From the NCBI GenBank assembly GCA_025350305.1, contig JANXYC010000144.1:1-47238 (forward strand): 47,238 nt of DNA, in the 5' to 3' direction. Numbering within the stretch: position 1 is the stretch's first letter; each line of letters opens with the position of its first letter. This document shows, one piece after another, positions 1 through 47,238 of the stretch. Made by a program: the position numbers and the translations under genes. The DNA comes from Cyclobacteriaceae bacterium. GTDB lineage: Bacteria; Bacteroidota; Bacteroidia; Cytophagales; Cyclobacteriaceae. The notes under the pieces were generated by a model. The model was not told the DNA's origin. It saw only the letters and a program-made list of their open reading frames with translations, and did not search any database.

Positions 1-184
1 CTCCTCCGGTCAATTGCGAATATGGAATGAAGTAGCCACTATTTTTCTGATAGCCATCATCATGCTGGCAAGTGTGAAGAGTAATATGAGTTTTGTCTGG
101 GGCCTCCTGGGATTAATCTTGTTTGCATCGGTCTTAATGACTGGCATAAAAATTTACAAGAGTGTTCGGGAGAATAAGAATTGA
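1..184 (+). CDS. HemJ/CopD-like membrane protein, C-terminal part (5' end outside window)
   Basis: This is an open frame from base 2 to a TGA at 182-184, with its start lying before the window. The last 60 residues contain the motif SGQLRIWNEVATIFL, a hydrophobic segment, then WGLLGLILF and a basic end (IKIYKSVRENK). This is the typical end of the CopD-like proteins of Bacteroidota, which are related to HemJ, the protoporphyrinogen IX oxidase that carries out the step before ferrochelatase in organisms lacking HemG and HemY. A HemJ role would complete the heme pathway encoded just downstream, and no hemG or hemY is visible in the window. The family match is by eye. The heme role is an inference from context, since CopD-like proteins can also be annotated as copper-related. 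Confidence 0.6.
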   Translation, partial: SSGQLRIWNEVATIFLIAIIMLASVKSNMSFVWGLLGLILFASVLMTGIKIYKSVRENKN

Positions 185-222
185 TGTAGTTATGGGCATC
201 TCTTCCATATAACACGGTTTCA

Positions 223-302
223 GAAAGCTTCAAAAACACCTTTTCATTGGCCTCATCCCACCTTCTCCGGAGGAGAAGAACTGAGGAGTTTTTGAAGCTT
301 TC
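223..302. repeat. Palindromic dispersed element, copy 1
   Basis: A perfect 15-bp inverted repeat, GAAAGCTTCAAAAAC at 223-237 and its complement at 288-302, encloses a core with a smaller hairpin (TTCTCC 263-268 with GGAGAA 272-277). The core CACCTTCTCCGGA and the right-arm GGAGTTTTT are shared with the element at 40987-41080, while the outer stem sequences differ between the two. This fits a REP- or MITE-like family without its own protein. The type is inferred; the repeat itself is read directly. Confidence 0.7.
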
Positions 303-445
303 CTTCGACACATTTCCCTGTTATTCTTTTTATCAAAGCCTTCTCCATGGGAACTTTGATATGGATAATTTGTTGAAGTTGAGCGTCAAATTGATAATCT
401 ATCAACAAATAGTCCAAATGGTTTCCTGATGATTGCGATAAGTGG

Positions 446-477
446 TTGATTTTTGGGGTGTTAAGTAAGTAGGTTTG
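446..477 (+). promoter_or_regulatory. Candidate Bacteroidota-type promoter for the lipoprotein at 527
   Basis: TTG at 446-448 is followed after 21 bases by TAGGTTTG at 470-477. This matches the TTG-N19-21-TAnnTTTG pattern known for the major sigma factor of Bacteroidota. Transcription would start near 484, about 43 bases before the start codon. Confidence 0.5.
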
Positions 478-526
478 CAATGAGATAGAGGTGTCAACTG
501 GTTTAAAAAATTAAAGAAACAATTTT

Positions 527-895
527 ATGAAAAACATCAAAAAATTACTCCCGTTAGTTTTTGTGATCGTGGCTATAAATATTATTAGTTGCCACAAAGA
601 TGAACAAAAAAAATCCAGCTATTGCGAAATGCCTACAGATGTTACATTTAAAAATGAAGTTGGGAGAATTTATTTGTATAACATTCAACAAAACAAATTC
701 TATTACATCGGGAGTCCGGATACACTGAAACGCAATGGTGGTTATATACCTTGTAATCCTTTATCACAAGATTTGATACCAGAAAGTGAGATAGGGGTGC
801 TAGTTATTTACAGCGGCATTGTCAAGCTCCAACGCTCTGCGGAAGAGCCGCTTTATTTTGGAATAGAAATTACAGAAATCAAAAAAGCAGACTAA
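527..895 (+). CDS. Small predicted lipoprotein, function unknown
   Basis: This gene encodes 122 residues. The N-terminus has a basic start, a hydrophobic stretch (LLPLVFVIVAINII) and the lipobox-like end IISC, so Cys22 is the likely lipid-modified residue and the protein should be anchored on the periplasmic side or at the cell surface. The mature part is short and polar with no motif that I recognise. A promoter-like sequence lies at 446-477. It sits between the HemJ-like gene and a frameshifted protease, with a 77-base gap to the latter, and need not belong to either. The start ATG directly precedes the signal sequence, which supports the chosen start. Function is unknown. Confidence 0.7.
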   Translation: MKNIKKLLPLVFVIVAINIISCHKDEQKKSSYCEMPTDVTFKNEVGRIYLYNIQQNKFYYIGSPDTLKRNGGYIPCNPLSQDLIPESEIGVLVIYSGIVKLQRSAEEPLYFGIEITEIKKAD

Positions 896-972
896 ATAAT
901 ATTCAAATTCTTCCAAAGGTATGTTCTCAAAAGAGTAAGACAACATCACATTTTGGTTTTTAACCAATTTCT

Positions 973-3025
973 ATGAAAAAATCCTTACTTCCGGCAATTT
1001 TCATATTATTCTTTCAACTGGGCCTTTTGGCACAAACCAATTTTCGGCCCGATTTAATAAAACTAAATACGATTGAGAATGATGAACTCCTTAAATCGCT
1101 CAAAGAGTTTAAGGTGATAAGCCTGGATACAAAGGTGTTAAATGCTCTTTGTAAAGGGGAGAAAAATAATATCGATTTTCAACTTCGCATTGAAAGCCAC
1201 AACTGGAATATAACGCTGGAAGAAAATGAGTTTAGGGACCCGAACCTCCAGGTAGTCGAAAATGACATAGCGGCTAATTTGCAATTCAACAAATGTCTTA
1301 CTTACAAAGGTTACTTGAACGGAAATACTAATCAGCCTGTGCGCCTTTTCATTGCTGAAGACATGCTCGAAGGATATGTGATGGATGAAACGGGCATGAT
1401 ATTTATTAAACTACTGTCAAAGATCATCAAGAACTATCCACACAAAGATCATTATGTAATTTTTAACAGCAAAGATATTATTGATGATCCTTCCATAAGG
1501 GCTTGTGGTATTGAAGAGGCAAAATCTATAAAAAATGTGATTGAAAACCCGAAAAGTGTAGTTGGCGGGCGTGCCACTACTTCCTGTCTTGTTTTAGAAA
1601 TAGCTACCGAAGCCGATTTTGAATTTTACCAAGCAAACGGATCAAATGTAACGACAGCCAATAACAATATTCTTGCCGTCCTTAACCAGGTAGAAGGTGT
1701 CTATCAAACCACTTTCAACATAAGATTTCTGATTACTTATCAAAGTGTTTGGTCGCGTTCTAGTGATCCGTACAGCGCAGTTGGTAGTGCGAATGTTGTT
1801 GATGAGTTGGCTAACTGGTGGGAAGCTAGAAGAAGCTATGTCAACAGGGATGTTGTACATTTTTTCTCTGCTAAGACCGGGCACACTGTAAGGGGAGCTG
1901 CAAAAGCGATTGGGGCTATTTGCGACAATATTGCCAACAGCTATGCTTTTGTAGCTACTAAATCCATCTGGGTTTATAGTTAATCAGGTTACTACCACGG
2001 CACACGAAATAGGTCATTTATTTGGGGCTGTTCATCCTAATTCTAATTCAGATTCTTGCACACCGACCCCCACGATAATGTGTGTAGTCATAGGTGGTGT
2101 GGATAATAGGGCTTTTCAATTCTCAACTTTTTCACAGGATGAAATAAACACATGGATTAATCTCCTTAATAACTGTTTACGAGATGTACTTAGCGTAAGT
2201 ATTTCAGGAGCAGAGCCAGTATGTTCAGGAGGTCAATTTTCAGTTACCCCTTTACCCGCAGGTTCAAGTATAACATCGTGGATTTCCGATAATTTAAATG
2301 GGTTAACTGTGACAACGGGAGGTTATGCTACTAGACTGAATAATTTCAGTGGTGGCGTTAACTTGACAGCTTCTGGCAATTATGGTTCTAGTGGCTGTAC
2401 TTTTACTTCCACTAAACAAGTTTTCGTTGGGTCACCCTTAGCTGATAATAGCACTTTAATTTATCCAAATGGTGGAAGAGCCGTTGATCCCGTTACATTG
2501 CTTCCAAACACTGTTTACCAATTTAATTCTGACTTAGTGCTTGGTGCGTCTTCCTTCACATGGATTCTTCCATCCGGGTTCTCATTCGTTAGTGGACAAG
2601 GTACTTCAAATCCGGGCATACGCACGTCAGCGACTTATGGCAACTATACCCTTTATTGTACTGCCGACAACGCATGTGGCTCCAACTGGACGCATAGTCT
2701 TGGTATAATAATCGATGGCTCCTGCATTGTCTGCCCTAGAATTGCTCAGGACGATAAACCACCAGCTGCTGAAACCTTTGCCAAAATTGCTTTGTATCCA
2801 AATCCTGTAAGTACTGAGCTTAATATCCGCTTGACGGCTCCAGCAGAACAAGAAGGTGAACTTTCTCTCATAGATCTCTACGGCAATATTAAAAGGCAGG
2901 GAATTATCCAAAAGGGCACACAATGGATAACCCTCGGAACAAGCGACCTGTTTCCTGGAATGTATGTTATCAAAATAAATGATGGGTCTAAAGAATATTA
3001 TCGAAAAGTGCTGGTTCAACATTAA
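973..3025 (+). pseudogene. Secreted reprolysin-like zinc metalloprotease with type IX sorting domain, frameshifted
   Basis: Two frames together make one gene. The first (973-1983) starts with a signal peptide (LLPAIFILFFQLGLLAQ) and runs through a propeptide-like region into a metzincin-type catalytic domain, ending abruptly at a TAA. The next frame (+1) is open from 1955 and carries the zinc site HEIGHLFGAVH at 2003-2035, then reaches 3025. The C-terminus (YPNPVSTELNI ... GMYVIKI ... YYRKVLVQ) is a type IX secretion sorting domain, which sends proteins across the outer membrane of Bacteroidota. The shift lies between about 1949 and 1980; one extra base in the first frame explains it. Without repair the product would lack the zinc site. 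It may be a true pseudogene or a sequencing error. The gene converges on hemL with only three bases between the stop codons. Confidence 0.8.
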
Positions 3026-3028
3026 CGA

Positions 3029-4312
3029 TCAAAAGTTCGCCGAACCGGCAGCCTTAATAGTATGGTCCAAATCATCGTTCGTCAGGGAATCAGACAAAAA
3101 CCAGGACTCAAAAGGAGAAGGTGGAAGATAAACTCCATTCTCTAACATCCCATGAAAGAATTTTTTAAAGGTGCCGTTGTTACCAGCGGTCGCGGATTTG
3201 AAATCGGTAACTTCTTCCTTACAAAAATGCACACTGATCATGGAGCCGAGCCGGTTGATGTTATACGATAATCCTTTCTTACTGAGCGCTTCCTTCAAAC
3301 CTTTTTCAAGATATGCTGTCTTTTTTTCAAGCTCTTTATAAATACCTGGGTTCTCCTTTAATATGGAAAGTGTGGTAAACCCGGCGATCATCGCCAATGG
3401 ATTTCCGGAGAGTGTTCCGGCCTGGTACACGTCACCCAACGGGGCAATTTTATTCATGATTTCCCGCTTCCCGCCAAATGCACCCACCGGCAAACCACCG
3501 CCAATAATTTTTCCAAACGTAACAAGGTCGGCTTGAATACCATAAATTTCCTGCGCTCCACCAGGTGCCAGCCGGAAACCTGTCATCACTTCATCAAAGA
3601 TCAATACACTGCCAACGCGATCGCAAAGTGAACGCAAATGCTGGAGATAGCCGGGCTTGGGAAGCACACAGCCCATATTCCCGGCCACGGGCTCGACAAT
3701 GATCGCAGCCAGTTCACTTTTGTTTTGATCCACCAGTCGCTCGACTTCTTCAAAGTTGTTAAATGAGGCAACCAATGTATCATCGGTAACAGCAGCGGGA
3801 ATTCCGGCATTTACTTTGATATTCAACGTAGCAACTCCGCTTCCTGCCTTTTTCAAAAAAGCATCGTTGTGTCCATGATAGTGTCCCTCGAATTTGATGA
3901 ACTTCGACCGGTTGGTATAACCCCTGGCCAATCGCAATGCCGACATGCAAGCTTCTGTTCCCGAATTAACAAACCTGATCATATCCAAACCCGGCACCAT
4001 GCTGATGATCAGTTTTGCCATGTCAGTTTCTTGCAGGGTAGGCGTACCAAATGAAACCGCCTTATCTGCCTGCTCTTTTATTGCTTCAATAACCTTCGGA
4101 TGACCATGACCAAGAATCATCGGACCCCAGGAATTAATGTAGTCGATGTACCGGTTGCCATCAGCATCAAACAGATAAGCTCCTTTGGCAGTTTCCATAA
4201 ACAGAGGAGTACCTCCTACTTGTTTAAATGCCCTCACGGGTGAGTTAACGCCTCCCGGAATTACCTTCTGCGCTTCGGCGAATAATTGTTCGCTGTTGGT
4301 TGTCTTGATCAA
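3029..4312 (-). CDS. hemL: Glutamate-1-semialdehyde 2,1-aminomutase
   Basis: HemL converts glutamate-1-semialdehyde to 5-aminolevulinate in the cytosol, the second step of the C5 heme pathway. The 427-residue protein has the usual length of the family. It begins with the conserved [23 protein letters not shown] region, has the PLP-contacting IFDEV at 238-242 and the Schiff-base lysine at 268 in [14 protein letters not shown]. The start codon is TTG at 4310-4312: there is no upstream in-frame ATG, and the first internal ATG would remove conserved residues. It is the last gene of the hem operon, 33 bases after hemB, and ends three bases from the convergent protease gene. Confidence 0.96.
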
Positions 4313-4345
4313 GATTGATGGATTAAAGGATGAACAGGATTGAGA

Positions 4346-5320
4346 TCAGGAAATCATTTTGGCAAAATCTTTGGCAAAGTAACTGGCGATAACATCTGCT
4401 CCGGCTCTTCGAATCGCGATCAGGGATTCCAGCATCGCCTGCTTCTCATCGAGCCATCCGTTTGCTGCTGCTGCCTTGATCATCGAGTACTCGCCAGATA
4501 CCTGGTAGGCCGCCACCGGAACATGCACATGATTCTTTACAGCCCGAATTATATCCAAATAGGCGCCGGCAGGTTTGATCATGACGATATCAGCACCTTC
4601 TTCAATGTCAAGTTCAACTTCCTTTAAAGCCTCACCGCTGTTGCGGAAATCCATTTGATACGTCTTCTTGTCGCCAAAACCAGGCGCGCTGTCCAGTGCA
4701 TCGCGAAAGGGTCCGTAAAAACTGGAAGCATACTTCGCGGCGTAGGACAAAATACCCGTGCGTTCAAACCCTGCTTCATCAAGCTTTTCGCGAATCGCTC
4801 TTACCCGTCCATCCATCATATCGGATGGTGCGGCAAAATCGGCGCCTGCCTGGGCATGCGATACCGCCATCTTAGACAATACTTCAACGCTGACATCATT
4901 CACAATTTCCTTGCCCATTACAATCCCATCATGGCCATAAATAGAATAAGGGTCCAGTGCCACGTCGGTCATCACGATCATTTCAGGATCCAATTCCTTG
5001 ATATAACGTATGGACTTTTGCATCAGGCCATGCGGATTCAATGCCTCTTTGCCTTCGTTATCTTTCAGAGCGTCGGGCACTTTAACAAATAGCAATACGG
5101 ACCTTAGCCCAAGGCTCCTTAACTCTAAAATTTCATCTTTTAACATATCCAGGCTTAGGCGAAAATAACCGGGCATGGAAGGGATCGGTTCTTTTTTATT
5201 TTTCCCGTCGGATATAAAAAGAGGAACAATGAAATGGTCCGGGGTCAAGGTAGTCTCTGCTACCAGGTTTCGAACCGCTTCGCCGGAACGAAGTCTGCGG
5301 TACCGTTTAGTTATTTTCAT
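4346..5320 (-). CDS. hemB: Porphobilinogen synthase (5-aminolevulinate dehydratase)
   Basis: HemB joins two molecules of 5-aminolevulinate into porphobilinogen. The 324-residue sequence shows both active-site lysines, Lys196 in SYAAKYASSFYGPF and Lys249 in VMIKPAGAY. At the metal site, residues 119-132 read DVALDPYSIYGHDG, with aspartates in place of the three cysteines of zinc enzymes, so this is the magnesium-type enzyme as in Pseudomonas (family knowledge). The downstream DFAAPSDMMDGRV is also conserved. The start ATG lies one base from the stop of hemF, consistent with translational coupling. Confidence 0.96.
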   Translation of the reverse strand: MKITKRYRRLRSGEAVRNLVAETTLTPDHFIVPLFISDGKNKKEPIPSMPGYFRLSLDMLKDEILELRSLGLRSVLLFVKVPDALKDNEGKEALNPHGLMQKSIRYIKELDPEMIVMTDVALDPYSIYGHDGIVMGKEIVNDVSVEVLSKMAVSHAQAGADFAAPSDMMDGRVRAIREKLDEAGFERTGILSYAAKYASSFYGPFRDALDSAPGFGDKKTYQMDFRNSGEALKEVELDIEEGADIVMIKPAGAYLDIIRAVKNHVHVPVAAYQVSGEYSMIKAAAANGWLDEKQAMLESLIAIRRAGADVIASYFAKDFAKMIS

Positions 5321-5321
5321 A

Positions 5322-6233
5322 TTAACACCAATTTTTGGGATTTTTTAATACTTCGATCAGTTTCGATTCCGGTGAATCGGAATCCGGTTGATCATGATAG
5401 TCAAAGCGCACCCGGGGAGGAAGGCTCATCAAAATACTTTCTGTTCGTCCGTTTGATTTCAGGCCAAAGATCGTGCCCCGGTCGTGCAATAAATTGAACT
5501 CTACGTAGCGCCCCCTCCTCACGTGTTGCCAGTGAGTTTGCTGTTCCCCGTAAGGAAGTGATTTTCTCCTCCTGACAATCGGCAGGTAAGCCTCCAGTAA
5601 GGCGTCGCCGCACGTTTTCGAAAAACTAAAAAGAAATTCTTCGGAGTATTTTGAATTGGGTCGGATATAGTCATAAAAAATTCCGCCTACTCCTCTCCGT
5701 TCGTTGCCGCGATGTACGTTGTTAAAATATTCATCGCATTGTTTTTTAAACTCGGGATAAAAGTGAGGATCGAATTGATCGCATGCCTTCTTAAAATTCA
5801 AATGGAAGTGGACCGCATCTTCTTCAAAAAGATAATAGGGCGTGAGATCAGCACCTCCGCCAAACCAGGCATCCATTCTTTTCTCTTGTTCATCGTACAA
5901 TTCAAAATACCGGAAGTTAGCATGCGTCGTAGGGACCATCGGGCTTAGCGGATGTATCACAAGCGAAATGCCTGTTGCAAAAAAATAAGCGCCATTTGTG
6001 TTGAGCTGCTTCGCCACGGCGGGTGTAACCGTACCATGGACCGCAGATCGACTGACCCCCGCTTTTTCAAATACCTTTCCTTCCGACAAAATACGGCTTA
6101 CTCCGCCACCACCACCTTCACGCTCCCATTTGTCTTCTTTAAATCTGCCAACGCCATCGACCTCTTCCAGCGCGAGACAAATTTTATCCTGCAAGCCGGT
6201 GATGTATCGGACAAACTCTTCTTTCAAAATCAT
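5322..6233 (-). CDS. hemF: Oxygen-dependent coproporphyrinogen III oxidase
   Basis: HemF uses molecular oxygen to decarboxylate two propionates of coproporphyrinogen III, giving protoporphyrinogen IX. The protein has 303 residues, normal for the family. It shows the conserved glycine-rich WEREGGGGGVSRIL near residues 36-50, SPMVPTTHANFRYFE, and WFGGGADLTPYY at 123-134, followed by RGVGGIFYDY. Its start overlaps the end of hemE by four bases (ATGA), and hemB follows after one base. Use of the oxygen-dependent enzyme suggests aerobic growth; no hemN is seen in the window. Confidence 0.96.
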   Translation of the reverse strand: MILKEEFVRYITGLQDKICLALEEVDGVGRFKEDKWEREGGGGGVSRILSEGKVFEKAGVSRSAVHGTVTPAVAKQLNTNGAYFFATGISLVIHPLSPMVPTTHANFRYFELYDEQEKRMDAWFGGGADLTPYYLFEEDAVHFHLNFKKACDQFDPHFYPEFKKQCDEYFNNVHRGNERRGVGGIFYDYIRPNSKYSEEFLFSFSKTCGDALLEAYLPIVRRRKSLPYGEQQTHWQHVRRGRYVEFNLLHDRGTIFGLKSNGRTESILMSLPPRVRFDYHDQPDSDSPESKLIEVLKNPKNWC

Positions 6234-7264
6234 GGTCTGAAATTCTTGACAGTGTCAACAAATGCCTTTGCATTTTCAAACGGAGTCTGTGGCAACACTC
6301 CGTGCCCCAGGTTAGCGATGTGGTTTCCTTTGCCAAACGCTTTCATCATGGCAATAGTTTCCTTCTCCACATGCTGCCGGGGGCCTAACAATACAATCGG
6401 ATCAAGATTGCCTTGAAGAACCGATGCGCCGGCAACTTGCCTGGCAAACGAAGGATGAATTGTCCAGTCGAGTCCCAGTGCAGCAGCGCCGGTGCTTTGC
6501 AGTTCAGCCAGCGCATACCAGCATCCTTTTGCAAAAAGAATCACCGGCACCTGAGGTTGAATGGCCTTGACCATTTTATCCAGATAAGGAAGTGAAAATA
6601 TCTTATAATCAGAGGGTGACAATAATCCTCCCCATGAATCAAAGATTTGCAAGGTATCGACACCCGCTTTGATCTGCATGTTGAGATAGGTAATGCTTGC
6701 CTCCGTAATTTTATCAAGAAGCAACGATGCCAACTCCGGGTATTCGTAACAAAACTGTTTTGCTTTCGCGAAATCCTTTGATCCTTTTCCTTCCACCATA
6801 TAGCACAACAACGTCCAGGGCGATCCGCAAAATCCGATTAGCGGAACCTCGTTTTCGAGCGCCTCTTTAACTGCCCGGGTAGCGGGTATCGCATACGCCA
6901 GCACTTCCTCCGTGCGGGTGGGATCCAATTTTGAAATTTGTTGCTGACTTCGGATTGGGACAGGCAGGATGGGCCCTTTGCCTTCCTGCATTTCGACATC
7001 TACCCCGAGTGCTTGTGCGATTACAAGAATATCAGAAAAAAGAATGGCGGCATCTACGCCAACTTGTTTCACCGGCATCACAGTAATTTCTGCTGCCAGT
7101 TGTGGATTCCGCACACGTTCAAAGAAGGAATACTTTTCGCGAAGCAATCGATAGTCCGGCAAATACCGGCCAGCCTGTCGCATGAACCACACAGGGGTGC
7201 GTTCTGTCTTTTCTTTTCGCAGCGTTCTTAACAAGAGATCGTTTTTCATTCGCTTTTTAATCAA
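6230..7264 (-). CDS. hemE: Uroporphyrinogen decarboxylase
   Basis: HemE removes four acetate carboxyls from uroporphyrinogen III to give coproporphyrinogen III. The 344-residue product carries the family signature VWFMRQAGRYLPDY at 25-38 and the later GFCGSPWTLLCYMVEG, with the conserved aspartate in FSDILV. The start at 7264 overlaps the stop of hemD by four bases; an internal ATG at codon 6 is also possible because conservation begins after it. The ATGA overlaps on both sides show tight translational coupling with hemD and hemF. Confidence 0.96.
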   Translation of the reverse strand: MIKKRMKNDLLLRTLRKEKTERTPVWFMRQAGRYLPDYRLLREKYSFFERVRNPQLAAEITVMPVKQVGVDAAILFSDILVIAQALGVDVEMQEGKGPILPVPIRSQQQISKLDPTRTEEVLAYAIPATRAVKEALENEVPLIGFCGSPWTLLCYMVEGKGSKDFAKAKQFCYEYPELASLLLDKITEASITYLNMQIKAGVDTLQIFDSWGGLLSPSDYKIFSLPYLDKMVKAIQPQVPVILFAKGCWYALAELQSTGAAALGLDWTIHPSFARQVAGASVLQGNLDPIVLLGPRQHVEKETIAMMKAFGKGNHIANLGHGVLPQTPFENAKAFVDTVKNFRP

Positions 7265-7926
7265 AACTTCTGGGTGATTTTACTATCATGAAATTCTGTG
7301 AGTAAAATTTTACTATCTGGATACGAAGGGCAAAAGGTATTGAAGATCCCATGTTCGTTCAGATAAGAAACCGTCGTCGGACCGATGCAGGCAAAAATGG
7401 TTTGATCGGAAAATGCATTATTCTTCATCAAACTTTCGACAGCGCGTGGACTAAAGACAAAAGCTACATCATATAATTTTTCAAGTATTGGAAATGTAAG
7501 CCGGCTCTCATGCGTGATCACCTTTTCAATAGTAACGGGACGACCTTTTAATCCCATTTCTAACTCATCCCGGTGATGGTCGCCACAAAAGTAAAGCACG
7601 TGTCGAATGTTTTGATGGCTTACCTCCAATACAAGCGCTTTCATATTTTCAAAACACTTTATTTCAGATTTTACTCCAATTTTTTTTAGTTCATCCGACA
7701 TCCAGCTACCAATACAATAGATGGCCCCCGGCGCCAGATAGCTAAATGTTTGAACGGTGTGCCAGGAATTGCGGCTTGAAATAATCCATGCATCACTCGC
7801 CTGCGGTACTGATTTTACTTTGACAGGAGCTATGTTCAAGGCTTCGATCACGTCATAGTGCCAGCCCCAGAATTTGATTAAATCCAGATTGGATGAAGAG
7901 AGTTTCTTTGTGATTACGGCATTCAC
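7261..7926 (-). CDS. hemD: Uroporphyrinogen-III synthase
   Basis: HemD closes hydroxymethylbilane to uroporphyrinogen III with inversion of ring D. The sequence (221 residues) is divergent, as is usual for this family. The pattern still fits: a first half with DAWIISSRNSWHTV, the alternating strand-helix order of two Rossmann-like domains, and the second-half signatures FVFSPRAVESL and IFACIGPTTVSYL. Its position between hemC and hemE supports the call. It overlaps hemE by four bases and follows hemC after 31 bases. Confidence 0.88.
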   Translation of the reverse strand: MNAVITKKLSSSNLDLIKFWGWHYDVIEALNIAPVKVKSVPQASDAWIISSRNSWHTVQTFSYLAPGAIYCIGSWMSDELKKIGVKSEIKCFENMKALVLEVSHQNIRHVLYFCGDHHRDELEMGLKGRPVTIEKVITHESRLTFPILEKLYDVAFVFSPRAVESLMKNNAFSDQTIFACIGPTTVSYLNEHGIFNTFCPSYPDSKILLTEFHDSKITQKF

Positions 7927-7957
7927 GCTTTTATTTCAAGATTAGTAACAAGGTGAG

Positions 7958-8884
7958 CTAACTTCTGTTCAACTTCCTGAAGCCTTCCAAAATCATTCTT
8001 CCTTTGTCTGAGCCTCTCACCTCTTCTGCGGCTCGTTTACCCATTGATTTCCAATCCTCTTTCCTGGATTGCAACTCAACTTTCATTTCCTGTGTACCAT
8101 CGACGCTGTGGACTGCTCCAATGAAATGAATTCCATCATTTTCAAAATTAACCAACGCGCTGATCGGCACCGAGCACCCCCCCTCAAGATGATAGAGAAA
8201 ATTTCGCTCTATCATGACTCCCATCTCGGAGGCCTCGTGACTGATCTTTCGACATTCGTTGTAAACACTATGATCGTTTTTCCGACAAACTACCGCAATG
8301 GCTCCCTGTGCCGGAGCAGGGACCATCCACTCCAGAACTGAAGAATTTTCCGGCAATAAACCCAATCGTTCCAGTCCTGCTTTTGCGAAGATGATTCCAT
8401 CCCATCTTTCTTCTTTAAATTTTCTCAACCGCGTTTCTACATTACCTCGTACGTTCACCAGCGAATGAGTTGGGAACCGATGAAGCCACTGACTTCTCCT
8501 GCGGATGCTGCTCGTAGCAATAATCGCTTCCCTCGCCTGTGAAGGCTCGAATCCAGTCTTATAAATTAAGACGTCGTGATAACTGGCACGCGGTAAAACT
8601 GCAGCGATGGCTAATCCCTCTGGCAGGATTGTTGGAACATCCTTTAAAGAATGTACTGCAAGGTCCGCTTGGTTACTGAGCAACGCACCGTCAAGCTCTT
8701 TTGTGAAAACACCTTGTACACCCAGGGCATAAATCGGGCTGACAAGGTTGATATCACCTAATGTCTTAAGCGGAATAAGCCGCGATGGGTAGCCAAGAGA
8801 CGCCAGCTGTTCCTTCACAACATTGGTTTGCCATAAAGCAAGCGTGCTGTCGCGGGAGACTATTCTCAGGATTGGCGATGACAT
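7958..8884 (-). CDS. hemC: Porphobilinogen deaminase (hydroxymethylbilane synthase)
   Basis: HemC polymerises four porphobilinogens into hydroxymethylbilane. The 308-residue protein begins ILRIVSRDSTLALWQ, has HSLKDVPT at 78-85 with the catalytic aspartate, the arginine-rich TSSIRRRSQWL and NVRGNVETRL, and Cys237 in LEGGCSVPISA, the residue that binds the dipyrromethane cofactor. The start at 8884 is set by this conserved N-terminus. The upstream hemA frame, as read, runs 119 bases into hemC in another frame, which is unusual within this operon. Confidence 0.96.
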   Translation of the reverse strand: MSSPILRIVSRDSTLALWQTNVVKEQLASLGYPSRLIPLKTLGDINLVSPIYALGVQGVFTKELDGALLSNQADLAVHSLKDVPTILPEGLAIAAVLPRASYHDVLIYKTGFEPSQAREAIIATSSIRRRSQWLHRFPTHSLVNVRGNVETRLRKFKEERWDGIIFAKAGLERLGLLPENSSVLEWMVPAPAQGAIAVVCRKNDHSVYNECRKISHEASEMGVMIERNFLYHLEGGCSVPISALVNFENDGIHFIGAVHSVDGTQEMKVELQSRKEDWKSMGKRAAEEVRGSDKGRMILEGFRKLNRS

Positions 8885-9947
8885 TTTTGCGAATTATTAA
8901 TTGTTCATAAGGGGCTGGTGAAATGGACCGGCTTTTTCTTCTTTCCTGCCAATCGAAAAATTCCTGCGCTTTCAATTGCACAATGGCTTTAACTTTTGGT
9001 ACTTCAGCAAGCCTTTTGTCTAATGTTTCATTCACCGCAGCGGAAATCTGATCGACATCAAACACCTTCACTCCAGTATAGTGATAAACATCCGGGGCTA
9101 CATTGCGCGGCATCGAAAGGTCAAACACGTACCGCACGGATGTGGATTTTATCTGGTTCAGCCGCAAAATCGGTTCCGCCACACTAGTGGCTATCACCAC
9201 AATTTCACTTTCTTTTACAGCCTCCGACAGTGAACTGAATGGAAAAGGTTTTAAAATATATTGACTTGCAATTTCTGAAAGTTTTTTGTCATTGCGGTTG
9301 ACGATCGTTATCTCCGCTGCAGGCGCATGTTGCCGGATGTATTTCAATGTATTGTGTCCTATTTTTCCCAGTCCCACGATGCATACTTTATGCAAACCCT
9401 CCGTGTTGATGATTTTATTGATCTGCCGGGCAACCGAATATGAAACAGAAACTGTTCCATCGGAGAATGCTGTGCTGTTCTTGATCGCCTTCGAAACCTG
9501 GTTCGCCTGACTCACGACTCGTTCGATAAAACCATTGGACCTGCCCGATTTCTTGGAGACTTGAAAGGCGCTGCGGATTTGACCGATGATCTCATAATCA
9601 CCTGGAATTTGCGAATCCAGACCTGCGGCTACCGAAAGCAAATGTTTGACCGCCTCGTCGCCTTCTTTAACATACACATTGGAGGCCACCTCCTCCTGAG
9701 AAGCGCCACTCATCGACTTTATAAAAGACATGAGCACATACTCGCAAGGAGCGAAGCCATAGATTTCAGTACGATTGCAAGTGGATAGAATCATGTAATG
9801 CTCCAGACAGCTAGAACTTTGGTGGTAGGCCTTCAAACCTTGCTCAGCAGCAACGGAAAACTTGCTCCGATGCTGAGTATCCGTTTTTTTAAAACTAACA
9901 CCCACAACATAAAATTTCTTAACAAGAATAGAAGAATGTTCGATCAT
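8766..9947 (-). CDS. hemA: Glutamyl-tRNA reductase, unusual C-terminus
   Basis: HemA reduces glutamyl-tRNA(Glu) to glutamate-1-semialdehyde and is normally the regulated entry to the C5 pathway. The catalytic domain shows STCNRTE at 55-61 with the nucleophile Cys57, GLDSQIPGDYEIIGQ at 109-123, and the NADPH-binding VGLGKIG at 191-197. The helix that leads to the dimerisation domain begins (VQLKAQEFFDWQERRK), but what follows does not resemble the usual dimerisation domain. Its last 39 or so residues lie over hemC in another frame. A one-base loss in the A run near 8934 would instead end the protein about 12 bases before hemC. The start is well supported by GGAGG at 9954-9958, a clear Shine-Dalgarno sequence of a kind rare in this phylum. 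This is the first gene of the operon. Confidence 0.9.
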   Translation of the reverse strand: MIEHSSILVKKFYVVGVSFKKTDTQHRSKFSVAAEQGLKAYHQSSSCLEHYMILSTCNRTEIYGFAPCEYVLMSFIKSMSGASQEEVASNVYVKEGDEAVKHLLSVAAGLDSQIPGDYEIIGQIRSAFQVSKKSGRSNGFIERVVSQANQVSKAIKNSTAFSDGTVSVSYSVARQINKIINTEGLHKVCIVGLGKIGHNTLKYIRQHAPAAEITIVNRNDKKLSEIASQYILKPFPFSSLSEAVKESEIVVIATSVAEPILRLNQIKSTSVRYVFDLSMPRNVAPDVYHYTGVKVFDVDQISAAVNETLDKRLAEVPKVKAIVQLKAQEFFDWQERRKSRSISPAPYEQLIIRKNVIANPENSLPRQHACFMANQCCEGTAGVSWLPIAAYSA

Positions 9948-10288
9948 GAAATACCTCCAAAAGACAAATATGAAATGCTTTGTTTCAACAAAATACCGTA
10001 ATAAGGATTAAAAATACCTAATACTGAATTCTTTCAAAATGAAAAGCAGGTACTTTTTCGTTACCTGATTTAAATCATGTTTTAGTAATCAATCATTGAT
10101 AAATGATCCGTCAATTCCGGCAGGTCACACAGATTTGTAAAAATTTATAAAAGGCATCTGGAATCATGAAAAAAATTGGGGATACCTGTCATCGACAATA
10201 AATAAGTACCGCCTGCACCGATTGCTGATGAGCAAGGGAATTATTCTACAAAACCTTTAATCCCTCGGAGTGTTTAACTTACATCATT
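9948..10288. promoter_or_regulatory. Divergent control region between hemA and hemH
   Basis: This 341-base gap should hold promoters for both directions. On the minus strand CATATTTG (9965-9972) resembles the TAnnTTTG element and lies 17 bases before the hemA start. Two short palindromes stand out: TGATTTAAATCA (10066-10077, perfect) and ATCATT-GATA-AATGAT (10092-10107). They are plausible operators for control by iron, heme or oxygen, but I cannot tie them to a known regulator. No open frame in it looks like a gene. Confidence 0.4.
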
Positions 10289-11332
10289 ATGGATAATAGG
10301 GGACTTATTTTAGTGAATCTTGGTTCACCCGACAGCTACCAGCCAAAAGACGTACGGAGATATCTTCGCCAATTTTTGATGGATGAACGTGTGATTGATG
10401 CGCCGTACTTTATCAGAAAAATGATTGTGGAGGGGTTCATCTTGCCTTTCCGGCCAAAGAAATCCGCTGAAGCCTATCATTCCGTGTGGATGAAAGAAGG
10501 GGCTCCGTTGAAAGTGCTGACGGAACAATTAAAGGAAGCAATGCAGCCACTGGTTAACCTTCCGATGGCCATCGCGATGCGTTATGCAAATCCAACTCCT
10601 GAAGCGGCCTTGAAAGAATTGTTAAATCAAGAACCCAATCTGAGAGAAGTATTGATAGCGCCGCTTTATCCGCATTATGCAATGTCTTCCTACGAATCGG
10701 CCTATTTGTATGTCCTTGACAAAATTAAATCACTCCGACCTGATCTGAAATTTAAAATCCTTCAGCCTTTTTACAAGGATCCCGACTATATCCAGGCCTT
10801 AAAAGTTACGATCGCTCCTTACCTTGAAAGACGGTACGATCACCTTCTTTTTAGTTATCACGGTTTACCGGTACGCCATTTAAAAAAGTCGGACCCTACT
10901 AAACGCCATTGTTATCAGACAGAAAACTGTTGTGACATTAGATCAACCGCATGGAATTTTTGTTATAAGCATCAGGTAATCCAAACAACCCGATTGGTTG
11001 CAGAAGCGTTAGGAATACCATCAACCAATTTTAGTTACTCCTTTCAATCCAGGCTAGGCAGCGATCCATGGATCAGGCCGTTCACGGTAGAGCAATTGAA
11101 GAAGTTCCCACAAGATGGTGTCAAGAATTTGCTGGTTGCGTGCCCTGCTTTCGTTTCCGACTGTTTAGAGACGCTCGAAGAGATGGCATTGCGAGGAAAA
11201 GAAATTTTCATAAAAGCCGGCGGCGAATCATTTACCCTGATTCCTTGCATGAACACCAACGCCCGTTGGGTAGAGACCTTTTCATCCTATTGCAACCATG
11301 CCGAAGGCCGTTACGCACATCTGTGGAAATAG
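10289..11332 (+). CDS. hemH: Ferrochelatase
   Basis: HemH inserts ferrous iron into protoporphyrin IX at the inner membrane, the last step of heme synthesis. The 347-residue protein starts with GLILVNLGSPDSY, has the metal-site histidine at 191 in LLFSYHGLPVRHL, SFQSRLGSDPW at 251-261, and the glutamate at 294 in PAFVSDCLETLEE. Between 208 and 225 there are four cysteines (C208, C214, C215, C225), a spacing that could hold an iron-sulfur cluster as in some bacterial ferrochelatases with an internal cluster; this is a suggestion only. It is transcribed away from the hem operon, with an AraC-type regulator 120 bases downstream. Confidence 0.96.
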   Translation: MDNRGLILVNLGSPDSYQPKDVRRYLRQFLMDERVIDAPYFIRKMIVEGFILPFRPKKSAEAYHSVWMKEGAPLKVLTEQLKEAMQPLVNLPMAIAMRYANPTPEAALKELLNQEPNLREVLIAPLYPHYAMSSYESAYLYVLDKIKSLRPDLKFKILQPFYKDPDYIQALKVTIAPYLERRYDHLLFSYHGLPVRHLKKSDPTKRHCYQTENCCDIRSTAWNFCYKHQVIQTTRLVAEALGIPSTNFSYSFQSRLGSDPWIRPFTVEQLKKFPQDGVKNLLVACPAFVSDCLETLEEMALRGKEIFIKAGGESFTLIPCMNTNARWVETFSSYCNHAEGRYAHLWK

Positions 11333-11452
11333 CGTAAGAGATAGGATTAGGAGAACGGCTGGAGATTTAGGTAATACTACTTTTTTGGGTATTTTTGTTA
11401 CAAGCATTGATAATTTACTTTATTTAAAGGGTAATTTTCTGTTATTTCTGAT

Positions 11453-12352
11453 ATGCAGCCTACACTGGAGCGCCACGCTGGAAGACTCAAGGAGCCGGTC
11501 AGTAACAAATCGGTTCTTTTTGAAAAAGATGATTTATCCTTGTCAATTTTTGAAAACCACACCGACCAATTAGTCTCCTTCGAAAGTATCATTTACCAAC
11601 GCATTATTCACTTTTACTTTTGCCTGGAAGGCAGCGCCATTTTTGGTTTCGGACCACATTATAGCCGGGAGATTGTTCAGAAAAAAAATTATTTTTTTTA
11701 CAATCCTGAAAAAGACTTGCCATTCCAACTCCAACTGGCGCCACATGCAAAAATGGTTTTTCTCACCATTTCATTGGAAAGCCTCCATCAGTTATTCATT
11801 CACGAACCTCTCCCCTTTCTGAAACCTGAGAACATCAATCAGAAATTTTACGATGAGCGGGAGATACCTTCCCATCTGCTCGTGGAATTAAACCAACTGT
11901 TTAATATCCAGTTAAGCGACAATGCCAATCGGCTTTTCTATCAGGGCAAAATTCTCGAACTGCTTGCTTTGTATTTTTCTGAAAAAAAACCAAATACAGA
12001 AAGTTGTCCATTCCTGAACGACCAGGACACCGTGCGGAAAATCAAAAACGCGAAAGAGCATTTGCTAAAGCATCTGATCAAACCACCCAGCCTAAAAGAT
12101 CTGGCACGATTGGCGGGATTAAACGAATACCAACTAAAAGCCGGCTTCAAAGAAATTTACGGCAACACAGTTTTTGGCTATTTGCTCGATCATAAGCTCA
12201 ACAACGCCCGTGTTTTACTCGATTCAAAAAAATACCAGGTGGCCGAAGTCGCGTACCAGATCGGCTACACCAATCCAAGCCATTTCATTGCTGCCTTCAA
12301 AAAGAAATTCGGCATCACCCCGAAGAAGTATTTGATGAAGCATGCTGGCTAA
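11453..12352 (+). CDS. AraC-family transcriptional regulator
   Basis: This gene encodes 299 residues. The C-terminal 90 or so residues form two helix-turn-helix motifs of the AraC type: SLKDLARLAGLNEYQLKAGF and VAEVAYQIGYTNPSHFIAAF, closing with KKKFGITPKKY. The N-terminal part is a ligand- or cofactor-sensing domain that I do not recognise in detail; PchR-like regulators of siderophore uptake have this layout. It lies just before a FecA-like receptor in the same direction, so it may control that receptor in response to its iron chelate (inference). A TATTTTTG sequence at 11390-11397 could be its promoter. Confidence 0.88.
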   Translation: MQPTLERHAGRLKEPVSNKSVLFEKDDLSLSIFENHTDQLVSFESIIYQRIIHFYFCLEGSAIFGFGPHYSREIVQKKNYFFYNPEKDLPFQLQLAPHAKMVFLTISLESLHQLFIHEPLPFLKPENINQKFYDEREIPSHLLVELNQLFNIQLSDNANRLFYQGKILELLALYFSEKKPNTESCPFLNDQDTVRKIKNAKEHLLKHLIKPPSLKDLARLAGLNEYQLKAGFKEIYGNTVFGYLLDHKLNNARVLLDSKKYQVAEVAYQIGYTNPSHFIAAFKKKFGITPKKYLMKHAG

Positions 12353-12372
12353 ATTCACCTAAAATCATATTA

Positions 12373-12391
12373 ATTTAGAATTATTCTAAAT
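12373..12391. promoter_or_regulatory. Perfect 9-1-9 palindrome, candidate iron-regulator operator
   Basis: ATTTAGAAT, one T, then ATTCTAAAT forms a perfect inverted repeat. It contains TTTAGAA-N3-TTCTAAA, the same form as the Irr/ICE box and close to the operator shape of the Fur superfamily. It lies about 5 bases upstream of the candidate -33 element of the receptor promoter. Further half-sites follow: TTTTAGAA at 12413-12420 and TCTAAAT at 12447-12453. The operator role is inferred. Confidence 0.55.
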
Positions 12392-12396
12392 AATCC

Positions 12397-12428
12397 TTGA
12401 CTTGGATTGTTCTTTTAGAACATATTTG
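12397..12428 (+). promoter_or_regulatory. Candidate promoter of the TonB-dependent receptor
   Basis: TTG at 12397-12399 is followed after 21 bases by CATATTTG at 12421-12428, one mismatch from TAnnTTTG. The same CATATTTG variant occurs before hemA. Between the elements is a small inverted repeat (GTTCT-TTT-AGAAC, 12409-12421). Confidence 0.45.
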
Positions 12429-12454
12429 CGCACTATTTATAATCAATCTAAATA

Positions 12455-14896
12455 ATGTGCTGCCATTATTCCCATTTCCAGAACGTAAGATTTTTTATTC
12501 CCATTGTTCTTTTTTCTGTTCTGAGTCACTTTAATATGCTTGCTCAAACGGGTGCCATTGCCGGAAAAGTAATGGACACTGCTGGTAAGCCTCTTGTCAA
12601 TGCCACCATCAGCCTTGACAAAACTTCCTATGGAACTACCACCGATGCGTCCGGTCACTACGTTCTCAAAAAAATACCGGTTGGAAATTACATACTCCAG
12701 TTTTCCTATGTTGGTTTTCTTACGGTTATCAAGGAGGTAAACGTGCGCGAAAATGAAATGAGTCAATTGGATTTTGATACTGAAGAAAGAATTTCTGTCC
12801 TTGATGCAATCCAAATTACCGGGATTAGGACTATCACGGGTATGGGGTACCTTGCAGAAACACACGACGGGATAATTTTTTCAGGAAAAAAAACAGAGGT
12901 TTTGCTGATTGATAGCCTGGATGCCAATACAGCCCAAAATAACCCCCGACAAGTTCTGGGCCGCGTCCCTGGAGCCAATTACTCAGAAACTGAGGGCAGC
13001 GGATTCCCTTCCAACGGAATTGGCTTTCGGGGATTAAATCCGACACAGTCCATTGAAACTAACACACGACAAAATGGATATAACATTACGGCTGATTTGT
13101 TCGGCTATCCGGAGTCTTACTACTTGCCACCGCTTGAAGCAGTTGATAGAATTGAAGTTATTCGTGGTGCATCTTCTTTGCAATATGGTCCCCAGTTTGG
13201 CGGGGTCATCAATTACATTTTAAAAAAAGGTCCTACATCTAAAACACTTGAACTTACGACGCAAGAGAGTACCGGTAGTTTCGGGATGTTCAATTCTTTT
13301 AATTCCCTCGGGGGACAATCCGGTAAATTCAATTATTACGCCTTTGCACAATATCAAAGTACGCAAGGCTGGCGGCCAAATTCTGATTTCCGGAAATTAA
13401 CAGGGTTTGCACGAGTAGAATACCGGGCTACTGATAGAGTAAAATTTGGTCTTGAATATTCAATTTTAAGAAACCGAATTCATATGCCCGGTGGCTTTAC
13501 CGATAGTCTTTTTGCTGTTGACAGTCGCAAATCGTATCGGGCCAGAAATTGGTTAACCAGTCCCTGGAATATTCTTACCGCATCCATGCAATGGCGGCTT
13601 ACCCAACATGCTATTCTTGACATAAAATCTACTTTCAACTCCAGTGCGCGGGATCTTGTTTGGCGTAATGAAGACGGTGGCCCACAAGCAAAAGACGATA
13701 TTGATCCCGTCACGAATGATTACATAAACAGGGAATCGCAACATGAAGGTTTTTTGAGTAATACGACTGAACTAAGGCTGCTTACCAATTATACGATGGG
13801 GAAAATGAGTAATACTCTCTCGGCAGGAGTTCGGTTTTTCAACGGCAAAATGAAGCGCCAAGGTGGTGGCAAAGGGACTACCGGTGCAGACTTTGATTTT
13901 ACGCTGGTAACCCCTGGATATGAATACGATTTGGATTTCACAACAACCAACTTCGCGTCGTACGTTGAAAACACGTTTCGTCCGAACGCTATGCTGTCCA
14001 TCACACCTGGAATCCGGTACGAATACATCAACTCTTCCGTTAAAGGATTCAACCCCTCAGACATCGCTGGTCAGACAATTTATTCTGATCAGTCTAAAAA
14101 GAGAAATATTTTGCTCGCGGGAATCAGTATGCAATTCAATACATCGTCGACAACAAATATTTATGCCAACTGGTCGCAAGCGTACCGACCACTGGATTAT
14201 TCGAGCCTGACCCCTTTTGGGACCATCACCACCGTAGATCCCAATCTCAAAGATTCAAAAGGTTATAACAGCGATGTGGGCTTCCGTGGTTCTGTAAAAA
14301 ACTTCCTGAATTTTGACATCGGTGGATTTTATTTACAATATGATGACCGGGTTGGAATAATTGAAAAAAGGGATGCCCTCGGAAATCAATTTCCGTACAG
14401 GACGAATGTTGCCAACAGTATTCATAAAGGATTTGAATCCTACATTGAATTCAATCCCATTAAAGCTTTTACAGGCTGTCAGCAGTGGAGCATAAGCTTC
14501 TTTAATTCTATGGGATTGATTAACGCCCAATACGTCTCTGGAGAATTCAAAGGCAACGCTGTGGAGTATGCACCGCGCTATATAAACCGTTTTGGAACAA
14601 ACGTAGTGATTAGAAAATTTTCGACCACTTTATTATTAAGCGACACGGGCAAATCTTACGGAGATGCAGGAAATTCCATAATTCCTTCAAATGATGCAGT
14701 GGCTGGTGTGATACCTTCGTACACAGTCCTCGATTGGTCAAATACATTGAAAATCAAAAATTACTCACTTAAGTTTGGGTTAAACAACCTGGCCGACAAG
14801 CGCTACTTTACCAAACGCACCGACGAGTATCCAGGGCCAGGGATCATCCCTTCGATTGGGAGAAGTTTTTATGCTGGTTTTGCAGCCAAATTTTAA
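12455..14896 (+). CDS. TonB-dependent receptor, FecA-like, with CarboxypepD_reg-like N-terminus
   Basis: This outer-membrane receptor (813 residues) probably takes up an iron chelate, perhaps ferric citrate, by energy from TonB. After a signal peptide ending near NMLAQ there is a carboxypeptidase-regulatory-like domain (about 34-115, GKVMDTAGKPLVNATISL), then a plug domain (RVPGANYSETEG, GIGFRGLNPTQS, DRIEVIRGASSLQYGPQFGG) and a 22-strand-type barrel ending in an aromatic residue (FYAGFAAKF). The repertoire of barrel motifs resembles FecA rather than SusC, and no SusD gene follows. The AraC regulator directly upstream and the palindrome in the promoter region support iron control. The substrate is not proven by sequence. 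Confidence 0.9.
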   Translation: MCCHYSHFQNVRFFIPIVLFSVLSHFNMLAQTGAIAGKVMDTAGKPLVNATISLDKTSYGTTTDASGHYVLKKIPVGNYILQFSYVGFLTVIKEVNVRENEMSQLDFDTEERISVLDAIQITGIRTITGMGYLAETHDGIIFSGKKTEVLLIDSLDANTAQNNPRQVLGRVPGANYSETEGSGFPSNGIGFRGLNPTQSIETNTRQNGYNITADLFGYPESYYLPPLEAVDRIEVIRGASSLQYGPQFGGVINYILKKGPTSKTLELTTQESTGSFGMFNSFNSLGGQSGKFNYYAFAQYQSTQGWRPNSDFRKLTGFARVEYRATDRVKFGLEYSILRNRIHMPGGFTDSLFAVDSRKSYRARNWLTSPWNILTASMQWRLTQHAILDIKSTFNSSARDLVWRNEDGGPQAKDDIDPVTNDYINRESQHEGFLSNTTELRLLTNYTMGKMSNTLSAGVRFFNGKMKRQGGGKGTTGADFDFTLVTPGYEYDLDFTTTNFASYVENTFRPNAMLSITPGIRYEYINSSVKGFNPSDIAGQTIYSDQSKKRNILLAGISMQFNTSSTTNIYANWSQAYRPLDYSSLTPFGTITTVDPNLKDSKGYNSDVGFRGSVKNFLNFDIGGFYLQYDDRVGIIEKRDALGNQFPYRTNVANSIHKGFESYIEFNPIKAFTGCQQWSISFFNSMGLINAQYVSGEFKGNAVEYAPRYINRFGTNVVIRKFSTTLLLSDTGKSYGDAGNSIIPSNDAVAGVIPSYTVLDWSNTLKIKNYSLKFGLNNLADKRYFTKRTDEYPGPGIIPSIGRSFYAGFAAKF

Positions 14897-15163
14897 CAGA
14901 AATTTTTATGCTCCGCCGTCTACCGACATGGCCTGACTGAGAAACTTTCTCCATACCGCAACTGGGAATTTTTCCTTTGATATTTTCTCGCTAATTTAAA
15001 TTCGAATACTGAGTACTACGAAGCTTGTGAGACAATATAATGTAAGTTGTTGATTCATAATATATTATATCAGTATTTATGTGCCAGGTAACCAGCGAAG
15101 TAGTATATGGATTTGAGGCAATGATTCGCTTCCGATCGGAGTGGTTCGCTTAATGCCATAAAT

Positions 15164-15565
15164 ATGAAAAAAATCATCCTTCTCGTTATCACCTTCTTTA
15201 TTTTTGCAGACCTACAGGCACAGGTGGATGTAAACAAGCCTGTTGTGATTACTCCCGCTTCAGGTCTTGACCCCAGCATTGTTGGCAGGAGCGTCATGGA
15301 TACCCTCACCCCAAAACTTGCGATGAACACCGACCAGACTTCAAAGGTTACGATCCTGGTAGGCAAGTTCCTGACGCATAAATCAGATTTTATGGAATTA
15401 AAAAAAAGTAATGCAGCCGAATATCAAATAAAATTTGCCGATGAGCAGAAATCACTTTTCACTGGACTGAAAGAGGCCCTGAATCCAAAGCAATTCAAGC
15501 AACTCATGACGCTCAAACCAGACCAGTTTGATTCTGAGAATGCTATCAGTCACTTATTCTATTGA
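15164..15565 (+). CDS. Small secreted protein, unknown function
   Basis: This gene encodes 133 residues with a clear signal peptide (MKKIILLVITFFIFADLQAQ). The mature part is mainly helical. It contains LNPKQFKQLMTLKPDQFD near the end, which recalls the LTxxQ-type helical hairpin of Spy/CpxP-like periplasmic proteins, but the match is weak. The gene stands alone after a 267-base gap from the receptor gene and 131 bases before the next secreted protein. Function is unknown. Confidence 0.65.
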   Translation: MKKIILLVITFFIFADLQAQVDVNKPVVITPASGLDPSIVGRSVMDTLTPKLAMNTDQTSKVTILVGKFLTHKSDFMELKKSNAAEYQIKFADEQKSLFTGLKEALNPKQFKQLMTLKPDQFDSENAISHLFY

Positions 15566-15696
15566 TATACAATATGGATTTGCAATCATCAATGGTCTTC
15601 GCGAATCGTCCATTCAAGTTAAACCAGGAAACTGATAAGGTAAAATCCGATCATTCAAAACGATAAAAAGTTATATTTCTTTAAACTGAAAATACA

Positions 15697-16128
15697 ATGA
15701 AAGCATTATCGATCAATTGCCTCCTCCTCTTCTTTTTCAATATCAGTTTTGGACAATCAGTCGGTGGAGCCGAACAGGCTTTATTGAATATCGAAATCAA
15801 ACGCCTGGAGGCCATTGTCAGTCGCAATCATGAATTCCTCACCAATTTATACGATGATGAATTTCATGGAGTCATTGCCTCCGGGCAGTCCTTAAACAAA
15901 GCAAAAATTATTGAATTCCTGGAGACCAGCAATCCACACATACTTCAGAGTATTGAGGATTTAAAAGCTAAGGTGTATGACGCCGTGGCAGTTACTACGG
16001 GGAAACTAGTGAGCAAAAGTAAATCCGGATCTATCATCGGACAGTCACGTTTTACTCATATTTACTTAAGAAAAAACGACCAATGGAAAATAATCGAAAG
16101 TCAGGGTACCGTGATCATTCAGGAATAG
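15697..16128 (+). CDS. Secreted SnoaL/DUF4440-like protein
   Basis: This gene encodes 143 residues with a signal peptide (CLLLFFFNISFGQ). The mature protein follows the cone-shaped NTF2/SnoaL fold pattern of DUF4440: an N-terminal helix (EQALLNIEIKRLEAIVSRN), LTNLYDDEFHGV, a middle region with KAKIIEFLE, and strands ending in FTHIYLRKNDQWKIIESQ. Such proteins often bind small ligands or act as isomerase-like enzymes, and the substrate cannot be told. It precedes a secreted amidohydrolase by 73 bases in the same direction and may be expressed with it. Confidence 0.75.
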   Translation: MKALSINCLLLFFFNISFGQSVGGAEQALLNIEIKRLEAIVSRNHEFLTNLYDDEFHGVIASGQSLNKAKIIEFLETSNPHILQSIEDLKAKVYDAVAVTTGKLVSKSKSGSIIGQSRFTHIYLRKNDQWKIIESQGTVIIQE

Positions 16129-16201
16129 TTTGTACAACGATAAATAATCCAGGTCAAAAATTTCTTTAACTTCTTTACTTCCTTACCATAAACAAAAACG
16201 T

Positions 16202-17779
16202 ATGAAGAAACTAATGCTGCTGTGCCTGCTGATATCTCTGCGACTTTTTGCACAAGACGTTGTGAAAAAGGCCCCCGAATTAAGAGAAGGCGAAGGACCT
16301 TTTAGTCAATTGATTATCCGCGGTGTCATGCTCATTGACGGTACGGGCGCCCCGTCGGTAGGTCCCGTGGACATTGTAGTAAAACAAAACAGGATTGTCA
16401 GCATTGCCAGTATAGGACTTCCCACGCCGGGCATGGCAAGTGAGGCCAACCGTCCGAAACTGGAGGCGGGTGGCAAGGAGTTGAATTGCGAGGGCATGTA
16501 TCTGACGCCAGGTTTTGTTGATATGCACGGCCATATTGGTGGCGGCCAGGCGCCCAATGCAGAATATGTCTTTAAACTATGGATGGCCCACGGCATCACC
16601 ACCATCCGCGAACCGGGATCTGGTAACGGAATAGATTGGGTGCTGGACCAAAAAAATAAAAGCGCGCAGAATTTGATCACAGCCCCGCGCATCAAGGCAT
16701 ACGTCACCTTTGGATCCGGAAGTAAGGAGCCTATCCGAAATCCCGAACAGGCAAAGGCGTGGGTAAATGAAAACAAAACAAAAGGCGCCGATGGAATAAA
16801 ATTTTTCGGAGCCGCACCCGACATTATGGACGCGGCCTTGCGCGAAAATAAAAGGCTCGGTCTGCGCTCCGCCTGTCATCATGCCCAGTTGGGTGTCGCT
16901 CGTTGGAATGTAGTGCAGTCTGCCGAAGCTGGGCTGACAACGATGGAGCATTGGTATGGATTGCCGGAAGCTATGCTCAGCAGCTCGAGCCTTCAGAACT
17001 ATCCTCTCAATTATAACTATTCGAATGAACAAAACCGTTTTGAAGAAGCAGGCCGGTTGTGGAAGCAAGCCGCACCACCCTACTCAGAGAAATGGAATGA
17101 GGTCATGAACACCCTGCTAAAACTTGACTTTACGCTCGATCCTACTTTTGACACGTATGAAGCTGCGCGTGACTTGCACAAAGCGCGGAGGCAGGAGTGG
17201 CATGAAACGTACACACTGCCAAAACTGTGGGCGTTCTACCAGCCCAACCGCCAGGCGCATGGTTCGTTCTGGTTTTCGTGGGGTACGGAACAAGAGGTAG
17301 CATGGCGGGAGAACTTCCGTCTATGGATGACTTTTGTAAATGAATATAAAAATCGCGGGGGACGAGTGACCACGGGCTCGGACAATGCGTTCATCTTCCA
17401 GTTATACGGCTTCGGTTATATTCGTGAACTGGAATTGTTACGCGAAGCAGGCTTCCATCCACTGGAAGTTATTCGCTCAGCAACACTCAACGGGGCTCAG
17501 GCGTTAGGCATGGACAAGGAAATCGGTTCGGTGGAAATTGGCAAGCTGGCTGACTTTGTCATTGTCGATCAGAACCCACTGGAAAATCTTCAGGTGCTGT
17601 ACGGCGTAGGCGCGATCAAACTCATGGATGACAATTCCGTGAAGCGCGTTGGCGGTATCAAATACACGATTAAGGATGGCATTATTTACGATGCGAAGAA
17701 ATTGCTCGCAGATGTGAAAAAGATCGTGGATGATGAAAAAACAAAATCCGGATTTGTGTTGAAGCAGCCGGGGAACTAA
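16202..17779 (+). CDS. Secreted amidohydrolase family protein
   Basis: This 525-residue metal-dependent hydrolase of the amidohydrolase superfamily has a signal peptide (LMLLCLLISLRLFAQ), so it probably acts in the periplasm. The metal-site motif HGHIGG follows TPGFVDM. Later come a histidine pair in CHHAQLGV, TMEHWYG, and the C-terminal TTGSDNAFIFQLYG with the likely catalytic aspartate, then ATLNGAQALGMDKEIGSVEIGKLADFVIVDQNPL, the usual end of imidazolonepropionase/dipeptidase-like members. No neighbouring gene gives the substrate. Relatives cleave cyclic amides or peptides (family knowledge). Confidence 0.88.
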   Translation: MKKLMLLCLLISLRLFAQDVVKKAPELREGEGPFSQLIIRGVMLIDGTGAPSVGPVDIVVKQNRIVSIASIGLPTPGMASEANRPKLEAGGKELNCEGMYLTPGFVDMHGHIGGGQAPNAEYVFKLWMAHGITTIREPGSGNGIDWVLDQKNKSAQNLITAPRIKAYVTFGSGSKEPIRNPEQAKAWVNENKTKGADGIKFFGAAPDIMDAALRENKRLGLRSACHHAQLGVARWNVVQSAEAGLTTMEHWYGLPEAMLSSSSLQNYPLNYNYSNEQNRFEEAGRLWKQAAPPYSEKWNEVMNTLLKLDFTLDPTFDTYEAARDLHKARRQEWHETYTLPKLWAFYQPNRQAHGSFWFSWGTEQEVAWRENFRLWMTFVNEYKNRGGRVTTGSDNAFIFQLYGFGYIRELELLREAGFHPLEVIRSATLNGAQALGMDKEIGSVEIGKLADFVIVDQNPLENLQVLYGVGAIKLMDDNSVKRVGGIKYTIKDGIIYDAKKLLADVKKIVDDEKTKSGFVLKQPGN

Positions 17780-17994
17780 CGTCATAGCCTGCCCCTTTAT
17801 TGCCGTCGAGGCTGCACGTGCCCGATGGAAAAAACAGGCAGTTACGGCAATTCAGCTTCTCTGATTTGAATGGTTTGCCAGAACAGCGACTTTTCACTGA
17901 AAGGAGTACTCTTACTTTTGGTAAAAAAGTTATAGGAATCGAGAGGGCTAATAGGAATTGGCCCACCGTGAAGAAAGAGTAACTTGGGTGGCGA

Positions 17995-20616
17995 ATGACA
18001 GCCGAAAAAAACCGACTGATTGAGGACCGTGACCAGAAAAAAAACTGGCGCAAATTCGGACCGTATCTTACCGAACGTCAGTGGGGCACTGTGCGCGAAG
18101 ACTACAGTGCCGATGGAAATGCCTGGGAATTCACCTCACACGATGCGGCGAGAAGCAAGGCGTACCGGTGGGGCGAAGAAGGTATCGGCGGTATCTGTGA
18201 TGATCATCAACTCCTGTGTTTTTCTATTGGGTTTTGGAATAAGAAAGATCCCATCATCAAGGAACGGATTTTCGGATTAAATAATCGCGAGGGCAATCAC
18301 GGAGAAGATTGCAAGGAGCGCTACCATTTCCTGGACAACACCCCGACGCATTCTTATATGAAGATGCTCTACAAGTATCCTCAGCAGGAATTTCCGTATG
18401 AACAGCTTGTTGAAGAAAACAAGAGAAGAAGCAAACTCGATCCGGAGTACGAATTAATCGACACCGACATCTTTAGTGAAAATAGGTATTTTGATATCTT
18501 CATAGAGTATGCAAAAGCGGACGAGGATGACCTGTTGATCAAAATCACGGTCCACAACCGCGGCCCAAAACGATCGTCCCTGAATGTATTGCCCCATATA
18601 TGGTTCCGCAACACCTGGGCATGGGGCTATGACGACTACGAACCCGAACTTTACCTGGATGATACGGGTATTCTAAAGACCACTCATAAAGATTTGGGCG
18701 GCTATTACCTTTTTTACGAAGGCAAAGCGGAGACGTTATTTTGTGAAAATGAGACGAATACCGGGAGGCTTTATAATTACCATGAACCCGGCACTTTTAA
18801 AGACGGCATCAATGATTATCTGATTCATGGCAAATCGGATGCCGTTAACCCAACTAACAAAGGGACCCGAGCGGCAATTAATTATGACATCATCATCGAA
18901 GCCGGTGCATCGAAAACGTTGCAGCTTCGGCTCACATCAAAATTTATAACAAAGCCCTTCAATAACTTCACTTCGATCTTCGATCAACGACTTGCAGAAG
19001 CAGATGAATTCTTTGGTGATCTGCAAAAAGAAATCAGTGACCCCGACAAGAAAAACATTCAGCGCCAGGCCCTTGCCGGAATGTTGTGGAGCAAGCAGTT
19101 TTATTACTATGATGTTTCCAAATGGCTGAAAGGTGACCCGGTCCAACCGTTGCCACCACCCGAACGGAAATACGGGCGCAATAAAGATTGGCAGCACCTC
19201 AATAACGCCGACATCATTTCGATGCCGGATACTTGGGAATACCCGTGGTATGCTGCATGGGACCTCGCCTTTCATACGATTCCCATCGCGATGATTGATC
19301 CCGAGTTTGCCAAAAAACAATTGCTCCTGTTCACGAAAGAATGGTATATGCACCCCAACGGTCAGCTTCCCGCCTACGAGTGGTCGTTCAGCGATGTAAA
19401 TCCACCTGTTCACGGATGGGCTTCTTGGCGTGTCTACAAGATTGATCAGAAGCTACAAGACGGAAAGAGCGACCGGAAATTTTTGGAAGAGGTTTTTCAT
19501 AAACTTTTGCTCAACTTCACCTGGTGGGTGAATAAAAAAGATAACCAGGGGAATAACATTTTTCAGGGTGGCTTCCTGGGGATGGATAATATTGGCGTGT
19601 TTGATCGCAACGGCAAGCTACCCAATGGTGCGTATATCGAGCAATCGGACGGCACGAGCTGGATGGCGATGTTTACGCTAAACATGATGCGCATATCGTT
19701 GGAGCTGGCAAAAGAAAACTCAACATATCAAAGCCTCGCTTCCAAGTTCTTTGAACACTTTCTCTACATAGCTGGAGCCATGGCCAATGTGAGTAATGAA
19801 GCCATTGATCTCTACGACGATGAAGATGAGTTTTTTTATGACGTACTCCACACGCATGATGGACAACGCATCAAAATGAAAGTGCGGTCGATGGTGGGCC
19901 TGATCCCGCTATTTGCCGTCGAAGTGCTGGACAACGAAATCTTTGATTCCATGCCGGAATTCACGCAACGCCTGGAATGGTTTTTGCAAAATCGCCCAGA
20001 CCTTGCGAGCCTGATCTCCCGCTGGGGCGAAAAAGGAAAGAACCAACGCCATCTGCTGTCGCTCCTGCGCGGACACCGGATGAAGCGCCTGCTGAAACGC
20101 ATGCTGGATGAAACCGAGTTTCTGTCGGCATTCGGTATTCGCGCCCTTTCGCGACAGTATCGTGACCATCCTTACACGTTTTACGAAAATGGCTATGAGT
20201 TCAAGGTAAATTATACTCCCGGTGAAAGTGACTCGGGTATGTTTGGTGGGAATTCCAACTGGCGCGGGCCTGTGTGGTTCCCTGTCAATTTTCTGATCAT
20301 TGAGTCCTTGCAACGCTTTCATCACTACTACGGAAGTGATTTTAAAGTTGAACATCCCACCGGCTCCGGCAACATGCGGACCCTGCAAGAAATTGCCAAT
20401 GATCTTTCGGAACGCATGATTAATATTTTTAAAAAAGATAGCAATGGCAGACGGCCGGTCTTTGGTACAAATCAAAAATTACAAACGGATGCTCACTTTT
20501 CCGACTACTTGCTCTTTTATGAATATTTCCACGGAGATAACGGCCAGGGTGTCGGTGCTACCCATCAGACCGGCTGGACGGGGATGGTGGCAAAATTGAT
20601 ACAACCGAAAAAATAA
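17995..20616 (+). CDS. GH63/MGH1-like glucosidase
   Basis: This large protein (873 residues) has no signal peptide and is probably cytosolic. It fits the (alpha/alpha)6-barrel glycoside hydrolases related to GH63 and mannosylglycerate hydrolase, often annotated simply as glucosidase. Seen in the sequence: an N-terminal beta-rich domain (RWGEEGIGGICDDHQ, HIWFRNTWAWGYD), then the barrel with WEYPWYAAWDLAFH and the later WRGPVWFPVNFLIIESL, with the acidic residues expected of an inverting enzyme. The C-terminus contains HQTGWTGMVA. It stands alone after a 215-base gap from the amidohydrolase. The natural substrate is not known; alpha-glucosides are likely from family knowledge. Confidence 0.85.
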   Translation: MTAEKNRLIEDRDQKKNWRKFGPYLTERQWGTVREDYSADGNAWEFTSHDAARSKAYRWGEEGIGGICDDHQLLCFSIGFWNKKDPIIKERIFGLNNREGNHGEDCKERYHFLDNTPTHSYMKMLYKYPQQEFPYEQLVEENKRRSKLDPEYELIDTDIFSENRYFDIFIEYAKADEDDLLIKITVHNRGPKRSSLNVLPHIWFRNTWAWGYDDYEPELYLDDTGILKTTHKDLGGYYLFYEGKAETLFCENETNTGRLYNYHEPGTFKDGINDYLIHGKSDAVNPTNKGTRAAINYDIIIEAGASKTLQLRLTSKFITKPFNNFTSIFDQRLAEADEFFGDLQKEISDPDKKNIQRQALAGMLWSKQFYYYDVSKWLKGDPVQPLPPPERKYGRNKDWQHLNNADIISMPDTWEYPWYAAWDLAFHTIPIAMIDPEFAKKQLLLFTKEWYMHPNGQLPAYEWSFSDVNPPVHGWASWRVYKIDQKLQDGKSDRKFLEEVFHKLLLNFTWWVNKKDNQGNNIFQGGFLGMDNIGVFDRNGKLPNGAYIEQSDGTSWMAMFTLNMMRISLELAKENSTYQSLASKFFEHFLYIAGAMANVSNEAIDLYDDEDEFFYDVLHTHDGQRIKMKVRSMVGLIPLFAVEVLDNEIFDSMPEFTQRLEWFLQNRPDLASLISRWGEKGKNQRHLLSLLRGHRMKRLLKRMLDETEFLSAFGIRALSRQYRDHPYTFYENGYEFKVNYTPGESDSGMFGGNSNWRGPVWFPVNFLIIESLQRFHHYYGSDFKVEHPTGSGNMRTLQEIANDLSERMINIFKKDSNGRRPVFGTNQKLQTDAHFSDYLLFYEYFHGDNGQGVGATHQTGWTGMVAKLIQPKK

Positions 20617-20638
20617 TTGATTCACAGCTCATAATTTA

Positions 20639-21328
20639 TCAAGCATTACCATAAACCTTTAAGACGGTTTCACGCAGCGATCCTGCATTTTCTGAGATGA
20701 CAAAAGCCATCATATCAGCAATGGTATCTGGTGTGACCCATGAAGTGAAATTCGCTTTGGGCATAGCGCTGCGATTGGCTGGTGTATCCACGATGCTGGG
20801 GACGATTACCGTACTGGTAACATTCTTAGACGCACCTTCTGCATTTAGATAATCTGCCAACTTAAAGACGAGCGATTTTGAAAGTGCATACGCCAGCGAA
20901 TTTTTCCCATCTTCAACATTCAAGGCCGGCCGAGCACCAACAAAAATGATACTACCACCCAAGGGTTGCCTCATCATTTGCATAAACACCGGTCGTGCGA
21001 CATTGTAGGCGGTCTCAAAATTTAATGAATACATTTTTCTGAGGCTGGCACCATCTGTTTGAAAAATATCACCGCTATCATAGCCACCCACCAGCAGAAG
21101 CGCTGCATCGATGGATTGATACGCAGCGACAATTTTCTTAACTACCTCCTCCACGGTTTTTTCCTGAGTGAGGTCTGTCTCCACGGTAACGATATCACCA
21201 TTCATTCTATCCAGTTTTCTTCCAGGTGAGACTGCAGCGATGACGCGATGGCCTTCCTTCAAAAACTTTTCTACAGTAGCTTGGCCAAGATTGCCAGCAG
21301 CACCTGTGATGAGTATGTTTTTTTTCAT
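20639..21328 (-). CDS. Short-chain dehydrogenase/reductase (SDR)
   Basis: This is an SDR-type NAD(P)-dependent oxidoreductase of 229 residues from the ATG at 21326-21328; a TTG two codons upstream is a less likely start. The cofactor motif is ITGAAGNLGQ, and the catalytic Tyr-Lys pair is in YALSK. The usual catalytic serine is not obvious: the strand before it reads SIIFVGARPAL, as in dihydropteridine-reductase-like members where glycine and alanine replace SS. The substrate is unknown. It is convergent with the glucosidase, with 22 bases between the stops. Confidence 0.88.
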   Translation of the reverse strand: MKKNILITGAAGNLGQATVEKFLKEGHRVIAAVSPGRKLDRMNGDIVTVETDLTQEKTVEEVVKKIVAAYQSIDAALLLVGGYDSGDIFQTDGASLRKMYSLNFETAYNVARPVFMQMMRQPLGGSIIFVGARPALNVEDGKNSLAYALSKSLVFKLADYLNAEGASKNVTSTVIVPSIVDTPANRSAMPKANFTSWVTPDTIADMMAFVISENAGSLRETVLKVYGNA

Positions 21329-21367
21329 AAGCAATGTTAGTCAAGCTCTTTACAAACTGGTTAGTAA

Positions 21368-21592
21368 TTAATAAAATGGTATGTTTTTAAGAGATGCCCA
21401 TAAATTAAAAAAAGGAAATCCCACGATAAACTGAAAGGTTGAATGTGTGCTGGAAGCAATGCTGGTTGCCGTGAATACCTCCATGATGCCAATGTTATAA
21501 CTGCTTTTATGATAACGCGCTTCCATCTCTTCGAGGGTAAGGCGTAGGCTACCTGGACCGGAACCATAAAACTCTCCTTGTGCATCAACGAT
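21368..21592 (-). pseudogene. Gene remnant ending in a half palindromic element
   Basis: The 365-base gap between the SDR and the DUF748-like gene holds a frame without a start codon (74 codons from a stop at 21593) that reads like real protein: IVDAQGEFYGSGPGSL, then RLTLEEMEARYHKSS. Its last residues are encoded by a copy of the repeat motif GGGCATCTCTTAAAAACAT (minus strand, about 21383-21401), which also occurs in the palindromic element at 40987. I take it as the tail of a broken gene fused to part of a repeat. The family is not recognised. Confidence 0.4.
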
Positions 21593-21693
21593 TTAATGTC
21601 TTCAGTAAACACGATGACGGAAGTTACTTATTTTCTGAATTAATGGCCGTGCACGGCATTGGTAATGCGTTGCGCGTGTTCCAACATTCAACA

Positions 21694-23283
21694 CTAACCT
21701 TTTTGCTTGGGCTTTTCCTTCTCCTTGCTGCCCATAAGCTTATCCAGATTATATACAGCCTTAATACCTGACAAAACGGATTTCCACCAGTAATTGAAAA
21801 TGCCCTTTTGGCTATCACGCTCCCACCGTATCTGGCCAGTTCTTTTATCCATAGCATCCCGCTTATCCACCCCTTTTTTGACAAACGCACGCAGCAGGAA
21901 TGAAATGAATTTATTAGTTGATTTTTGCTGATCCTTCCGGAGACTCAGCACTTTAAGATTGGCATAGTTCACCTCCAATTCGCCTTCTGACTTGTAATCA
22001 TCGTATCGAAACTGAAATTCCAGCTCATTCATTGTTCCGGATTCGATCTTAACATTTCCAACCGGCATTAGTATTCCATTAATTTCCGGCATGGAGAATT
22101 TAGTGAGTGACCCATTTACCGTGCAGGGTTTTTTTGCTGTGAGTGGGAACATAAAACTTGTGCGCAAATCACCGGCATTCATAAACCGGCTGGTGACATT
22201 CATGTTCGCATCACGCACGGAATCGTTCGATACATTATAAATGCCTGCTTGCAGATTATTAAAAAATATCTTGCCTGTTGCTTTCCCGTTTTCCGGAATT
22301 TCCTCGTACGAAATAAAACTTGGAGATATCCTTATTGAGTCTATTTGTAACCGGCAGGGGAGTTGGCGTAAGAAACGAACAGGCAAGACCCTGGGTTTTG
22401 TCCGGGCGGAGGGAAACCGTTTGTCCCGAAAAACGATCAATTGAAAATTCAGCGCAACATAGCTGGCAGAAAATGACGGTTGGAACGACGGACCCATCTC
22501 AAATCCTTCCACTTCCAGCTTCGGTAACGTACACATAAATTGATCAATCTGATGTCCGGCTTTTTTGGCAAACTCCAGTCTGCTACCAGCCGGTGTGAGT
22601 TGCATTGAATCAAGTTTAATCCATTTGTCTTCCCTGGAGTACACGATCTGCTTCACAGTCATTTTATAGAAATGTGAAGGGATGTCAATGGCAATTGCCG
22701 AGGCTATTGCATCTGTTACAGACCAGGTCATCGAATCCTGACCCAGTCTGTGAATCGTTACATCCTTTACAACGAAATCAAGGTTTGCATTTACTCTTCT
22801 TGTGCATTTGATGCTATCAAAAATCTCCAGTGTACCTGATTCAATGCGAAGCTGACCAATTTCAAGCTCTTTCAGAGCGCCGTTCTTGTCATTGGGTCGG
22901 CCCGGCATTTTGAAATTGTTAGCCCCGTGTAATGAAGGGTAATTGAAAGCGACGGTCCTGAGAAACAATTCTTTCTCGAAAATTAAAGGAAGCACGGATA
23001 TGCCCTCGACGTCGAGTTCAGGTATGCTGGCGCTTGAAGAGCAAATCGAATCTGAAGCAGGAAGTTTTATTTCCAGTTCAGTTATTTTCATATTTGCCAT
23101 CCATGCATTTACATCCAGCGATTTATAATGGACATAAATTCCCTGCGCCTGAAGCGATTCCAGTTGGCTGACAATTGCTTTTTTGAATCGCCAAAATACG
23201 TAGAGCCGTCCCCCCACAAACAAAACAATGCCGAGTGTTATGACGGCAGCAAGAAGTCTGACCTTTTTGGGAGAATTCTTCAT
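21694..23283 (-). CDS. AsmA/DUF748-like envelope protein
   Basis: This gene encodes 529 residues with one N-terminal membrane segment (LLAAVITLGIVLFVGGRLYVFW) followed by a long beta-rich periplasmic part. The early text VHYKSLDVNAWMANMKITELEIKLP resembles AsmA- and DUF748-type proteins, which are thought to form long grooves for lipid movement between membranes. The C-terminus is basic (LMGSKEKEKPKQKG). Its start overlaps the stop of the preceding DUF748 frame by four bases (ATGA), so the two form one operon and may work together. Exact function is unknown. Confidence 0.7.
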   Translation of the reverse strand: MKNSPKKVRLLAAVITLGIVLFVGGRLYVFWRFKKAIVSQLESLQAQGIYVHYKSLDVNAWMANMKITELEIKLPASDSICSSSASIPELDVEGISVLPLIFEKELFLRTVAFNYPSLHGANNFKMPGRPNDKNGALKELEIGQLRIESGTLEIFDSIKCTRRVNANLDFVVKDVTIHRLGQDSMTWSVTDAIASAIAIDIPSHFYKMTVKQIVYSREDKWIKLDSMQLTPAGSRLEFAKKAGHQIDQFMCTLPKLEVEGFEMGPSFQPSFSASYVALNFQLIVFRDKRFPSARTKPRVLPVRFLRQLPCRLQIDSIRISPSFISYEEIPENGKATGKIFFNNLQAGIYNVSNDSVRDANMNVTSRFMNAGDLRTSFMFPLTAKKPCTVNGSLTKFSMPEINGILMPVGNVKIESGTMNELEFQFRYDDYKSEGELEVNYANLKVLSLRKDQQKSTNKFISFLLRAFVKKGVDKRDAMDKRTGQIRWERDSQKGIFNYWWKSVLSGIKAVYNLDKLMGSKEKEKPKQKG

Positions 23284-25641
23284 CGTTTCTCAACTTGACT
23301 CACAGCGGAAGCTTCTTTCTTCCGTTGTTCCAAATATTTTTTTCGGGGCGTCTCATCATTCAGGTCATTCATTTTCTCGTAGGCTTTATGCAAGGCTTTG
23401 GGAATTTCGCCAGCATAGTCCAATTTGAAATAGGAGAAGCCATTGTATGGAACGTTGCTTTCGCTGGCATACATTTTCACCCGATCATTAGTACCGTTCT
23501 TTACAAAGAAATGCCGAAACGAGTTTTCCCTGTCGTTCACTAATTTTTTAAAGCGGGTGTTCACTACATCGCTTCCAACAAAATTGATACACTTCTCTTG
23601 CAATGTGAACATCACTGTATCGCTCAGCTTTTTGCTTACATATTTTACAAGTGCCCGATCTTTCACTGACATTTTATCTACTTCCAGAGAGTCCCGCTCG
23701 GTAAAGTCTTTCGCACTTTTATGATGGGTCAGCAGGAAATATTTCTTCTTGGCCTCAAAGAAGAGAATGTATTCCTTTTCCTTTACAGCATATTCAATCG
23801 GGTGAACAGTAATGGATGCCTCCGGATTATCCTTCAGAAATCCTGAAATTTTCTTCACAAACTTTTCCTGGTGAGGCCGCAGTGAATGCTGTCTCATTCC
23901 CCATTTTACGGTGAGCGCTTTTTCGATTTCGGTTTCAATATTTTTTACTTCCTCCCGATAAGGTGGTGGGCGGTTTAACAAAAATATTTTTGACAAGGTT
24001 GAAGATGACATCGCGTAAGTGGAATTTTGGATTTTTCAAGTTGCCGGTTATCGGGACTTCATAGTCAATTACATTTCCACTCTCACGGATAAACGACATA
24101 ATCAAAGGCATGGGAATCCATTTCGTGTCTTTGTTCCTGACCCGTTTCGTGACCCTCGGGTCTATGACCACCACATGATTGCTGCTTTTTATCTGTCCGT
24201 CTCGCACGTTCCATAGGCCGTTGAGCTCCAGCGTTCCCCGGTCCAACGGAAAGGAAGTATATGAAATTAGGTACGGGTTGAATACTGTCACAGGTATTTT
24301 TTCAAACGTATATTTTATGTCAAAATCCCCACTGTCTTTTGGATTTATACTTACGAATAGCCTTGCTTCTCCGTAAGGTTTAATGCCGGATTTAAATATC
24401 ACACCCACCCGCTTGTGGTTATTGTTCACCGAATCTGCAGTAATATTCAATGGCCTTGCATCCATTGAAAATTTCTCAACTAGCGAATAATCATTGAACC
24501 TGAAATCACCGTTGTAGATTCCCAGCTTACCTATTTTATAGTCACTTCTAAAAAAATTTCGAGAAAGTATTTTAATGTAACGGGCTATTTCAATGACAAG
24601 GTTAAACCTTCCAGCCTGTTGTGTGACATCCGAAATATTTTTTCCATTTCTTCCAAACATTGCCTGCACATTATCAAGCGAATCGTAGCGCTCGTACTTA
24701 AAATAAGGAGAAGACAGCGTGATCGAATCAAAGAGGTATTTACGACGAACAGGACTCAATTCCTCGACTACAAAGACCAATTTTTTGAAAGACAAATAGT
24801 CTTCTTGCTTCGTTTTTCCAAAATGAAAATCCCGTAGCGCCAATCGCCCCTTGATGCTGATGCTATCTTGAGAGCTGAAATTCCCGTTAGCGCGGATGTT
24901 GGCATCCAGCTGTGCCCTGAACATTCCATAGTTGATTAATTCCCAGGTGTACTGCCGGATGATTTCCAGATCAAAGTCTTTGACAGCCACGGCAAGCCGG
25001 TAATCTGCGTTCTTCAAATTAACGGTAACATCGCCCTTCATGTCTCCTGTACCTTTCCCTTCCTGGAAATAAAACTTTGCGGAAATCGTATCAACGTCCC
25101 TTTCCATGCCATCACTTTCAATATTTACCTTTTTAATGAAATAGTTGATCGGGATTATTTGTTCCCGGTAATGGAACTCACCATCAATTATTTTTGTGCC
25201 GAGGAGTGTGACATGCCAACGCGAAGGCTTTGTGTTTAAGGTATCAGCCGTAAATTTTTGTATGATGTCATCGAAGTTTAACTTCTTTTTCTTCTGAACG
25301 ATTTTTCCCCATGGCCGGTCAATCGTAAGTTGGGTTATCTCTACAGTCCGGGAGAACAATTTATGCATAGCAAAGTTGGCACTTGCACCTTTTGCTGTCA
25401 GAAACAGGCTGTCACCTTTTTCTTCAAAAATTTGAAGATTGCTTAAATGAACATAACCCGTAAATGGATTTACGTAAGCCCAATCCATCGTCAGTTCCCT
25501 GCCAATTAACTTGACATCATACTTTTCAAGAAGGTACTTTGTAAGTGGCGATATAAATATGATTACAAGCGCTACAGTGATGAGGATGGCACTGATTGCA
25601 ATAATGAAAACCTTCTTTATTTTAAATTTTGTATTTTCCAT
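23280..25641 (-). pseudogene. DUF748 (AsmA-like) protein gene, split by a frameshift
   Basis: Two frames make one gene. The first (25641 down to 23935) has an N-terminal membrane segment (VFIIAISAILITVALVIIFI), AsmA-like repeats (ELTMDWAYVNPFTGYVHLSNL) and ends FVKPPTTLSGGSKKY. The second (24011 down to 23280) carries the expected continuation PYREEVKNIETEIEKAL, then KWGMRQHSL and KEKEYILFFEAKKKYFL, typical of the C-terminal part of DUF748 proteins. The shift lies near 23965, in the bases coding for KPPT/PYRE; one extra or two missing bases explain it. The joined protein would have about 790 residues. It may be a true frameshift or a sequencing error. The downstream DUF748-like gene overlaps by four bases. 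Confidence 0.75.
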
Positions 25642-25767
25642 TCACTAAATGCTTACAAGCCCGGTGTTGCATGGCTTACTTTCTTTGAAAAAGAAAAGGA
25701 AATTGCGATTTGGTTAAGCTGACCCTGCGGAATTGACCATCCTCCCTAGGCAAGCGATAGTTTTTGT

Positions 25768-26184
25768 CTATGCCACAGCAAGTTCGTACGGGGACCAAAT
25801 CGTTTCAAGCTTATCAATGGTTAATGGTTTGGAAATAAAATCACGCACAGCTTTATACGACCTGGATTTTTCCACATCGTGAAGTCTAATGGATGAAGAG
25901 AGGATAAACACCCGGCACTTCTTCACACTCCATTCGGGAAATTTTTGGAACTCTTCCAGAAAGGCCCAACCATCCATTTCAGGCATATCCAGGTCGAGGA
26001 AAATAACATCTGGAAATTCCTCATAGTTGACTCTTACTCTCGTACGCAATTCTTCCAAGGCCCCATTAGCATCTGAGCATGTACTTACTTCTGGAGAAAA
26101 TTCAGACCTTTTGACAAGACTCTTGCTTATAATATTGAAGATGGGGTCATCATCAATAAGAAGGACATGGTTAATTTGCTGCAT
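25768..26184 (-). CDS. Single-domain response regulator (CheY-like)
   Basis: This gene encodes 138 residues, essentially one receiver domain. The acidic triad is in VLLIDDDPIF, the phospho-acceptor aspartate in VIFLDLDMPEMDGW, the switch serine in FILSSSI and the conserved lysine in FISKPLT. There is no output domain, so it probably acts by protein contact or in a phosphorelay, as in many Bacteroidota. No histidine kinase gene is nearby. I chose the ATG at 26184; the longer frame needs a TTG and adds nine unconserved residues. Confidence 0.9.
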   Translation of the reverse strand: MQQINHVLLIDDDPIFNIISKSLVKRSEFSPEVSTCSDANGALEELRTRVRVNYEEFPDVIFLDLDMPEMDGWAFLEEFQKFPEWSVKKCRVFILSSSIRLHDVEKSRSYKAVRDFISKPLTIDKLETIWSPYELAVA

Positions 26185-26582
26185 ATATTTTATTGGTTTA
26201 TTAAAAGGCAATCAGTGTAGGAAGCGTTTGATCCATTATTAAAAATAAAATCCAAATTGACGTGAACTCCTTTGGTTTTCAACAAAAAAGCCCCGGGAGG
26301 AGATACGGAGCCAGTTATTCGTTACACCCTGATAAAAGCCGGGGTTTTAAAGACCCACGGCTTCTCTGCCAATTTTTGAAAATCTACGTTTATGCATTCC
26401 CGGGCTAACGGATTACTTTGTCCCCCACCGTAAATAAATATTCATGCCATTGCATTTGCGATTGCATAGAGGGGAAAGCGCGAGCCAGGAATATTGAATG
26501 AGGCAAAACTTCCACAGTTGTGGAAATATGAACGGGAAACGAGGTTTTAAGCCTTGATCCTTAAGAATTCTTACGTCTCAAA
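26185..26582. other. Intergenic region with two inverted repeats
   Basis: No gene was seen here. The region contains a long-range inverted repeat (AAAGCCCCGG 26287-26296 with CCGGGGTTTT 26339-26348, one G-T pair), which may be a terminator or part of a leader. It also holds TTCCACA-GT-TGTGGAA (26510-26525), a perfect 7-2-7 palindrome related to a GTGGAA box found near several other genes in this region. Confidence 0.45.
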
Positions 26583-26819
26583 TTAAATCAGTTTGTAATG
26601 AGGAGCGAAGGGCCTACCCCGTAGCGGAGATTCCTCGAAGGCCTTTGCTAACGCGGATGATGCCCGCAAAGCCTCTTCCTGATCATGTACCATTTGCCTC
26701 ACCGCTGGAGATAATTGTGTTTCCGTAATGGCGTTCTTAAAGGCCTTTTGATATACGGCCATCCGATTGTTATTGACAAGGACTAGGTCATTCAGCAGAT
26801 CCAATTCAGATTTTTTCAT
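26583..26819 (-). CDS. Small protein, weakly DUF2383-like
   Basis: This gene encodes 78 residues, no signal peptide. The start LDLLNDLVLVNNNRMAVYQKAF resembles the first helix of DUF2383/PA2169-type four-helix proteins (LNDLIEINNDR... in that family), and the rest is helical with QMVHDQEEALRASSALAKAF. It is shorter than the family, so it may be a two-helix relative. It lies upstream of the ferritin-like DUF892 gene's terminator and beside other stress-type genes, which fits such a role (inference). Confidence 0.55.
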   Translation of the reverse strand: MKKSELDLLNDLVLVNNNRMAVYQKAFKNAITETQLSPAVRQMVHDQEEALRASSALAKAFEESPLRGRPFAPHYKLI

Positions 26820-26923
26820 GGAAGGTGATTAAGTTCCTGTTGGTTATTGTTAAAAAAACGTACCGTGCTAGTTGTGATATCCTGGTGCAGGGTGCATTTG
26901 ATATTGTATCAATACGCAGACAT

Positions 26924-26954
26924 AAAAAAAGCCGAACGTTTTACCGCCCGGCTT
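26924..26954 (-). terminator. Rho-independent terminator of the DUF892 gene
   Basis: Read on the minus strand, AAGCCG and CGGCTT (plus-strand 26929-26934 and 26949-26954) form a GC-rich hairpin followed by a run of seven T. It lies 46 bases past the stop of the DUF892 gene. Confidence 0.8.
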
Positions 26955-26999
26955 CCCCTACCTCACCCTAACCTGCGAAACGCAGGAATTATCTTTACG

Positions 27000-27566
27000 C
27001 TATGCAGGCTCCAATTCAGCTTCAACGTTGATGCTGTTTTCCGCAACAACCGTCAATGAATGGTCCGCATCTTTTTCTTCTTTCATAATCGTGCCTAGGA
27101 TTTCTGCCACATCCGTGCGGCCCATGGTCTTCGCAACACGCGCCAGGGTACCATACGTGGCTATTTCATAGTGCTCTACTTTCTGGGCGGCCAAAATCAA
27201 ACCAACATCGCGGGTCATTGACCCTTTCTCCGTATCCTCGATGATATTTTCAGCTTCCTTGGTCAGGCCGGCCATTGCTTCACATTTTTTTGCCTGTGCC
27301 TTGCGGCCCATCAGCTGAAATACCTTTTCGAGCTCCGTTACCTGATTTTGGGTTACCAGCAAATGATCCTCAAAAAGTGATTTCAGTTCGGGCGTTGTGG
27401 CGGCCTTCGACATTTTAGGTAGTGATTTTATAAGGTGTTTCTCCGCCCAATAGATGTCTTTCAATTCATCAACAAAAAACTCCTCCAGTTTGGAATCCTT
27501 GTAAAATCCGCTTGTTGACTCATTAATCAGTGGAGCCTTTGTGTCTTTATTTTTAATTTTTTCCAT
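27000..27566 (-). CDS. Ferritin-like DUF892 (YciE/YciF-type) protein
   Basis: This gene encodes 188 residues that match the DUF892 family of ferritin-like four-helix bundles, known as YciE/YciF in enterobacteria and linked to stress. Seen: LEEFFVDELKDIYWAEKHLIKSLPKM at the start of the domain, FEDHLLVTQNQVTELEKVF, then QKVEHYEIATYGTL and IMKEEKDADHSLTVV, with the Glu and His residues expected at a di-iron centre. The first 25 residues are a basic, disordered tail. A terminator follows at 26924-26954. A palindrome (27664-27683) lies upstream. Confidence 0.9.
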   Translation of the reverse strand: MEKIKNKDTKAPLINESTSGFYKDSKLEEFFVDELKDIYWAEKHLIKSLPKMSKAATTPELKSLFEDHLLVTQNQVTELEKVFQLMGRKAQAKKCEAMAGLTKEAENIIEDTEKGSMTRDVGLILAAQKVEHYEIATYGTLARVAKTMGRTDVAEILGTIMKEEKDADHSLTVVAENSINVEAELEPA

Positions 27567-27663
27567 AAGTCAATTCTTTAGTTTCGTTGCCGTGAAAAAC
27601 AGAAAAACTATGCCAGCGGTGAATCTAAAAGGAAATACGGTTCCTGATCTTAGTTCCGTTCAA

Positions 27664-27683
27664 ATGTGGAGTGTTCTCCACAT
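27664..27683. promoter_or_regulatory. Palindromic site ATGTGGAG-N4-CTCCACAT
   Basis: This perfect 8-4-8 inverted repeat lies between the divergently transcribed DUF892 and membrane hydrolase genes, 98 bases from the former start and 73 from the latter. It shares the GTGGA/TCCAC half-site with sites at 26510, 34245 and 38919. An operator role is inferred. Confidence 0.45.
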
Positions 27684-27755
27684 ATCCGTAGCTTTAGAAA
27701 TGCTTGTTCAGCCCCGGCACGGAGTTTTTTAGGAACCGGGTAATTTAAGGACGTA

Positions 27756-28784
27756 ATGGATTCGTTTACTCACATCGCACTTGGTGCTATCATCGGAGAG
27801 GCCTATGCCGGTAAAGCACTAGGAAAAAAGGCCATGGTGATCGGTGCGCTGGCTCAGTCTCTACCAGACGTTGACTTCGTTATGTCGTTCTGGCTTCGTC
27901 CGGTTGATAACTTACTTGCTCACCGGGGATTTACGCACTCTTTACTTTTTTGCATAACTGCCGCTACATTACTTGGACTCCTGATGGCTCAGTGGCATCG
28001 CTCCGCCGGCATTTCAAAAAAGAGGTGGATTCTTTTTTTTGGTTTGCAATTATCCATTCATGTATTGTTGGATGCGTTCAACAGTTATGGCGTCGGGTGG
28101 TTTGAACCATTCAGTCATTTGCGGGTTGCCTTCGACATCCTCTACGTAGTCGATCCATTTTATTCAATCTGGCTGGGGATCGCATGCCTGGCACTTCTGC
28201 TTCTTAAAAGTAATTCTCCCGCCAGAAAAAATTGGACAGGCGTGTCACTGGCGCTGAGTACTATCTACCTCCTGTACGCCATTTACAATAAAGGTACCAT
28301 AAACAATGATGTAAAATCGGCATTGCATAAAAAGACCATTGTGTATTCCCGGCTTCTGACAACCCCAACGCCGCTCAACAATTGGCTATGGTATATCATC
28401 GCAGAAACTGATTCAGGCTATCATGTTGGTTATCGTTCTGTTTTTGATGGTGTCGATTCCATCAACTTCACATTTTTTCCACGGCAAGCCTCTTTGCTGC
28501 ACGCGCTGGAAGATAATGAGGATTTGCAGAAGTTGAAGCGTTTTTCACAAGGATATTATACAATCGAACGACGCGATGATGCATTGCTATTCAATGACCT
28601 TCGTTTCGGTCAGATTGCAGGGTGGAGCGATCCGCGTGCGATGTTTGCCTTTCACTATGACCTTCTTCATCCGGATGCCAATTTGTTTGTGGTCCAACAG
28701 GGCCGGTTCTCAAATTGGAACAAGAAAACAGTACGGGTATTGATCAGGCGAATTGCGGCGATTCGGCAAGCTGACAGCCAATGA
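27756..28784 (+). CDS. Membrane-bound metal-dependent hydrolase (YdjM-like)
   Basis: This gene encodes 342 residues. The start MDSFTHIALGAIIGEAYAG, then LPDVDFV and HRGFTHSLLF, shows the conserved histidines and aspartates of the YdjM/DUF457 family of membrane-embedded metal-dependent hydrolases. Several hydrophobic segments follow in the first 190 residues, and the C-terminal 150 residues are soluble. The substrate is unknown; relatives are linked to envelope and stress responses. It is convergent with the phospholipase D gene, with four bases between the stops. Confidence 0.85.
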   Translation: MDSFTHIALGAIIGEAYAGKALGKKAMVIGALAQSLPDVDFVMSFWLRPVDNLLAHRGFTHSLLFCITAATLLGLLMAQWHRSAGISKKRWILFFGLQLSIHVLLDAFNSYGVGWFEPFSHLRVAFDILYVVDPFYSIWLGIACLALLLLKSNSPARKNWTGVSLALSTIYLLYAIYNKGTINNDVKSALHKKTIVYSRLLTTPTPLNNWLWYIIAETDSGYHVGYRSVFDGVDSINFTFFPRQASLLHALEDNEDLQKLKRFSQGYYTIERRDDALLFNDLRFGQIAGWSDPRAMFAFHYDLLHPDANLFVVQQGRFSNWNKKTVRVLIRRIAAIRQADSQ

Positions 28785-28788
28785 AGTA

Positions 28789-29973
28789 TTATTCCCGTTG
28801 CTTAAAATAAAAAGTGAATAAAAACAATGCCATACGCAATAAGTTATAAGATATTTTTTGCAGCACATGTACCAGCACATTTGTCCTTTTATTATAATCC
28901 TCTTCTGTAATCTGGACACAATCCGTTTCAATAACCTCCTGAAGACGTCGTTCTACTTTTTTGGCAAACAATGGGCTGTTCACATCGAGGTTCAACTCAA
29001 TGCTGGCGTAAGCGCTTAAGTTATTCAGGTTATAGGAACCAACGGTCATCCACTGACCATCACAGACGGCAATTTTCCCATGAAGGACCGTCTTTTGATA
29101 CTCAAATATTTCAACTTTGTTTTTGAAGAGCCACCGATATAAATAACGCTCGGCGTATTTGCTCATACCAATGTCTGATATCCCAGCTTGAATCACCCTA
29201 ATCCTTACTCCCCTATTGACAGCCTCTCTTATTCTTCTCCGGATCAATTCACCCGGCAAAAAATAGGGAGACATTATTATTATATGTGAGGTGGCTGTTT
29301 GGAGCATTTCCAGGTAGCTATTTGTGATTTCCCGTTTTCTGCTTACCCAATCATTGATTCTTACCCTAACGGCGCAATCCTTTTCACCGCCCGATATCTT
29401 CAATGGAGTTGGGTTAATCGGTACTTCCATTTTTGGTAGCATGGCCTTATATCTGCGAATGCAAACTTTGGCCAGCGTAGCCGCAACATCGCCCCCCGCG
29501 TAAAGCGCCCAATCGAGCCAGGCTTTTGTTTCGGCAATATCATTGTACCGGTCGCTTATGTTCAGCCCAGCCACCAGACAATAAATGGCGTCAGTTACTA
29601 CCACCTTATGATGAAGTCGCCGGCCAAAATAGAAACTTTTGCTTTTCAATATCGGTTCAAACCTGCGAAAGCTGATCCCGACCCGTAAAAAATTGTCAAT
29701 AAAATCTTTTGATAGATTTTTTGATGCATAACCGTCCACCAGTATGTAGACTTTCACACCCCGTACGGCCGCCTCTGTCAGGGCACTTGCTATCCGCTTC
29801 CCTGTTTCATCCTCATCAAAGATATATACCTGAACGTGAATTGAGTATTTCGCCGCAATGATCATGGTCTCCAATAAGTCAAAATAATCCTGACCACCTC
29901 TTACCAGTTTAACAGTGTTGTGCAACGAATAAGAACTGGCAGCGGTCTTACGTTTTGGTGCTCGTTTAAACAT
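28789..29973 (-). CDS. Phospholipase D-like / cardiolipin synthase family protein
   Basis: This gene encodes 394 residues from the ATG at 29971-29973. Two HKD motifs mark the phospholipase D fold: HHKVVVTD at about 121-128 and HGKIAVCD at about 298-305, each followed by the usual glycine/serine-asparagine (GLNIS, GSYNLNNLS). This is the ClsB-like soluble layout with no N-terminal membrane helices; a C-terminal hydrophobic stretch could touch the membrane. It likely makes cardiolipin or a related lipid. A longer frame would start with TTG at 30006, but the promoter-like TATGTTTG (minus strand, 29995-30002) lies inside that extension, so the ATG is preferred. Confidence 0.88.
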   Translation of the reverse strand: MFKRAPKRKTAASSYSLHNTVKLVRGGQDYFDLLETMIIAAKYSIHVQVYIFDEDETGKRIASALTEAAVRGVKVYILVDGYASKNLSKDFIDNFLRVGISFRRFEPILKSKSFYFGRRLHHKVVVTDAIYCLVAGLNISDRYNDIAETKAWLDWALYAGGDVAATLAKVCIRRYKAMLPKMEVPINPTPLKISGGEKDCAVRVRINDWVSRKREITNSYLEMLQTATSHIIIMSPYFLPGELIRRRIREAVNRGVRIRVIQAGISDIGMSKYAERYLYRWLFKNKVEIFEYQKTVLHGKIAVCDGQWMTVGSYNLNNLSAYASIELNLDVNSPLFAKKVERRLQEVIETDCVQITEEDYNKRTNVLVHVLQKISYNLLRMALFLFTFYFKQRE

Positions 29974-30424
29974 GTAAGGGGAGAAGCGGTGATGCAAACA
30001 TATCAATGATATGGCTCATTACCTTGAAATATATCATACTAACCTTCCAACATCCAAACGGATGTAGAAATTTTTATGTTAATTATTTTGGATTTAGTTT
30101 TTACGTATGAATCCCAATGTCGCCAGGGTCCGCTCCACTGACATGGCCATTAGAAACACGAAGATGATCGATCTCACAATAAAGTGAAATGTCTGTAAGA
30201 ATAACTGTATGAGAAATGTTGTGTTCACGAATAAACAAGACAAAAAAACCTTGCCAAGCAACCAAAGCAGTCTCCCATAGCACTTTGCACCTTTTTTTTG
30301 TGGAAGGAATTCCCCACCCGTGCAATGGTTTAGTTGATTTTGGCGCTGATTCCTGCTTTTATTTCGATGTGAGGATGGCATATATTTTACTCTTGCAGTG
30401 ACGTACGATTAAAATCAAAACAGT
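29974..30424. other. Intergenic region
   Basis: No convincing gene was seen; the open frames on the minus strand have no family features. It holds TATGTTTG on the minus strand at 29995-30002, a likely -7 element for the phospholipase D gene, and GTGGAAGGAATTCCCCAC at 30300-30317. This near-palindrome has the GTGGAA half-site and lies 108 bases before the next small gene. Confidence 0.4.
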
Positions 30425-30583
30425 ATGGGTAATATCTTATATGTAATTGCAGTGATCCTGGTAATTGCCTGGCTCATTGGTTTTCTGGGCTTTGCCGCTG
30501 GCGGTCTAATTCATGTTTTGCTTGTGATAGCGATTATTGCAGTTCTACTCAACGTCATCGGTGGGAATAGAAGAAATATCTAA
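30425..30583 (+). CDS. Lmo0937-like small membrane protein (copy 1)
   Basis: This 52-residue gene begins MGNILYVIAVILVIAWLIGF and ends VLLNVIGGNRRNI. Two hydrophobic segments are separated by a short glycine-rich turn (GFAAGGLIH), as in the Lmo0937 family of small membrane proteins, which are often stress-induced. A second copy lies at 32904-33056 with the same layout (MGNLLYIIAV). Similarity between the two copies argues that both are real. Confidence 0.8.
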   Translation: MGNILYVIAVILVIAWLIGFLGFAAGGLIHVLLVIAIIAVLLNVIGGNRRNI

Positions 30584-30754
30584 GTTGAAACTTTAAGAAA
30601 GGCTGTCATCATTCCATGAAGTAAAATATCAGGGTGAAGGGTGACAGCGTTCTTTTTTAACCTTCTCGATGCGTGCCGTCCTTTACATCCCATCCTGTGG
30701 CATGGTAATGGCGTTGAGTCGTCCTATGATTCTAAACGAATAAGGTCTAGGCGA

Positions 30755-31675
30755 ATGGAAAAAATTAAGATTTTTTTTAAACTCATAAGAAGGGCATCCA
30801 GGCACTTCATAGATGATGATGGACTTAACTTGAGCGCATCGTTGTCATACTATACGATTTTCTCTATTGCACCATTGATTATCGTTGTTATATCGTTGGC
30901 TGGGATGTTTCTGGGATCAGAAGCTGTTCAGGGAAAGATTTATGGACAGATTAATGGATTGGTCGGAAATTCCTCAGCGCTCCAGATTCAGGAAATTATC
31001 AAAAACCTTGAGACGACTCATAACACCGTTGCTGGAACGATCATCGGTATTGTTATTCTCCTTCTCGGAGCAACGGGTGTATTTACCGAGATACAGCACT
31101 CCATCAATTACATTTGGTCCATACGGGCCAAACCCAAAAAAGGATTGATCAAAATGTTGCTGAACCGGCTCTTGTCGTTCTCACTAATTGTAAGTTTTTC
31201 GTTTATTCTGCTGGCTGCCCTGGTAGTCGACGCCCTCAGCGATTTATTGAGTGATAAAATAAAGATCTACTTTCCGGATGCTTCCGTCTATATTTTTAAC
31301 GTCGTTAACCTGTTCATTATTTTTTCGACCATTACATGTCTGTTCGCAATTATTTACAAGGTCCTTCCGGATGCTATAATCAAATGGAAGGATGCCTTTA
31401 TCGGAGCATTCCTCACCGCCTTTCTTTTTATGATAGGCAAATTTGGGATCAGCTTTTATGTTGCCAAATCAAATGTGGGCCTCATCTACGGAGCGGCAGC
31501 GTCGGTCATCATCCTGTTGCTGTGGGTGTATTACTCATCCATCATCCTGTTCTTCGGCGCAGAATTCACCAGGATGTTTGCATTGCATTACGGAGGAGGA
31601 GTAAAGCCCAATGATACTTCGGTGTTCATCATCAAACAGGAAGCAAAAGAAATAGACATCTCTCCCCTCACCTAG
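30755..31675 (+). CDS. YihY/BrkB-family inner-membrane protein
   Basis: This gene encodes 306 residues from the ATG at 30755; a longer frame would start with GTG at 30641 and add unconserved residues. The family text is clear: SLSYYTIFSIAPLIIVVISL, ATGVFTEIQHSINYIW, then KWKDAFIGAFLTAFLF and YGAAASVIILLLWVYYSS, with FFGAEFTRMFA near the end and six predicted membrane helices. These proteins were once annotated as RNase BN; that role was later dropped and the true function is unclear. It lies among stress-type genes. Confidence 0.9.
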   Translation: MEKIKIFFKLIRRASRHFIDDDGLNLSASLSYYTIFSIAPLIIVVISLAGMFLGSEAVQGKIYGQINGLVGNSSALQIQEIIKNLETTHNTVAGTIIGIVILLLGATGVFTEIQHSINYIWSIRAKPKKGLIKMLLNRLLSFSLIVSFSFILLAALVVDALSDLLSDKIKIYFPDASVYIFNVVNLFIIFSTITCLFAIIYKVLPDAIIKWKDAFIGAFLTAFLFMIGKFGISFYVAKSNVGLIYGAAASVIILLLWVYYSSIILFFGAEFTRMFALHYGGGVKPNDTSVFIIKQEAKEIDISPLT

Positions 31676-31687
31676 TTACGGTAATAC

Positions 31688-32125
31688 ATGATAGAAAACC
31701 AGCCAAACGAATTGACGTTGATTTATCATTCAGACAAAGCAGATGATAAAAAAGCACGTGCTTTTATCGAATCCGTTACTGACTATTCTGTCAAAACGCT
31801 GGATTTGAAAAAAGAATCCCTTACCGAAACCCAACTGGCAGAAATAGCAGGTAAGATGGATGTGAAAATAAAAGATCTCGTTGACCCTTCTTATCAGGAT
31901 CGTTTTCAATCGAAGGATTTGAACACACTCACATCCGTAAGTGACTCAGATTTATTGACCATATTGACACAGGAGTCAATTTTAATTAATACCCCTATCG
32001 CCATTATCGGAAAACGGGCCTACCAATATGCTTCAGCTTATGATCTTCTCAACAAGAATATGACCACCGATGGCGTAGCATCAACCGTAGGTGCCAATCG
32101 TGAGGAGAAAAGAAACGTTTTCTAA
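31688..32125 (+). CDS. ArsC-like thioredoxin-fold protein lacking cysteine
   Basis: This gene encodes 145 residues and follows the YihY gene after 12 bases. The order of elements fits the arsenate reductase/Spx family: LIYHSDKADDKKARAFIE at the start, YSVKTLDLKKESLTETQLAEI, DLVDPSYQDRF, and ILINTPIAIIGKRAYQY in the place of the LLKRPI region. There is no cysteine anywhere in the protein, so it cannot carry out arsenate or disulfide chemistry in the usual way. It may be a binding or regulatory member of the fold. The family is assigned by eye. Confidence 0.7.
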   Translation: MIENQPNELTLIYHSDKADDKKARAFIESVTDYSVKTLDLKKESLTETQLAEIAGKMDVKIKDLVDPSYQDRFQSKDLNTLTSVSDSDLLTILTQESILINTPIAIIGKRAYQYASAYDLLNKNMTTDGVASTVGANREEKRNVF

Positions 32126-32174
32126 ACTCACCTTACCCTGATCCCTCCCCTACGAAGGGAATGGAATCAAGCAT

Positions 32175-32849
32175 TTAAAATGCTTCCCTGACTATTAACT
32201 TATCATCCACACCGAGACCCTTCAGTTGTTTATCGATGGCTTCCATCATTGGCGGAGGTCCGCAGACATACACAAGCTTATTTTGACCCAGCAAATGAGG
32301 CCGAAGGAATTCTTCAGAAATTTGTCCATGTGAATATCCTGCTGCTTTTTCATCCGATAAAATGTTGACGAAATTCCTGCCTAACACTTTATTAAACTCC
32401 GCCTCCAGAATGATATCCACCTTTGCCTTGTTAGCGAAGATCAGTTTGTTGCCACCCAGTTCATTCTTTGATTGAAGCTCCCGGAAGATCGAAATGAATG
32501 GCGTAACGCCCGCCCCTCCCGCGATGAAAAGACCTTCACCTTTATAAGCGATGGCACCAAAAACATCATGCAGAATTAACTCCTGATCTTTCTGTAGCGT
32601 TGGCAGTTGATTTGTAACGCCGAGGTGTGAAGGATAGACTTTAATGGTAAACTCAAGGTGATCATTTACAGGGAGACTTGTGAAGGAAAATGGTCTTTTC
32701 TGGTTGCGCCATCCATTTTTATCCAGCGACACATCCACAGCCTGACCTGGCCTGAAATTAAAGTGAAGCGGTTTCTCCGTTACAATCCTCAGCACATCAT
32801 GCGTGATATAGCTAATCACTCTTATTTTTACATGATGCACGTGTTCCAT
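32175..32849 (-). CDS. Ferredoxin/flavodoxin reductase-like FAD oxidoreductase
   Basis: This gene encodes 224 residues. The FAD-binding barrel has RPGQAVDVSLD and KRPFSFTSLP; the NAD(P) domain has the glycine-rich GLFIAGGAGVTPFISI and the C-terminal VYVCGPPPMMEAID. There is no iron-sulfur domain, so it needs a separate electron partner such as a ferredoxin, flavodoxin or flavohemoprotein, none of which is nearby. It converges with the ArsC-like gene. Confidence 0.88.
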   Translation of the reverse strand: MEHVHHVKIRVISYITHDVLRIVTEKPLHFNFRPGQAVDVSLDKNGWRNQKRPFSFTSLPVNDHLEFTIKVYPSHLGVTNQLPTLQKDQELILHDVFGAIAYKGEGLFIAGGAGVTPFISIFRELQSKNELGGNKLIFANKAKVDIILEAEFNKVLGRNFVNILSDEKAAGYSHGQISEEFLRPHLLGQNKLVYVCGPPPMMEAIDKQLKGLGVDDKLIVREAF

Positions 32850-32903
32850 AAATCAGAGGATCGCTCTTAGGCTACGTAATCCGATTACCATTCTGCCGAA
32901 AAT

Positions 32904-33056
32904 TTAAATTCTTCTTCCACTGATCACGCGCAATAACACAGCAACAATGGCAATAACCAGTAAAATATGAATGATGCCACCCGCCTCATACCCCAGGTAA
33001 CCAACCGCCCAGAGAATTATTAAAACAACTGCAATTATATAGAGTAAATTTCCCAT
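32904..33056 (-). CDS. Lmo0937-like small membrane protein (copy 2)
   Basis: This gene encodes 50 residues: MGNLLYIIAVVLIILWAVGY, then LGYEAGGIIHILLVIAIVAV and a basic end (ISGRRI). It is a paralog of the gene at 30425-30583 with the same start, turn and second helix. Two membrane segments are expected. Function is unknown but such proteins are often stress-induced. Confidence 0.8.
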   Translation of the reverse strand: MGNLLYIIAVVLIILWAVGYLGYEAGGIIHILLVIAIVAVLLRVISGRRI

Positions 33057-33123
33057 GATAATTATTGTTTAGAGGTTCTTAATAATTTTCCTAACTTTTT
33101 AGAAAGTTCCCAATTGCATTGAT

Positions 33124-33351
33124 TTAGATAACCATCAATTTAAAAACTGGCGAATTGCAATAGATTTTCTCAACGATATGTGTGACTGTATTTTCACAGA
33201 TCACCATATTTTCTTCGAGTCTTAACTCCTCAAATTTATATTGCGCGCTGCTGCGGGGTTTTCGGAAGATGTCGCCTCGCTTAAGAAAGCGAGCTAATTG
33301 TTCCACTGAGTTAACAATTTTATTGTTGATGATTTCCGTTCTTGGTTTCAT
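33124..33351 (-). CDS. Small hypothetical protein
   Basis: This gene encodes 75 residues, without membrane segments or signal peptide. It begins MKPRTEIINNKIVNSVEQLARFL and is rich in charged residues, with two cysteines near the C-terminal end. I do not recognise a family. It lies in line with the small membrane gene at 33371 and the Lmo0937-like gene, all on the minus strand, and the start ATG is 19 bases past the stop of the former. The short spacing supports co-transcription. Confidence 0.5.
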   Translation of the reverse strand: MKPRTEIINNKIVNSVEQLARFLKRGDIFRKPRSSAQYKFEELRLEENMVICENTVTHIVEKIYCNSPVFKLMVI

Positions 33352-33370
33352 AGGTACTTATTTTTTGCTA

Positions 33371-33583
33371 TTAGTTTTTATTCTTATTGGATACCATCAC
33401 AATGATGCCTGTAACCAAGAGTACTCCTCCAATGATTGGCGACCATTGGACAGGATTGTTTTTGGTTGACGTGACTTCAACAGGCCCAATGTCTACGACT
33501 TTTTCGCGCGTTACGAAATTAAAACCCGTCACCAGTGTCATGATGAGACCAATCACGATGAGTGCTATACCGATGTTTTTCAT
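33371..33583 (-). CDS. Small two-helix membrane protein
   Basis: This gene encodes 70 residues. Two membrane segments are visible: NIGIALIVIGLIMTLVTGF at the start and SPIIGGVLLVTGIIVMV near the end, separated by a polar loop with KVVDIGPVEVTSTKNNP. Small proteins of this layout are common in Bacteroidota but have no known function. It is one of several small minus-strand genes in a row. Confidence 0.7.
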   Translation of the reverse strand: MKNIGIALIVIGLIMTLVTGFNFVTREKVVDIGPVEVTSTKNNPVQWSPIIGGVLLVTGIIVMVSNKNKN

Positions 33584-33629
33584 ATAAATTTTTTAAATTG
33601 ATTATTGTTCTGTGTTGAATCAATGTTGA

Positions 33630-33965
33630 TTATCCTTTCGTGCATTTAGCCTGACAAACCATAGCGTGATCCAGATGACTGCGCAAAATAGGCAGCATGG
33701 AATTTGCCCAAGACCTGATATCAGAATCCTTACTATCTGCCGCCGCACTTTCAAATCTATCCACCGCTTTTTTATGACCATCCACCATCATGTCACAATA
33801 GGCTTTGTCGAAATCCCTTCCGGGTTTATCAATCAATTTTTGATATGCATCAACCGCTTTGCTGTCATCGGTCTTTTTCTTGCCACATGAAGCCAGACCA
33901 ATGGTGATTGCAAGTATGAGGAAACTCTTAAACAGCGTGTTCCCGTTACACAGTTGAATTTTCAT
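33630..33965 (-). CDS. Lipoprotein, DUF4142-like
   Basis: This gene encodes 111 residues from the ATG at 33963-33965; the longer frame upstream adds a segment before the signal peptide that looks non-coding. The signal is lipoprotein-type (FLILAITIGLASC), so the protein is anchored by Cys. The mature part contains FDKAYCDMMVDGHKKAVDRFE, then DSDIRSWANSMLPILRSHLDHA, which matches the second half of DUF4142 proteins, often ferritin-like helical bundles. The first half of that family is missing, so this is a short version. Confidence 0.75.
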   Translation of the reverse strand: MKIQLCNGNTLFKSFLILAITIGLASCGKKKTDDSKAVDAYQKLIDKPGRDFDKAYCDMMVDGHKKAVDRFESAAADSKDSDIRSWANSMLPILRSHLDHAMVCQAKCTKG

Positions 33966-34244
33966 GGAGATTTGAGTTTTGGGTTTGCAAACCTCTCTAA
34001 AACTTTCGTGCCACAGGGAAGCTGTGTCCTTGGAAATAGAGCTTGCTGTAGCAGATTCGGTTCTGATTAAGCATGCTGCGACTTTAGAAAGTCCCCTGAT
34101 TAAGTTCTCCGTTACCATGAAGGCACTTTTATAGGTGCGAAAAGCCTTAGCAGCCCATTTTAACTACTTTTACAATTATTTAAACCACTTTGAATAGTTG
34201 AAATCCTCATTTTTCCAGAAGCCATGACTAGTGGGATGATTTTT

Positions 34245-34261
34245 CCACATAATTCCACGCA
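34245..34261 (-). promoter_or_regulatory. GTGGAAT box upstream of the DUF4142-like lipoprotein
   Basis: On the minus strand this reads TGCGTGGAATTATGTGG, and 16 of 17 bases equal the site at 38919-38935. Both point in the direction of the gene downstream. It could be an operator or the -35 part of an alternative promoter. No common -10 element was found. Confidence 0.4.
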
Positions 34262-34599
34262 CATCAAAAATTAACCTGAAAATGATATGGCATGAAATTT
34301 AAACGACGCCAACTACCCACAAATTGTTAAACCTATTGATTTCAATATGATAAGGGTACACTTTGAAAATTCGTTTCCCTCAAACCATGGTTTGGAAACA
34401 AGCTGTTTTACGGTGGTGAGGGGATGACGATTGATTGCCTGGTGAAAGGATGATGGGTTCGGTGGCAGTCAGGGAAACATTTTTGAAGGTACCCTTATTT
34501 TATTCATTACAAAATGAATAATCAATTTTCAGAAAGTCGCTACCATCAGGAAGGCAACTAAACCATTCCTCATAATCGATTTTAATATCATGGGTGAAA

Positions 34600-34625
34600 A
34601 AAAGGAGGCATTCCGGAATGCCTCC
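34600..34625 (-). terminator. Rho-independent terminator of the outer-membrane protein gene
   Basis: A perfect palindrome with arms GGAGGCATTCC and GGAATGCCTCC (34604-34625) is followed on the minus strand by a run of T. It lies about 50 bases past the stop of the gene at 34676-35191. Confidence 0.85.
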
Positions 34626-34675
34626 ATTGGTACCTCTATAACAGTATGAGTACCGCTCCCTTACACTTTTTCCTA

Positions 34676-35191
34676 TTAGAATGTATAGCGTATGCCTAAT
34701 CCACCCCAGCTGTTGACAAACCCGCGATAGGGGCCGAATTCAAAAGAAGGCTGCCAATCCAGTGACAGATTGATGGGTGCGCCGGTAAACTTGTAATCAA
34801 GGCCTAACACACCATCAATGCCGACGTACGAACCGGAGTTTCCATAGGGATAATATTTATCATAGTAGGTGTTATAAAATCCCACGTGCGCTCCAGGGCC
34901 AACATACCATTTCAAACCCGGCGCTCCTTCAAAGTCAAAGTGAAACTCGTACAGTCCGGTGATTCTGGTGCCTCTACTCCAGAAGTAAGCGATTCCTTCC
35001 AGGGCGCGGTTGGTTGAAACAAAATGCTTAACGCTGAGACCACCCCCATCGCCCCATAACTTAACACCCAATGCCGTGATGTAGGAACTCGTTTCATTTT
35101 GAGGTTTTGTTGTTAACCGGTTGTTTTGTGCTTTTGCGGTTATCCCTGCCATGAGAAAAACCAACACTGCAATCATTCCTAACTTTTTCAT
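34676..35191 (-). CDS. Small outer-membrane beta-barrel protein
   Basis: This gene encodes 171 residues with a signal peptide (MIAVLVFLMAGITAKAQ). The mature part shows alternating hydrophobic strands with aromatic ends (LGVKLWGDGGGLSVKHFVS, GLKWYVGPGAHVGFY, FVNSWGGLGIRYTF) and ends in phenylalanine, as outer-membrane barrels do. About eight strands fit the size. Function is unknown. A GTGGAAT sequence lies on the minus strand at 35237-35244, about 45 bases before the start, and a strong terminator follows. Confidence 0.75.
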   Translation of the reverse strand: MKKLGMIAVLVFLMAGITAKAQNNRLTTKPQNETSSYITALGVKLWGDGGGLSVKHFVSTNRALEGIAYFWSRGTRITGLYEFHFDFEGAPGLKWYVGPGAHVGFYNTYYDKYYPYGNSGSYVGIDGVLGLDYKFTGAPINLSLDWQPSFEFGPYRGFVNSWGGLGIRYTF

Positions 35192-35325
35192 TTTTTATTT
35201 AGTTGAGTAGTTGATAAATATTTTGGTGCTGCTTTCATTCCACGTGACCGAATCAAAAAAAGCCAGTACTCATCAATCCATTTCTAACATACACAATATC
35301 AGGTAGATTGAGTAGATTTTAAAAA

Positions 35326-35529
35326 GGGGATGATAGAACTTACGGGTTCAGTCATCCCCGAACGAACTTGTTCTTTATGTACCAGAGAGGAAAAGAGAAC
35401 TTACGGGTTCAGCTGTTCCTTACTAACCTTCAGGTTCAGGAGAAAGAGAACTTGCAGGTCCAGCTTTCTCCGGAGCAAAAATTTGTTTCTGGCATCAAAT
35501 GGAATCAGAACTTACGGGTCCAGGATTCC
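35326..35529 (-). ncRNA. Array of four tandem hairpins with a conserved loop
   Basis: Four units lie at 35326-35359, 35388-35420, 35439-35471 and 35501-35529. Each has the 17-base core AGAACTTACGGGTTCAG (or close: AGAACTTGCAGGTCCAG, AGAACTTACGGGTCCAG), flanked by a stem of different sequence in each unit: GGGGATGA/TCATCCCC, AGGAAAAG/CTGTTCCT, GGAGAAAG/CTTTCTCC, GGAATC/GATTCC. Within the core GAAC pairs with GTTC; in units 3 and 4 the change to GTCC keeps pairing as G-U only on the minus strand, which suggests a minus-strand RNA. The array lies between the duplicated tail of the gene at 35617 and the outer-membrane protein gene. It may be a processed RNA, a protein-binding array or a repeat family; this is not known. 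Confidence 0.5.
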
Positions 35530-35546
35530 CCTTAGAACGAATCGTA

Positions 35547-35618
35547 TTACAAGAGAAGAATTAACAACAAAATAATAATTATTACTGCACCTACTGAAAG
35601 ATAGACTCCACCACTTTT
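35547..35618 (-). pseudogene. Partial duplicate of the C-terminal segment of the gene at 35617
   Basis: The open stretch encodes KSGGVYLSVGAVIIII followed by a leucine-rich end and a stop, a near copy of the C-terminal segment of the next gene upstream (SGGIYLSVGAVILIIVLLI). It has no start and directly follows that gene's stop. It looks like what is left of a tandem gene copy after a deletion. Confidence 0.7.
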
Positions 35619-35934
35619 ATAAAAGAATGATTAACAAAACGATAATCAGAATTACCGCGCCAACTGAAAGATAGATTCCTCCGCTTGAATCCATTGATTT
35701 CCGGATTGCTTTTACCTCTTTTCTAAGCGCCTTCTTTTCAGTTCTGGTCATTGAACTTTTATCCATTGCTTTGATTTCCTCCAAACGGCTTGTCAATTTT
35801 TGAGCTTCTGCTGCATACATTGTTTCTGAATGATTGGTCAATCTTGAATTGCCTGCCAGATCTTTGGACTGAGACGTCTGCGCCACTGTAATAAAAATAA
35901 CCAGTAAGACGGCTTTGAGTAGATTTTTCATTTT
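35617..35934 (-). CDS. Small secreted or membrane-anchored helical protein
   Basis: This gene encodes 105 residues from the ATG at 35932-35934; the longer frame upstream lacks coding features. It has a signal peptide (LLKAVLLVIFITVAQTSQS), a charged helical middle (AQKLTSRLEEIKAMDKSSM, then RTEKKALRKEVKAIRKSM) and a C-terminal hydrophobic helix (IYLSVGAVILIIVLLIILL). This layout belongs to a small-protein family common in Bacteroidota with no known function. Its tail is duplicated just downstream. Confidence 0.75.
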   Translation of the reverse strand, partial: KMKNLLKAVLLVIFITVAQTSQSKDLAGNSRLTNHSETMYAAEAQKLTSRLEEIKAMDKSSMTRTEKKALRKEVKAIRKSMDSSGGIYLSVGAVILIIVLLIILL

Positions 35935-36625
35935 GTACTTTTTTGAGTTACACATCCTTCTAAAATTTACATGCCGCACCAAATACCATGATACAATCGT
36001 GTTCAATTCGTGAAAATCGATGCGCCGAAAGCAAAACGTGAGGAAAATGGGGAATATTCTCCCCGTAAAAGGGCTATTATCAACCCTTTTGTTAACGATA
36101 CAGTACCTGGCAAGCACTTATCATGATAAAACATACCATTATGATCAGCAAACCTTTACTCAGGAATGATGACTTCAATAATAGGCGTCTCATTCTATTA
36201 TCGCACGCAGAGTTTTTGAAGGTCGTCCAATTGTCTTTGTAAATCGACCCGGATTTTTATGAGGAAACCTGTCTCATTTTTCTATTTCTATTAAGTAGCG
36301 ATGGGTCACTCCATGCTAATTGAAAATTGGGCGAAAAAAAGTGGAATATGTTCATAGACCCCTCCTTCTGGAACCAACTCCTATTGATTTAGCGTGGAAT
36401 TTTATACTCATTTCCACCGTTTGCCACGCTTTATACGGTCGATAAAACCTTTGATATGCATAAAAACCCAAAAGCATCTGTCGTTGGCATACTTATTTAA
36501 CAACCTGTTTCAACGATCGTCAAAGATTTCACTCTGAAAGGGACCACAAAGTTTACAGGTTGGGTTCCTTTAAAAATGCAGCTATATGCTGCATTTTTTT
36601 CGAACTAGGTTTTATTTAAAAATTT
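35935..36625. other. Long intergenic region with hairpins and GTGGAA sites
   Basis: No gene was seen. It contains two adjacent hairpins at 36049-36064 (GGGGA-N6-TCCCC) and 36067-36090 (AAAAGGG-N10-CCCTTTT); GTGGAA at 36394-36399 with TTCCAC at 36412-36417, on the plus strand about 230 bases before the M23 gene; and, at the right end, a hairpin plus terminator (36537-36600) that may end a small RNA. Confidence 0.5.
36537..36600 (+). terminator. Hairpin and Rho-independent terminator, possible end of a small RNA
   Basis: AAAGGGACC (36537-36545) pairs with GGTTCCTTT (36563-36571) with one G-U pair. It is followed at once by AAAAATGCAGC (36572-36582), loop TATAT, GCTGCATTTTT (36588-36598) with more T after it. 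There is no plus-strand gene upstream for over 4 kb, so what it terminates is unclear: a small RNA starting in the 36118-36530 gap, or an attenuated leader of the M23 gene 26 bases downstream. Confidence 0.6.
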
Positions 36626-37606
36626 ATGGCTAAGATTAAATATTACTATGACACAGACTCCTCGCAATTCAAGCGTGTATACGACAGCGTATGGAGCAAA
36701 ATCCTTGGTGCAATGAACGTTGCCTTCCTGGCCTCAGGGCTAGCCGTTTTCATGGTGATCGCCTATAACACCTACTTTGAATATCCGACCGAGCTAAGGT
36801 TGAAGGAGGAAATCAAAGAAATGGAAGTGAATTATGAAAAACTTGACCACCAGCTTACCTCCCTTCACCAGGTAATGTCCTCCATTGAAAAACGTGACGA
36901 TCATGTCTACCGGATGGTGTTGGGCACTGAGCCCATTGATGAAGCGGTGCGCAAGGGCGGCGTCGGGGGTGTTGAACGTTATATGGACATTCGCGATAAA
37001 AGAATGGACCACTCCGACCTTATTGTTCAATTGTACGCGAAAGTGGGTAAGCTTCGCAGAAAACTATATATCGAATCAGTTTCACAAGATGAGTTGCTTC
37101 AATTGGCTGAGGATAAGAAAAAATTATATGCTTCCATACCAGCAATACAGCCTATTTCAAACAAACAATTAACCGCCCTTACCTCCGGCTTTGGTATGAG
37201 GATTGATCCTTTTTACAGGGTCATCGTCATGCATGAAGGAATTGATTTTGCGGCCCCGGAAGGCACCTCGATTTATGCAACGGCAGACGGAGAAATTGTT
37301 GCTGCCGATACTACTGTTTACGGTTATGGCAAAATGATAACCATTGATCATGGGTATGGTTATCAAACAAGGTATGCACACTTACGGGAGTTCGCTGTAA
37401 AACCGGGCAAGCGGGTGAAGCGAGGCGAGCGGATTGCGTTTGTCGGAAGTACAGGCTTGTCAACTGCACCTCATTTGCATTACGAAGTGTTATTGCAGGG
37501 CGCTCAAATAAATCCCATTCATTATTTCTTCAATGATCTCAATCCCAATGAGTACGAAAAAATCACTCAGCTGGCATCCGTCCAAAATCAGACGATGGGA
37601 AAGTGA
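36626..37606 (+). CDS. M23-family peptidase with N-terminal membrane anchor
   Basis: This gene encodes 326 residues. One membrane segment (about 28-47), then a coiled-coil stretch (about 55-90 and 130-165), then a LytM/M23 domain. The zinc ligands are seen: His203 and Asp207 in HEGIDFA, and the HLHYEV motif at 283-288. It is probably a cell-wall endopeptidase or a regulator of amidases that acts in the periplasm. A hairpin-terminator structure lies just upstream and may control it by attenuation (inference). Confidence 0.92.
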   Translation: MAKIKYYYDTDSSQFKRVYDSVWSKILGAMNVAFLASGLAVFMVIAYNTYFEYPTELRLKEEIKEMEVNYEKLDHQLTSLHQVMSSIEKRDDHVYRMVLGTEPIDEAVRKGGVGGVERYMDIRDKRMDHSDLIVQLYAKVGKLRRKLYIESVSQDELLQLAEDKKKLYASIPAIQPISNKQLTALTSGFGMRIDPFYRVIVMHEGIDFAAPEGTSIYATADGEIVAADTTVYGYGKMITIDHGYGYQTRYAHLREFAVKPGKRVKRGERIAFVGSTGLSTAPHLHYEVLLQGAQINPIHYFFNDLNPNEYEKITQLASVQNQTMGK

Positions 37607-37640
37607 GTACAAGCTTTATAAATTTTGATGTTGCGTCATC

Positions 37641-38057
37641 CTATGACGACACCAACGACCCGCCTTTATTTTCTATGATATGCTGACCATTTGATTTATG
37701 ATTTCGGAACCTGTCAATCAATTGGCGGAAGATAGACGTGCCACCTTTGTTGAGAATATGAGTGGAGAAGTTTTTTGCCAGGAAAGGCACTACGAGCCGG
37801 GTGATCCAACTACCGCGCGTCAGAAGAATATTCTTTACTAATACCTCTCCGATTATATCGATACCGATCGACAGGAGCGGATTGGATTTTCCTTTACTGG
37901 TGATTTTACCCAAACCAGAAAGCAGATTCGTAATCGGTCTCCATTCTTGCTTTAGTTCGGCCACATCCTTTCGGATAAGCTCACGCTTGCTCAACAACTC
38001 AACTTCAAGCTGCCGCTTCTCTTCCAGTAAGTCTTGATAGGTTCTGATTTTATTCAT
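37641..38057 (-). CDS. Helical protein of unknown function next to the holin-like gene
   Basis: This gene encodes 138 residues from the ATG at 38055-38057; the longer frame has ten more codons. It begins MNKIRTYQDLLEEKRQLEVE with a strong helical, coiled-coil-like start, a middle with GLGKITSKGKSNPLLSIGID and a basic C-terminus. No clear membrane helix is present; a moderately hydrophobic part lies at 60-90. It overlaps the stop of the holin-like gene by eight bases, so it is translated with it. Function is unknown. Confidence 0.65.
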   Translation of the reverse strand: MNKIRTYQDLLEEKRQLEVELLSKRELIRKDVAELKQEWRPITNLLSGLGKITSKGKSNPLLSIGIDIIGEVLVKNILLTRGSWITRLVVPFLAKNFSTHILNKGGTSIFRQLIDRFRNHKSNGQHIIENKGGSLVSS

Positions 38058-38427
38058 ATACCTTCCTGATGATTTGATCCCGCACAAAAGGGAAAATTAG
38101 TTTTTTGCGAAGCAACACGAACAGTATCGCGCACAGGAGGCAGAAACTTGCAACGCAAAAGTAGCCTGCTTTCATATTCTGTAGCTCCTCACCTATCCAT
38201 ACAGCCATCCCCACTCCCGAAAAGAGAAGAACAAACATGCAGAAGAAGGTGAGCAGAATGGCAGTAAGACTCGCCGTTGCAATCCCGGTAGCTTTTTGGG
38301 TTGCCTTGACTACAGCAAGTTTGATATACGTTTCCACATACTCGGCGGCATGCTCTGAAAGGTTTTCAGCTACGGTCTTTATGTCCTCTACTTTTATGCC
38401 CTCTACTTTTGTTTTTAGGTCTTCCAT
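38050..38427 (-). CDS. Phage-holin-like (DUF1469/Holin-X) membrane protein
   Basis: This gene encodes 125 residues from the ATG at 38425-38427. The N-terminal half is helical (VEDIKTVAENLSEHAAEYVE) and is followed by two membrane segments (ASLTAILLTFFCMFVLLFSG and YFCVASFCLLCAILFVLL), as in DUF1469/Holin-X proteins. Despite the name these are cellular proteins often found beside YtxH genes, as here. The upstream hairpin at 38458-38483 may control it. Confidence 0.8.
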   Translation of the reverse strand: MEDLKTKVEGIKVEDIKTVAENLSEHAAEYVETYIKLAVVKATQKATGIATASLTAILLTFFCMFVLLFSGVGMAVWIGEELQNMKAGYFCVASFCLLCAILFVLLRKKLIFPFVRDQIIRKVYE

Positions 38428-38457
38428 CGCGCATGATTTTTGTGTAAGAAAAGAAAA

Positions 38458-38483
38458 TAAAAGCAGGGCTATCCCTGCTTTTA
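38458..38483 (-). terminator. Hairpin terminator between the YtxH gene and the holin-like gene
   Basis: A perfect 11-bp stem (TAAAAGCAGGG, loop of four, CCCTGCTTTTA) lies 20 bases past the stop of the YtxH-like gene and 31 bases before the start of the holin-like gene. Read on the minus strand it is followed by T-rich sequence. It could stop part of the transcripts and so set different levels of the two proteins. Confidence 0.7.
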
Positions 38484-38503
38484 TAAAAGTACGATGGTAC
38501 CGG

Positions 38504-38785
38504 TTAAGCTTTTCCGTTCGTGTATGCTTCGCTGACCTGATTTTTAAGGTCTGTGGCCTCATTCTTCAATTCACGGGTTCCCTCTCCGAACATAGACTTT
38601 AGTCCCTCAAACTGCTGTTTCCCTTCCGCCAACAGATCTCCGAGTTTTTTTGACCAGTCTCCAGCAGAGTCCCTGATATTCTTACGAAGATCTTCACCCT
38701 TTTCAGGAGCTATTAACATCCCAATTACCACCCCTGCTGTAGCAGCAGCTATTATTCCAATAAAAATATTTCCTGAGTTTTTCAT
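38504..38785 (-). CDS. YtxH-domain small membrane protein
   Basis: This gene encodes 93 residues. A glycine- and alanine-rich membrane segment (GIIAAATAGVVIGMLIAP) is followed by the YtxH-typical EKGEDLRKNIRDSAGDWSKK and a charged helical tail. These proteins are linked to general stress in Firmicutes and Bacteroidota. It starts a minus-strand set with the holin-like and helical genes; the divergent OmpA-like gene shares the upstream region containing a GTGGAAT box. Confidence 0.85.
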   Translation of the reverse strand: MKNSGNIFIGIIAAATAGVVIGMLIAPEKGEDLRKNIRDSAGDWSKKLGDLLAEGKQQFEGLKSMFGEGTRELKNEATDLKNQVSEAYTNGKA

Positions 38786-38918
38786 AATGTATCCATTTAG
38801 TTTTTTACGTGTTCGTCCATCTGAATTACACTGAAAATTCTATGCCATGCGGCGAGCGTTAAATAAAAATAATCCATTCACAAATCACTCTGAGACAGGC
38901 TGATGTGTAGAATTTACT

Positions 38919-38935
38919 CCACACAATTCCACGCA
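38919..38935 (-). promoter_or_regulatory. GTGGAAT box between the YtxH-like and OmpA-like genes
   Basis: On the minus strand this reads TGCGTGGAATTGTGTGG. It is 16/17 identical to the site at 34245-34261 and lies about 135 bases before the YtxH-like start. On the other side the OmpA-like gene starts 96 bases away. A shared regulator is inferred. Confidence 0.45.
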
Positions 38936-39030
38936 GCCATTTTGAATTCCCTGCATGAGGGTATTTTCTGTGAGAAGTGTGCATTGGCATCATTCTTTGT
39001 AGAAGCTATATCACACAAAATCCAAAAAAA

Positions 39031-39702
39031 ATGAAAACCAAAATTGCAGGTCTGTACATGGGCGTTTGTTTTACGCTGATTTTCGGCATTCAATTACTGG
39101 TTGGGTGCAAAGCTTCCAATACTGCCAAGGGTACGGCAATTGGGGCTGGCGCAGGTGCGGTAATTGGCGGACTAATTGGAAATGGTTCGAATAATACTGC
39201 CGTTGGTGCAATCATTGGTGCAGGTGTAGGTGGCGCCGCCGGTGCTATTATTGGGCATCATATGGATAAGCAGGCTGAAGAATTGAAAGCAGATCTGAAA
39301 GGTGCCAAAGTTGAAAGGATTGGCGAAGGAATAAAAATCACCTTCGATTCAGGTCTGATGTTTGACCTGGATTCCTATTTGCTAAGCCCTACAACGAAAG
39401 GAAACCTTACAGCATTAGCGAAAACTCTGAACAAATATGAGGATACCAATATCCTGATTGAAGGCCACACGGATAAGTCGGGAAAAGATGAGTATAACAT
39501 GGAACTATCCAAAAAACGTGCTCAGGCTGTGGCTTCCTATCTGGAAACATTGAACGTTAAGAGTGGCAGGGTTACTACCATGGGTTACGGCAAAACACAA
39601 CCTATTTCAGTGAATGATGCAGAGAATAGACGTGTTGAAGTTGCCATCTATGCCAACAAAAAAATGCAAAAGCTTGCAGAGAAAGGCGAACTTGGTCGAT
39701 AG
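39031..39702 (+). CDS. OmpA-family lipoprotein with glycine-zipper region
   Basis: This gene encodes 223 residues from the ATG at 39031. The signal is lipoprotein-type (LIFGIQLLVGC). Next comes a glycine-zipper stretch (GTAIGAGAGAVIGGLIGNG, repeated in GAIIGAGVGGAAGAIIGHH), and a C-terminal OmpA domain that binds peptidoglycan: NILIEGHTDKSGKDEYN, LSKKRAQAVASYL and ENRRVEVAIYAN. It probably links the outer membrane to the cell wall. Its layout is like that of YiaD-type proteins. It shares the upstream region with the YtxH-like gene. Confidence 0.9.
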   Translation: MKTKIAGLYMGVCFTLIFGIQLLVGCKASNTAKGTAIGAGAGAVIGGLIGNGSNNTAVGAIIGAGVGGAAGAIIGHHMDKQAEELKADLKGAKVERIGEGIKITFDSGLMFDLDSYLLSPTTKGNLTALAKTLNKYEDTNILIEGHTDKSGKDEYNMELSKKRAQAVASYLETLNVKSGRVTTMGYGKTQPISVNDAENRRVEVAIYANKKMQKLAEKGELGR

Positions 39703-39866
39703 TATACGCCCCCTGCATTGTGGACCCGAAGTAACTTAGTAGCATATCTATGAAAGGAAAGATGTTTTATGGTGTAGCAATACATTCATGAAAATAGAGG
39801 TTCGTAAGCCTTAAGTACCGTTTCACAGAGCAAGAATACTCTGAATAAAATCTTAAACCCCTTTGG

Positions 39867-40628
39867 ATGAAAAAACTTGAAAATAAAACTGTTTTTATTA
39901 CCGGAGGATTATCCGGTATCGGTAAAGCCTGCGCAGTGGCAGCGGCTGCAGAGGGAGCTAATGTGGTTGTGGTGGATATAAAGTCGGTAACGTATGACAC
40001 GGCTATGCGGGAAATACAATCCGAAAATGAAAACGCTCTTTTTATTGAGTGTGATGTCACGTTCACTGAGCAAGTGAAAAATGCTATTGCCAAAACAATT
40101 GAAACATTTGGATCACTGGACGTGGCCCTGAATAATGCCGGAATAGGTGGCGGCGGCGAACGAATTGGAGATATGACTGAAGAAGTTTGGAATAGCGTTA
40201 TTCATGTAAACCTGACCAGTGTCTTCGCCTGCATGAAATATGAGTTGATACAAATGACCACACAGAAAAAAGGAGTAATTGTTAATATGTCATCGATTCT
40301 TGGCAAAGTGGGGTTTGCCAATTCGGCAGCCTATGTAGCGGCTAAACATGGCGTGGTTGGCCTTACACAAACTGCGGCGCTGGAATATGCTGCAGAGGGA
40401 ATTCGGGTGAATGCAATTTGCCCTGGCTTCATCGAAACACCGCTTCTGACGAAGGGGGGAATTACCGACAATGAAAAAGTGAAGAGTCAAATCATCGCCC
40501 TTCATCCTATGAAACGATTCGGTAAATCAGAAGAAGTAGCCAAAGGATTTATTTTCCTGGCAACAGATGACAGTACTTTTGTTACCGGCAGCACGCTGGA
40601 GATTGATGGCGGATATCTGGCACAATAA
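39867..40628 (+). CDS. Short-chain dehydrogenase/reductase (SDR), classical type
   Basis: This gene encodes 253 residues, with every mark of a classical SDR: TGGLSGIG (cofactor), NNAGIGGGG, the catalytic serine in VNMSSILGKVG, YVAAKHG with the Tyr-Lys pair, and the C-terminal GSTLEIDGGYLAQ. It is likely NAD-dependent: VVVVDIKSV has an acidic residue after the second strand. The substrate cannot be told. It stands alone, 164 bases after the OmpA-like gene. Confidence 0.92.
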   Translation: MKKLENKTVFITGGLSGIGKACAVAAAAEGANVVVVDIKSVTYDTAMREIQSENENALFIECDVTFTEQVKNAIAKTIETFGSLDVALNNAGIGGGGERIGDMTEEVWNSVIHVNLTSVFACMKYELIQMTTQKKGVIVNMSSILGKVGFANSAAYVAAKHGVVGLTQTAALEYAAEGIRVNAICPGFIETPLLTKGGITDNEKVKSQIIALHPMKRFGKSEEVAKGFIFLATDDSTFVTGSTLEIDGGYLAQ

Positions 40629-40688
40629 AAATATCAGCTTTTTTACCGATGCTCAACGCTGTATTTCATCATCACACCCTATTCAGCA

Positions 40689-40905
40689 ATGAACCATTTC
40701 AAAACAGCCCTGCCCGTCATTTACCTTACGTTCACTAGTATCATCCCGATCTTCGCACAGCAGGATTCTACTTATATTGTCCCCCACGCCAAGCTCTTTA
40801 CGGAGTCTTATTACGGGCTATAACTCGGCACGATGGGCCTTCAGTATTATTTATATCAATAATGGCGTACGTTTGGCAAGCAACAATAGTAATCAGGAAC
40901 TGTGA
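40689..40905 (+). pseudogene. Frameshifted remnant of a secreted protein gene
   Basis: The frame from the ATG at 40689 encodes a signal peptide (LTFTSIIPIFAQQDSTY) and stops after 44 codons at 40823. The +1 frame continues from just before that stop with YNSARWAFSIIYINNGVRLA and stops at 40905. Together they look like the first 70 or so residues of a secreted protein that has lost the rest. The family is not recognised. It lies just before a palindromic element. Confidence 0.5.
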
Positions 40906-40986
40906 CACTGAATACCGGAAACGTTCGCGTATGCTTTGTTCATAGGTTCGTACCCGAATCAAAAGAGAAGAGGCTATTGAAAGCAA

Positions 40987-41080
40987 TTAAGGGCATCTCT
41001 AAAAACATGCCTTTTTATGGCATCAACCAGTCACCCTTCTCCGGAAGGGAAGGGCATGGAGTTTTTAGAGACGCCCTTAA
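40987..41080. repeat. Palindromic dispersed element, copy 2 (MITE-like)
   Basis: The 20-base end TTAAGGGCATCTCTAAAAAC (40987-41006) matches the complement of 41061-41080 with one mismatch. TTAA stands at both ends, as a target duplication or as part of the ends. Inside are smaller hairpins (ATGCC/GGCAT and CCCTT-N6-AAGGG) around TTCTCCGGA. The core is homologous to the element at 223-302. With its 94 bases, inverted ends and no gene it looks like a MITE or REP-type element. Confidence 0.7.
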
Positions 41081-41141
41081 ATGAGTCTTTTGAAACCATT
41101 CCGCTGGCTCGCATAAACCCCTAATAAAAGCAAGACAGTCA

Positions 41142-42986
41142 TTGAAGAATTCATTATCAAACCGTATTCACACGAGAATCGCAAAAACATTTATTTTGTT
41201 CTTGCTGCTTATCGTCTGTTCGGTTAGCAGTTTTGCTCAGGAAAAACCGGATACCTCAAAATGGATTAATAAAAACAAGATTGTTAAGAAATTCATGGGA
41301 ATGATCACCCGTGATCCGGTGGATGATCCTCCGGCGTTCAATGTAAAAAGCGAAGATGCCTATCTGCCGTACGCCGGGAAAATCATCCGTAAAATCATTA
41401 TCAAGCGCATTGGATTTGAAAGTACAGTACTGGATACAGCCCGTCGATTCCAGACGTTTATTTCGAAAGCAGCCAATACCTTGCATGTTGATACAAAAGA
41501 ATTCGTAATCCGTGACAATCTTTTCATCCGGGAAGGCAAGCCACTTAATCCGTATCGAGTCGCCGATAATGAGCGGACGCTGCGCAGTCTTAGCTTCATC
41601 CTGGATTCCCGGATTTTGGTAAGACCCATTTCAAAAAAATCAGATTCCGTTGATTTAATTGTCATCACCCGTGATGTATTTAGTTTGGGTGGATCCTTCG
41701 AACCCCAATTCCCTTCAAGATATAAAGCCATTGTTCAGGATATAAATGCCGGGGGGATGGGTCAGCGAATTCAACTTGCAGGACTTTATGATATAGATCG
41801 CAATCCGCGTCTTGGATATGAATGGCTTTACCAGAAAACCAATGTGATGGGAAGTTTCATCGATGGCTCGTTGGGGTACACTGTAATCAATACCGGCAGT
41901 AGTCTTGGGAATGAAAACGAAAACGCTTTTTATTTTCGTCTCAACCGGCCGCTGTATCACCCTTTTGCCCGATGGGCGGGGGGCCTCGAGCTCAGCAACA
42001 ATGTGTCAAAAAATGTATACCGAAGGCCCGACAGCATCTTTGCCAGCTATCGCTATACCATTCAGGACTATTGGATGGGCTATTCGTTCGGCCAGAAGAA
42101 ATTGCCGACTGATTTGAAAGAGAATCGGAACAGGAAATTTGTAGCTGTGCGGGGATATCAGCAGTATTTCATAGATGCGCCCAATGTTTTGTTGCGGGAA
42201 CCCGATCGTTATGTTTACCGAACCAGGGTATCGGTACTTGCGCAGCTCACTTTTTTTCGTCAGGATTTTTACAAGACCCAGTATGTAGTGGGCTTTGGAC
42301 GAACGGAGGACATACCGTATGGTTATCGCATATCATTTACTACGGGATGGGAAAAGGAACTGGGAAATATGAGGCCATACCTGGGATCTGAAATGTATTA
42401 TAATAAAATACAATCAAGCGGAACCATCTTAACCTACAATGTAAAACTCGCATCGTATTGGCAAGGCGGTCGTTCCGAAGACGGCTTATTATCAGTCAAC
42501 TTCAAAAGATTCAGCCAGGTACATCAAATCGGTCGCATGAAAGTCCGTCATCAGATTGAGACTGGATACGGCTGGCTTTTCAACCAAAAAATAAAACGGG
42601 GCATCGACATTCGGGATGTTAACGGGATCGTGGGATTCAACCCGGACAGTCTGGTCGGTACGCAACGGATCACACTCAGCGAAGAAGTTGTTGTGTTCAC
42701 CCCCTGGAAAATGTTGGGATTCCGCCTGGCCCCCATTGGACGGATTGATCTGGCGATGATAAATCGAAAAAGTCCTTTACTCCGAAAAGAGAATTTCTAT
42801 TCAGGAATTTCGGTGGGTCTCAGGGCGCGAAATGAAAACCTTATTTTTAATACGATCGAGGCACGCATATTTTTTTATCCCAGAACTGTGGAACGAGTCC
42901 AACATTTTGGCTTCAGTGTAAGCACCAATTTTTTTATCAAGTACCCGACGAACCTGATAAACAAGCCTTCCACCGTATTCAATTAA
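41142..42986 (+). CDS. BamA/TamA-like outer-membrane protein
   Basis: This gene encodes 614 residues. It starts with TTG at 41142, since the next two residues and the signal peptide (FILFLLLIVCSVSSFAQ) follow directly and no ATG lies before the mature part. After the signal comes a POTRA-like region (GKIIRKIIIKRIGFESTVLD, LNPYRVADNERTLRSLSFI), then a beta barrel with many aromatic ends (YRTRVSVLAQLTFFRQDFY), ending FFIKYPTNLINKPSTVFN. It could help insert or transport lipids or proteins. It lies upstream of the mla genes, which would fit a role in lipid traffic. Confidence 0.8.
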   Translation: MKNSLSNRIHTRIAKTFILFLLLIVCSVSSFAQEKPDTSKWINKNKIVKKFMGMITRDPVDDPPAFNVKSEDAYLPYAGKIIRKIIIKRIGFESTVLDTARRFQTFISKAANTLHVDTKEFVIRDNLFIREGKPLNPYRVADNERTLRSLSFILDSRILVRPISKKSDSVDLIVITRDVFSLGGSFEPQFPSRYKAIVQDINAGGMGQRIQLAGLYDIDRNPRLGYEWLYQKTNVMGSFIDGSLGYTVINTGSSLGNENENAFYFRLNRPLYHPFARWAGGLELSNNVSKNVYRRPDSIFASYRYTIQDYWMGYSFGQKKLPTDLKENRNRKFVAVRGYQQYFIDAPNVLLREPDRYVYRTRVSVLAQLTFFRQDFYKTQYVVGFGRTEDIPYGYRISFTTGWEKELGNMRPYLGSEMYYNKIQSSGTILTYNVKLASYWQGGRSEDGLLSVNFKRFSQVHQIGRMKVRHQIETGYGWLFNQKIKRGIDIRDVNGIVGFNPDSLVGTQRITLSEEVVVFTPWKMLGFRLAPIGRIDLAMINRKSPLLRKENFYSGISVGLRARNENLIFNTIEARIFFYPRTVERVQHFGFSVSTNFFIKYPTNLINKPSTVFN

Positions 42987-43121
42987 TGCATGCAAAAGGC
43001 CCAATTGTAGAATTTCTTCCCCAGTCCCGCCCGCCTCTACTGTTATAGAGTTTCGCACACGAAGCTTTCAAGCAAGCAAAAGCCTGGCACACTATTTTAG
43101 CCTCTTTTTAGAAAAAAGGAT

Positions 43122-43310
43122 ATGGACTTACTACTATTTCTTCTGGCATTTATGATAGGATTTGGTCTTTTTATTTCCTCAGCCTATTTCCTGGCAAAAT
43201 GGATGTTCCCAAGATTGGAGAAAGAAGAAGATTACGATTTTCGTACTGCAACAAGGAGAACCATACACATGCCGCGAATTTCAAAAAGCAATCCGTACTC
43301 TTTTAAATAA
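43122..43310 (+). CDS. Small membrane protein
   Basis: This gene encodes 62 residues. One long hydrophobic segment (LLLFLLAFMIGFGLFISSAYFL) is followed by a charged, likely cytosolic tail with KWMFPRLEKEEDYDFRTATR. No family is recognised. It lies between the BamA-like gene and mlaE in the same direction. A perfect 10-bp hairpin follows at 43345-43366. Confidence 0.55.
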   Translation: MDLLLFLLAFMIGFGLFISSAYFLAKWMFPRLEKEEDYDFRTATRRTIHMPRISKSNPYSFK

Positions 43311-43344
43311 GGTCTTCGCAACAAATTCAACGAAATCAAACTGT

Positions 43345-43366
43345 CAGACCGCCTCCAGGCGGTCTG
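43345..43366. terminator. Perfect GC-rich hairpin before mlaE
   Basis: CAGACCGCCT, two C, AGGCGGTCTG forms a perfect 10-bp stem. No T run follows on either strand, so it may be a weak terminator or a structure in the mRNA leader of mlaE, 43 bases before its start. Confidence 0.5.
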
Positions 43367-43408
43367 CTGATTACTGAATGAATGTGGAGTCGTTGTAGAG
43401 AATTAAAA

Positions 43409-44161
43409 ATGAAATTCAAACCACTTTTACTCCGATCCGCAGACATCTACCAATTTTTCCAGCGGATTTTCAAGCAGGCTTTCCATGCCCCGTCTGAATG
43501 GCGTGAGGTCCTCAAGCAATGTTTCGCCGTTGGCAACCGCTCTTTCTTTCTGGTCACGTTTACAGCATTCCTGGCAGGTGTAGTCTTTACACGCCAATCG
43601 CGACCTTCCCTTTCGTCCTTTGGTGCCGAATCTTGGCTACCCTCATTGGTTTCGCAGGCGGTCATCCGTTCATTGGGTCCTTTAATTACCGGACTGATCT
43701 GCGCCGGAAAATTGGGCTCTAATATTGGGGCCGAATTAGCCAGCATGAAAGTCACCGAGCAAATCGATGCCATGGAAGTTTCAGGCTCACGGCCCTTTTC
43801 ATTCCTGGTAGTCAGCCGCGTAACCGCCACAACATTGATGTTGCCATTGTTGGTGGTCTATGCCGATTGCGTTGCACTCCTGGGCTCATTCATTACCGTA
43901 AACTTTATTAATAACACAGGGTTTAAGTTGTACTTCAATACTGTCGCATCACATATCACCTATCTGGATATCTTCTCTTCCCTTATCAAGGCAACATTTT
44001 TTGGTTTTGCAATAGGCTTCATCAGCAGTTATGCTGGGTACAATTCCGACAATGGCACAACTGGTGTTGGTAAAGCTGCCAATACGGCTGTGGTAATTTC
44101 CATGCTCTTCATTTTTATTATCGACTTAGTGATGCTACAGTTCATTAACCTGTTCCGCTAG
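43409..44161 (+). CDS. mlaE: MlaE-type ABC transporter permease
   Basis: This gene encodes 250 residues from the ATG at 43409; an ATG nine codons upstream (43382) is the other choice. It has the MlaE/DUF140 features: helices such as FLVTFTAFLAGVVFT, GPLITGLICAGKLGSNIGAEL ASMKVTEQIDAMEV (the conserved EIG-like cytosolic loop), and VVISMLFIFIIDLVM at the C-terminal end. It is the permease of the MlaFEDB complex, which moves phospholipids between the membranes. It overlaps mlaF by one base. Confidence 0.92.
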   Translation: MKFKPLLLRSADIYQFFQRIFKQAFHAPSEWREVLKQCFAVGNRSFFLVTFTAFLAGVVFTRQSRPSLSSFGAESWLPSLVSQAVIRSLGPLITGLICAGKLGSNIGAELASMKVTEQIDAMEVSGSRPFSFLVVSRVTATTLMLPLLVVYADCVALLGSFITVNFINNTGFKLYFNTVASHITYLDIFSSLIKATFFGFAIGFISSYAGYNSDNGTTGVGKAANTAVVISMLFIFIIDLVMLQFINLFR

Positions 44162-44946
44162 TGGATACCTCAGCGGACTATCTTAAAAAATCGTCAACCG
44201 CAAAAATGGGGAATCGCCCGATTGTGGCCAGCCTGCGACATGTGAAGAAATCATTTGGCGCTATGGAAGTGCTTCGCGACATCAGCCTGGACTTGCATCA
44301 AAATGAAAACCTGGTTATCCTGGGTCGCTCAGGCACGGGCAAATCTGTGCTTATTAAATGTATGGTCGGTCTCATCCGGGCAGATACCGGTGAAATAAAT
44401 GTACTTGGTTGCGATGTGCGTTCGCTCACACCAGATCAGCTTGACGAACTGCGGCTGCAAATCGGTTTTTCATTTCAGGGTAGCGCCCTGTACGATTCGA
44501 TGACGGTGCGGCAGAACCTGGAGTTTCCGTTAAAAAGAAATAAGGCCATCTTCAAGAAAAAAGAATTGGAGGACCTGGTCATCAATGCCTTGAAAGATGT
44601 TGGGTTGGAGAATACGTCTGACAAAATGCCATCTGAATTATCAGGAGGCATGAAAAAAAGAATTGGCATTGCACGAACACTGATTCTTAAACCAAAGATC
44701 ATGTTGTACGATGAACCGACCGCCGGACTTGATCCCATCACCGCGACCGAAATCAATGAACTGATTCTTAGCGTCCGGGAAAAATATAATACATCTTCCA
44801 TTATTATCACCCACGACATCAGTTGTGCACGTCAGACATCGGACAGGATTATCGCGCTGGTCAATGGTCTTAATAAAGAGGAATCAACATTTGATGAATT
44901 AAAACAGACAAAAGATCCCGATTTAGCACCTTTCTTTAGCTACTAA
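44161..44946 (+). CDS. mlaF: MlaF-type ABC transporter ATPase
   Basis: This gene encodes 261 residues from a GTG at 44161 that overlaps the mlaE stop by one base; an ATG at 44206 is also possible because conservation begins near it. Seen: Walker A GRSGTGKS at 55-62, signature LSGGMKKRIGIAR, Walker B IMLYDEPTAGLDP and the switch histidine in IIITHD. The ATPase powers the MlaE permease. mlaD follows after 13 bases; no MlaB or MlaC gene is visible in the window. Confidence 0.95.
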   Translation: MDTSADYLKKSSTAKMGNRPIVASLRHVKKSFGAMEVLRDISLDLHQNENLVILGRSGTGKSVLIKCMVGLIRADTGEINVLGCDVRSLTPDQLDELRLQIGFSFQGSALYDSMTVRQNLEFPLKRNKAIFKKKELEDLVINALKDVGLENTSDKMPSELSGGMKKRIGIARTLILKPKIMLYDEPTAGLDPITATEINELILSVREKYNTSSIIITHDISCARQTSDRIIALVNGLNKEESTFDELKQTKDPDLAPFFSY

Positions 44947-44959
44947 AAAAAACAAGATT

Positions 44960-45961
44960 ATGGAAGAAGATGAAACAAAACAGCGGGTAAAACTTGGGGC
45001 CTTTGTAATCGGAGGCATGCTCTTATTCGTAATCGCCGCAATATTCATCGGCAGCGCTAGCAATTTTTTTAGCAGGACTTTCGTGGTGTCCGGTATTTTC
45101 AAGAATGTAGAGGGCCTGAAGGAAGGTGATAAAGTATGGCTTTCCGGAGTGCAGATTGGAACGGTGAAGACGGTGCGGATTGTAACTGTCGGAGAAGTTG
45201 TGGTGAGCCTATCGCTAAAGGAAAAACAGAATGACTTCATTCGAAAGAATGCAACCGCATCCATTGGCTCCGATGGGCTTATTGGAAACAAGATCGTCGT
45301 GATTCAACCCGGAAATTCTCCGGAAGTCATTCAGGACGGTGACACGATCAATGCCGTGTCACCGGCAGATACCCAGCAATTAATCAACATTGCAAAAGAA
45401 GTTGGTGAGAATACACGCTCCATCACGCTGGACCTAAAGACCATATCAAGTAAGATCAACAAAGGTCAGGGTATTATTGGAGAACTGCTGAACGAAGGCG
45501 CGTTCTCCAAGGAGCTACGGTTAACGGTGCACAACTTAAAAGCCACCGGTGAAAACACCGCCAGGGCATCCGCTGAACTTTCAGGGCTCGTACACGATAT
45601 GAAACATGGCACAGGACTGTTACCGACGCTCATTTCCGACACAAGCTTTAAGAGCGTTTTTGCGCAGACACTTGTCAACATAAAAAAGGTAAGTAAAAAT
45701 GCAGAGGTCATGTCACGCAGCCTGGAGAGCATTACGGCAAAAATGAATAACCGTGACAATGCGGTCGGCGTACTGCTGGCAGATACCGTCTTCGCACACA
45801 AACTTCAAAACACCATGAAGAATACTGAAAGCGCCTCCCATAAGCTGGATGAGAACATGGAGGCGTTGAAACACAATTTTCTAACGCGCGGCTATTTCAG
45901 GAAGAAGGCCAAGCAGGAAAAGAAGGAGAAAGAAAAGCTTGAAAGGGAAAAGAATAAGTGA
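44960..45961 (+). CDS. mlaD: MlaD-family (MCE) lipid-binding protein
   Basis: This gene encodes 333 residues. One N-terminal membrane segment (KLGAFVIGGMLLFVIAAIFI) anchors an MCE domain (GIFKNVEGLKEGDKVWLSGV, IGSDGLIGNKIVVIQPG), which forms a hexameric ring for lipids in the periplasm. A long helical part follows (about 150-330) with repeated NAEVMSRSLESI-like segments and a charged tail (KKAKQEKKEKEKLEREKNK). It is the last gene of the mlaEFD operon. Confidence 0.93.
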   Translation: MEEDETKQRVKLGAFVIGGMLLFVIAAIFIGSASNFFSRTFVVSGIFKNVEGLKEGDKVWLSGVQIGTVKTVRIVTVGEVVVSLSLKEKQNDFIRKNATASIGSDGLIGNKIVVIQPGNSPEVIQDGDTINAVSPADTQQLINIAKEVGENTRSITLDLKTISSKINKGQGIIGELLNEGAFSKELRLTVHNLKATGENTARASAELSGLVHDMKHGTGLLPTLISDTSFKSVFAQTLVNIKKVSKNAEVMSRSLESITAKMNNRDNAVGVLLADTVFAHKLQNTMKNTESASHKLDENMEALKHNFLTRGYFRKKAKQEKKEKEKLEREKNK

Positions 45962-46099
45962 TTCAATATAATGAAATCAAATTCTTATCATATGCGATCC
46001 TTTTTTGATCTACCGATTTCTTATCTGGTCAAGATTGACCGGTAACCAGCAGCATCGCCGATAGGGTTTTCAGTATAAGGTTCATTATTCAATTTTCTT

Positions 46100-46107
46100 T
46101 ACCTTTG
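46100..46107 (+). promoter_or_regulatory. TAnnTTTG element of the tRNA-Arg promoter
   Basis: TACCTTTG is a perfect -7 element of the Bacteroidota type, 15 bases before the tRNA. No perfect TTG is found at the -33 position. Confidence 0.5.
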
Positions 46108-46121
46108 CTGCTCTGAATTTT

Positions 46122-46193
46122 GGTTCCGTAGTTCAACGGATAGAATAGAAGTTTCCTAAACTTTTGATCCCAGTTCGATTCTGGGCGGGACTA
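46122..46193 (+). tRNA. tRNA-Arg, anticodon CCT
   Basis: The 72 bases fold as a full cloverleaf: acceptor GGTTCCG with CGGGACT (two G-U pairs), D stem GTTC with GAAT, anticodon stem GAAGT with ACTTT around the loop TTCCTAA, T arm CCCAG-TTCGATT-CTGGG, discriminator A. The anticodon CCT reads AGG (arginine). The CCA end is not encoded. The discriminator base is also the first base of a long hairpin that follows. Confidence 0.93.
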
Positions 46194-46335
46194 CGATAAA
46201 GTACATAAGCCTGGGGACGTTTTCTCAAGGTTGAGAAGGCATCTTCAGGCTTGTGACTTTATCGTCCTGAAGTGACCGACGCAGGAGGTCTGCTTCAGGC
46301 TACCAGTGCTGATTTCCATCAACTTGTGAATCAGC
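46193..46335 (+). ncRNA. Three consecutive hairpins directly after tRNA-Arg
   Basis: Hairpin A has three stacked perfect stems: ACGATAAAGT (46193-46202) with 46256-46265, AAGCCTG (46207-46213) with 46246-46252, and TTCTCAA (46222-46228) with 46231-46237. Hairpin B pairs CCTGAAG (46266-46272) with 46293-46299, inner GACC with GGTC. Hairpin C pairs GCTGATT (46308-46314) with 46329-46335. CCTGAAG can also pair with CTTCAGG at 46243-46249 within A, so A and B can exchange. There is no open frame of note. This could be a structured RNA made together with the tRNA, a leader, or a DNA-level element; I do not recognise it. Confidence 0.5.
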
Positions 46336-46425
46336 TAGTTTATTTAATGTGGGCCTTGACAAACTGCTGCTATAATCAATGATTTACTGACCATCTTCTT
46401 TCATGATACTTTTGTTCACCGACAA

Positions 46426-47238
46426 TTAATCCAACCGAAGGACATTTACCGGATTGGTTTGGGCTACTCGAGAGGTATGATAGCTAACGGTTATCACTCC
46501 AATAAGCATGACGATCATACCCGGCACAAGAAAAAGCCAAAGGTTAATGTCGATGTGAAAGGCGTATCCTTCAAGCCATTTACTGACGGCCAGGTAAGAC
46601 AGGGGCCAGGCAATCACGTTTGCAAGAACAATCAGTTTCATAAAATCTCTCAACAGTAAACCGATAATACTGGAAACATCAGCACCCAACACCTTTCGTA
46701 TGCCTACTTCTTTTGTCCGCTGCACAGCAGTAAAGTAAGACAGACTAAATAAACCAAGGCAGGCAATGAAAACAGTAATGGCCGAAAACACGGTGAACGT
46801 CTGTCCAAATTGCCTGTCTTCTTTATATTGTTGGTTGAAGAAATCATCCAGGAAAAAAAATGTGAAAGGATTACCTGGATAGAAGCTGTTCAATGTTTTC
46901 TCGACATGAGTAATAGTGCTTTTCAGATCGGCGTTGTTGAGTTTAATGGAGAAGAATCCCCAAGGGGCCGGGTTGTAGAAAAAGATGGTAGGAGCAAAAT
47001 CATTTTTAAGTGATTGCTGGTGATAGTTCCGGATCACCCCGGTGATCTCGCATACAGTATTGCGTTCTCCCCATAGTACAGCTTGTCCTATAGCATCCTG
47101 AGCACCTTTAAATTTCAGGAGTTCCAAAGCTGCTTCGTTAATGATGACGGATGGCCTCTTGAGTTCTTGCGAGAAGTTACTACCAGCGATAAAGGAAGTT
47201 TGATAAGCCGGGAGAAAGTTGGCATCTATCCCCATTAC
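46426..47238 (-). CDS. FtsX/MacB-like ABC transporter permease, C-terminal part (5' end outside window)
   Basis: The frame is open to the window edge (a GTA codon precedes the ATG at 47235), so the real start lies outside. The visible 269 residues hold the end of the periplasmic MacB-PCD domain (RPSVIINEAALELLKF, ITGVIRNYHQQSLKN), then the FtsX domain with membrane segments (TVFIACLGLFSLSYFTAVQR, then KEVGIRKVLGA, a family mark) and the usual C-terminus VAQTNPVNVLRLD. Such permeases in Bacteroidota come in long, often repeated arrays and probably move or sense antimicrobial compounds. Confidence 0.9.
   Translation of the reverse strand, partial: VMGIDANFLPAYQTSFIAGSNFSQELKRPSVIINEAALELLKFKGAQDAIGQAVLWGERNTVCEITGVIRNYHQQSLKNDFAPTIFFYNPAPWGFFSIKLNNADLKSTITHVEKTLNSFYPGNPFTFFFLDDFFNQQYKEDRQFGQTFTVFSAITVFIACLGLFSLSYFTAVQRTKEVGIRKVLGADVSSIIGLLLRDFMKLIVLANVIAWPLSYLAVSKWLEGYAFHIDINLWLFLVPGMIVMLIGVITVSYHTSRVAQTNPVNVLRLD

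Follow-up and report, generated by a model that had tools for sequence, protein, structure and literature searches.

ANTAR-target RNAs, the substrates of EutV, NasR and AmiR, are the described RNAs nearest in form to the hairpin arrays reported here. The available parts of two accounts (PMC3369931, PMC8164766) describe tandem pairs of stem-loops with conserved hexaloops on stems that vary, close to an intrinsic terminator or overlapping with it, with A at loop position 1, G at loop position 4 and a linker of 2-25 nt between the stems; the examples given there lie in 5' leaders upstream of the regulated genes. The present arrays share with them at least two tandem stem-loops with hexanucleotide loops, but are found past stop codons and in 2-8 copies. 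The A1 and G4 of the ANTAR targets occur in 0/4 loops of the window (the whole stretch of DNA analysed, 47,238 nucleotides) and in 0/4 loops of its counterpart in the congeneric genome G051; the window loops have C at position 1 and U or C at position 4. The 74 loops pooled below also lack A1 and G4, but the loop pattern used to collect them excludes both. The linkers between neighbouring stems in the window are 29, 18 and 28 nt long; hairpin spacing is close in the phage and Adhaeribacter arrays.

Several other systems resemble the arrays in single respects. CsrB and CsrC carry 18 and 9 copies of the CsrA-binding motif, respectively (PMC4347634, available portion). The multiplicity of one short motif is shared with the present arrays, but CsrB and CsrC are separate RNAs whereas the hairpins described here sit 3' of genes, and GGA, part of the CsrA motif, is found in 0/8 loops of the window and G051. 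The Roquin and Smaug elements of eukaryotic 3' UTRs, which are sometimes tandem, are recognised by their loops while their stems vary; their loops and their domain of life differ from those of the present arrays, and homology is not implied. Phage boxB elements are usually single hairpins in early leaders. Their protein-recognised loop, bound by the N peptide, is a GNRA-like penta- or hexaloop, CUAACC in phi21 (PMC12550061, in excerpt), and differs in sequence from the CYGYAA loops of this study. The TAACTGA repeats of Beggiatoaceae, Cyanobacteria and some Bacteroidetes are intergenic and patchy and have been proposed to bind a post-transcriptional regulator; according to the accessible sections of the report (PMC4679880), they are direct heptamer repeats that mostly precede start codons, unlike hairpins past stop codons. 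The GUCCY-hairpin, a candidate motif of Bacteroidetes and Proteobacteria (Weinberg 2010; PMC2864571), was compared by its table entry; GUCC occurs in only some of the present stems (GUC-CCGUAA-GAC).

The first-pass annotation knew of no named family with the core of these hairpins, in agreement with Rfam 15, which at gathering threshold gave no match over the window, over loci L009, L170 and L171 or over 11 further loci. Lenient E-values likewise produced nothing over the scanned arrays, and a known RNA family was rejected on these grounds. Among the matches listed from the open-licence part of PubMed Central, no work on the loop or the array was recognised.

Four hairpins and their stems in the window

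Positions 35326-35529 of the window contain four hairpins with a common core, four different outer stems and core spacings of 61, 51 and 60, as the first-pass annotation had it. The pattern AGAACTTRCRGGTYCAG occurs exactly four times in the window's assembly (4.2 Mb, 305 contigs), each time within the array. On the minus strand, the unit consists of an outer stem, a CU / U internal loop, GRAC, the hexaloop CYGYAA, GUUC, and the returning outer stem. Hairpin 4 (35501..35529, minus strand), the first in the RNA, has a 6 bp outer stem and reads GGAAUC-CU-GGAC-CCGUAA-GUUC-U-GAUUCC. It is followed by hairpin 3 (35439..35471, minus strand) with an 8 bp outer stem and the loop variant CUGCAA, GGAGAAAG-CU-GGAC-CUGCAA-GUUC-U-CUUUCUCC, and by hairpin 2 (35388..35420, minus strand), which pairs at 7/8 bp with one C-U mismatch, AGGAA(C)AG-CU-GAAC-CCGUAA-GUUC-U-CU(U)UUCCU. 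Hairpin 1 (35326..35359, minus strand), the last in the RNA, has an 8 bp outer stem and an internal loop of CU / UA, as opposed to CU / U in hairpins 2-4: GGGGAUGA-CU-GAAC-CCGUAA-GUUC-UA-UCAUCCCC.

A U-run lies 3' of hairpin 1 (35316..35325, TTTTTAAAAT on the minus strand) and gives the array a terminator-like end. The earlier argument against terminators from a lack of T runs is contradicted here, since the last minus-strand hairpin is followed by TTTTTAAAA in the window and by TTTTTTTAAAA in G051. The stem and U-run of hairpin 1 were recognised by eye; the automatic terminator scan has no entry for them, probably on account of the interrupted stem. Hairpins 2-4 have no U-run.

The outer stems belong to their own hairpins. 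When the four 5' flanks were matched with the four 3' flanks in all 24 ways, the natural order scored highest (29.5; runner-up 25.0), and none of 20,000 flank shuffles reached this score (mean 11.7, maximum 23.5). Folding compared with shuffled sequence was more pronounced on the minus strand (z -3.55) than on the plus strand (z -2.08). In an alignment of the eight hairpins of the window and G051, the inner GRRC/GUUC stem is seen to be paired in 32/32 cells on the minus strand, where the replacement of A by G (GGAC; GGGC in G051) keeps G-U pairing to GUUC, as had been noted for the core variants; on the plus strand, 6/32 of the inner-stem cells would be A-C mismatches. Repeats of the CRISPR, REP or BIME kind are conserved including the stem, and here the outer stems differ in 4/4 window copies. 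The window array is almost certainly an RNA element, and its hairpins are best read as minus-strand RNA.

The array lies on the 3' side of a minus-strand gene (35617-35931) for a protein of 104 aa that looks by eye like a small secreted or membrane protein and has no Pfam match above cut-off. Directly 3' of this intact gene is a minus-strand remnant of 70 nt (35547..35616), which corresponds to the 3' end of another copy and is 77% identical. Both copies are whole in G051, so that the larger part of one copy was apparently lost in the window lineage. Beyond the end of the array follows a minus-strand gene (34676..35191) for a protein of 171 aa, beta-barrel-like by eye and without a Pfam match. 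A coding origin of the array, as an 81-aa plus-strand ORF across it, was rejected because the frame is not kept in G051, where a hairpin spacing of 60 has become 58 and the ORF measures 55 aa.

Within the genus, the array was found in 2/62 genomes, the window's own and G051. The array of G051 is in a syntenic position; it likewise has four hairpins, and the small gene is present there in two intact paralogous copies. Its stems show compensatory changes in hairpin 2 (G-C to A-U) and in hairpin 4 (A-U to U-G); hairpin 3 has lost one stem pair and changed another to G-U. A covariance test against shuffled sequence, which the first-pass annotation had proposed, came out in favour of structure: an alignment of six hairpins (A3) has 12 double-change cells compared with a shuffled mean of 4.7, and 0/500 shuffles reach this number. 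Two further genomes, G010 and G054, have what by eye are the same genes next to each other, with no array between them. Eight more genomes (among 390) had a single R1 match each at E <= 0.01 and were not counted.

A hexaloop on arbitrary stems in other lineages

A search for two cores in about 85,000 species genomes returned 107 stretches, of which two were kept: L066 in Adhaeribacter and L092 (contig JANYKP010000430.1, Cyclobacteriaceae bacterium GL140_5), with the same hairpins as the G051 array. Most of the other stretches, among those listed, repeat a unit in direct tandem and show no stem variation; L116, which got past the cluster filter, is also a tandem repeat, with a unit of 42 bases. 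An order-wide triple pattern matched in 6/390 genomes with no accepted array, and L175, the only one of the six loci to pass the cluster filter, is a near-identical 42-base repeat. Locus L103, in a metagenome-assembled genome of Spirobacillus cienkowskii, has repeats spaced 66 bases apart on the reverse strand (1268-1532); the stretches that separate them vary, and the locus looks CRISPR-like by eye.

Adhaeribacter aquaticus DSM 16391 has two arrays, each 3' of a paralogous gene for an SH3-like secreted protein (Pfam SH3_3, match below its cut-off). The CYGUAA loop is mostly kept in these arrays and the stems are wholly changed (GAGC, AGGC, AAAC, GAAC, AAGC); the second array (L066b) also has deviating loops, TTCGTAAG at 3207. 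The 17-nt loop core described in the first-pass annotation recurs in the window as stated, but as the conserved unit it was rejected because the Adhaeribacter stems differ: what is conserved is the hexaloop CYGYAA (CCGUAA in most cases) and, mostly, its closing C-G pair; the stem is otherwise arbitrary, and GAAC/GUUC is a variable stem in other genomes. The double pattern is present in 3/8 Adhaeribacter genomes, with nine arrays altogether. G710 and G714 have sister arrays with unequal numbers of copies and with compensated stem changes; between L228 and L221, the closing pair changes from C-G to U-A under an unchanged loop. A stretch of L221 (1935-2160) has a below-threshold score to an Rfam microRNA family (61.6 bits compared with 139.7) and is probably a long palindrome.

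A covariance model (R2) was trained on Adhaeribacter hairpins only (alignment A4, 32 distinct hairpins, selected for at least four contiguous pairs from 46 Adhaeribacter sites, so that the pairing of its inner stems cannot count as independent evidence). In the window, with default filters and up to E = 10, R2 found the four array hairpins and nothing else, at E-values of 5.6e-5, 2e-4, 0.0042 and 0.87, the fourth hairpin being weak. Run on the entire genome of the window, R2 gave four matches at E <= 1, of which ranks 1, 2 and 4 belong to the array; of its three matches in G051, two belong to the array there. Among 395 genomes of the phylum, R2 had matches at E <= 0.1 in 57, a number little higher than the approximately 40 expected from E-values this rough; single R1 or R2 matches were not counted, and clusters were inspected among the R2 sites at 52 loci (L300-L351) and 20 further stretches. 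Five hairpins lie 3' of a gene that by eye encodes a lipoprotein, in a genome of the same class (G890). In another family of the phylum, G988 has eight hairpins 3' of dnaK and two 3' of dnaA, and G1034, of another genus in that family, has one hairpin 3' of dnaK and a two-hairpin cluster elsewhere. Further clusters comprise two hairpins in G1185 and three in G1090. Related arrays thus exist beyond the window, in G051, in Adhaeribacter and in further lineages, where the first-pass annotation had advised looking for them.

The pooled set comprises 16 arrays from nine genomes with 74 sites, the G1034 pair being left out; the sites were picked by the loop pattern CYGYAA only and not by pairing. 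Contiguous stem pairs average 5.14 per site, compared with 1.96 (maximum of 5000: 2.64) when the 3' flanks are swapped across all sites and 3.37 (maximum 4.08) when they are swapped within arrays. At least four contiguous pairs are present in 64/74 sites, with 22 distinct 4-bp stems among those 64; some of the other 10, with fewer than four, re-pair past a mismatch. Pairing so far above the swapped and shuffled controls upholds the proposal of the first-pass annotation that the co-varying stems reflect selection on the structure of RNA or single-stranded DNA.

On the mRNA-sense strand of the 74 sites, G-U cells outnumber A-C cells by 13 to 4; 16/16 pooled arrays are sense to the upstream gene, and in many of them the last hairpin is followed by a U-run. 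These observations argue against an element acting at the level of DNA, as mobile hairpins or as recombination or uptake sites in single-stranded form. The patchy distribution and the shifts in copy number between sister arrays would suit such an element, but a search of phage and plasmid records with the window array found nothing, and its derivation from any named phage or plasmid was rejected for that reason; we consider a DNA-level function very improbable.

The preferred reading concerns the RNA. The loop is conserved within arrays (across lineages this conservation is partly ascertained, since the genome searches required this loop), the stems covary, and the arrays are sense to, and past the stop codons of, unrelated genes, with the first loop about 25 to 170 nt past the stop codon of many different genes in the arrays measured. 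A loop-binding factor at mRNA 3' ends would fit a fixed hexaloop repeated on arbitrary stems, in sense orientation, past the stops of unrelated genes and in phages; the probability that the arrays offer several loop-binding sites to a putative trans-acting factor at mRNA 3' ends, and in this way control the fate of the message, is by our estimate about 0.5. The four window hairpins would then be a 3'-UTR element of a minus-strand mRNA, made of copies of one recognition unit, the CYGYAA hexaloop on a stem of indifferent sequence, and the last copy would double as an intrinsic terminator. The trans-acting Bacteroidota factor, probably an RNA-binding protein, would bind the loop, and several copies would lend avidity and so determine the fate of selected messages, by stability, localisation or titration of the factor. 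To our knowledge, few RNA-binding regulators of Bacteroidota are known; a loop-specific repeated element past stop codons, in several Bacteroidota families and in phage contigs, could serve as bait for one.

CCGTAA accounts for 64 of the 74 sites, followed by CTGTAA (7), CTGCAA (2) and CCGCAA (1). A fixed six-base loop on any stem would also suit a kissing partner, a small RNA carrying UUACGG that pairs with the loops; yet the variants CUGUAA, CUGCAA and CCGCAA (10/74 sites; 1/4 in the window) would weaken such pairing, and RNA-RNA recognition of this kind appears improbable.

A third possibility is that the arrays are themselves the regulator's decoy, a small RNA or sponge, either released from a 3' UTR or transcribed from a promoter of its own, that titrates a loop-binding regulator as CsrB and RsmZ do for CsrA. 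Four to eight near-identical loops per RNA would be apt for this role, as would the relation between L334 in G1034 and L352 in G988. These two loci, from two genera, follow different genes (by eye, a VOC family gene and dnaA) and have the same loop with a first stem changed from GGCU/AGCC to GGUC/GACC; about 20 bases ahead of the first hairpin, with the sequence GCCAGAACAYCGCGTCCCGCC, are conserved between them, as they would be in a stand-alone RNA gene. Both loci may encode a separate small RNA that carries two CCGUAA hairpins. Elsewhere, the position of the first loop shortly past the stop codons of many different genes speaks against a separate RNA; in the window, a scan for sigma-70-type sites, which does not cover Bacteroidota promoters, had no match in the gap between gene and array, and the sponge has no known target set. 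As a general account of the arrays, it seems unlikely.

Terminators and loop stability

A further alternative holds that the arrays are passive 3'-end hardware, fail-safe terminators or hairpins that block exonucleases, with a loop favoured for fast folding or stability in the manner of UUCG and GNRA and with no specific factor. The U-run after the last hairpin of many arrays would be expected of such hardware, and many single copies of the hairpin are terminators. Four other Adhaeribacter genomes have a single hairpin of this type, AAGGTGAAC-CYGTAA-GTTCACCTT with a U-run, 3' of or between genes. The single hairpin lies 3' of the SH3-like gene in L230, L231, L243 and L235; in G711 (L232, L244), it lies between convergent genes, and the loop on the strand of the SH3-like gene is UUACGG. 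GYAA could moreover adopt a GNRA-like fold, and hexaloops of this kind exist (PMC12550061, in the excerpt cited above).

Internal hairpins such as 2-4 of the window, however, keep the loop without a U-run, and the loop is rare among the terminator-like hairpins of the same genomes. Counted on both strands, it closes 1/92 terminator-like hairpins in 400 kb of G390 (the lone case is 3' of a gene that is ClpC-like by eye), 0/54 in 434 kb of G000 and the window, and 0/19 in 323 kb of G988; a generic terminator loop was rejected for this rarity. The nearest-neighbour energy model does not favour the loop either, with 2048/2560 hexaloops more stable, and within this model a thermodynamically special loop was likewise rejected. 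A scan for at least three hairpins with any hexaloop in 300 nt (1.157 Mb, a sample known beforehand to contain both the dnaK array and the window) gave 12 entries, compared with 0 in block-shuffled sequence. The dnaK array accounts for two of them (both strands) and the window for one, which leaves nine others. The window entry has three hairpins with two distinct inner 4-bp stems; the nine others have two or three distinct stems, and five of them are tight repeats at 8-10-base spacing.

Phage contigs

The strongest evidence for passive hardware comes from named phages. In Flavobacterium phage immuto (L401, at about 18,530), the hairpin GAGAGC-UUCG-GCUCUC with a T-run lies 3' of the major capsid gene, a UUCG terminator in the same position as paired CCGUAA hairpins in related contigs; 150 of the 160 kb of immuto contain no CCGTAA hairpin of at least five pairs and one CTGTAA hairpin of five pairs. 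Microcystis phage Mel-JY01 has an ordinary terminator 3' of its capsid gene. Since both phages carry other terminators there, the element is dispensable 3' of the phage capsid gene. Weighed against the internal hairpins, the energy model and the rarity of the loop among terminators, a purely passive role is in our judgement rather unlikely.

The related contigs were found in a scan of viral sequences for GCC-CCGTAA-GGC followed by a second C-CCGTAA-G, which returned eight stretches. Seven of these have a second stem of 6-13 pairs, beyond the demand of the pattern, whereas two permuted-loop controls gave seven viral stretches, none of them with a second stem of more than four pairs. In 5/8 stretches (two of which, L398 and L399, are nearly identical in sequence), the first loop lies 18-24 nt past the stop of a T4-like capsid ORF, assigned through the annotation of matches in L395 and L396 and by eye in the other three. 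Among named phages, immuto, with its Flavobacterium host, comes nearest to these contigs (74-75% in the part that matched), from which we infer that their hosts are Bacteroidota. Viral triple patterns yielded no cluster of such hairpins, and the phage pattern with a GGTC stem had 0 matches.

The paired hairpins 3' of capsid genes suggest that the unit is valuable in late phage expression, and together with the related arrays in the phylum they suggest an undescribed signal that is read at message ends. With a loop-binding factor as the preferred reading, phages of these bacteria would use the same signal 3' of their capsid genes. In its broadest form, as a Bacteroidota 3'-UTR code in which a dedicated RNA-binding factor reads tandem CYGUAA loops on messages for small envelope proteins, dnaK and dnaA, and which T4-like phages exploit 3' of the capsid gene, the proposal is tentative, and we would sooner doubt than accept this joint claim as a whole. 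If true, it would amount to a bacterial counterpart of Roquin- or Smaug-like 3'-UTR regulators, with copy number tuned via the gain and loss of hairpins; the arrays make it testable whether eukaryote-like, loop-reading 3'-UTR regulation occurs in bacteria. On the minus strand of the contig L393, CCGTAA hairpins lie 3' of small ORFs in two separate places (loops near 11504 and 7890); near 7890 there are two hairpins, the last with a T-run.
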